Under the pieces are notes generated by a model. It made no database searches and was not told where the DNA came from. It worked only from the letters and a program-made list of their open reading frames with translations. The position numbers and the translations under genes were made by a program. This document shows, piece by piece, positions 1 through 33,976 of a stretch of 33,976 bases of DNA. The DNA is from an uncultured Porphyromonadaceae bacterium (GTDB lineage: Bacteria > Bacteroidota > Bacteroidia > Bacteroidales > Muribaculaceae). Position 1 is the stretch's first letter; the number at the start of each line of letters is the position of its first letter. Location of the stretch: the NCBI GenBank assembly GCA_947175545.1, contig CAMWNI010000019.1, positions 1 through 33,976 of the forward strand. The letters are read 5' to 3'.

Positions 1-681
1 CTGACCGTTTTTGCCCTCTGAAAGAGGAAATTTAGAGTAATCCATATCTGTGTCAGAATCTGTGTCAAATTTTATATCAAGTCCTGAAATCCACTTTTCA
101 AGCTCTGTTTTGGCAGTGTTTCCCGCAAAGCGTCGTCCGGGAATCCAGACAGCATCCGGAACGAGAGAATGCAGATTGCGGTCGCTGCTTCCAAGACCGC
201 TGGAGTGCGATGTGCAGAAAGGCACAATCGTTTTCCCTTTGAAATCTCCGCTCTCAAGGAAGGTGCTGATTATACGCGGTGCTTCTCCCCACCATATCGG
301 ATAACCGAGGAAAACCACATCGTATCGGTCAAGACCGTCAGGCATACTTTTGATTGCCGGACGAGCCTTGGGATTGTTCTGCTCCCTGTTGGCGCGACAG
401 TCGCTGTTATAGTCAAGATCGGCGGCGGTGTAAGGCACTTCCGCTTCGATTCTGAATGTGGATGCCCTCGTTATATCCGCTATACCCTCGGCAATACCTT
501 CTGTGGTCCCCGTACATGAGAAATATGCTATCAGTAGGCTGCCATTTTTGCCGGTTTCAGTGCCGGGTGTCGGATCAGGAGCCGGATTTTCAGTTATGGG
601 GTCATCATCCGTTGTAGCGCATGATGCACAAGCTGTCAGAGAAAGCATGGACATTATCATTGAAAGAATTTTGAGTTTCAT
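1..681 (-). CDS. Exported flavodoxin-like lipoprotein (3' end outside window)
   Basis: The frame is open through the left edge, so the protein is at least 227 residues and incomplete. It begins with a short hydrophobic segment and a lipobox, L15-T-A-C18, so it is probably a lipoprotein. A linker rich in Asp, Pro and Thr follows. The flavodoxin fold starts with LLIAYFSCTGTTEGIAEGIA, an FMN-phosphate loop of the flavodoxin_4 type, and continues with DVVFLGYPIWWGEAPRI and VPFCTSHSSGLGSS. Flavodoxins normally carry electrons in the cytoplasm through bound FMN; here the export signal implies a periplasmic or outer-membrane site. The start is 4 bases after the acetyltransferase stop, so the two are probably one operon. 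FMN binding is inferred from the loop only; the partner is unknown. Confidence 0.85.
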   Translation of the reverse strand, partial: MKLKILSMIMSMLSLTACASCATTDDDPITENPAPDPTPGTETGKNGSLLIAYFSCTGTTEGIAEGIADITRASTFRIEAEVPYTAADLDYNSDCRANREQNNPKARPAIKSMPDGLDRYDVVFLGYPIWWGEAPRIISTFLESGDFKGKTIVPFCTSHSSGLGSSDRNLHSLVPDAVWIPGRRFAGNTAKTELEKWISGLDIKFDTDSDTDMDYSKFPLSEGKNGQ

Positions 682-685
682 ATAT

Positions 686-1243
686 TCATGTATTTATATG
701 TCGTATATACTTTGCGGGTACTCCAGCGACGATTGTATTATCGGCGACATCATTTTTTACAATAGCCCCTGCGGCCACTATGGCATTTTCACCTACCGTG
801 ACACCGGGCAGTATTATCGCTCCGGCTCCGATCCATGCGTTACGGCGAATCACAACCGGGGATGTAATCAGTGAATGTCGTCTTTCAGGTTCTTCGGGAT
901 GTCCTTCGGTCGCGATTTTCACACCGGGGCCGACAAACACTCCGTCCTCCAGCGTTATGCCGCCCTGATCGAGAAAGGTGCAGCCGAAGTTTATAAAAAC
1001 CTCTTTGCCTACCGTTGTCATTTTGCCGAGAGCGGTATAAAACGGCGGGAACATCCTCACCGTGCTGTCAAGCCGCTGCCCCCAGATGCGTTCCAGAATG
1101 GCGCGTATCTCATCGGGTGTATGGTAGCCGGTGTTCAACTCGGCGATAAGCCGACGGGTATTCTCAATCTCGTCACAGAGAAGTTCGGGCGCAGTCTCGG
1201 ATATGCGCTCGCCGTTTCTCATACATTCAATAACAGGAGTCAT
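686..1243 (-). CDS. Hexapeptide-repeat O-acetyltransferase (maltose/galactoside acetyltransferase-like)
   Basis: A 185-residue cytoplasmic protein with an N-terminal helical segment followed by a left-handed beta-helix of hexapeptide turns, for example GVFVGPGVKIA, AWIGAGAIILPGVTVGENAIVAAGA and the terminal AGVPAKYIR. This is the arrangement of the Maa/LacA/NodL family, which transfers acetyl from acetyl-CoA to sugar hydroxyls. The usual catalytic His is present in TEGHPEEPERR. Substrate is not readable from the sequence. It is the first gene of a two-gene operon with the flavodoxin lipoprotein. A -7 box TAATTTTG sits 35 bases upstream on the same strand, without a good -33 element; two putative AraC half-sites lie just beyond it. 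A relative of this gene survives as a 5' fragment near 4.3-4.6 kb. Confidence 0.88.
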   Translation of the reverse strand: MTPVIECMRNGERISETAPELLCDEIENTRRLIAELNTGYHTPDEIRAILERIWGQRLDSTVRMFPPFYTALGKMTTVGKEVFINFGCTFLDQGGITLEDGVFVGPGVKIATEGHPEEPERRHSLITSPVVIRRNAWIGAGAIILPGVTVGENAIVAAGAIVKNDVADNTIVAGVPAKYIRHINT

Positions 1244-1278
1244 TATTATTTGTCACTTTTACGTTTGTTTTCACAGTG

Positions 1279-1286
1279 CAAAATTA
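1279..1286 (-). promoter_or_regulatory. -7 box of the acetyltransferase-flavodoxin operon
   Basis: TAATTTTG on the minus strand fits the Bacteroidetes -7 consensus TAnnTTTG. No TTTG is found 19-21 bases upstream. The missing -33 element and the nearby direct repeats suggest an activator-dependent promoter (inference). Confidence 0.55.
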
Positions 1287-1307
1287 GCTTCAAAAAAGAT
1301 GGTGGGA

Positions 1308-1347
1308 ATAACCAATGTTACGCCTGAATGTACCTCGATTACGGAAT
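1308..1347 (+). promoter_or_regulatory. Candidate AraC-type operator pair next to the acetyltransferase promoter
   Basis: Two half-sites in direct repeat, 21 bases start to start: ATAACCAATGTTACG at 1308 and TGTACCTCGATTACGGAAT at 1329. The first is weaker, sharing ACC and TTACG. The pair begins 21 bases upstream of the -7 box of the acetyltransferase operon. Similar pairs are at 1381 and 4011. Confidence 0.6.
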
Positions 1348-1380
1348 TACGCATCTGCCTTAAATCGCTGATTCGCAAAA

Positions 1381-1420
1381 TGTACCAATCTTACGGAATT
1401 ATGTACCCCGATTACATATA
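1381..1420 (+). promoter_or_regulatory. Candidate AraC-type operator pair upstream of the regulator gene
   Basis: Half-sites TGTACCAATCTTACGGAAT at 1381 and TGTACCCCGATTACATATA at 1402 are exact direct repeats in TGTACC with a 21-base step. They lie 15 bases upstream of the -33 element of the regulator's own promoter, so they may serve autoregulation or looping to the pair at 1308. Confidence 0.6.
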
Positions 1421-1434
1421 GGTGACGTTTCTGC

Positions 1435-1465
1435 ATTGCGCGACAACAGATTATAGCTATCTTTG
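1435..1465 (+). promoter_or_regulatory. Promoter of the AraC-family regulator gene
   Basis: ATTG at 1435-1438, 19 bases, then TATCTTTG at 1458-1465, fitting the Bacteroidetes -33/-7 pattern. The ATG follows 17 bases later. Confidence 0.65.
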
Positions 1466-1482
1466 CAGAAAAGAAATCTTAT

Positions 1483-2379
1483 ATGGAAATATACGAGGCA
1501 GACACTATTGAAAAATACAACCGCTATTTCGGTTTTGAGACGCGACATCCGCTTGTCGGCATAGTTCATTTTGACGATACTGTGGAGCAGCCGACCCATT
1601 GCATGCACTTCGGTTTTTATTCACTTTTTCTCAAAAAGACCACAGGGTGTAAGATAAACTATGGGAAGACATCGTATGATTTCGATGACGAAACGGTTGT
1701 CAGTTTCGCTCCCGGCCAGACAGTAGGCATACACCGTTTTGAGGAAGGCCCGGCACCGGAAGCGGTCGGACTGCTGTTTCATCCCGATTTTCTTCTGCGG
1801 ACTCCCTTGGGTCAGAAAATCAAGCAATACACATTCTTTTCCTACGCCTCAAACGAAGCGTTGCATCTGTCGACGGAAGAACGCCTGATCTTGCAGGACT
1901 ATATGGACAAGATAGCCCGTGAGCTGCAACATCCCATCGACAAGTTCTCCAAGTCTCTTATAATATCCAACATAGAGGTGATGCTCAATTACTGTATGCG
2001 CTTCTATGAACGTCAGTTTGTCACGCGTGAAGAACTGAACCATAACGTACTCGGCAAATTCGAACAGCTGATTGACGAATATCTTGACAGTGGACGCGGA
2101 GCAATTGACGGAATACCCACAGTAAAGTATTTCGCGGACAAGATATGCCTTTCATCCAACTATTTCGGCGACCTTGTAAAGCAAGAAACGGGTAAGACCG
2201 CACAGGAATATATACAGCTGAAAATGATAAACTACGCTAAAAACTCGCTGTTGAATCCGGCTCTGAGTACCAAACAGATTTCAGAACTGCTTGGTTTCCA
2301 GCACTCGCAGCACTTTATCCGCTTTTTCAAAAAACAAACCGGAAGCACTCCAAGAGAATACCGGCTACAGCTGAATTGA
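1483..2379 (+). CDS. AraC-family transcriptional regulator
   Basis: A 298-residue protein. The C-terminal hundred residues form the AraC double helix-turn-helix: a first helix pair around VKYFADKICLSSNYFGDLVK, then the linker helix, then TKQISELLGFQHSQHFIRFF with the usual ending KKQTGSTPREYR. The N-terminal 190 residues are a beta-rich effector or dimer domain of the cupin-like kind, with no named ligand. It stands between two operons whose upstream regions carry 21-bp-phased direct repeats, which fits a local regulator of the acetyltransferase, flavodoxin and CMD-cupin genes. The last codons and stop lie inside a long palindrome shared with the convergent CMD-cupin gene. Confidence 0.93.
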   Translation: MEIYEADTIEKYNRYFGFETRHPLVGIVHFDDTVEQPTHCMHFGFYSLFLKKTTGCKINYGKTSYDFDDETVVSFAPGQTVGIHRFEEGPAPEAVGLLFHPDFLLRTPLGQKIKQYTFFSYASNEALHLSTEERLILQDYMDKIARELQHPIDKFSKSLIISNIEVMLNYCMRFYERQFVTREELNHNVLGKFEQLIDEYLDSGRGAIDGIPTVKYFADKICLSSNYFGDLVKQETGKTAQEYIQLKMINYAKNSLLNPALSTKQISELLGFQHSQHFIRFFKKQTGSTPREYRLQLN

Positions 2380-2410
2380 GCAAAATAAAGTTTTGCTCAA
2401 TTCAGTTGTA
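2366..2410. terminator. Bidirectional terminator shared by the regulator and CMD-cupin genes
   Basis: A perfect 15-bp inverted repeat, CTGAATTGAGCAAAA at 2371-2385 against 2391-2405 with loop TAAAG, extends outward by five more pairs, one of them G-U. A and T runs at the loop ends supply a U-rich end for either strand. The stop codons of both convergent genes lie inside the arms. Confidence 0.8.
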
Positions 2411-3244
2411 TTCCTCGTCGGTCACAGGTTCAAGCCAGATGTTTTCGGTGTTTTCGCCGGGTACGCTGAATGCGAGATGCGCAAACCACGAGTCTTTTGC
2501 CGCTCCATGCCAGTGTTTGACGTTGGCAGGAATATGGATTACAGTGCCAGGGAGTATTTCGACAGCAGGTTTGCCTTCTTCCTGATACCATCCGCGTCCC
2601 GCCACTCCGACAAGCATCTGACCGCCTCCGTTGTCTGCCTTATGGATATGCCAGTTGTTGCGGCATCCCGGCTCGAATGTCACATTGGCAAACGGAATCT
2701 GCGCGTCTGAAATCTGCGCAAGATAGCTGTTGCCGATGAAATACTTGGCGTATGCTGCATTAGGTTCGCCTATCGGGAATATCATCGAACGTGCGAACTC
2801 TGCTTTTGCATCATCACCCATGATGTCATCGTTCCATACCTCCTTTGCGAGACGGAATGCAGCCCATGCCTTGGGCCACCCGGCATAGAACGATACATGC
2901 GTCAGTATTTCGGCAATTTCGGTGCGGGTTATGCCGTTCTTTTTCGCCTCCTGAAGATGATAGGTCAGCGAACTGTCGGTAATTCCCTGCGAGATAAGCG
3001 ATGTGATTGTCACAAGACTGCGGTCGCGCAATGAAAGAAGGTCATTGCGGCTCCATACCTCGCCGAACAGGATGTCATCGTTAAGTCGGGCGAACTCCGG
3101 AGCGAAATCTCCGAGTTGGTCGCGCCCTGCTGTTTGCGTCACCTTCGTGCCGCGAGCTGAAGGTTGAACTGTTTTCTGCTGTGCCATAATTAGATTTGAT
3201 GTCATTGCCGATATTATCAGCAACATTATTGTTGTTTTCTTCAT
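2402..3244 (-). CDS. Secreted carboxymuconolactone decarboxylase-like / cupin fusion protein
   Basis: A 280-residue protein with an N-terminal signal peptide ending near IMAQQ. Residues of roughly 50-140 form an alpha-helical CMD/AhpD-like domain (LRDRSLVTITSLISQG, LTHVSFYAGWPKAWAAF) without the CxxC of true AhpD peroxidases. Residues of roughly 175-270 form a cupin with the metal-binding pattern NNWHIHKADNGGGQ and, later, HIPANVKHWHG. The two-domain pair is common in redox or aromatic-compound accessory clusters, but the reaction is unknown. The start codon overlaps the stop of the upstream flavodoxin by four bases (ATGA), so translation is probably coupled. Export puts it in the same compartment as the two flavodoxins of this cluster. 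Confidence 0.88.
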   Translation of the reverse strand: MKKTTIMLLIISAMTSNLIMAQQKTVQPSARGTKVTQTAGRDQLGDFAPEFARLNDDILFGEVWSRNDLLSLRDRSLVTITSLISQGITDSSLTYHLQEAKKNGITRTEIAEILTHVSFYAGWPKAWAAFRLAKEVWNDDIMGDDAKAEFARSMIFPIGEPNAAYAKYFIGNSYLAQISDAQIPFANVTFEPGCRNNWHIHKADNGGGQMLVGVAGRGWYQEEGKPAVEILPGTVIHIPANVKHWHGAAKDSWFAHLAFSVPGENTENIWLEPVTDEEYN

Positions 3245-3963
3245 TTCGATATTATTGTTTTATTTCCGTTTATGATATATATCCCGGTTGATAATCCTGT
3301 TGTCGAGCGGACATCAGAAAGTAGCCTGACGCCGGATAGTGAGTATACTGTATATTTTTCATCTGGGTCAGTTGAAATATGATTGATCCCGGATGAGAGT
3401 CGGTCATAATCTATCTTCGTCAGCCAGTTGTCAAGCATCGAGCCGGCATTTGAAGTTTGGGAAGACTTTATCCATAGCGAAGGAGTCAGGAAATCGCCAC
3501 CGGGTATCAGCCGCTTCGCGTCCGCTTCCACCCCGCTTATGCCACTGCTTGCACTTGAAACGATAAGTCCGATTTTCTTCCCGTCCATCTCCTTGCCGTA
3601 GTGAAGCAGAAACGTCTGTAACGGAGCTGCCATATTGCTCCACCAAAGCGGAACGCCGACAATTATGCAGTCATAGTCCGACAGATTCACATCTATGGGA
3701 TCAATCGCAGGATATGAAGCCGCATCGTCAGGATTATTGCGTATGGCTGCTATCTGTGCGCTGCCGATGGCATAGTTGTTAGCTGCATAATCAAGCCCCT
3801 TTTCAGCCGGCTCGATTTCCAGAACGTCGGCATCTATTTGCGTGCGTAGAGCATCGACTATTCGCTCCACATTATTGGTATAACTGTAATATACTATCAG
3901 TGTTTTAGCATGCACGCTTGCCGCGACAAGAAATGCAAGAATTGTAACTATTATTGTTCTCAT
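3241..3963 (-). CDS. Exported flavodoxin with a C-terminal sorting-like tail
   Basis: A 240-residue protein. Residues 1-19 are a signal peptide (ending VHAK). Residues of roughly 20-180 are a flavodoxin domain: phosphate loop TLIVYYSYTNNVERIVDAL, then YDCIIVGVPLWWSNMAAPLQ and LIVSSASSGISGVEADAKRL. A linker follows, and the last forty residues, from YTVYSLSGVRLL to GIYIINGNKTIISK, look like the short C-terminal beta-domain of many secreted Bacteroidetes proteins, related in pattern to T9SS type-A tails. It is the first gene of an operon with the CMD-cupin protein. Its -7 box is TAATTTTG, and an AraC-type operator pair replaces the -33 region. Sorting by T9SS is inference; the tail lacks a clear family assignment. 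Confidence 0.85.
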   Translation of the reverse strand: MRTIIVTILAFLVAASVHAKTLIVYYSYTNNVERIVDALRTQIDADVLEIEPAEKGLDYAANNYAIGSAQIAAIRNNPDDAASYPAIDPIDVNLSDYDCIIVGVPLWWSNMAAPLQTFLLHYGKEMDGKKIGLIVSSASSGISGVEADAKRLIPGGDFLTPSLWIKSSQTSNAGSMLDNWLTKIDYDRLSSGINHISTDPDEKYTVYSLSGVRLLSDVRSTTGLSTGIYIINGNKTIISK

Positions 3964-3982
3964 ACTTTATTTGTTTAATTTG

Positions 3983-3990
3983 CAAAATTA
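3983..3990 (-). promoter_or_regulatory. -7 box of the flavodoxin / CMD-cupin operon
   Basis: TAATTTTG on the minus strand, 19 bases before the start codon. There is no TTTG at the -33 position; that space is next to the repeat pair at 4011-4050, which suggests activator dependence. Confidence 0.55.
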
Positions 3991-4010
3991 GTAATCAGTA
4001 TGGTTTCATG

Positions 4011-4050
4011 TGTACCTCAATCCACGGAAAACATACCATTATCAAGGAAA
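4011..4050 (+). promoter_or_regulatory. Candidate AraC-type operator pair of the flavodoxin / CMD-cupin operon
   Basis: TGTACCTCAATCCACGGAA at 4011 and CATACCATTATCAAGGAAA at 4032 repeat with a 21-base step and match the half-sites at 1329 and 1381. The pair starts 20 bases upstream of the -7 box, nearly the same offset as the pair at 1308 has from its promoter (21 bases). Confidence 0.6.
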
Positions 4051-4276
4051 TCAATAGCCTACCTGTTTCTGTTGCTCGGCATTGTATCGGTCTCCGACTA
4101 CCGGAATAGCTGTTAACGTAGTTTCAAGTGTGCGCCACTCTTCGTCAGAGATGTTGAATGTGAGTGTATGGAGATTCTCGTCAAAATGAGAGTGTTTGGT
4201 GGTGCCGGGAATGGGAACAATCCACGGGGCTTTGTGCAACAGCCATCCAAGAGCTACCTGTGACGAGGTTGCATTT
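4051..4276 (-). pseudogene. Aldo/keto reductase, 3' fragment
   Basis: The frame reads LNATSSQVALGWLLHKAPWI, then VPIPGTTKHSHFDENL and an ordinary C-terminus ending KQVGY. This is the last strand-helix part of an aldo/keto reductase (NADPH-binding IPGT segment). The catalytic Asp-Tyr-Lys-His part is absent, leaving about 75 residues of a protein usually over 280. Immediately upstream the sequence changes to an acetyltransferase in another frame, so this is a deletion remnant. A start could be read at 4296, but that part of the frame has no homology to the family. AKR genes often accompany AraC, flavodoxin and CMD genes, so an intact copy may once have belonged to this cluster. Confidence 0.75.
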
Positions 4277-4603
4277 AGGTCCAATAAACACACCATCGCC
4301 TATTGTTATACCTCCTCTGCCGAATAATGTGCAGCATTGCTGAATGAAACAGCCTTTGCCGATTTTTACCGGCTTGCCATAGTCGATATACAACGGAGGC
4401 AATAGGGTAGTGCTTTCGTCAAGCGGCTTTCCGAGGATTATCTCCATAAGTTCATGAACCCGTTTCTGGTTACGGACACTGACTGTGGCAAGTTCCTGAG
4501 CAGTCTCCATTGTCGAGAATATGTCATCTATAAGAAGTTCATATCCCGGTTCTTCGGGCGACACAAGTTCGCCGCTGAGGTCTTTTGCAAATATGTCGTT
4601 CAT
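4265..4603 (-). pseudogene. Hexapeptide acetyltransferase, 5' fragment fused out of frame to the reductase remnant
   Basis: From MNDIFAKDL the frame gives about 110 residues resembling the acetyltransferase at 686-1243: an N-terminal helical part, then LPPLYIDYGKPVKIGKGCFI and GGITIGDGVFIGPKCNL. After that it runs into sequence that makes sense only in the aldo/keto reductase frame, and stops at 4181 after some 28 foreign residues. The junction is near 4265-4276, where a dozen bases (AAATGCAACCTC on the minus strand) serve both reading frames, as expected from a deletion through short homology. The active-site His region and the rest of the beta-helix are lost. Its own -7 box survives upstream, so a short nonfunctional peptide may still be made. 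Confidence 0.75.
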
Positions 4604-4630
4604 ATACGGTATGATTTTGTTTTCACACCG

Positions 4631-4638
4631 CAAAATTA
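4631..4638 (-). promoter_or_regulatory. -7 box of the broken acetyltransferase gene
   Basis: TAATTTTG on the minus strand, 27 bases before ATG 4603. It excludes the longer start at 4651, which would lie upstream of the box. Confidence 0.5.
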
Positions 4639-4645
4639 CAGCAAA

Positions 4646-4673
4646 AGCCACGCACCGGCTTTGTTGCGTGGCT
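4646..4673 (-). terminator. Rho-independent terminator after the AraC remnant
   Basis: A perfect 9-bp stem, AGCCACGCA / TGCGTGGCT with a 10-base loop, followed on the minus strand by TTTTGC. It begins 25 bases past the stop of the AraC fragment. Confidence 0.7.
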
Positions 4674-4697
4674 CAATCTATTTTGCCCTGCGGCTCA

Positions 4698-4805
4698 CTA
4701 TGAAAAAGTCGGAGCCATACCGTATGCTTCCTTATATAGCTTTGAGAAATGTGACAGATTTTTAAAGCCGACGTCAAAACATATGAACACTTCCAGTTTT
4801 TCCAT
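4698..4805 (-). pseudogene. AraC-family regulator, 3' fragment (second helix-turn-helix)
   Basis: A 35-codon open frame contains VGFKNLSHFSKLYKEAYGMA followed by PTFS and a stop. This matches the last recognition helix and ending of AraC-type proteins (GF.s.s.F...FK...G..P). The rest of the gene is missing: the ABC-F stop codon lies only 32 bases upstream. The frame is too short to be an independent regulator. Its terminator is intact. With the chimera next door it shows that a second regulator-enzyme module has decayed here. Confidence 0.65.
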
Positions 4806-4837
4806 AATAAGAATCGGTCATAAGGGCGGTTGTGGAT

Positions 4838-6448
4838 TCACACCTGCTTTTTCTTTTCGAGGAATTCGTCGATGCCACACAAGTGTTCCCGCACCTTTCC
4901 GCCTCCGAACTCATATACTTTCGTAACCAGGCCGGAGAGGAAGTCGCGGTCATGGCTGACAAGAATCAACGTGCCGTCGAAGTCGGCCAATGCCTGTTTG
5001 AGAATATCTTTTGTGCGCAGGTCAAGATGGTTTGTCGGTTCGTCAAGAATCAGCAGATTTATTGGCTCAAGCAGAAGTTTAATCATGCAGAGGCGCACTC
5101 TTTCGCCTCCGGACAGTACTTTGACTTTTTTCTGATTTTCTTCCCCTCCGAACATGAATGCGCCGAGCAGATCGCGAATTTTCAGACGGACGTCGCCGAC
5201 GGCTATGTCATCGATTGTCTGGAACACGGTTAACTCCGGGTCGAGAAGTGACGCGCTGTTTTGTGCGAAGTAGCCGATTTTGACGTTATGACCAAGTGTC
5301 AGTGAACCTCCGTGGGTAATCTCTTTCATGATTGCCTTGACCATGGTTGATTTGCCCTCGCCGTTGCGTCCGGCAAAGGCAACCTTGTCGCCGCGCTCAA
5401 TCATGAACGATGCGCCTTCAAACACCGGTTTGCCGTCATAGCCGGCAGTGACGCCGTCGGCAATGACCGGATAGCTGCCGCTTCGAGGACATGGCGGGAA
5501 TTTCAGGCGCAGGGCAGATGTGTCTTCCTCTTCAACTTCGACAATTTCCAGCTTCTCAAGCCATTTTACTTTACTCTGAACCTGATAGGTCTTCGAATAT
5601 GTTCCCTTGAAGCGCTCAATGAACTCCTTGGCTTCAGCAATCTGCTTCTGTTGGTCGTCGAATTGCTTCTGCTGTTGCGCACGTCGCTCTTTGCGGAGTT
5701 CGAGATAGTGTGAGTACTTGGCCTTATAGTCATAGATGCGGCCGAGGGTAACTTCGATTGTGCGCGTTGTAATTGTGTCAACAAAGCGTCGGTCGTGACT
5801 GATGACCACTACAGCCATTGGACTGTTGATGATGAATTCTTCAAGCCATCCGATAGATTCGATGTCAAGATGGTTCGTTGGTTCGTCAAGCAGCAGGACG
5901 TCGGGTTTCTGAAGCAGCAGTTTTGCCAGCTCGATGCGCATGCGCCATCCTCCTGAAAATTCCGAGGTCGGGCGGTCAAAATCCGTACGCTCGAAGCCCA
6001 GGCCGCGAAGAGCCTTCTCGACGTCCTCCTCAAAATGAGTCATGTCAATGGCATAGAATTTCTCGCTGAGCGTAGCAACCTCTTCAATAATGGCCATGTA
6101 CGAGTCTGACTCATAATCGGTGCGTGTTTCCAGTTCATGATTCAGGTTATTAATCCGCTCCTCCATTTCGTGAAGATGGGAAAATGCTTTCGACGCTTCC
6201 TGGAAAACCGTTACGTTGTCGTTGGTCATCATGTGTTGCGGAAGGTAGCACACGGTGCAGTCCTTAGGAGCCGAAACCGAGCCGCGGCTAGGCGGACGCA
6301 CTCCCGCCAGGATTTTAAGCAGGGTGCTTTTTCCTGCGCCGTTTTTGCCCATTAGAGCAATGCGGTCACCGGGATTAATGACAAACGAAACGTCCTTAAA
6401 AAGAGTGGTGCCTCCGAATTCAACAGTGAGGCCGTCAACAGATATCAT
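4838..6448 (-). CDS. ABC-F family ATPase (ribosome-associated, Uup/YbiT-like)
   Basis: A 536-residue protein with two ABC ATPase domains and no membrane segments, the ABC-F design. Domain 1 has Walker A GKNGAGKST (residues 34-42), signature FSGGWRMR and Walker B LLLDEPTNHLD. The linker contains the charged helix region rich in Arg, Lys and Gln. Domain 2 has GRNGEGKST, SGGERVRL and LLILDEPTNHLD. ABC-F proteins act on ribosomes in translation or in resistance to ribosome-targeting antibiotics; the linker (P-site tRNA interaction motif) is of ordinary length, so a housekeeping role is likelier than resistance, but the sequence alone does not settle this. It is divergent from the Y-family polymerase. 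Confidence 0.93.
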   Translation of the reverse strand: MISVDGLTVEFGGTTLFKDVSFVINPGDRIALMGKNGAGKSTLLKILAGVRPPSRGSVSAPKDCTVCYLPQHMMTNDNVTVFQEASKAFSHLHEMEERINNLNHELETRTDYESDSYMAIIEEVATLSEKFYAIDMTHFEEDVEKALRGLGFERTDFDRPTSEFSGGWRMRIELAKLLLQKPDVLLLDEPTNHLDIESIGWLEEFIINSPMAVVVISHDRRFVDTITTRTIEVTLGRIYDYKAKYSHYLELRKERRAQQQKQFDDQQKQIAEAKEFIERFKGTYSKTYQVQSKVKWLEKLEIVEVEEEDTSALRLKFPPCPRSGSYPVIADGVTAGYDGKPVFEGASFMIERGDKVAFAGRNGEGKSTMVKAIMKEITHGGSLTLGHNVKIGYFAQNSASLLDPELTVFQTIDDIAVGDVRLKIRDLLGAFMFGGEENQKKVKVLSGGERVRLCMIKLLLEPINLLILDEPTNHLDLRTKDILKQALADFDGTLILVSHDRDFLSGLVTKVYEFGGGKVREHLCGIDEFLEKKKQV

Positions 6449-6470
6449 GTTCTAACAGTTAGTTTTTATG

Positions 6471-6478
6471 CAAAGTTA
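6471..6478 (-). promoter_or_regulatory. -7 box of the ABC-F gene
   Basis: TAACTTTG on the minus strand, 22 bases before the start codon. No convincing -33 element at the usual distance. Confidence 0.55.
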
Positions 6479-6584
6479 AGCATTTTTCTACTTAAAAAGC
6501 CGTTTTGAAGCTATTATGTTTACATAATTTACTTCCAGACCGCAAAAATTGCCGAAATTTATTGGTGAAAAATTGGCAATTTAT

Positions 6585-6615
6585 TTTGTTGGTAAAAATA
6601 TAAGTCGTAACTTTG
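6585..6615 (+). promoter_or_regulatory. Promoter of the Y-family polymerase gene
   Basis: TTTG at 6585-6588, 19 bases, TAACTTTG at 6608-6615: a full match to the Bacteroidetes consensus. It lies inside the longest open frame and therefore shows that the true start is ATG 6642. Confidence 0.8.
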
Positions 6616-6629
6616 CAATATACCAACAA
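6586..6629. promoter_or_regulatory. Inverted repeat flanking the polymerase promoter (candidate operator)
   Basis: TTGTTGGTA at 6586-6594 and TACCAACAA at 6621-6629 form a perfect 9-bp inverted repeat with a 26-base spacer. One arm overlaps the -33 element and the other the expected transcription start, a position suited to repression. Confidence 0.45.
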
Positions 6630-6641
6630 GAAGATGCCGTT

Positions 6642-8102
6642 ATGCAAAGTGATTACAGGCAATACATTGCAATTGATTTGAAGTCGTTTTTTGCCTCTGT
6701 CGAGTGTGTCGAACGGGGGCTGGATCCGCTTGACGCTTGTCTTGTGGTCGCTGATGAGTCGCGTACTAACAAGACGATATGTCTGGCTGTCTCGGCCGCA
6801 TTGAAAACATTCGGGCTGGGGGGACGACCTCGCCTTTTTGAAGTACTCAGGAAGGTGCGTGATGTCAACCGCGGGCGAGGTGCGTTGACTTCTAAATCTA
6901 TTTTTCTTAGCGAACTGTCAGCTAATGAAAGACTTGCGGTTGATTATGTTATTGCACCGCCTCGGATGAGTCGCTATGTTGAATACAGCAACAAAATCAA
7001 GTCGATTTATCTCAGATACTTCGCGCCGGAAGATATGTATGCCTATTCCGTTGACGAAGTCTTTATCGATGCCACGCCTTATCTGCGCCTCTATGGTATG
7101 TCGGGCCGCGAGTTGGCCTCGGAGATTGTCAAAGAGGTATTATCCGCTACCGGAATAACGGCGACTGCCGGAGTTGGCACAAATATGTATCTGTGTAAAA
7201 TTGCCATGGATATCGTTGCCAAAAAGATGGCGCCTGACGCCGGTAAAGTCAGAGTTGCCGAACTCGACGAATTGACTTATCGCCAACAACTCTGGGACCA
7301 TCAGCCGCTGACCGACTTTTGGCGGCTTGGAGCAGGAACCGCACGTCGACTGGCTTCCCTCGGCATCTTCACGATGGGTCATATAGCGCGTTGCTCGGTC
7401 AATAATCCTCAGATGTTCTACCGCCAGTTCGGAGTCAACGCTGAATTCCTGATTGACCATGCCTGGGGCTATGAGTCTGTCAGCATGGCCGACGTGAAGA
7501 ACTATGCCCCGGCGACTCATTCCCTTTCAAGCGGGCAGGTGCTTGCTGAACCATATCGGGCCGATCAGGCTCGAATCGTTGTCCGGGAGATGATTGAAAA
7601 CATATCGCTCAAGTTGATTGACCGCCGGATAGTGACGGACCAGGTTACGCTGACTGTCAACTATGACCATCAGAACCTGCTTGACCCTAAAATCCGTGCG
7701 CAATATAGCGGCAAAATAACAGTTGACCATTACGGACGTGCCGTGCCGGCCCATGCACAAGGAACGGTGAATTTCCCTCAGCCGACCTCGGCAGGAAGCC
7801 TCTTGTCTGAAAAAGTCGTTGAACTCTTTGACCGTATTGTCAACCCCCTGATGCTTGTCCGGCGGCTGACCCTCTCGGTTAATCGCCTCATACCGGAGCG
7901 CGAAGTCAAGCCTGTTCAACTTGAACTCTTTGTTGACTATGAAGAACAACGTCGGCGCGCTGAGAGCGAGCGTCGCCGTCAGGAGGCAATCCTGCGGATC
8001 AAGAAGCGATTTGGAAAGAACGCTATACTGACCGGACTCAACTATGCCGAAGGAGCGACTCAGCGTCAGCGTAACGCTCAGATTGGAGGACACAAGGCAT
8101 GA
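6642..8102 (+). CDS. Y-family DNA polymerase (UvrX/UmuC/DinB type)
   Basis: A 486-residue translesion polymerase. The palm residues are D12 in IAIDLKSFFASVE and D138-E139 in YSVDEVFID. The segment DESRTNKTICLAVSAALK is typical of the UvrX/UmuC-like branch rather than classic DinB. A helix-hairpin-helix thumb and little-finger region follow. Near the C-terminus QLELF (in KPVQLELFVDYEEQ) matches the QLxLF pentapeptide that binds the sliding clamp. The enzyme would copy past damaged template bases. ATG 6642 is chosen because the promoter at 6585-6615 lies inside the longer frame. The stop overlaps the start of a small YolD-like gene by four bases. Confidence 0.92.
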   Translation: MQSDYRQYIAIDLKSFFASVECVERGLDPLDACLVVADESRTNKTICLAVSAALKTFGLGGRPRLFEVLRKVRDVNRGRGALTSKSIFLSELSANERLAVDYVIAPPRMSRYVEYSNKIKSIYLRYFAPEDMYAYSVDEVFIDATPYLRLYGMSGRELASEIVKEVLSATGITATAGVGTNMYLCKIAMDIVAKKMAPDAGKVRVAELDELTYRQQLWDHQPLTDFWRLGAGTARRLASLGIFTMGHIARCSVNNPQMFYRQFGVNAEFLIDHAWGYESVSMADVKNYAPATHSLSSGQVLAEPYRADQARIVVREMIENISLKLIDRRIVTDQVTLTVNYDHQNLLDPKIRAQYSGKITVDHYGRAVPAHAQGTVNFPQPTSAGSLLSEKVVELFDRIVNPLMLVRRLTLSVNRLIPEREVKPVQLELFVDYEEQRRRAESERRRQEAILRIKKRFGKNAILTGLNYAEGATQRQRNAQIGGHKA

Positions 8103-8221
8103 ATCAAACAAAATATGCCGACATAATCAACCGTCCGCCGGTTCGTCCGCCGGCTCGTGACGCACAACCGCCATCGGCTCGTGCCGCTCAGTTTGCTCCC
8201 TTTGCGGCTCTCAAATCTTGA
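8099..8221 (+). CDS. YolD-like miniprotein coupled to the Y-family polymerase
   Basis: A 40-residue frame that starts in an ATGA overlap with the polymerase stop. Most of it is Pro/Arg/Ala-rich; it ends in RAAQFAPFAALKS. The RAxQFxPFAAL motif is the hallmark of YolD-like proteins, small partners encoded next to UvrX-type polymerases in Firmicutes, where they usually run to about 100 residues. Here the protein stops straight after the motif. Coupled translation and the motif argue for a real gene. It could be a truncated relic or a minimal form that keeps only the binding element. Its function, perhaps control of the polymerase or binding to it, is inferred from the neighbourhood. Confidence 0.65.
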   Translation: MNQTKYADIINRPPVRPPARDAQPPSARAAQFAPFAALKS

Positions 8222-8245
8222 AAAACACGAAAAAAACGAAAGAAT

Positions 8246-8277
8246 TTTGCGTGAATAAAAAAAAATTCGTAACTTTG
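8246..8277 (+). promoter_or_regulatory. Promoter of clpP-clpX
   Basis: TTTG at 8246-8249, 20 bases, TAACTTTG at 8270-8277. A 39-base leader follows before the clpP ATG. Confidence 0.8.
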
Positions 8278-8316
8278 AATAATAATTCTGAACTCACAAA
8301 GAAAGGTAAATAATTA

Positions 8317-9015
8317 ATGAATAACTTTATGCAAAACGATTTTCGTGATTTTGCGACTAAACATTGCCGCATCAATCCTCTCGTTTTCGATCAGTACACG
8401 GCAAAGGCGTCGGCTGATATCTCTTCAAGCTACATCAGCCCGACCATCATGGAGGAGCGCTCGCTGAACGTCACTCAGATGGATGTGTTTTCCCGTTTGA
8501 TGATGGATCGCATCATCTTCCTCGGTACTCAGGTTGATGATTATTCGGCTAATGTTATCCAGGCGCAGCTGCTCTATCTTGACAATAATGACCCCGGAAA
8601 GGACGTAAACCTCTATATTAATTCTCCCGGCGGCTCGGTTTATGCCGGCCTTGGAATTTACGACACAATGCAATATATCAATAGCGACGTGGCCACGATT
8701 TGCACTGGCATGGCCGCCTCGATGGCTGCAGTGTTGCTCGTTGCCGGCGAGAAGGGCAAGCGCTTTGCTCTGAAACATTCGCGCGTGATGATTCATCAGC
8801 CGATGGGCGGCGCGCAAGGTCAGGCAAGCGATATTGAAATTACCGCACGCGAAATTCTTAAACTGAAACATGAACTTTACTCAATTATCGCCGACCATTC
8901 CGGCCAGCCCCTTGAGAAGGTTGAGCGAGACAGTGACCGTGACTACTGGATGACCTCGCAGGAGGCCCTCGATTACGGAATGATTGACAAGGTTCTTGTT
9001 CGAACCAAGAAGTAA
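8317..9015 (+). CDS. clpP: ATP-dependent Clp protease proteolytic subunit
   Basis: A 232-residue serine protease subunit of the ClpP fold. The catalytic triad is visible: S135 in [10 protein letters not shown]160 in [10 protein letters not shown] and D209 in the ERDSDRDYW stretch. [16 protein letters not shown] is the conserved substrate-binding strand and loop. It forms a tetradecameric chamber that degrades proteins fed by ClpX in the cytoplasm. About 25-30 residues at the N-terminus exceed the E. coli mature form; a longer leader is common in Bacteroidetes and may be a propeptide. clpX follows 10 bases later, so the two are cotranscribed. Confidence 0.97.
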
Positions 9016-9025
9016 CCGATTTGTA

Positions 9026-10288
9026 ATGGCAAAAAAGAACTCGGGACATACTTGTAGTTTCTGTGGCGGGCCGATGAATCCGGACGCAGTCGTGGTTCCT
9101 TCTCCTCTCCAGCCTGGAGTGCTGATTTGCTCCGATTGTGTCGAGGGCATTAGTCAGCTTCTTACCGAAGTGACCGGCGAGAAAAAAACAGCAAATGCAG
9201 AAAAAGGGATCAAGCCGATGGACCAGGTGCCGACTCCCCGCCAGATTAACGAATATCTGAATCAGTATGTCATCGGTCAGGACAGCGCAAAGCGTTACCT
9301 GTCGGTTGCCGTATATAACCACTACAAGCGACTGGCCCAGAAAACGGTAAAGACAGACGATGATGTTGACATTGAAAAGAGCAACATTATTATTGTAGGT
9401 CCGACGGGAACGGGCAAGACCCTTCTCGCCAAGACGATTGCCCGCTTGCTGGACGTCCCGTTTACGATTGTGGACGCGACTGTGCTGACCGAGGCCGGCT
9501 ACGTCGGCGAAGACATCGAAAGCCTGCTGACCCGCCTGCTTCAGGTTGCTGATTATGATGTGGCCAAGGCCGAGCGCGGCATTGTCTTTATTGACGAAAT
9601 TGACAAGATTGCACGCAAAAGCGACAATCCATCAATTACGCGCGACGTATCCGGCGAGGGCGTTCAACAAGGATTGCTGAAACTGCTTGAAGGCTCGATT
9701 GTAAACGTCCCGCCGCAAGGAGGACGCAAGCATCCCGAGCAGAAAATGATTCAGGTTGACACGAAGAATATACTCTTCATCTGTGGCGGAGCCTTTGATG
9801 GAATCGAACGCAAAATCGCTCACCGTCTCAATACTCACGTTGTTGGTTACGCAACAGACTCAACCAAGCAAAAAATCAAGCGAGACAATTATCTCCAGTA
9901 CGTTGCCCCACAGGACTTGAAATCGTTTGGACTAATTCCGGAAATCATTGGCCGACTGCCAATTCTGACCCATCTTGACCCCCTTGACCGCGAAGCGCTT
10001 CTGAGAGTGCTGACCGAACCTAAAAACGCAATCATCAAGCAGTATCAGAAGATGTTTGCAATGGATGGAGTTGAACTGACGTTCACCCCTGACGCCTTGG
10101 ACCTGATTGTTGACAAGGCGATTGAGTATAAGCTCGGCGCCCGCGGACTGCGTTCGATTGTTGAGTCGATTATGGTTGATTCAATGTTCAATATTCCCGG
10201 TTCTGGAGAAAAGGAACTATGTATAACTCGCGAGTATGCTCTTGAGCAGATTCGCAAAGCACATTTCGAGACTGATGCCGTGCAGTGA
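9026..10288 (+). CDS. clpX: ATP-dependent Clp protease ATP-binding subunit ClpX
   Basis: A 420-residue AAA+ unfoldase. An N-terminal zinc-binding domain has C10, C13, C35 and C38 (CSFC and CSDC). The AAA module has Walker A GPTGTGKT (125-132), the pore loop GYVGED and Walker B IVFIDEID, and the C-terminal small domain ends with [12 protein letters not shown]. ClpX unfolds tagged proteins and feeds them to ClpP. The start at MAKKNSG is chosen since the longer frame begins inside clpP and adds 14 residues not found in the family. The ClpP-docking loop has V-G-Y (273-275) where E. coli has I-G-F; the region is also shorter. A terminator hairpin follows the stop. Confidence 0.97.
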
Positions 10289-10307
10289 CTTCAATGAAAA
10301 AGTCGTT

Positions 10308-10331
10308 GCCCGGTGTCGGGCCTCTTTTCTT
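10308..10331 (+). terminator. Rho-independent terminator after clpX
   Basis: GCCCG-GTGT-CGGGC hairpin followed by CTCTTTTCTT, 19 bases past the clpX stop. Confidence 0.75.
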
Positions 10332-10450
10332 ATTCTGTAAAACAACAATAAATCACGTTTTTATCGCAGTTTATCCCAAATAACAGAAAGCAGATTTAAA
10401 AGTCAAAACTCTCTTACTCAACCATTTTTTAATTCTCACATTTCATCAAT

Positions 10451-12637
10451 ATGGCCAACCATACCGACCTTACCGCCGCCCTGAAACGTTATTTCGGTTT
10501 TGAAACTTTCAAGGGTAATCAGGAGCCGATCATGAAGGCGCTCCTTGACGGTTACGATGTATTCGTTCTTATGCCGACCGGGGGCGGAAAATCCCTCTGC
10601 TACCAGCTGCCTTCGCTGCTGATGGATGGTTGCGCCATCGTCGTTTCCCCGTTGATCGCTCTGATGAAGAATCAGGTCGATGCAATGCGCAATTTTAGCG
10701 AGGATGACGGTATTGCCCATTTTTTGAATTCAAGTCTGAATCGCGCGGCTGTCGATGCCGTGAAAGAAGATGTCATTTCCGGACGCACAAAGCTACTGTA
10801 TGTCGCTCCTGAGTCGCTGACTAAGGAGGACAACATTGAGTTCCTGAAGTCTATACGGATTTCATTCTACGCAATTGACGAGGCTCATTGTATTTCCGAA
10901 TGGGGCCATGATTTCCGTCCGGAATATCGTCGCATTCGCCCGATTATTAACGAAATCGGCGTCCGCCCTGTCATTGCTCTGACCGCTACTGCCACCCCTA
11001 AAGTCCAGCATGACATCCAGAAGAATCTTGGAATGACCTCCGCCTGCGTGTTCAAGTCTTCGTTCAACCGTGAAAACCTGTATTACGAAATCAGGTCGAA
11101 AACGGCGAATGTTGACAAGGATATTATAAAGTATATAAAGAATAACGAAGGCAAGAGCGGCATTATTTACTGCCTGGCACGAAAAAAAGTCGAAGAACTT
11201 GCCGAACTGCTTCGTGTCAACAACATTAAAGCGCTTGCCTATCACGCCGGAATGGACTCCGCAACCCGTTCGGCGAATCAGGATGCTTTCCTCCTTGAGG
11301 AAGTCGATGTCATTGTCGCGACGATTGCGTTCGGCATGGGCATTGACAAGCCTGACGTCAGGTTTGTGATTCACTATGACATGCCTAAGAGCCTCGAAGG
11401 TTACTATCAGGAAACCGGTCGGGCCGGACGTGACGGCGGTGAAGGTCAGTGCATCACCTTTTATTCGTCGAAAGACTTGCGGAAAATGGAGAAGTTCATG
11501 CAGGGCAAACCGGTTACCGAACAGGAAATCGGGAAGCAGTTGCTTGCCGAGACGGCTTCTTATGCGGAGTCGTCGGTTTGTCGACGCCAGACCCTTTTGC
11601 ACTACTTCGGTGAGAATTATAGCGTTGAGAATTGTGGAAATTGCGATAATTGCACCCATCCAAAGAAAAAAGTGGAAGCTAAAGAAGAACTTTCTGCAAT
11701 TATTGAAATTGTTGCTGCCTTGAAGGAAAAATTCAAGGCTGAACTGATTGTTGATGTCGCTCTCGGAAAGAAGACTGCCGACGTTAAAGCTTATGGACTT
11801 GAAGATTCGGAGCAATTCGGAATCCTTGACCATAGTAATGAACGTCTTCTAATGGCAGTTATCCGTCAGGCGGATATTGCCGGTTATTTAAGTCGTGACA
11901 TTGAAAATTACGGACAACTTCGCGTGACTGACAAAGGCATGCAGTTCTTTAAGAAACCCGTATCGTTCAAAGTTGTTGAGGACAATGACTTTAACGACGA
12001 AGAAGAAGAGGAAGCTGCTGTCAAAGGAGGCTCGACCGGAGCTGTTGACCCTGAACTGTTCTCTATTCTGAAAGACCTCAGAAAGAAGATTGCCCGTCGT
12101 CACTCCCTGCCTCCTTATGTGATTTTTCAAGATCCGTCGCTTGAGCAGATGGCCACTACCTATCCGATTACTATGGAGGAACTTCAGAATATTACCGGTG
12201 TCGGTCAGGGAAAGGCAAAGCGCTATGGAGAGGAATTCATCAAGGTTATCCGCACCCACGTTGAGGAGAATGAAATTGAACGTCCCGAGGACTTGCGTGT
12301 GCGTACTGTTCCGAACAAAAGCAAGCAAAAAATCGCTATCATCCAAGGTATTGACCGCAAGATACCTCTCGACGAGCTGGCACACTCGCTTGACCTCGAA
12401 TTTGAAGAGCTTATGAGCGAAATCGAGGCAATTGTATATTCCGGCACTAAAATCAACATTAATTATTACATCAACCAGGAGATTGATCCGGATATCGTTG
12501 TTGAAATCGCTGACTATTTCAAAAACGACAGCGAGAGCGGTGACATTGAAACGGCAATCACTGAGCTGGGCGATGATTATAGTGAGGCCGAAATCAGACT
12601 GGTACGAATTAAATTCCTGTCGGAAGAGGCTAACTGA
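10451..12637 (+). CDS. recQ: ATP-dependent DNA helicase RecQ
   Basis: A 728-residue 3'-5' DNA helicase for recombination and fork repair. The order is: helicase core with MPTGGGKSLCYQLP (Walker A, 42-48), IDEAHCISEWGHDFRPEY, TATATP and the Arg-finger motif QETGRAGRDG; the zinc-binding segment with Cys at CRRQ and ENCGNCDNC; a winged-helix RQC part; and an HRDC domain from about DPELFSILKDLRKKIARRHS. Roughly 120 further residues, rich in acidic residues, follow HRDC, a longer tail than E. coli RecQ (about 610 residues). It stands 11 bases before the ftsE-like gene and may head that operon. No standard promoter box was found in the 160 bases upstream. Confidence 0.96.
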   Translation: MANHTDLTAALKRYFGFETFKGNQEPIMKALLDGYDVFVLMPTGGGKSLCYQLPSLLMDGCAIVVSPLIALMKNQVDAMRNFSEDDGIAHFLNSSLNRAAVDAVKEDVISGRTKLLYVAPESLTKEDNIEFLKSIRISFYAIDEAHCISEWGHDFRPEYRRIRPIINEIGVRPVIALTATATPKVQHDIQKNLGMTSACVFKSSFNRENLYYEIRSKTANVDKDIIKYIKNNEGKSGIIYCLARKKVEELAELLRVNNIKALAYHAGMDSATRSANQDAFLLEEVDVIVATIAFGMGIDKPDVRFVIHYDMPKSLEGYYQETGRAGRDGGEGQCITFYSSKDLRKMEKFMQGKPVTEQEIGKQLLAETASYAESSVCRRQTLLHYFGENYSVENCGNCDNCTHPKKKVEAKEELSAIIEIVAALKEKFKAELIVDVALGKKTADVKAYGLEDSEQFGILDHSNERLLMAVIRQADIAGYLSRDIENYGQLRVTDKGMQFFKKPVSFKVVEDNDFNDEEEEEAAVKGGSTGAVDPELFSILKDLRKKIARRHSLPPYVIFQDPSLEQMATTYPITMEELQNITGVGQGKAKRYGEEFIKVIRTHVEENEIERPEDLRVRTVPNKSKQKIAIIQGIDRKIPLDELAHSLDLEFEELMSEIEAIVYSGTKININYYINQEIDPDIVVEIADYFKNDSESGDIETAITELGDDYSEAEIRLVRIKFLSEEAN

Positions 12638-12648
12638 TTTTTATACGT

Positions 12649-13368
12649 ATGGAAAACCTGATTATTGATTATTCTGACGCCGAAGTTCTCCGCAAGGAGC
12701 TGGTTGTTCTGAAACACGTTGACTTTCAGCTGAGAAAGGGCGAGTTTGTCTATTTTATCGGCAAGGTCGGAAGCGGCAAGTCATCGCTGCTGAAAACCAT
12801 GTATGCCGAAGTCCCGGTTGCTGCTGGCCAGGCTCGTGCTTTTGACTTTGACCTTCCGCGGCTCAAGGCTAAGCGTGTCCACCTTCTGCGTCGGAAAATC
12901 GGTATCGTTTTCCAGGATTTTCAACTGCTGACCGACCGCTCGGTTCATGAAAACCTTCTTTTCGTTCTTAAGGCAACGGGCTGGAAGAATACAGTTGAAA
13001 TTGAGGCCCGGATTGAAAAGGTACTTTCAATGGTAAATATGGCAAATAAGTCATATAAGATGCCTCATGAACTGTCCGGAGGCGAGCAGCAGCGCATTGC
13101 GATAGCCCGCGCTTTGTTGAATGAACCGGAGTTGATTCTTGCCGATGAACCGACCGGAAATCTTGACCCGGAAACAGGTACGCAAATTGTTGAGATGCTT
13201 CATCGGATTGCCTCCGAGCAAAATACGGCCGTTATCATGGCGACCCATAATCTTGCACTGACCGAGCAGTTCCCGGCCAAGGTCTATAGAATTGAGGAAA
13301 AACGTCTGACTTGTCTAAGCGACACTCCTAAATCAGAAGAAAACCATAATCAAGATACAAAAGAATGA
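12649..13368 (+). CDS. ftsE: FtsE-like ABC transporter ATP-binding protein
   Basis: A 239-residue single ABC ATPase domain: Walker [13 protein letters not shown]-loop [10 protein letters not shown], signature [16 protein letters not shown] and Walker [13 protein letters not shown], with an H-loop at MATHN. The pattern is that of FtsE/LolD, ATPases that drive a membrane partner in cell-wall hydrolase activation or lipoprotein release. No ftsX-like permease lies in the window, so the partner is encoded elsewhere. The last 30 residues are polar and unlike a domain. Its TGA overlaps the lysC ATG (ATGA). The FtsE name rests on the ATPase subfamily and is less sure than the fold. Confidence 0.8.
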
Positions 13369-14687
13369 ATGTAATGAAATTTGGCGGAACTTCGGTTGGT
13401 TCCGCAGCAAGAATCAAGGAGGTTGCCAGGCTGGTCTCCTCGCGTGGAGGGAATATCATTGTCCTTTCCGCAATGTCAGGCACTACGAATACTCTTGTGG
13501 AAATCAGCGACTATCTTTATAAAAAAAACGTTGACGGAGCAAAAGAGATTATCAATCAGCTCGAACTGAAATATCAGCAGGTGATTGCCGAGCTATTCTC
13601 GACCGAAGAGGCCGCTGAGCAGGCCCGCCGTGAAATCAAGGAGATTTTTGCTTATATCCGCTCACTATCTAAAGATATCTTCACACTCTTCGAGGAGCGT
13701 GAGATTCTTGCCCAGGGCGAAATGATGAGTACTCGGTTGATGAATATCTATCTTCATGAACAGGGTGTAGGTTCCGTTCTGATTCCCGCGCTTGATTTCA
13801 TGCGCACCGATAAGAATTCTGAACCTGACACTCAGTTTATCCGCACCCATTTGCTTGAACTGCTCGAAAAGAATCCCGACGCGCAGCTATACATCACTCA
13901 AGGCTACATCTGCCGCAATGCCTACGGTGAGGTTGACAATCTTCAACGGGGAGGTAGCGACTATACGGCGTCTCTTATCGGTGCGGCCGTCAATGCAGAC
14001 GAGATTGAAATCTGGACTGACATTGACGGGATGCACAATAATGACCCCCGTTATGTCGAAGGAACGTCGCCTGTGGCCGAACTGCATTTTGAGGAGGCTG
14101 CCGAGCTTGCCTATTTCGGCGCTAAGATTCTTCATCCGACATGTGTGCTTCCTGCGAAACTTAACAATATTCCCGTTCGCCTGCTGAACACGATGCAGCC
14201 CGAAGCGCGCGGAACAGTCATTTATAATTGCTCTCCTACCCACACAATCAAGGCTGTCGCCGCAAAGGACAACATCACCGCAATCAAAATCAAGAGCGGC
14301 CGTATGTTGCTTGCCTATGGCTTCCTGCGCAAGGTGTTTGAAATCTTCGAAACATATCAGACTTCAATTGATATGATTGCAACCTCTGAGGTCGGAGTTT
14401 CTGTTACGATTGACAATACCCGCAACTTACATTTGATTCTTGACGACCTTAAGAAGTTTGGCACGGTTACCGTTGATCATGACATGGCGATCATCTGTGT
14501 TGTCGGCGACGTGGAATGGCACAACTGCGGATTTGAAACGCGTGTGCTTGACGCAATGACGAACATTCCGGTTCGCATGATTTCCTATGGCGGCAGCAAT
14601 TACAATATTTCTCTTCTCGTGCGCCAGAGCGATAAGATTGCGGCCCTAAATTCGCTTCAGAAATCACTTTTTGGCGAAAGAAAATGA
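13365..14687 (+). CDS. lysC: Aspartate kinase (monofunctional)
   Basis: A 440-residue enzyme that phosphorylates aspartate, the first step to lysine, threonine, methionine and diaminopimelate. The N-terminal KFGGTSVG is the kinase signature; LQRGGSDYTASLIGAA and EIWTDIDGM are substrate and ATP sites. The last 140 residues hold two ACT domains (IKIKSGRML..., then VCVVGD-type IICVVGDV), the usual place for feedback by lysine. There is no homoserine dehydrogenase fusion. The gene overlaps ftsE at its start and lysA at its end by four bases each, so translation is coupled. An internal ATG at 13374 (MKFGG) would be an equally good start. Confidence 0.96.
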   Translation: MNVMKFGGTSVGSAARIKEVARLVSSRGGNIIVLSAMSGTTNTLVEISDYLYKKNVDGAKEIINQLELKYQQVIAELFSTEEAAEQARREIKEIFAYIRSLSKDIFTLFEEREILAQGEMMSTRLMNIYLHEQGVGSVLIPALDFMRTDKNSEPDTQFIRTHLLELLEKNPDAQLYITQGYICRNAYGEVDNLQRGGSDYTASLIGAAVNADEIEIWTDIDGMHNNDPRYVEGTSPVAELHFEEAAELAYFGAKILHPTCVLPAKLNNIPVRLLNTMQPEARGTVIYNCSPTHTIKAVAAKDNITAIKIKSGRMLLAYGFLRKVFEIFETYQTSIDMIATSEVGVSVTIDNTRNLHLILDDLKKFGTVTVDHDMAIICVVGDVEWHNCGFETRVLDAMTNIPVRMISYGGSNYNISLLVRQSDKIAALNSLQKSLFGERK

Positions 14688-15820
14688 AAACTGATTTTCC
14701 TTTGAAGGAGTTCGGGGCTTGTCCGACTCCTTTCTATTTTTATGACATGAAGCTCCTTGACCTTACGCTGGATGCTATAATTAAGGAGAAGGGAGACTTC
14801 CATGTCCATTATGCACTGAAGGCAAATTCCAATCCGGAAATTGTCAGTCATATCGCTGCGCGTGGCTTCGGAGCTGACTGTGTCAGCGGAGGAGAAATCC
14901 AGCGTGCGCTTGACTGTGGTGTTCCGGCCAACAAAATCGTTTTTGCCGGAGTCGGTAAGACTGATGCGGAAATTAATCTTGCACTTCGTGTCGGTATTGG
15001 ATGTTTCAATGTTGAATCAGCTGAGGAAATGCAGGTCATTTCCGCTTTGGCAGTGAAGGCCGGAACCGTTGCCCGCATTGCAATTCGTGTTAACCCGAAC
15101 ATTGACGCTCACACCCACGCGAATATTACGACGGGGCTTGCCGAGAATAAGTTCGGCATTAATTTTGAAATGCTCCCTGCGACAGTCAACCTTGCCCATT
15201 CTCTTCCGGGAGTGGAGTTGACCGGTCTGCACTTCCACATTGGCTCGCAGATTCTTGACAATGAACCTTTTGAGCGACTTTGTCATGTCATCAACCGATT
15301 GCAGACTCAGGTCCGAGTAAATCATATCAACGTCGGCGGCGGCCTTGGAATTGATTATGTCGCACCTGACGAACATCCGATTCCTGATTTTGGAAGTTAT
15401 TTTGATGTTTTCCGCCGTAATCTGAATCTTATGCCCGGCCAGACGCTCCATTTTGAACTTGGCCGCAGCATTGTTGCTCAGTGTGGCTCGCTGATTTCGA
15501 GAGTGGTATACGTCAAGCATGGCACAGCTAAGAATTTCCTGATTTGCGATGCCGGCATGAGTGAGCTGATTCGTCCTGCTCTCTATCAGGCCCGCCACAA
15601 AATCGAAAACCTATCCGAACCGGCCGACGCTCCAATTGAAAAGTATGATGTTGTTGGTCCTGTCTGCGAATCATCTGATGTTTTCGGAACCGATGAACTT
15701 CTTCCTGTTTCCTGCCGTGGCGACCTGATTGCTTTCCGTTCTGCCGGCGCTTACGGAGAGACTATGGCCTCAAACTACAATTTGCGTCATCTTGAAACAC
15801 CATTTTATTTGGAAAAATGA
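14684..15820 (+). CDS. lysA: Diaminopimelate decarboxylase
   Basis: A 378-residue PLP enzyme of the fold-III (alanine-racemase barrel) decarboxylases. It makes lysine from meso-diaminopimelate. The PLP lysine is K46 in HYALKANSNPEI; HFHIGSQI and INVGGGLGIDY are the barrel motifs, and CESSDVFG with the later GAYGETMASNYN close the active site. Arginine or ornithine decarboxylases share the fold, but pairing with lysC and the CESSD box fit LysA. It begins within the lysC stop and its own stop overlaps the next start, both ATGA. Confidence 0.94.
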   Translation: MKTDFPLKEFGACPTPFYFYDMKLLDLTLDAIIKEKGDFHVHYALKANSNPEIVSHIAARGFGADCVSGGEIQRALDCGVPANKIVFAGVGKTDAEINLALRVGIGCFNVESAEEMQVISALAVKAGTVARIAIRVNPNIDAHTHANITTGLAENKFGINFEMLPATVNLAHSLPGVELTGLHFHIGSQILDNEPFERLCHVINRLQTQVRVNHINVGGGLGIDYVAPDEHPIPDFGSYFDVFRRNLNLMPGQTLHFELGRSIVAQCGSLISRVVYVKHGTAKNFLICDAGMSELIRPALYQARHKIENLSEPADAPIEKYDVVGPVCESSDVFGTDELLPVSCRGDLIAFRSAGAYGETMASNYNLRHLETPFYLEK

Positions 15821-16773
15821 AAGCAAACGTCGCTAAATGGATTTATATCCTGATTATCGTCCTTATTCTGATTCCGATTTCTTATTTTTTTGCGTTTGCC
15901 GAACCGGTTTCGCCTGCCTATGCGTTGCTGCTTGGCCTGATTTTCGCGTTTACATTTGAAAGTCCTTTCCCGAAGTTCAACAAGAAGTGTTCAAAGTATT
16001 TGCTTCAGGCTTCTGTTGTCGGTTATGGCTTCTCGATGAATCTCCATGAGTCACTGAAGTCCGGCGCAGACGGCATGGCTTTTACTGTTGCGTCGGTTGT
16101 TGGCGTGATGGTGTTAGGTGTGATGCTCGGTTACTGGTTGCATATTGAACGCAAAACTGCTTATCTGATTTCGTCAGGTACGGCGATCTGCGGCGGCTCT
16201 GCCATTGCGGCTGTCGGACCTGTGCTGAAGGCAAATGACAATGAAATGGCGGTGTCGCTTGGCGTGATTTTCATTCTTAACGCATTGGCATTGTTCGTTT
16301 TCCCCCCGATTGGCCTTCTTGCCGGCATGACCGAGACTCAGTTTGGCACTTGGGCCGCAATTGCCATTCATGACACCTCGTCAGTTGTCGGCGCCGGCGA
16401 TGCGTTTGGTCCGAAAGCTCTTGAGGTCGCTACGCTTATTAAATTGACGCGCGCTTTGTGGATAATTCCTCTGGCGTTTGTGACAATGTGGATTTTCCGC
16501 GATAAGACTGCAAAGATTTCCATCCCCTGGTTTATTTTCCTCTTTATTCTTGCAATGGTGATTAACACTTATGCCGGACTGCCCGTGGAATTCGGTCATA
16601 CGATGGCTTTCTGGGCCAAGAAGGGCATGGTGGTGACGCTGTTTATGATTGGAGCATCTTTGTCTCTGAAGAGCATTAAAGCAGTTGGAGTGAAGCCTTT
16701 GGTGCTTGCCGTTCTGCTCTGGATTGCAATCGGTGTCAGCTCTTTCTTTGTGGTTATGAACACGATTGACTGA
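15817..16773 (+). CDS. YeiH-family (UPF0324) putative anion/sulfate exporter
   Basis: A 318-residue inner-membrane protein with about nine or ten hydrophobic spans, starting with a span at WIYILIIVLILIPISYFFAF. The signature SSGTAICGGSAIAA and the later HDTSSVVGAG belong to the UPF0324/YeiH family, annotated as putative sulfate exporters on thin evidence. Substrate cannot be told here. Its place directly after lysA in a coupled operon could mean a transport task linked to amino-acid metabolism (inference), or only compaction. The stop TGA shares its last base with the comEC ATG. Confidence 0.85.
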   Translation: MKANVAKWIYILIIVLILIPISYFFAFAEPVSPAYALLLGLIFAFTFESPFPKFNKKCSKYLLQASVVGYGFSMNLHESLKSGADGMAFTVASVVGVMVLGVMLGYWLHIERKTAYLISSGTAICGGSAIAAVGPVLKANDNEMAVSLGVIFILNALALFVFPPIGLLAGMTETQFGTWAAIAIHDTSSVVGAGDAFGPKALEVATLIKLTRALWIIPLAFVTMWIFRDKTAKISIPWFIFLFILAMVINTYAGLPVEFGHTMAFWAKKGMVVTLFMIGASLSLKSIKAVGVKPLVLAVLLWIAIGVSSFFVVMNTID

Positions 16774-18476
16774 TGGGAAGGACCCCGCTGTTGGTTCCGC
16801 TTACCGGCTTGGTTGCTGGGATTTTTGCGGCCGAGTTACTGGTGGGGTTGCCATTTTGGTCGGTTGTTATAGTACTGATTATTGGAGTGTCGGGCGCCTT
16901 TTGGCGCTCCGGCATTTTTTCGTATTTACTGGTGTTTTTCGCCTTGGGGTGGGGTGCCGATTACGTTAACAGACCGTCTGAACTTCCGGTTGTAGGTCTA
17001 CATGATTTTGCAGCCGAAGTGTTGGAGACCAGGGAGACCGGCGGTAATGCGATGATCGGAATCGTGACGGTTGATTCTATTGATGGCTGCGGGTGTGTTC
17101 CGTTCAATGTGACGGCTGAAATCATCGGTCACCGAAATATAATTTATCCAGGGCAGCGCATTGGCTTCCACTCGCCAATGGAGCCGATAGAGCGCGTGCA
17201 GTCCGTTGAAGATGTGCAGGTTGGCAGCAGTGCGGAGCGCCGCAGGCAAGTTGTCGGCTTTGTTATGGTGCTTCCTGACTCGTTGGAATTCAGAGGCGAG
17301 GCCGACGGAGTCATGCCCGCAATGATGAGGCTTAACCGTGACCTTGCTTATCGTCTGAGCCGTGCGGATATCAGCGACGGGACTTTCGCTTTGCTGTCGG
17401 CGATGCTTCTTGGCGATAAGACCGGAATCATTGAAGAGGAACGTAACGCCTTTTCAGCGGCTGGGATTTCTCATTTGCTTGCACTGAGTGGAACGCATGT
17501 TGCCGTTCTGCTTGGTTTAATATCAATTTTGATGTTACCTTTCGCCATAAGTCGGCGGAAACTCCCCGGTCAATTGCTCTCAATTCTTCTTTTATGGACC
17601 TATGCAATGTTGACCGGAATGTCGCCGTCGGTTGTCCGTGCGGTCATCATGGCCTCTGTTTTTCTTTTCGGGCGCATAATTGAACGGACTTCCGTTCCGC
17701 TCAATTCGCTTTGTATGGCTGCAATGATTATTCTTTTTGTGAGTCCGACGGAACTGTTTATGCCCGGTTTTCAGATGAGTTTCGCAGCGGTTGGTGGAAT
17801 CATTATTTTTTATCCGTTGCTGAACCGAATTGATCGCCGGCGTCATCCGTTTCTATACTTGTTGTGGTCCTATCCGGCTATGTCTTTGGCGGCAATGTCG
17901 CTTACTTCGCTGATATCGGCATGGTATTTTCATGTTTTCCCGCTTTATTTCTTATTGGCGAATATGGTTGCAGTGCCGTTGCTGCCGTTGATTCTCGGTC
18001 TGGGAGTTGTTTTGTTGATTGCTCCGCATTTGGATTTCGTTGCCGTTGCAGCCGACTTTTTTTGTGGACTGCTCGAAAGTGTGGCGCACGGAATCTCGAA
18101 TCTGCCCGAGGCACTGGTCGGCGATATCTATCTACCTCTGTGGCTCACGCTGTTGACGGTTACGATGCTGGTTACATTTGGTGTCAGTCTGCATAAGCGT
18201 CATCTTTCGGCTGCAATTGCGTCAGTGATGCTGATTTGTGCGTCATGGAGCGCTAACTACCTTATGCCGCCGGTGTTTCCTGAAACGGAAACTTTTGTTG
18301 TTGACGGGACAGCCGTTACGCGCAACGGTAACGTAGTCACAGTCTTCGCGGATTTTCGCAATGAGGCGGAGCGAGATTATTTGTACGAGCGCTTTTCGCG
18401 TCGATTGCGTCATTATAGCGCCAGGCGAGGTGCAATCCTGCAGATTCAGTGTCCGAAGAACGTTGACCCGGATTAA
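16773..18476 (+). CDS. ComEC/Rec2-family DNA-uptake channel, short form
   Basis: A 567-residue polytopic membrane protein. The N-terminus has two or three spans and an OB-like extracytoplasmic part (residues about 70-165), then the competence core with LLALSGTHVAVLLGL, the ComEC signature, and roughly eight further spans. ComEC is the channel that takes single-stranded DNA across the inner membrane in natural transformation. The C-terminal metallo-beta-lactamase-like domain of long ComEC proteins is missing: the protein ends after a short soluble tail. The short form is frequent in Bacteroidetes. It is the last gene of the ftsE-lysC-lysA-yeiH run; whether it acts in uptake here is not known. 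Confidence 0.87.
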   Translation: MGRTPLLVPLTGLVAGIFAAELLVGLPFWSVVIVLIIGVSGAFWRSGIFSYLLVFFALGWGADYVNRPSELPVVGLHDFAAEVLETRETGGNAMIGIVTVDSIDGCGCVPFNVTAEIIGHRNIIYPGQRIGFHSPMEPIERVQSVEDVQVGSSAERRRQVVGFVMVLPDSLEFRGEADGVMPAMMRLNRDLAYRLSRADISDGTFALLSAMLLGDKTGIIEEERNAFSAAGISHLLALSGTHVAVLLGLISILMLPFAISRRKLPGQLLSILLLWTYAMLTGMSPSVVRAVIMASVFLFGRIIERTSVPLNSLCMAAMIILFVSPTELFMPGFQMSFAAVGGIIIFYPLLNRIDRRRHPFLYLLWSYPAMSLAAMSLTSLISAWYFHVFPLYFLLANMVAVPLLPLILGLGVVLLIAPHLDFVAVAADFFCGLLESVAHGISNLPEALVGDIYLPLWLTLLTVTMLVTFGVSLHKRHLSAAIASVMLICASWSANYLMPPVFPETETFVVDGTAVTRNGNVVTVFADFRNEAERDYLYERFSRRLRHYSARRGAILQIQCPKNVDPD

Positions 18477-18534
18477 AAACCAACAGTTGGGAGCTTTTTG
18501 CGGTGTCAATTTTTACTTTTCAGTTTTTTCTTAT

Positions 18535-18542
18535 TAACTTTG
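18535..18542 (+). promoter_or_regulatory. -7 box of the polyprenyl synthase gene
   Basis: TAACTTTG, 19 bases before the ATG at 18562. No good TTTG 19-21 bases upstream. Confidence 0.6.
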
Positions 18543-18561
18543 CAGAAAATAATAAGATTAT

Positions 18562-19518
18562 ATGATGATTGAAACCGACCATTTGCAAAAACTGATTCAA
18601 GAGGGCATCGACTCCCTTTCGTTTCCAGCCGGACTCCCCGGCCTTTATGAGCCGATTTCCTATACGCTTGAGGCCGGCGGTAAGCGCCTGCGCCCATTGC
18701 TTGTGCTTGCGGCATGTAAGGCTTGCGGTGTTAATCCGGAGGAGGCCCTGAATCAGGCGCTTGGCATTGAAATGTTCCATAATTTCACCCTGTTGCATGA
18801 CGACGTGATGGACCGTGCGGAAACCCGGCGAGGCCGTCCGACGGTTCACATCAAGTGGAACACGCCGACGGCTATCCTGAGCGGTGACACGATGCTGACG
18901 CTCGCGTCAGAGCTTATGAGCCGGTGTCCGGATGAGAAACTTCCGGGGCTGTTGCGCCTCTTTAACCGCACGGCAATTGAGATCTATGAGGGCCAGCAGA
19001 TGGATATGGATTTTGAACGCCGTTCCGATGTCAGAGTCGAGGAATATATGGAGATGATTCGTTTGAAGACGGGGGTGTTGCTCGGATGTGCCGTTTCGGT
19101 CGGCGCCATAATGGCACACGCGTCGGACCAGACTGTTCGCGCGCTTTACGAGTTCGGAGTGAATCTCGGTCTTGCGTTTCAGCTTCGCGACGATTATCTT
19201 GACACGTTCGGCGACCCGGCCACGTTCGGGAAAAACGTTGGCGGAGATATTCTAAACGACAAAAAAACGTGGCTTCTGATTACGTCCCAGAGCGAAGCTC
19301 CGGATGAGATTTCTCAATGGCTCGGCGAGCGCTCCGAGGAAAAAATCAAGGGAGTGACGGATATTTACCGTCGGCTTGATCTTCCGGCACGTATCAACCG
19401 GCTGATTGACGAATATACTGTTGCCGCACTTGACTCTCTGGCCGATGCAGCGCTGCCGGCCCAGGCGTCAGAGTGGTTCACGTCTCTGACCTCCGGTCTG
19501 ACAAATCGAATCAGCTGA
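18562..19518 (+). CDS. Polyprenyl (geranylgeranyl/farnesyl-type) diphosphate synthase
   Basis: A 318-residue trans-prenyltransferase that condenses isopentenyl diphosphate onto allylic diphosphates. Both Asp-rich motifs are seen: DDVMD at 80-84, followed by [10 protein letters not shown], and DDYLD at 210-214. GGKRLRPLL is the IPP-binding region. Phe is found five residues before the first motif (NFTLLHDD), a bulky residue that in this family limits chain length, so a C15-C20 product is likelier than a long quinone chain. A cotranscribed trpS follows 40 bases downstream. The function in isoprenoid supply is well supported; the exact chain length is inference. Confidence 0.92.
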
Positions 19519-19558
19519 AGTAATAGATTATACTGAAATCAAAAAATTAACTCTGAAT

Positions 19559-20650
19559 ATGAAAAAAATCATACTTACCGGCGATCGTCCGACCGGAAGA
19601 CTTCATTTAGGACACTATGTTGGTTCGCTGCGTCGTCGCGTCGAATTGCAGAACTCCGGCGAGTTCGATGATATTTTTGTAATGATTGCTGACGCTCAAG
19701 CTCTGACAGATAATGCGGACAACCCTGAAAAGGTGCGTCAGAACGTAATCGAAGTTGCGTTAGACTACCTGTCGGTTGGTCTGGATCCGGAAAAAACAAC
19801 TATTTTTATCCAGACTCAGGTTCCTGAACTCTGCGAACTCGCATTTTATTACATGAATCTTGTTTCGGTTTCGAGAGTGCAGCGCAATCCAACGGTAAAA
19901 ACCGAAATTAAGATGCGCAATTTTGAGCAGTCGATTCCTGTTGGCTTCTTCTGCTATCCTGTCAGCCAGGCGTCTGACATCACTGCATTCAAGGCAACGA
20001 CTGTACCCGTTGGTGAGGATCAGGCCCCGATGATTGAACTGACGCGAGAAATTGTTAACCGCTTCAACCACATCTACGGTCCGACGCTTGTCGAACCTGA
20101 AATCCTGCTTCCGTCTAATGCTGCCTGCATGCGTCTTCCCGGAACTGACGGAAAGGCGAAGATGAGTAAGAGTCTCGGCAACTGTATCTATCTTTCTGAC
20201 TCATCGAAGGAGGTGAAAAAGAAGGTCAACAGCATGTATACTGACCCGGAACATTTGACAATCGACTCGCCCGGACATCTTGAGGGGAACTGCCCGTTTA
20301 TTTATCTTGACGCTTTCAGTTGTGACGAACACTTTGAGCGATATCTTCCCGACTATAAGAACCTTCAGGAACTCAAGGATCACTATACACGTGGTGGAGT
20401 GGGCGACGGTACGGTCAAGAAGTTGCTGTATAACGTAATCGAAGAGGAGCTTGTTCCGATTCGTGAGCGTCGTAAGATGTATGAGCAGAATATTCCGCTT
20501 GTCTACGAAATTTTGCGCCAAGGTTCTGAAAAGGCGCGTGAAACAGCCGCCAAGACCCTTGATGAGGTTCGTAATGCAATGAAAATTAACTATTTTGGCG
20601 ATGCAGCCCTGATTGAAGAGCAGGCTGCACGTTATCGCAGCGGAAAGTAA
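19559..20650 (+). CDS. trpS: Tryptophanyl-tRNA synthetase
   Basis: A 363-residue class I aminoacyl-tRNA synthetase that charges tRNA-Trp. The start gives [20 protein letters not shown], with the HIGH-like HLGH motif, and KMSKS is at 201-205. [20 protein letters not shown] and the Asp in [13 protein letters not shown] belong to the tryptophan and adenylate pocket. It is near the usual 330-360 residues. No separate promoter is clear, so it is probably read from the prenyl synthase promoter. Two hairpins follow its stop, the second a strong terminator. Confidence 0.96.
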
Positions 20651-20686
20651 GACCCCATTCCACAAATATTGGGGAACGAGGTCTAA
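20651..20686 (+). repeat. Palindromic repeat element, copy 1
   Basis: GACCCCATTCC (20651-20661) pairs with GGAACGAGGTC (20673-20683) at 9 of 11 positions and is followed by TAA. A related palindrome lies at 23495-23540. It begins directly at the trpS stop. Confidence 0.5.
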
Positions 20687-20703
20687 GAATATGATAAGGA
20701 AAT

Positions 20704-20745
20704 GCCCCGGTGCAGAAATTTGTAGATTTGCACCGGGGCGTTTTT
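20704..20745 (+). terminator. Strong rho-independent terminator after trpS
   Basis: A perfect 11-bp GC-rich stem, GCCCCGGTGCA / TGCACCGGGGC, with a 14-base loop and a run of five T starting one base later. Confidence 0.92.
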
Positions 20746-20770
20746 ATGGGGTTATTTGTTGGTTGGGCAA

Positions 20771-22087
20771 TTATTTGTAACGGGCCCAGCGGATCAGGTC
20801 ACGCACGGTCGGCTTTTTGCCATACATGAAGATGCCGATTCGATAGATTTTCGCTGCAATCCAAATCATTAGGACAATTGTCAGATAGAGCAGAATCAAT
20901 GACGCAGCAATCTGCCATATTGGTACATCGAACGGGATGCGTGCCATCATGACCATAGGTGATGTGAACGGGATGAGCGACATGACTAATGCAAAAGTGC
21001 TGTTCGGGTCAGCAATCACGGCCAGCGAAGAGAAAAGTCCTATAAAAATCGGTATGATTCCGATTGTCTGGAGCTGAGACGCATCCTGAATGTTATCGAC
21101 CGATGCACCGATTGCGGCGAATATGGACGCATAAATCAGATATCCGCCGATAAGAAACAACATCAGCAGGCACATGATTTTCATGACAAAGCCGATATTA
21201 GTGAACATACCAAGGGCAAGTGCAAGGTCTGTATCCATAGTGGTGGATGCAAGGTCGGCCGATCCGGCATTGATTGCCTGAGCCTCAGCCATCATCTCGG
21301 CGGGAACAATGGCTGGAAGAAGCAGTGTGCTGATTCCAAACATGATGACTGCCCAGATAACAATCTGCGTCAGTGCAACCAACCCGACTCCGACAATCTT
21401 GCCAATCATCAGTGATTTGGGGTTAATTGAGCTGACAACAATTTCAAGAACACGGTTATTTTTTTCCTCGATAATCGAATTCATCACGAGAGACCCGTAC
21501 ATGAGCAGGAACATGTAGAGCAGGAAATTGAGCATTGTGCCGATTGCGGAGCTGATTGCTGCGCTTTGGCTTTCGCCTTCCTCGCCAGAGGAATCGGTTC
21601 GCAACGTCTGAAGCGTTACTGAGGTCTTCACTTCGTTAAGAATACGGTCAAGGTTTTCAATGTCGTAAGCTTTTAGCTTCTCGTTTTCGATGATTTTATT
21701 GATTTGACCGGTGATTTCAGACTCAATGCTGACTGAGGATGCATTCGGAGTCAGCAGTTTCAGCCCCGAGTTTCGCTTCAGGATGTTGCGTTCAATAATG
21801 AGGACGCCATAAATGGAATCGTTCGAGAGCATGTTTTCCTGTGAGGTCCATGCGTCAATGAACCGGACGTTATCGTTGGACTCCAGCGACGGCAGAATGA
21901 TTCCGGAATCATCAACAACGGCGATGGTTTTTGTCTCACCCGTTGCAAACAGCATGATGGCAGTAGGGAGCAGGGCAAGAATAAGCATTAAGACAGGAAC
22001 GAGAATCGTTGTGATGATGAAGCTCTTTTTTGAGACGCGTTCCATGTATTCGCGTCTGATTATGATAGAAGTGACGGACTGGCTCAT
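20771..22087 (-). CDS. ABC-2 type transporter permease (NatB-like)
   Basis: A 438-residue membrane protein. One span near residues 25-50 (IITTILVPVLMLILALLPTA) is followed by about 130 extracytoplasmic residues, then five or six spans from about residue 185 to 420, the ABC-2 family arrangement of NatB and similar exporters. MNSIIEEKNNRVLEIVVSS is the conserved amphipathic segment of the family. Its ATP-binding partner lies directly upstream and the two overlap by four bases. Sodium, drug or peptide export are all possible; substrate not identifiable. Confidence 0.9.
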   Translation of the reverse strand: MSQSVTSIIIRREYMERVSKKSFIITTILVPVLMLILALLPTAIMLFATGETKTIAVVDDSGIILPSLESNDNVRFIDAWTSQENMLSNDSIYGVLIIERNILKRNSGLKLLTPNASSVSIESEITGQINKIIENEKLKAYDIENLDRILNEVKTSVTLQTLRTDSSGEEGESQSAAISSAIGTMLNFLLYMFLLMYGSLVMNSIIEEKNNRVLEIVVSSINPKSLMIGKIVGVGLVALTQIVIWAVIMFGISTLLLPAIVPAEMMAEAQAINAGSADLASTTMDTDLALALGMFTNIGFVMKIMCLLMLFLIGGYLIYASIFAAIGASVDNIQDASQLQTIGIIPIFIGLFSSLAVIADPNSTFALVMSLIPFTSPMVMMARIPFDVPIWQIAASLILLYLTIVLMIWIAAKIYRIGIFMYGKKPTVRDLIRWARYK

Positions 22088-23007
22088 TTTTCGTTAGCTT
22101 TATTGACGGCAGAGATGAAAATATCGTTCATTGTCGGCAAATTCTCATGTAAGCCGACGATGGTTGACTTGGCGTTGACTGCGGAAATCGCGTCGCGAAG
22201 CTCAACTCCTGGATTGAGTTTGACGCTGAGCAGTGAGCGCCCGGCCTCAGCTTCGGTGAAGGAGTGAGACTCTACCATAGGCATCAAGGCGGGAATCAGC
22301 GCGGTTGTGTCTCCTTCAATAAGGAAGTCATATCTTCCCTGAGCAAATTCGTGCTTTACATCCGAGACTTTTCCGGAAAGAATGTTATGACTTTTATTAA
22401 TGAGTGTGAAACTGTCACAAATCTCTTCGACCGAACTCATGTTGTGGGTTGAAAATATAATTGTTGCTCCAAGGTCGCGCAGGCGTAGAATCTCATCTTT
22501 GAGGACCTGGGCGTTCAGCGGGTCGAAGCCTGAGAAGGGTTCGTCGAAGATCAGCAGTTTCGGCTCATGCAGAACTGTTACGATAAACTGTACTTTCTGG
22601 GCCATGCCTTTTGACAGCTCGGATACTTTTTTATTCCACCAGTCGGATATTCCAAGATGTTCAAACCATCCGCGCAGTCGCTTTTCGGCCTCTTGTTTTC
22701 CGAGTCCTTTAAGGCGAGCAAAGAACATTGCCTGATCGCCGACTTTCATTTTTTTGTACAGTCCACGCTCTTCCGGCAGGTAGCCAATCTGAGATGTGTC
22801 TGCCGCTGTCAGTTGGTGACCGTCGAATAATACGCATCCGGAATCAGGAGCCGTTATGTGCGTGATTATACGAATCAGGGTGGTTTTTCCTGCACCGTTG
22901 GGTCCGAGGAGTCCATAAATTGACCCGCGCGGGACCTCCAGGCTTACGGAGTCGAGGGCCTGATGGCCCGTGAATGTCTTACTGACATTCTTGACTTGCA
23001 ATAACAT
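22084..23007 (-). CDS. ABC transporter ATP-binding protein (NatA-like)
   Basis: A 307-residue ABC ATPase: Walker A GPNGAGKTTL, Q-loop with YLPEERGLYKKMKV, signature LSKGMAQKVQ, Walker B LLIFDEPFSGFD and H-loop FSTHNMSS. About 90 residues past the ATPase core form the C-terminal domain typical of NatA/CcmA-type exporters (TTALIPALMPMVESHS...). The GLYKKM and DEPFSGFD features fit the NatA subgroup. It works with the permease encoded next, and is translated first, with an ATGA overlap. A clear promoter was not found in the short space to the small secreted-protein gene upstream. Confidence 0.93.
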   Translation of the reverse strand: MLLQVKNVSKTFTGHQALDSVSLEVPRGSIYGLLGPNGAGKTTLIRIITHITAPDSGCVLFDGHQLTAADTSQIGYLPEERGLYKKMKVGDQAMFFARLKGLGKQEAEKRLRGWFEHLGISDWWNKKVSELSKGMAQKVQFIVTVLHEPKLLIFDEPFSGFDPLNAQVLKDEILRLRDLGATIIFSTHNMSSVEEICDSFTLINKSHNILSGKVSDVKHEFAQGRYDFLIEGDTTALIPALMPMVESHSFTEAEAGRSLLSVKLNPGVELRDAISAVNAKSTIVGLHENLPTMNDIFISAVNKANEK

Positions 23008-23052
23008 AACGTTAAAAGGTTTGGTGGAGTAGGATATTTAAGTATAACTTAT

Positions 23053-23081
23053 TAAAAACGGGCGCCATTCATGACACCCGT
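23053..23081 (-). terminator. Terminator after the small secreted-protein gene
   Basis: On the minus strand ACGGGTG and CGCCCGT form a 7-bp stem with one G-U pair and a 10-base loop, followed by TTTTT. It lies 24 bases past the stop at 23105. Confidence 0.7.
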
Positions 23082-23104
23082 CTGGAAATCGTTTTATAAA
23101 AAGA

Positions 23105-23404
23105 TTATTTGACAATCACCTTTTTCGACCACTGGGGTGACCGGACAATATAGCATCCTTTCGGAAGTTCAATTGTCTGGTTTTCACCGTTAATCGTAAC
23201 AGATTTGACCTGCTGGCCGGTGATTGAGTATATTTCAAAGCGAGTCTGCCCGGAAGCCGACAATTCTACGCCACCCCGTACCGGAATGGCTTTCGCATCG
23301 TTGGCAACCGTTTCAATTCGCTCAGCAGCAAACACATAAGAGCCGGTTGCGGATGTAATAACAGCGCAAAGGACAACAAATGCTATGCGTAAAATTCTTT
23401 TCAT
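23105..23404 (-). CDS. Small secreted protein consisting mainly of a sorting-tail-like domain
   Basis: A 99-residue protein. Residues 1-27 are a signal peptide (MKRILRIAFVV... to VFAAER). The mature part, only about 70 residues, reads RFEIYSITGQQVKSVTI, then IELPKGCYIVRSPQWSKKVI and VK. That pattern, a short strand with YSITG and a later KGxYIV, is the one found at the very C-terminus of many secreted Bacteroidetes proteins, including the flavodoxin at 3241-3963. No cargo domain precedes it. The start is fixed at 23404 by the signal peptide; the promoter's -7 box ends just 6 bases upstream. It stands alone between two transcription units. Confidence 0.75.
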   Translation of the reverse strand: MKRILRIAFVVLCAVITSATGSYVFAAERIETVANDAKAIPVRGGVELSASGQTRFEIYSITGQQVKSVTINGENQTIELPKGCYIVRSPQWSKKVIVK

Positions 23405-23410
23405 AATATG

Positions 23411-23442
23411 CAAAGTTACAAAATACTCTGCAATTATGCAAA
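23411..23442 (-). promoter_or_regulatory. Promoter of the small secreted-protein gene, giving a leaderless message
   Basis: On the minus strand TTTG (23442-23439), 20 bases, TAACTTTG (23418-23411), a full consensus match. Only CATATT separates the box from ATG, so transcription should start within 0-3 bases of the start codon. Confidence 0.7.
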
Positions 23443-23494
23443 TTTTAGCGTGCTATTTCTGATTTTCGCTCTATTGGCGCGTCTGCGAAAATCT

Positions 23495-23540
23495 TAGACT
23501 CCGTTCCACAATTTTGTCAATGCCTGGGAACGGGTCTAAA
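23495..23540. repeat. Palindromic repeat element, copy 2
   Basis: TTAGACTCCGTTCC (from 23495) pairs with GGAACGGGTCTAA with a single bulged T, 13 pairs in all. It shares GAC-CC-TTCCACAA and GGAACG-GGTCTAA with copy 1 at 20651. It lies 27 bases past the sigma-factor stop and may also stop its transcription. Confidence 0.5.
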
Positions 23541-23566
23541 AGTTTTATAGAGGTATAGATTTCTGT

Positions 23567-24160
23567 TCAGACGGCTTCGAGCAGGCGGGTCTCGTCGGCG
23601 AGACGGCGCATGTTGCGTAGGGCGTAACGCATACGTCCGAGTGCTGTGTTGATGCTAACGCCGGTCTCTTCTGCGATTTCTTTAAACGACATGTCGCGGT
23701 AGATGCGCATCATCAGTACGCGACGCTGTTCCTCAGGCAGGGTGTGAATCATCTTGCGGAGATCCTTTGTTAGCTGAAGCTGCATCATAGAATCTTCAAC
23801 AGATCCTTCGCAGAGGTCTTTGTTGTTGAGCAGGTCCTGCTCGGCTGAGTCATTGCTGACAGTATTTTCAGTTTTGTTACGACGAAAGTTGTCAATTATC
23901 AAATTGTGGGCAACACGGTTGAGCCATGCGCCGAATTTGCCGTTGTCTTCGTAACGGCCTTGACGTATAGTGGTGATAGCCTTTACAAACGTTTCCTGGA
24001 AAATGTCGTTTGCGAGGTCATTGTCCTTTACTGTGTGGCGAATATAGTCAAATACTCCCTTCTGATGGCGGTTAAGGAGGGTATCGAAGGCTGCGTTGTC
24101 GCCATTGGCATAAGCCGTCACCAACTCACGGTCGGTAAGCTTAGTCATGTTCTGCTGCAT
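23567..24160 (-). CDS. ECF-type RNA polymerase sigma factor
   Basis: A 197-residue sigma factor with only regions 2 and 4. Region 2: AFDTLLNRHQKGVFDYIRHT to NDIFQETFVKA and AHNLIIDNFRR (core binding and -10 recognition). Region 4: LPEEQRRVLMMRIYRDMSFK, EIAEETGVSINTALGRMRYA, the -35 helix-turn-helix. The 40-residue linker is rich in Asn, Asp and Glu. ECF sigmas switch on stress or envelope genes; most have an anti-sigma gene next door, but none is seen here. A consensus promoter lies some 96 bases upstream, divergent from a small outer-membrane barrel gene. Confidence 0.94.
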   Translation of the reverse strand: MQQNMTKLTDRELVTAYANGDNAAFDTLLNRHQKGVFDYIRHTVKDNDLANDIFQETFVKAITTIRQGRYEDNGKFGAWLNRVAHNLIIDNFRRNKTENTVSNDSAEQDLLNNKDLCEGSVEDSMMQLQLTKDLRKMIHTLPEEQRRVLMMRIYRDMSFKEIAEETGVSINTALGRMRYALRNMRRLADETRLLEAV

Positions 24161-24256
24161 TTTACTTGTTGTCTCTTAAATTTTAATTAGGAGTAGCAGT
24201 AGGGCGATAGGCAAATAGTGGGTTTTAATGTGTTAGTGTTGTTGGTTTGTTAAATG

Positions 24257-24288
24257 CAAAGTTAAGTATATTTTTTGAGTTTTGCAAA
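24257..24288 (-). promoter_or_regulatory. Promoter of the ECF sigma gene
   Basis: TTTG (24288-24285), 20 bases, TAACTTTG (24264-24257) on the minus strand. The leader to ATG 24160 is about 90 bases, longer than elsewhere in the window. This is the primary-sigma pattern, so no sign of self-activation. Confidence 0.75.
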
Positions 24289-24371
24289 TTTGTTCAGCAT
24301 AAAATTCAACTATTTTAAGTCAAACGGTGTTATAGTAGTAAAAAATTACTTAATAATTGAATCGTTTATTT

Positions 24372-24923
24372 ATGAAAAAGACAATGATTGCCCTTGCAAT
24401 GATGCTCGGAGTAGCAGGCGGGGCTGCCGCTCAGGAAGTGGCTATCAGTTATGGTGGTTACACTCAGATGGATGCTGTTGACAACCACAAAGGATTCTCA
24501 AAGACAAACAATGCCTGGGGTGCCGTCAATTTCAGTCTCTATCTCCCTGTTGCCAAGGGAGTGAAGGTCGGCCCCAGTTATACATATTCAAGTCAGTTTA
24601 CGCCGAAGGCTTCTTATGAGATTCCCGGACTTGAGGGAACTTACGATCTGAAGAGCAAGGCGGCTTACCATGCCATTCTGCTCAATGTGAAAGTTGACTA
24701 CTGGCACAACAGCATCGTTAATTTATACGGTCATGCCGGTGCGGGCATTGTGATTGCCCACATGATGCCAAAGTATCAGGACAGTTATAATAAGGGTTAC
24801 TTTGCCGGTCAGATTTCACCCATTGGCGCTGAGGTTGCGATTACCCCTCATGCCTATATGTTTGGTGAACTCGGTTTCGGAGCTCAGGGTCTTGTTCAGG
24901 TTGGTTTTAAGTATGCGTTCTAA
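24372..24923 (+). CDS. Small outer-membrane beta-barrel protein
   Basis: A 183-residue protein with a clear signal peptide (MKKTMIALAMM... cleaved after GGAAAQ). The mature part alternates hydrophobic and polar residues in strands (VNFSLYLPVAKGVKVGPSYT, YGHAGAGIVIAHMM, AYMFGELGFGAQGLVQVGFK) and ends in Tyr-Ala-Phe, the terminal aromatic residue typical of outer-membrane barrels. Size fits an 8-stranded OmpA/OmpW- or OMP_b-brl-type barrel. The start at 24372 is chosen for the signal peptide; an upstream start adds five residues. It is divergent from the ECF sigma gene and may be among its targets (inference). No consensus promoter is clear upstream. Confidence 0.82.
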   Translation: MKKTMIALAMMLGVAGGAAAQEVAISYGGYTQMDAVDNHKGFSKTNNAWGAVNFSLYLPVAKGVKVGPSYTYSSQFTPKASYEIPGLEGTYDLKSKAAYHAILLNVKVDYWHNSIVNLYGHAGAGIVIAHMMPKYQDSYNKGYFAGQISPIGAEVAITPHAYMFGELGFGAQGLVQVGFKYAF

Positions 24924-24926
24924 GCG

Positions 24927-25160
24927 ATGAGGCTTAATCCGGAAGAAAAAAATGAATTGGCCGTATCGGATTTCGGGCTTCCTGACCGCAGGGAATATCC
25001 GATGCCCGATGCGGCTCATGTCCGGGCTGCGGAAGCGTATTTTCGCTATTGTCCGGAGAGCTTGAAGCATGAGCTTGCGCTCGCCATCCTTGAAAAGGCA
25101 AAAAAATTCGGAGTCAGAGTCGGGAGCCGGGAAGTTCTTGATTATGCCAAGGAGGCATAG
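24927..25160 (+). CDS. Small conserved protein, DUF6582-like
   Basis: A 77-residue soluble protein starting 3 bases after the barrel gene stop, so cotranscribed with it. LPDRREYPMPDAAHVRAAEA resembles the motif of DUF6582-type proteins, where a similar segment (LPxxRKYPIPD..H...A) is found near phage prohead or metal-dependent proteins; the rest is helical (HELALAILEKAKKFGV). No function is known. Its last 19 bases overlap, tail to tail, the 3' end of the HAD phosphatase gene. The family link is from memory of the motif and not certain. Confidence 0.7.
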   Translation: MRLNPEEKNELAVSDFGLPDRREYPMPDAAHVRAAEAYFRYCPESLKHELALAILEKAKKFGVRVGSREVLDYAKEA

Positions 25161-25753
25161 ACTTCGGAGATGTTTTGAAAAATTCTGTCGGCCTGCTCTG
25201 CGATGACTTCGCGGGGCAGCGTCGTATAAAGCCCCCATACTTCAGCGCCGGCGTTCTTGCCGGCCATGATACCTTGGAGTGAATCCTCTACGACAATGCA
25301 GTTTTCCGGTTTTTCCCCAATGGCTTTGGCCGCGAGGAGATAACCTTCGGGGTCGGGTTTGCCTCGAGAAACCATCGATCCGTCAATGATTACGTCAAAA
25401 TAAGAGCGGAACGAGGGTAGAACCTTGTGAAACTGGTCCATTTTTTCAGTGTTTGAACTGGTTACGAGCGCGGTTTTGACATTTTTCGACTTCAGAAAGC
25501 GTAGGAAGTTTTCTGCATCAGGAAAGGGTTCGTAAGTCAGATTGCTGTCAAACTCGTAGATCTTCGCGAGAATCTTAGGACGGTCCTCTTCGCTGAAGTA
25601 GTTCATTATGCTTTTAAGGTTCGTCCCCTTAATTACGGTGGCAAAGTTGTCGATTCCGGTTGGAAATTCTTTTTCGGTTTCGGCCCAAAATCGGGTATAG
25701 AGTCCTTCGCTGTCAATCAGGACTCCGTCAAGGTCAAAGAGGAATGATTTCAT
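25142..25753 (-). CDS. HAD-superfamily hydrolase (beta-phosphoglucomutase/phosphatase type)
   Basis: A 203-residue enzyme. Motif I is FDLDGVLIDSEG with the nucleophile D7 and the acid D9; a helical cap follows; motif II is ALVTSSNTEKM, then the Lys of motif III in SRGKPDPEGYLLA and motif IV VVEDSLQGIMAG. This is subfamily IA, like beta-phosphoglucomutase and 2-deoxyglucose-6-phosphatase; substrate unknown. MKSFLFDLDG at 25753 is the start, as the longer frame lies within the U32 gene. The ATG overlaps the U32 stop by four bases. Confidence 0.92.
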   Translation of the reverse strand: MKSFLFDLDGVLIDSEGLYTRFWAETEKEFPTGIDNFATVIKGTNLKSIMNYFSEEDRPKILAKIYEFDSNLTYEPFPDAENFLRFLKSKNVKTALVTSSNTEKMDQFHKVLPSFRSYFDVIIDGSMVSRGKPDPEGYLLAAKAIGEKPENCIVVEDSLQGIMAGKNAGAEVWGLYTTLPREVIAEQADRIFQNISEVYASLA

Positions 25754-26994
25754 TTTTCGTTGATTTCCCAGAGGTAGAGTTTGTCGGATAAACGTACTTT
25801 CTCCGGAACTTTGATTGAAAATAAATCGCCTTTGCAAACTTTGTTGGTTGGTCCTGCGTCAAGGTGCATTTCTTCGATGGTAAGAATCATTGAGCCGGTA
25901 GTCGGTCCAATGATTACGATTTCATCACCCTTGTTGATTTCGCCGGTCTCCATCAGGAACTCACCAACCCCCAGTTTAGAGAAGTAACGGGTACATTTCG
26001 CGCAGTATCGCTTGGTGCGTGTTGCTGACGATCCATACTTACGGCTCCATTCGCCAAGGCGCTGGCCAAGATAGTAGCCGTTCCAGAATCCACGGTTGAA
26101 GATTCGGTCAAGTCGGAAATTCCAATCCGCAACTTTTTCATCGGAGAAAGAGCCGTCGCAAACCGCCTGAAGAGCCTCGGAGTAACACTCAACCGCTTCG
26201 GCAACGTATTCCGGGCCACGGGCGCGCCCTTCAATTTTGAATACACGGACTCCAGCGTTAACCATGCGGTCAAGAAAATGAATTGTCTTCAAATCTTTCG
26301 GCGACATTATGTACTGATTGTCAATTTCGAGCTGTTCGCCTGATTCTTTGTCGGTCACCGTATAGCTCCGGCGGCAAATCTGAGTGCATGAACCGCGGTT
26401 GGCTGATGAGTTTTTCTCGTGCAAGCTCAAGTAGCATTTGCCGCTGACTGCCATGCAAAGCGCGCCGTGGCAGAACATTTCGATTTTTACAGGTTTGCCG
26501 TTCGGCCCGCAGATGTTTTCCTCATCAATCGCTTTGAAAATATCTGCGACCTGGTCAAGATTCAACTCGCGTGACAGCACCACGGTGTCGGCAAACTGAG
26601 AGTAGAATCTGACAGCCTCAATATTTGAGATATTGGCCTGGGTTGAAATGTGGACTTCGACACCGACGGACCGGGCATAGAGAATCGCGGCAATGTCTGA
26701 CGCAATTATGGCAGAAATGCCTGCCGCATTGGCCGCATCGACAATGCTGTGCATTTTCTCCAGGTCGTCATTATATAATATGGTGTTAACAGTCAGATAT
26801 GTGCGGACGCCGGCGGCGGAACATTCAGTCGCAATTTCCGCAAGGTTGTCAATTGTGAAGTTGACGGCGGCACGGGAGCGCATGTTTAGTCCCTGAATGC
26901 CGAAATAGACAGCATTGGCTCCGGAATGGATGGCAGCTCTGAGTGATTCCCATGAGCCGACCGGAGCCATGATTTCAAAATCACTCCGTTGCAT
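25750..26994 (-). CDS. U32 peptidase family protein, probable tRNA uridine-34 hydroxylase (TrhP-like)
   Basis: A 414-residue protein. The N-terminus IMAPVGSWESLRAAIHSGAN opens the barrel of the family, and EMFCHGALCMAVSGKCYLS is the full U32 signature. Cys residues in GSCTQICRR, and later KCTRYF, may bind a metal cluster. Of the family, TrhP/YegQ uses prephenate to make 5-hydroxyuridine at the tRNA wobble base, and RlhA hydroxylates 23S rRNA; others were described as collagenases. Length and motif suggest TrhP, not proved. The start is put at MQRSDFEIMAP; the longer frame is inside the upstream gene, which ends 14 bases into this one. Confidence 0.88.
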   Translation of the reverse strand: MQRSDFEIMAPVGSWESLRAAIHSGANAVYFGIQGLNMRSRAAVNFTIDNLAEIATECSAAGVRTYLTVNTILYNDDLEKMHSIVDAANAAGISAIIASDIAAILYARSVGVEVHISTQANISNIEAVRFYSQFADTVVLSRELNLDQVADIFKAIDEENICGPNGKPVKIEMFCHGALCMAVSGKCYLSLHEKNSSANRGSCTQICRRSYTVTDKESGEQLEIDNQYIMSPKDLKTIHFLDRMVNAGVRVFKIEGRARGPEYVAEAVECYSEALQAVCDGSFSDEKVADWNFRLDRIFNRGFWNGYYLGQRLGEWSRKYGSSATRTKRYCAKCTRYFSKLGVGEFLMETGEINKGDEIVIIGPTTGSMILTIEEMHLDAGPTNKVCKGDLFSIKVPEKVRLSDKLYLWEINEK

Positions 26995-28312
26995 CGTTGG
27001 TAGTTTTGCGTTGGGTGTGGCCAATAACGTTGATGTCGCCACTGAGGTTGTAGTTTTTCCCGTCGGCTCCTTTAGCGTGGATAACGTAGAAGTAAACACC
27101 GGGGCCGACGGTCTTGCCGCCGCGTTTGCCGTCCCATCCCTGAGAGGGTTCGGTCAGGTGTGCAAGTCGGCGGCCTTGTCGGTCAAATATATGACATTCA
27201 AATTCAATTATAGACTTATAGCTTACCTTCCATTCGTCATTGACGCCGGGCGAGGTGCCGGGCGAGAATGCGTTGGGACACTTCAGTTGCGATTCTCCAA
27301 CGAAAACCTCATAAGTCTCACCTGAGGTTTCGCATGTGCCGTCATCGTTGGCAACGGTCATCCTGACATATACGGTTCCCTGTTCACGGAACGTATAGGT
27401 AAACTCCAGTTCCGGTGAACGCATGAATATCTGCTGGAAGTCAGCGTCCCGGGCCATTTCCCACTCATGGAAGATGGCTGCATCCGAAACAGCTCCCTCA
27501 AAGGTGATCTCGACGGGGCCGGAGCCACCAAGAGTCGATTCAACTTTGATTTCATTGTCGTTTTCGCGTGGGGTCTGTGTTGCGCGCGTTTCCATGGCGA
27601 CCGACGTCGGGTCGTAGACAGGCGAAGTTACGGTCTCTGCTTGCCCCCATTGTTTGAGGAACCGATCGCCGACAAGCGTGAAGTCTGTTTGACACAAAGG
27701 AGCGGTGCAGTGAATAATCTCGTCTGAAAATCCGTTTATTATTTCAGTTTTCTCAATTTGAATATAAGCAAAGTTTTCTTTGTCGAATTCAAGTGTCGAA
27801 TAAGTGAGTTCAAGGCCACGGTCAAGCCATTGTGGGAGTCCGGTGATTGAATAGTAAGGAATCCGTTCGCCTTCACCATCAACGTTGAGGAAAGAGGTTA
27901 AGCAGTCAGAGTCGGCAGGATTAAGATTAATGTCGCGCAGGGCAAAAGGGTAGGCCGAGTGATTAACAATCCAATAATAGTCTGTCTTGCCATCAATTGT
28001 GACCGCATAGCCTACGTTCCCTTCCGGCTTGCGGAGCAGAGATGTGTTTCCGTCGTTAACGGACTCGACATCCTCGGCATAGGCAGCGCCCATTGCACTG
28101 AAACGTTGCCATTTCGCGTCAACGTTTTCAACGCCAATGCCGACTCCATCGATATAGGGGAGGACGTAGATTTTCTTTAGCCCGGAAGTCACCGGCGCTT
28201 CAATCTCAATTGCGACGTTATTAAGGTTTTGAAAAATGAGTTGTGCGCTGACAATGTCAGATGTCAGAACCACACATATAAAAAGGAATAAATTTTTGAT
28301 TAGCGACGGCAT
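26981..28312 (-). CDS. Secreted protein with gliding-motility/T9SS type-B C-terminal domain
   Basis: About 443 residues. A signal peptide ends near VSAQ. The middle has no sure family: strands and an Ig/PKD-like part (VEITFEGAVSDAAIFHEWEM to YTFREQGTVYVRMTVANDDG) around residues 260-345. The last 95 residues are the gliding-motility-associated domain: CPNAFSPGTSPGVNDEWKV, then CHIFDRQGRRLAHL, GWDGKRGGKTVGPGVYFYVI. That domain directs proteins through type IX secretion in Bacteroidetes. The start at MPSLIKN (28312) or two codons earlier at 28318; either overlaps the 3' end of the HU/SPOR gene. It ends inside the U32 gene start. Confidence 0.87.
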   Translation of the reverse strand: MPSLIKNLFLFICVVLTSDIVSAQLIFQNLNNVAIEIEAPVTSGLKKIYVLPYIDGVGIGVENVDAKWQRFSAMGAAYAEDVESVNDGNTSLLRKPEGNVGYAVTIDGKTDYYWIVNHSAYPFALRDINLNPADSDCLTSFLNVDGEGERIPYYSITGLPQWLDRGLELTYSTLEFDKENFAYIQIEKTEIINGFSDEIIHCTAPLCQTDFTLVGDRFLKQWGQAETVTSPVYDPTSVAMETRATQTPRENDNEIKVESTLGGSGPVEITFEGAVSDAAIFHEWEMARDADFQQIFMRSPELEFTYTFREQGTVYVRMTVANDDGTCETSGETYEVFVGESQLKCPNAFSPGTSPGVNDEWKVSYKSIIEFECHIFDRQGRRLAHLTEPSQGWDGKRGGKTVGPGVYFYVIHAKGADGKNYNLSGDINVIGHTQRKTTNDATE

Positions 28313-29244
28313 ACCCATGCATCAGGATAGGCTGAGCGGAAACCGTCAATAGCCATTGCGGCAGCCATTGCGTCCTCTTGAGAGGTGCCGGCAGCGGCAT
28401 AGACGCGGAACTTGTCGCCGCTCTGCAGAATTTGCAGACCGGAGGTCGATGACCGGTCAATAAATTTTTTAGCTTGTTCAAGGGTCGGCAGTGATGCAAC
28501 TACGACAACATAGTTCTTGGGGAGTTCCGGTTGAGGTTTCACGGTGGAGAGAATGCCATCGGAGGGCGCTGCCGCCAAGTTCAGTTCCATGCCTTCCGGG
28601 GCGGGCAGGGGTTCAAACTTGGGTACTTCAGGGGCGGTAAATGCCGGGGCGGCAAGTGATGCATTCTGGGCCTGTTGAAGGTCAATCGGTGTTGACAAAG
28701 CAAATCCGACGATGAAAATCACAAAAGCGGCGGCCGCGGCACGTAGTCGACGCAGATGGAGCGGTACACGCACAATTGCAACTTTCTTCTCCGTTTCGGT
28801 CGTGGCCGGGCGGACAATCTCAATTGTTGGTTTCTCAATCGGACGCAGACAGGCAACTGAGGGTAACTCAATCTGCCATGATTTGTCTGCACGGAAGTCG
28901 ATTCGTGAGTCAGAGTGGCGGTAAAGAGTGCCGACGTGTGAAATTGTCACTGAGCCTTCAGCTTTTAATCGACGCTGCATGAGCGCGGACTCTTCATTGA
29001 GGCGTTCGCGGGCTTGCTCAAAGCTGATTTTCATGCGGCGGCTGAGCGAAGATGCAATCAAGCCGTCATCATGGGTGATTGCCGGATTGAACGAAATCGT
29101 GCGAGCCGGGGGCATGAACCGACCGGAAACCGAGTCAAAAACGGCCGGCACACGATTTGCCACAAAAGCACCGACGCCAGGCATGATTACGCAATCATGT
29201 CGGCGTAGAAGTGTGGTAATATGTCGGTTAATCATTTCTGACAT
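28300..29244 (-). CDS. Membrane protein with HU/IHF-like N-terminus and SPOR domain
   Basis: A 314-residue protein. Residues 1-120 look like the bacterial HU-CCDC81 pair: HITTLLRRHDCVIMPGVGAF, then ISFNPAITHDDGLIASSLS and a second unit with RLKAEGSVTISHVGTLYRHS. A single membrane span follows (about 175-200, RAAAAAFVIFIVGFAL). A Pro/Ala-rich periplasmic linker leads to a C-terminal SPOR domain (NYVVVVASLPTLEQAKKFID to YPDAWVCRR), which binds denuded peptidoglycan at division sites. The HU-like part would be cytoplasmic. MSEMINRH is the start; MINRH (29235) is possible. It overlaps the next gene by 13 bases. Confidence 0.88.
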   Translation of the reverse strand: MSEMINRHITTLLRRHDCVIMPGVGAFVANRVPAVFDSVSGRFMPPARTISFNPAITHDDGLIASSLSRRMKISFEQARERLNEESALMQRRLKAEGSVTISHVGTLYRHSDSRIDFRADKSWQIELPSVACLRPIEKPTIEIVRPATTETEKKVAIVRVPLHLRRLRAAAAAFVIFIVGFALSTPIDLQQAQNASLAAPAFTAPEVPKFEPLPAPEGMELNLAAAPSDGILSTVKPQPELPKNYVVVVASLPTLEQAKKFIDRSSTSGLQILQSGDKFRVYAAAGTSQEDAMAAAMAIDGFRSAYPDAWVCRR

Positions 29245-29280
29245 TTGGTTTGCAGGGTGGTTTAAGGCCCTATACCGGTG

Positions 29281-29288
29281 CAAAGATA
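29281..29288 (-). promoter_or_regulatory. -7 box of the HU/SPOR operon
   Basis: TATCTTTG on the minus strand, 36 bases before the ATG at 29244. A -33 match is weak. It would drive the HU/SPOR, type-B, U32 and HAD genes together. Confidence 0.5.
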
Positions 29289-29400
29289 CGCAAAAAATCT
29301 CAGATTAAATCATAAAATGCTTTAAAAACTTTTCAACAGTAAAAACAATTTCGTGTTTAGGGTGTTAATGATGTAACATAACTTAAATTCAAATAGTAAT

Positions 29401-29718
29401 ATGAAATATCAGCAAGCAAAAATGCAGACCGGAGAGGTTTTAGTTGAGTTTTACGCCTCATGGTGTCCTCATTGCCGCAGAATGGAGCCGGTTGTCGAAG
29501 AGTTGAAGGAATTGTTGAACGGTCATGTGCCGTTTTATCAATATGACATTGATGAATATCCGGAAGACGCAGACGTGGCAGGCGTAGCAACTGTGCCGAC
29601 TTTTATTCTTTACAGAAACGGACGCGAAGTTTGGAGAGAGTCAGGAGAAATACCCGGCGACAAGATTATGGCAGCCATTGAGCGCATGCTTCCTAAAGTA
29701 TTAGAAGTAAAAGTATAA
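29401..29718 (+). CDS. Thioredoxin-like protein with CPHC active site
   Basis: A 105-residue single thioredoxin domain without signal peptide, so cytoplasmic. The active site is WCPHC (C22, C25) in place of the classical WCGPC, and the cis-proline is in VATVPTFIL. CPHC is the DsbA-type dipeptide and generally makes the disulfide more oxidising, though in a thioredoxin fold without export a reductase role is still likely. It is followed 2 bases later by a flavodoxin-fold reductase gene. No consensus -7 box lies in the 110 bases upstream; TAACTTAA near 29378 is only a partial match. Confidence 0.93.
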   Translation: MKYQQAKMQTGEVLVEFYASWCPHCRRMEPVVEELKELLNGHVPFYQYDIDEYPEDADVAGVATVPTFILYRNGREVWRESGEIPGDKIMAAIERMLPKVLEVKV

Positions 29719-29720
29719 AC

Positions 29721-30272
29721 ATGGGTAAGATTCTTGTAGTTTCAGGACATCCGGACTATAAAAAATCTTTGGCAAATCGCGCCATTCTTGATGAATTTCA
29801 CCGAATGGTTCCGGAGGCTGAAATTGTTTGCCTCGACGCGCTTTATCCGGATTTTAGTATTGATGTGGATACAGAACAGAAGCGTCTTGTCGAAGCTGAG
29901 ACAATTGTTTTTGAGTTTCCATTGTGGTGGTATAGCGCTCCGTCCCTGATGCGTCGATATTTCGAAACGGTTCTTTCTTATGGATTCGCTTTCGGAGTCA
30001 ACGGAACGGCATTGCAAGGGAAAAAGGTGGTCTTCTCCTTCACGGCCGGCGCTCCTGCCGAGGCATACACCAAGGATGGCTATCAGCATTATTATATTGA
30101 GGATTTCCTGCCACAGTTCCGCGCGCTTGCAAGTCTCTGTCATCTGACTCCAGGCGGAGAAGTGATTAGCCTTGGAATGACTCTGCATAATCAGGACGAT
30201 AAAAAAGAGTCTGAAAGATTTTATGCAAAAGTCAAACTCCATGCTGAGCGACTGGCCCGGTGTGTAAGGTAA
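29721..30272 (+). CDS. Flavodoxin-fold NAD(P)H:quinone oxidoreductase (KefF/MdaB-like)
   Basis: A 183-residue cytoplasmic flavoenzyme of the Flavodoxin_2 family: ILVVSGHPDYKKSLANRAIL is the N-terminal phosphate-binding strand and loop, TIVFEFPLWWYSAPSLMRRY the flavin-contact region, and VFSFTAGAPAEAYTKDGYQH the segment typical of KefF and MdaB proteins. Such enzymes reduce quinones or act with potassium efflux systems; no kef gene lies here. It is cotranscribed with the thioredoxin gene and ends in a bidirectional terminator. Confidence 0.92.
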   Translation: MGKILVVSGHPDYKKSLANRAILDEFHRMVPEAEIVCLDALYPDFSIDVDTEQKRLVEAETIVFEFPLWWYSAPSLMRRYFETVLSYGFAFGVNGTALQGKKVVFSFTAGAPAEAYTKDGYQHYYIEDFLPQFRALASLCHLTPGGEVISLGMTLHNQDDKKESERFYAKVKLHAERLARCVR

Positions 30273-30281
30273 TTGTAATAA

Positions 30282-30331
30282 AATAAGAGAGAACGGAAGC
30301 GGCGCGATTGCAGTTTCCGTTCTCTCTTATT
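30282..30331. terminator. Bidirectional terminator between the oxidoreductase and dacB genes
   Basis: A perfect 17-bp inverted repeat, arms 30282-30298 and 30315-30331 (AATAAGAGAGAACGGAA and complement) with a 16-base GC-rich loop, in the space between the two convergent genes. Both 3' arms run into T-rich sequence. Confidence 0.85.
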
Positions 30332-30342
30332 GTGTTGGATGA

Positions 30343-31656
30343 TCAGAGATTTGAGAGGAGCTTGGCGATTTGCGTGCGGACGTCGGATGCATTGGGGGCA
30401 TTGTTGACCATGATTGCGATAACATGGGTCGGCGCTTTGCTCTGAGGATCGAGGCGATAGCCGCAGTAGCAGACAACTCCGGTCATTGAGCCGGATTTGA
30501 GTACGAAGTTTTCGCGTCCGGGTATATTTTTCATGAAAGAGCGGACTGTCCCGTCAACGCCAACGTGGGCAAACGAGTCTACGTAGTCACTATTGGTTGA
30601 CATTGTGCGCAGGAGTTCGCCAAGCTGGCGAGCAGAAACTGCGTTGTGGCGGCTAAGTCCTGATCCGTCGGCAATGCGGGCATACTGGAGGTCGGCGATA
30701 TTGGCAAGAATGTTTTTCTCTGCTGTTATTGCCGCCGAGCGTGGCTGGCCCGGAGCAAGAAGCCGGAGGGTGGCTTCGGCCATCTGGTTGTCGGAGCGAA
30801 TCATCAGCGAGCGGCAGACTTCGCGCAGTTCGGGTGAAAGGTAGGTCAGGAGAACGACAGTGTCACCCTTGGACCGGAGGTTTTCGCCGCGGGAATGAAA
30901 AATAGAATCAAGCGATGAGGTCAGAACGGTCGGAGGGTCGGGCATAGACAATTTTAACGAGGCGCGTTGCTGCTTTTTGCCCAATTGGCCGGTGACGGTT
31001 ACGGAAGTGCTGCCTGAGTTGCGCCAGGCGTTCAAACTCTTGGTTGATTTCTGCCATTTCACGTCCAGATCGGGGATAGACGGCGTTGGGGTGAGTGACG
31101 GAACCATCAGAGTAAAGACATTGTCGCTCCAGTTCAGGCGATAGAATCCGGCGCCGTCAACACCGGGTATGTCTTCAAGTTCCCATGACGGCACCGGACC
31201 CTGGTCTGGCCAGGCTGCTGCACGGATTACTTTTCCATCAATCTGGCGTATGCCATAACGGGCTGCTGACTCACTGACGAGACGAAGGAAATCCGGCTGT
31301 TCCTTGCGGAAGTATGTTGACCCAAGGGTCGGGTCACCTGAACCTTCGATGATGATATTCCCGTTTAGAGTGCCATTTTCGATTTTTCCGACGGCAAGAA
31401 CCCGTGTTTCCCAGCGGTGGCTCCCTCCCAGGCAATTGAGTGCAGCGGCTACTGTTACGGACTTCATGACCGAGGCCGGGGTCATTAGTCGTTCAGGTTG
31501 GTAACTCACTGTTGGTGTGCGTCCGGCTTCAATCGGAGCAATGTATATGCCGACCGAAGCAGCGTCGCCACCCTTTAATGACAGGGGGCAGTTGCCGAAA
31601 GCAACTGCCACACCAATCATTAAACTAAACCCGGTTAAAAGAGTTCTTAATCTCAT
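30343..31656 (-). CDS. dacB: D-alanyl-D-alanine carboxypeptidase/endopeptidase (PBP4, S13 family)
   Basis: A 437-residue periplasmic penicillin-binding protein. Signal peptide MRLRTLLTGFSLMIGVAVAF, then the active-site motif S62-V-M-K65 in TPASVMKSVT, S-D-N in RSDNQMAEATL, and K-S-G in LKSGSMTGVVCYCGY, the S13 triad. The large insertion between the first two motifs is characteristic of PBP4/DacB. It trims or cleaves peptidoglycan cross-links. The start at 31656 replaces a TTG two codons upstream. htpG ends 2 bases before it, so the two form one transcript. Confidence 0.93.
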   Translation of the reverse strand: MRLRTLLTGFSLMIGVAVAFGNCPLSLKGGDAASVGIYIAPIEAGRTPTVSYQPERLMTPASVMKSVTVAAALNCLGGSHRWETRVLAVGKIENGTLNGNIIIEGSGDPTLGSTYFRKEQPDFLRLVSESAARYGIRQIDGKVIRAAAWPDQGPVPSWELEDIPGVDGAGFYRLNWSDNVFTLMVPSLTPTPSIPDLDVKWQKSTKSLNAWRNSGSTSVTVTGQLGKKQQRASLKLSMPDPPTVLTSSLDSIFHSRGENLRSKGDTVVLLTYLSPELREVCRSLMIRSDNQMAEATLRLLAPGQPRSAAITAEKNILANIADLQYARIADGSGLSRHNAVSARQLGELLRTMSTNSDYVDSFAHVGVDGTVRSFMKNIPGRENFVLKSGSMTGVVCYCGYRLDPQSKAPTHVIAIMVNNAPNASDVRTQIAKLLSNL

Positions 31657-31658
31657 TT

Positions 31659-33662
31659 TCAAAGGAGAGAAACCGAGCGTTTTACGAATTCGCTAAGGTC
31701 TTTGCCTTTGAGCAGACCCGAACCAAGCAGCGCGAGGTCAATCAGCTGTCGCACAAGAGGCTGGCCAAAAGCATAGTCCGACGAAGTTTTGCGGATTTCT
31801 TCACGCTCTTTACCCATTAGTTGTTCATATTCTTTTGTTTTGGCACTCTGTTCGTCGGTTGGCTTATTGTCCTTAATCTGTTCGTGAAGGCCCTTGAGGG
31901 CGGCTTCAGCTCCGGAGAGAGCCGCGAACTGTTCGTTAACTTTTGCCCCGATCGCCTTTTCGGCGTCAGACTTGATACGTCCAATCAGCGGATGTTTTAC
32001 GTTGACGACAAGAGTGTAGCTATCAGGCAACTCGCCATAGAAACTCATGCCGGGTTGCATTGCTGCCATTTCCTTCATTCGACGCATGTATTCATTCTGA
32101 GTGATGGTCACAGGGCTGTCAGAACCGGCAATTTCTTCAAACTGAACCATGAACTCAGCTTTTTCGACTGTCGGAATCTGCGATTTGAATACCGATGTGA
32201 GCATCTCAACCTCGGCAGGCAGCAGCTTGGCCGCTTTTTTGTCGCCCTTGTTTATCAGATTGTCAATGATGTCAGAGTCGACGCGGACAAAGCGCGAGCC
32301 TTCAAGTTTGCTTTCAAGCATACCGACGAAGTGGGAGTCAAGCTGGCCGTCCATAACCAGGACGTTGTAGCCCTTGGCAGCTGCTGCATTTATGTAGGTA
32401 TACTGCGCAGTTGGGTCAGTCGTGTAAAGGTAGACAATCTGCTTCTCCGAGTCGGTCTGTTCAGGCTCAATCAGAGTCTTATATTCGTCCAAGGTATAGT
32501 ACTTGCCGTCAGTGTCTTTTAGCAGGCAGAACTTCATTGCGGCATCACGGAATTTATCGTCGGTCAGCATGCCGTATTCAATGAAGATCTTAATGTCATC
32601 CCACTTTGTTTCAAAGTCCTGGCGGTCAGCTTTGAAAATATCTTCCAGACGTCCGGCAACCTTCTTGGTGATATAGCCGGAAATCTTTTTGACGGCGGAA
32701 TCGCTCTGGAGATACGAACGGCTAACGTTAAGTGGTATGTCAGGAGAGTCAATAACGCCCTGAAGCAACATCATGAACTCAGGAACGACACCCTCAACCG
32801 AATCAGTTACGAAAACCTGATTGCAGTAAAGCTGGATGCGGTTCTTGGTCAGTTCAAAATTATTCTTAATTTTAGGGAAGAAGAGGATGCCCGTCAGCGT
32901 AAAAGGATAGTCCACGTTCAGATGAATCCAAAACAATGGGTCGTCCTGACCGGGATAGAGTTCATGATAGAAATTAATATAATCCTTATCGGTCAGCTCC
33001 GAAGGTTTCTTTGTCCACGTGGGTTCTGTTGAGTTGATTGTCTTTCCGTCGCTTTCGACCGGTACAGGCAGGAAACGGCAGTATTTCTGCAACAGCAGAT
33101 TGATTCGGGACTGCTCCAGAAACTCTTTCGATTCATCGTCGATATAAAGAATGATCTCAGTACCGCGATTGGTTTTTTCGGTTGGCTCCATTGTGTATGC
33201 AGGCGAACCGTCACATTCCCATTTTACAGCCTGTGCGCCTTCCTTATAGCTCAGCGAACGGATTTCAACCTTCTTTGCAACCATAAAAGCCGAGTAGAAA
33301 CCGAGGCCGAAATGGCCAATGATTCCATTTGCAGTATCCTTGAATTTGTTGACAAACTCTTCGGCGCCGGAAAATGCAATCTGATTGATATATTTGTCAA
33401 CGTCATCAGCCGTCATGCCAATACCGTGGTCGCTGACCGTCAAAGTGCCTGCCTCCTTGTCGACCGAGACAGTCACCTTTAAGTCGCCGAGTTCGCCCTT
33501 GAATTCGCCAAACGATGACAGGGTTTTCAGTTTCTGAGAGGCATCAATTGCGTTGCTAACCAATTCACGGAGAAAAATTTCATGGTCAGAGTAAAGAAAC
33601 TTCTTGATGACCGGAAAGATATTTTCGGTCGTGACTCCAATATTGCCGGAGCGCTTTTGCAT
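31659..33662 (-). CDS. htpG: Molecular chaperone HtpG (Hsp90)
   Basis: A 667-residue Hsp90-type chaperone. The N-terminal GHKL ATPase pocket shows ELVSNAIDASQKL (E and N for Mg-ATP), DHGIGMTADD and GHFGLGFYSAFMVAKK; the middle domain has the catalytic Arg region near NVSRSYLQSD, and the C-terminal part is the dimer domain. It acts on folding clients in the cytoplasm under stress. The family N-terminus MQKRSGNIGVTTENIFP sets the start at 33662; ATG 33674 would add four residues and the longest frame adds unrelated hydrophobic residues. TAACTTTT near 33733-33740 is an imperfect -7 box. Longer than E. coli HtpG (624), as usual in Bacteroidetes. Confidence 0.96.
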   Translation of the reverse strand: MQKRSGNIGVTTENIFPVIKKFLYSDHEIFLRELVSNAIDASQKLKTLSSFGEFKGELGDLKVTVSVDKEAGTLTVSDHGIGMTADDVDKYINQIAFSGAEEFVNKFKDTANGIIGHFGLGFYSAFMVAKKVEIRSLSYKEGAQAVKWECDGSPAYTMEPTEKTNRGTEIILYIDDESKEFLEQSRINLLLQKYCRFLPVPVESDGKTINSTEPTWTKKPSELTDKDYINFYHELYPGQDDPLFWIHLNVDYPFTLTGILFFPKIKNNFELTKNRIQLYCNQVFVTDSVEGVVPEFMMLLQGVIDSPDIPLNVSRSYLQSDSAVKKISGYITKKVAGRLEDIFKADRQDFETKWDDIKIFIEYGMLTDDKFRDAAMKFCLLKDTDGKYYTLDEYKTLIEPEQTDSEKQIVYLYTTDPTAQYTYINAAAAKGYNVLVMDGQLDSHFVGMLESKLEGSRFVRVDSDIIDNLINKGDKKAAKLLPAEVEMLTSVFKSQIPTVEKAEFMVQFEEIAGSDSPVTITQNEYMRRMKEMAAMQPGMSFYGELPDSYTLVVNVKHPLIGRIKSDAEKAIGAKVNEQFAALSGAEAALKGLHEQIKDNKPTDEQSAKTKEYEQLMGKEREEIRKTSSDYAFGQPLVRQLIDLALLGSGLLKGKDLSEFVKRSVSLL

Positions 33663-33789
33663 ATCTTGTTCCATATAATATATTAGGATTAAAAAACCAT
33701 AAGACTCATAAAGCAAACAAAGTGCCATAGCGAAAAGTTAGTAGAAAAACTGCCAAAATGTCATAAAATGGAAAAAATCGCAAAAAAGC

Positions 33790-33820
33790 TTGTGTGTTTC
33801 AAAAAAACTTCTTAACTTTG
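33790..33820 (+). promoter_or_regulatory. Promoter of the tRNA-Ala gene
   Basis: TTG at 33790-33792, 20 bases, TAACTTTG at 33813-33820. The tRNA begins 21 bases later. Divergent from htpG. Confidence 0.7.
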
Positions 33821-33841
33821 CAGCGCTAAAACAAAGCAGAC

Positions 33842-33915
33842 GGGGTATTAGCTCATCTGGCTAGAGCGCGACACTGGCAGTGTCGAGGTGAGCGGTTCGA
33901 GTCCGCTATACTCCA
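33842..33915 (+). tRNA. tRNA-Ala (anticodon GGC)
   Basis: A 74-base cloverleaf. The acceptor GGGGTAT pairs with ATACTCC and includes the G3:U70 wobble pair that identifies alanine tRNA; the discriminator base is A. The D stem is GCTC/GAGC, the anticodon stem CGACA/TGTCG with loop CTGGCAG (anticodon GGC at 33876-33878), and the T stem AGCGG/CCGCT with loop TTCGAGT. CCA is not encoded. Confidence 0.96.
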
Positions 33916-33976
33916 CAACTTATGCTGACAATCAGCAACTTACAAGCACAACACCCAATTTCACACCCACTTCGGT
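33916..33976 (+). other. Sequence 3' of tRNA-Ala, possible edge of an integrated element
   Basis: No gene is seen in these 61 bases. The stretch is rich in CA and holds repeated ACACCCA-like words (ACACCCAATTTC, ACACCCACTTC). Such sequence is reminiscent of the region ahead of tyrosine recombinase genes of Bacteroidetes elements that integrate next to tRNA genes. The window ends too soon to decide. Confidence 0.25.

Follow-up and report, generated by a model that had tools for sequence, protein, structure and literature searches.

Paired direct repeats with a 21-bp step as predicted operators of an AraC-family regulator in a Muribaculaceae bacterium

The stretch of DNA analyzed here (33,976 nucleotides of contig CAMWNI010000019.1, assembly GCA_947175545.1; in the following, the window) encodes an AraC-family regulator of 298 residues on its forward strand (1483..2379). 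Two gene pairs flank it, both on the reverse strand: a hexapeptide-repeat acetyltransferase (686..1243; Hexapep, E 4.1e-12) followed by a Flavodoxin_4 protein that is cut by the window edge (1..681; E 7.2e-49), and a further Flavodoxin_4 protein (3241..3963; E 8.2e-14) followed by a protein with a CMD and a cupin domain (2402..3244; CMD, E 2.3e-21; Cupin_2, E 7.2e-06, marginally short of its curated cut-off). The regulator carries a double HTH at its C-terminus, as is characteristic of AraC/XylS proteins, and scores 71 bits against HTH_18 (E 1.1e-19; cut-off 33.6); in the PDB, profile comparison also matches it to AraC, MarA and SoxS through their DNA-binding domains. Its N-terminal ~200 residues have no match in Pfam up to E 10. 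The AraC-like ligand-binding (cupin) domain that the family's sensor subgroup carries at the N-terminus is not detected by Pfam in the window regulator or its homologs L059 and L111, and in the homolog L109 the AraC_binding profile stays below its cut-off (E 0.01). The protein reaches 41 bits against the AraC equivalog model NF007860 of NCBIfam, where the cut-off is 208, and it does not combine a sensor kinase and a receiver in the manner of hybrid two-component systems, HTH domains being the only ones found. The family is spread across the Bacteroidales and occurs in Maribacter (best 80 of 583 relatives); Cys171 and a cysteine at position 55 or 56 are each present in 59 of 59 sequences.

Three pairs of direct repeats accompany these genes. 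A preliminary description had reported them as half-sites of the form TGTACC-N5/6-ACGGAA, and the pairs are present as reported, with a start-to-start step of exactly 21 within each. The form itself holds in part: its N6 version fits 1329 and 1381 without a mismatch and 1402 and 4032 with three, but it is absent at 1308 with up to three mismatches, and the spacer at 4011 has seven bases rather than five or six. In our delimitation, predicted operator 1 (1309..1350, +; 19.6 bits), composed of a weak half-site at 1309 and a strong one at 1330, would serve the divergent acetyltransferase-flavodoxin genes. Predicted operator 2 (1382..1423, +; 30.4 bits) lies upstream of the regulator's own promoter, and predicted operator 3 (4012..4053, +; 12.6 bits, or 17.3 bits with the composite model R1) would serve the flavodoxin and CMD-cupin genes. 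The half-site at 4012 contains one extra base. The -7 boxes of the acetyltransferase promoter (1279..1286, -) and the flavodoxin promoter (3983..3990, -) both read TAATTTTG and lie 22 bp from operator 1 and 21 bp from operator 3, respectively, while the -7 box of the regulator promoter, TATCTTTG (1458..1465, +), lies 34 bp from operator 2. The first two distances equal the 21 and 20 bases given previously, because the repeats were then taken to start one base earlier.

The scores refer to a 42-bp matrix of two 21-bp half-sites (nTACCCnnATTACGGATTnTn), trained on regions upstream of homologous regulators, from which the window and its two closest orthologs (L002, L003) were excluded. Over the 34-kb window, this independent matrix ranks the three pairs first, second and third, with the next independent site at 2.1 bits; in a 4-Mb first-order Markov sequence, two matches reach 12 bits, a rate of 0.5 per Mb and strand, and no match reaches 14 bits. 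Taken singly, the half-sites score 19.0 (1330), 16.2 (1382), 14.2 (1403), 8.6 (4033), 4.0 (4012) and 0.7 bits (1309), so that two of the six are really weak. It is the pairing, not the single half-site, that lies far beyond chance. Enrichment of the bare half-site consensus was dropped as evidence, since its matches in the window with up to three mismatches are not above chance (26 versus 21.75 expected).

Direct-repeat half-sites about 21 bp apart near a promoter are a trait of the AraC/XylS family, and this phase recurs upstream of the regulator's homologs. In a lag spectrum computed without any matrix, 22 of 103 upstream regions fall on the peak at 21 bp, and no other lag is found in more than seven. 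Pairs of at least 13 bits at lag 21 stand in 62 of the 103 regions, a count obtained with a matrix trained at that lag but in agreement with the matrix-free spectrum; other lags from 12 to 40 give such pairs in 1–16 regions each. For the spectrum and the training, L015, L033, L096 and L104 were removed as near-duplicates, which left 103 of 107 regions, 100 of them for training. When the motif was derived de novo without the window, L002 and L003, the best six of 40 random starts (of which the best 12 were listed) agreed within 2.2 log-likelihood units. No pair of at least 9 bits was found in 24 of the 110 loci whose upstream DNA was examined. Sixteen of these belong to the 100 closer homologs; four of the sixteen have 150 bases or fewer upstream, and one, L104, repeats L010.

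The distance between operator and promoter is just as regular. An exact -7 box (TAnnTTTG) lies on the target side of the operator in 69 of 109 matches, at 22 bp (60) or 21 bp (9), and on the other, regulator-facing side at 33–34 bp in 37 of 109; the 109, drawn from 111 matches after removal of L015, L033 and L104, include the window's own two as well as the near-identical pairs L103/L109 and L087/L096, which inflate the counts somewhat. At the regulator's own promoter, the operator has the opposite orientation, and its distance to the -7 box is some 12 bp greater than at the targets, on whose sense strand the half-site reads TCCGTAA-n4-GGTAC. The lack of a -33 element, previously noted for the window, is confirmed: TTTG/TTG has no preferred site ~20 bp before the -7 box in the 69 target and 37 own promoters, and the consensus of 67 target elements contains no such element either.

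Within the 2.23-Mb genome, the repeats are not distributed at random. With up to three mismatches allowed, a strict pattern for the pair that was modelled on the window's sequence has two matches, both in the window's intergenic region, and none in the reversed control. A looser whole-genome pattern did not discriminate (three matches versus six in the reversed control) and was rejected. The operator model R2 finds operator 2 as the genome's best match (E 6.2e-4) and recovers only this one of the three, the two weaker ones being not significant, while the composite operator-promoter model R1 gives E-values of 0.0023, 0.011 and 0.44. Complete operator-promoter elements occur in all eight of the named genomes at E <= 0.05, with E-values down to 6.7e-11 and at least 53 matches, 11 of which are elements used to build the model. 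These lists are lower bounds, because 150 first-look candidates per genome were scored (of 331 for R2, 521 for R1 and 485–4045 in the eight genomes). A survey of target genes covered 23 of 30 loci with complete elements, leaving out six repeats and one partial match; it took the longest ORF as the target, which does not establish the actual target gene, and counts two genes twice (L139 = L095, L144 = L075).

These elements also bear on the extent of the regulon, which had been described as local. The acetyltransferase-flavodoxin pair, the flavodoxin-CMD/cupin pair, each presumably an operon, and the regulator itself are predicted members at the locus, as proposed, but the restriction to it does not stand: flavodoxin-aldo-keto reductase genes and a DXS paralog that lie elsewhere are predicted members too. 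The element of the DXS paralog has its -7 box 21 bp from the operator, and this gene is likely a member in the window's genome. In the same-genus genome G003, operator 1, the pair with the weakest half-site, is nearly identical (L178:1979; 22.0 bits). G003 likewise has three local operators around the acetyltransferase, the CMD protein and the regulator/hydrolase, and the -7 box is 22 bp away in every case. Conservation of the repeats at the flavodoxin orthologs was not borne out: operator 3 was not found in three other members of the genus (G001, G004, G008), where the ~3.7-kb loci of these orthologs contain no pair above 3.2 bits. All three are without a regulator ortholog at >=83%.

A link between regulator and operator is suggested by co-variation. 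Among 201 x 21 residue-base pairs, the top one joins base 12 of the half-site to residue N226, which is predicted to lie in the recognition helix of HTH1. Half-sites of N226 regulators have A at this base in 102 of 110 cases and those of G226 regulators in 10 of 48; the co-variation statistic ignores relatedness and uses sites picked by a matrix favouring A there. The window regulator has N226, with which the TTAC core goes, and residue 226 has changed at least eight times on the tree. Base 12 also pairs with R134, A94, Y140 and K114, which lie outside the HTHs, and HTH-domain residues account for 42% of the top 50 core pairs versus 29% expected.

The conserved pairs, their specificity within the genome and the co-variation of N226 together support the operator and regulon interpretation. 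We consider it very probable that the three pairs are operators of the AraC-family regulator at 1483-2379, with class II-like activation at the targets. A dimer of the regulator would occupy two half-sites on the same face of the DNA, with a step of 21 bp, or two helical turns, between them. As the operator of a target ends 21–22 bp before a -7 box that lacks a -33 element, the bound protein would replace the missing -33 contact and recruit RNA polymerase. HTH1 would read the TTACGGA box, as the co-variation suggests, and HTH2 would be left with the GTACC box that adjoins the promoter. At the regulator gene itself, the reversed operator 33–34 bp before the -7 box may mediate autoregulation of either sign. 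On this evidence, the regulator is probably a class II-like activator, and its probable targets are a set of reductase and detoxification-like genes; the signal may be an electrophile, a quinone or redox, a guess based on the reductase-rich regulon.

Several alternatives were weighed. The operators might be real but have another AraC-type protein as their main or additional binder, with the regulator at 1483 as just one among several users. One candidate is the 44% paralog encoded at C22:12465-13343 of the window's genome, which has a similar operator of its own (12.3 bits, -7 box at 21 bp). In the genome G002, which is 99% complete, a CMD-cupin gene is preceded by a 28.6-bit operator with the box at 22 bp, but no regulator homolog is better than E 3.3e-9, which implies that another protein may use such sites, and subfamilies of the regulator have variant half-sites. 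However, the paralog's operator has the variant core ATTCGGG, the TTAC core is tied by co-variation to the N226 of the window regulator, and the genome's best R2 match sits at this regulator's own promoter, so we regard binding by another protein as rather unlikely.

Operators adjoining promoters could also block the polymerase until an inducer releases the regulator, and the sign of control is unreadable from sequence. However, an operator upstream at a fixed distance and the lack of a -33 element are expected of activator-dependent (class II) promoters, and with both features present here, repression appears unlikely. Chance repeats in intergenic DNA would fit the unenriched bare consensus and the weak half-sites at 1309 and 4012, but hardly the lag-21 peak, the de novo motif, the top three ranks in the window, the fixed box distances and the elements across genomes; we give this explanation almost no credence.

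The predicted activation resembles known systems in parts. In E. coli, the AraC half-sites araI1-araI2 have the same 21-bp step, with the promoter-proximal half-site next to the polymerase contact, as here, whereas the half-site sequence, promoter type and genes differ. Stress activators of the SoxS/MarA/YqhC type likewise place reductases and flavodoxins under AraC-type control, but the present regulator scores 24.7 bits against the SoxS model (cut-off 174), and paired half-sites in a strict 21-bp phase set its operators apart. A phylum-wide Bacteroidota stress regulon, the counterpart of SoxS/YqhC, is a tentative extension: a cytoplasmic AraC-type sensor, acting perhaps through its two conserved cysteines, would use one rigid composite promoter in two geometries. 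It is equally tentative that its targets comprise flavodoxin-like reductases, aldo-keto and alcohol dehydrogenases, a hydrolase and the second DXS.

In Bacteroides, according to PMC3870299, a direct-repeat motif with 21-bp periodicity occurs in this group of AraC-family regulators, and the rhamnose regulator RhaR, with its own unique motif, controls rhamnose catabolism rather than the reductase, hydrolase and DXS genes seen here, a distinction drawn from the paper's description of RhaR. In B. thetaiotaomicron, hybrid two-component systems, as portrayed in PMC3878776, also combine an AraC-type HTH with direct repeats averaging 21 bp, for which a dimer on one DNA face was proposed, but they are membrane sensor kinases of polysaccharide loci. 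A flavodoxin, FldA, is described under iron limitation in PMC10434189. Searches of open-licence papers in PubMed Central revealed no description of the regulator at 1483-2379. While 21-bp direct repeats of Bacteroides AraC-type regulators are already published, the regulator, motif, geometry and regulon appear to be new.

An uncharacterized regulator family hereby gains a predicted operator, promoter architecture and regulon, the latter including a second DXS gene and flavodoxin-like genes, all of which can be tested at once. The finding extends beyond the window, as the same element, at fixed distances from promoters, accompanies regulator genes of this kind in many Bacteroidota, and the 72-bp element can be used to search gut genomes for further members.

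The preliminary description interpreted six half-sites of the form TGTACC-N5/6-ACGGAA, arranged in three pairs with a 21-bp step, as an AraC regulon. All repeats lie where it placed them, but the copy at 4011 has a spacer of 7 bases. The repeats themselves are real, and there is good support for interpreting them as an AraC operator system. The bare half-site consensus is not enriched in the window; the weight of the evidence is carried by pairing, phase and conservation rather than by this consensus. The three operators are located at 1309–1350 (acetyltransferase side), 1382–1423 (promoter of the AraC-family regulator encoded at 1483–2379) and 4012–4053 (flavodoxin). The window, contig C19, belongs to a genome that comprises 2.23 Mb and is 99% complete, and the nearest named relatives of the regulator, among the best 80 of 583, are Bacteroidales.

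The 21-bp phase is evident without any motif model. For each of 103 regions upstream of regulator homologs (four near-duplicates removed), we determined the best 18-base self-match at every lag from 12 to 45. At least 13 of 18 identities are reached at lag 21 in 22 regions and at any other lag in at most seven; after block shuffling (20 shuffles), lag 21 yields a mean of 0.65 regions and a maximum of three. Furthermore, a 42-bp model with two tied halves was fitted from random starts to 100 upstream regions that exclude the window and its two closest orthologous loci; it converged on the half-site nTACCCnnATTACGGATTnTn, with an estimated 61% of the training regions containing a site. Its matrix scores at least 13 bits in 62 of the 103 regions at lag 21, as opposed to 1 to 16 at other lags, and the repeats are thus conserved upstream of regulator homologs. 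In the window, it assigns 30.4 bits to 1382, 19.6 to 1309 and 12.6 to 4012, followed by 5.7 at 1330, which overlaps the first operator, and 2.1. The single half-sites score 19.0, 16.2, 14.2, 8.6, 4.0 and 0.7 bits, so that the first and third operators each contain one weak half.

These operators stand in a fixed relation to the promoter. Among 109 operator matches of at least 13 bits within the loci, an exact −7 box (TAnnTTTG) starts 22 bp away in 60 and 21 bp away in nine on the side the operator reads away from, where every other offset accounts for at most four; on the opposite side, it starts at 33–34 bp in 37 and at 23 bp in five. The window promoters, with distances of 22 bp (acetyltransferase), 34 bp (regulator) and 21 bp (flavodoxin), fit this geometry. 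Operators paired exactly 73 bp apart occur in four loci (L001, the locus of the window, and L004, L034 and L035). The absence of a −33 element, noted early on, is borne out by TTTG/TTG counts, which reveal none in 69 promoters of target genes and 37 of the regulators themselves.

A strict paired pattern (up to three mismatches) has two matches in the window's genome, both in the window's intergenic region, and none in the control, but a looser one does not discriminate from the control. A composite model of operator, spacer and −7 box, built from 67 elements, none of them from the window or its two closest orthologous loci, finds the window elements with genome-wide E-values of 0.0023, 0.011 and 0.44; among the matches listed for an operator-only model, the operator at 1382 is the sole one recovered from the window. 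Elsewhere in this genome, the composite model matches before a DXS paralog on contig C14 (L130:2972–4828; 16.9 bits, −7 box at 21 bp), the shorter copy with 579 residues, the larger being encoded on C6. DXS genes of P. vulgatus, B. xylanisolvens, Paraprevotella xylaniphila and Prevotellamassilia also carry such an element. On C7 (L128:2061–3061), the model also matches at a pair of weak operators (7.8 and 3.9 bits), with a −7 box 22 bp from each, on either side of another AraC-type gene (HTH_18) that adjoins flavodoxin and aldo-keto reductase genes. On C22, a match of 12.3 bits with its box at 21 bp separates an alpha/beta hydrolase gene from that of a 44% paralog of the regulator. A match of 19.0 bits on C1 lacks a −7 box at that distance. 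In eight named genomes, picked for the operators in their loci, the model finds from at least one to 14 elements each at E ≤ 0.05, at least 53 in total; 42 of these are outside the model-building set (best E 6.7e-11).

Within the genus, seven of 11 genomes, including the window's, have a composite-model match at E ≤ 0.02. An operator is kept at the acetyltransferase ortholog of G003 but not at the flavodoxin orthologs of three other genomes. Genome G003, whose regulator ortholog is 84% identical, has three operators (35.7, 22.0 and 21.7 bits; every −7 box at 22 bp). They precede genes for a CMD protein, for an acetyltransferase that shares 95% identity with that of the window, and for an alpha/beta hydrolase transcribed divergently to the regulator gene. 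By contrast, the flavodoxin orthologs of G001, G004 and G008, genomes without a regulator ortholog of at least 83%, show no operator pair above 3.2 bits. G002 (99% complete) has a 28.6-bit operator-promoter element before a CMD-cupin gene (L181:1733), and the E-values of its regulator homologs do not fall below 3.3e-9; since a strong operator is present there without a close homolog, another protein may use it. At 4051–4651 of the window, an 81-residue aldo-keto reductase tail overlaps a shortened acetyltransferase, by eye both remnants, as if two genes had been joined through a deletion. The matching place in G003 has a full-length aldo-keto reductase adjacent to the operator, and the flavodoxin of G001 is preceded by a hexapeptide acetyltransferase that is intact.

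A connection between regulator and half-site is suggested by covariation. Over 80 regulators with a site, and with kinship ignored, the top of 201 × 21 residue-base pairs joins base 12, which is the A in TTAC, to N226, presumably in the predicted recognition helix of the first helix-turn-helix (HTH1). N226 regulators have this A in 102 of their 110 half-sites, G226 regulators in only 10 of 48, and residue 226 changed at least eight times on the tree; base 12 also pairs with residues outside the HTHs. Sites of at least 9 bits are absent from 24 of 110 loci, and among the ten more distant homologs L021–L030, only L029 has a nearby site of at least 13 bits. Cys171 and a second cysteine, at position 55 (28) or 56 (31), occur in all 59 aligned regulators, and the L013/L015 subfamily is devoid of Cys171; it is possible that the regulator is a redox sensor. 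We infer, rather than observe, its action as an activator, an exclusive tie of the operators to it, and its signal. In a Tannerellaceae MAG, the regulator gene (L081:6001–6879) contains an in-frame stop, and its two operators nevertheless score 36.2 and 31.5 bits.

The kind of system is already known, as 21-bp direct repeats have been published for AraC-type regulators of Bacteroides, both for rhamnose regulators (PMC3870299) and, with an average of 21 bp, for hybrid two-component systems (PMC3878776). No description of this regulator, motif, geometry or regulon came up in searches of open-licence papers.

The 90 composite elements of the regulon sample yield 86 putative first genes, two of them counted twice, and four elements yield none. 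By Pfam, these genes encode dienelactone-hydrolase-like proteins (20), AraC-type regulators (10), hexapeptide acetyltransferases (7), DXS (6), CMD and cyclophilin-like proteins (5 each), DUF3737 and Flavodoxin_4 (4 each), and TonB receptors and short-chain dehydrogenases (3 each). Fe- and Zn-alcohol dehydrogenases are among the putative targets found once, and a Flavodoxin_2 gene has an operator in front, but without an exact −7 box.
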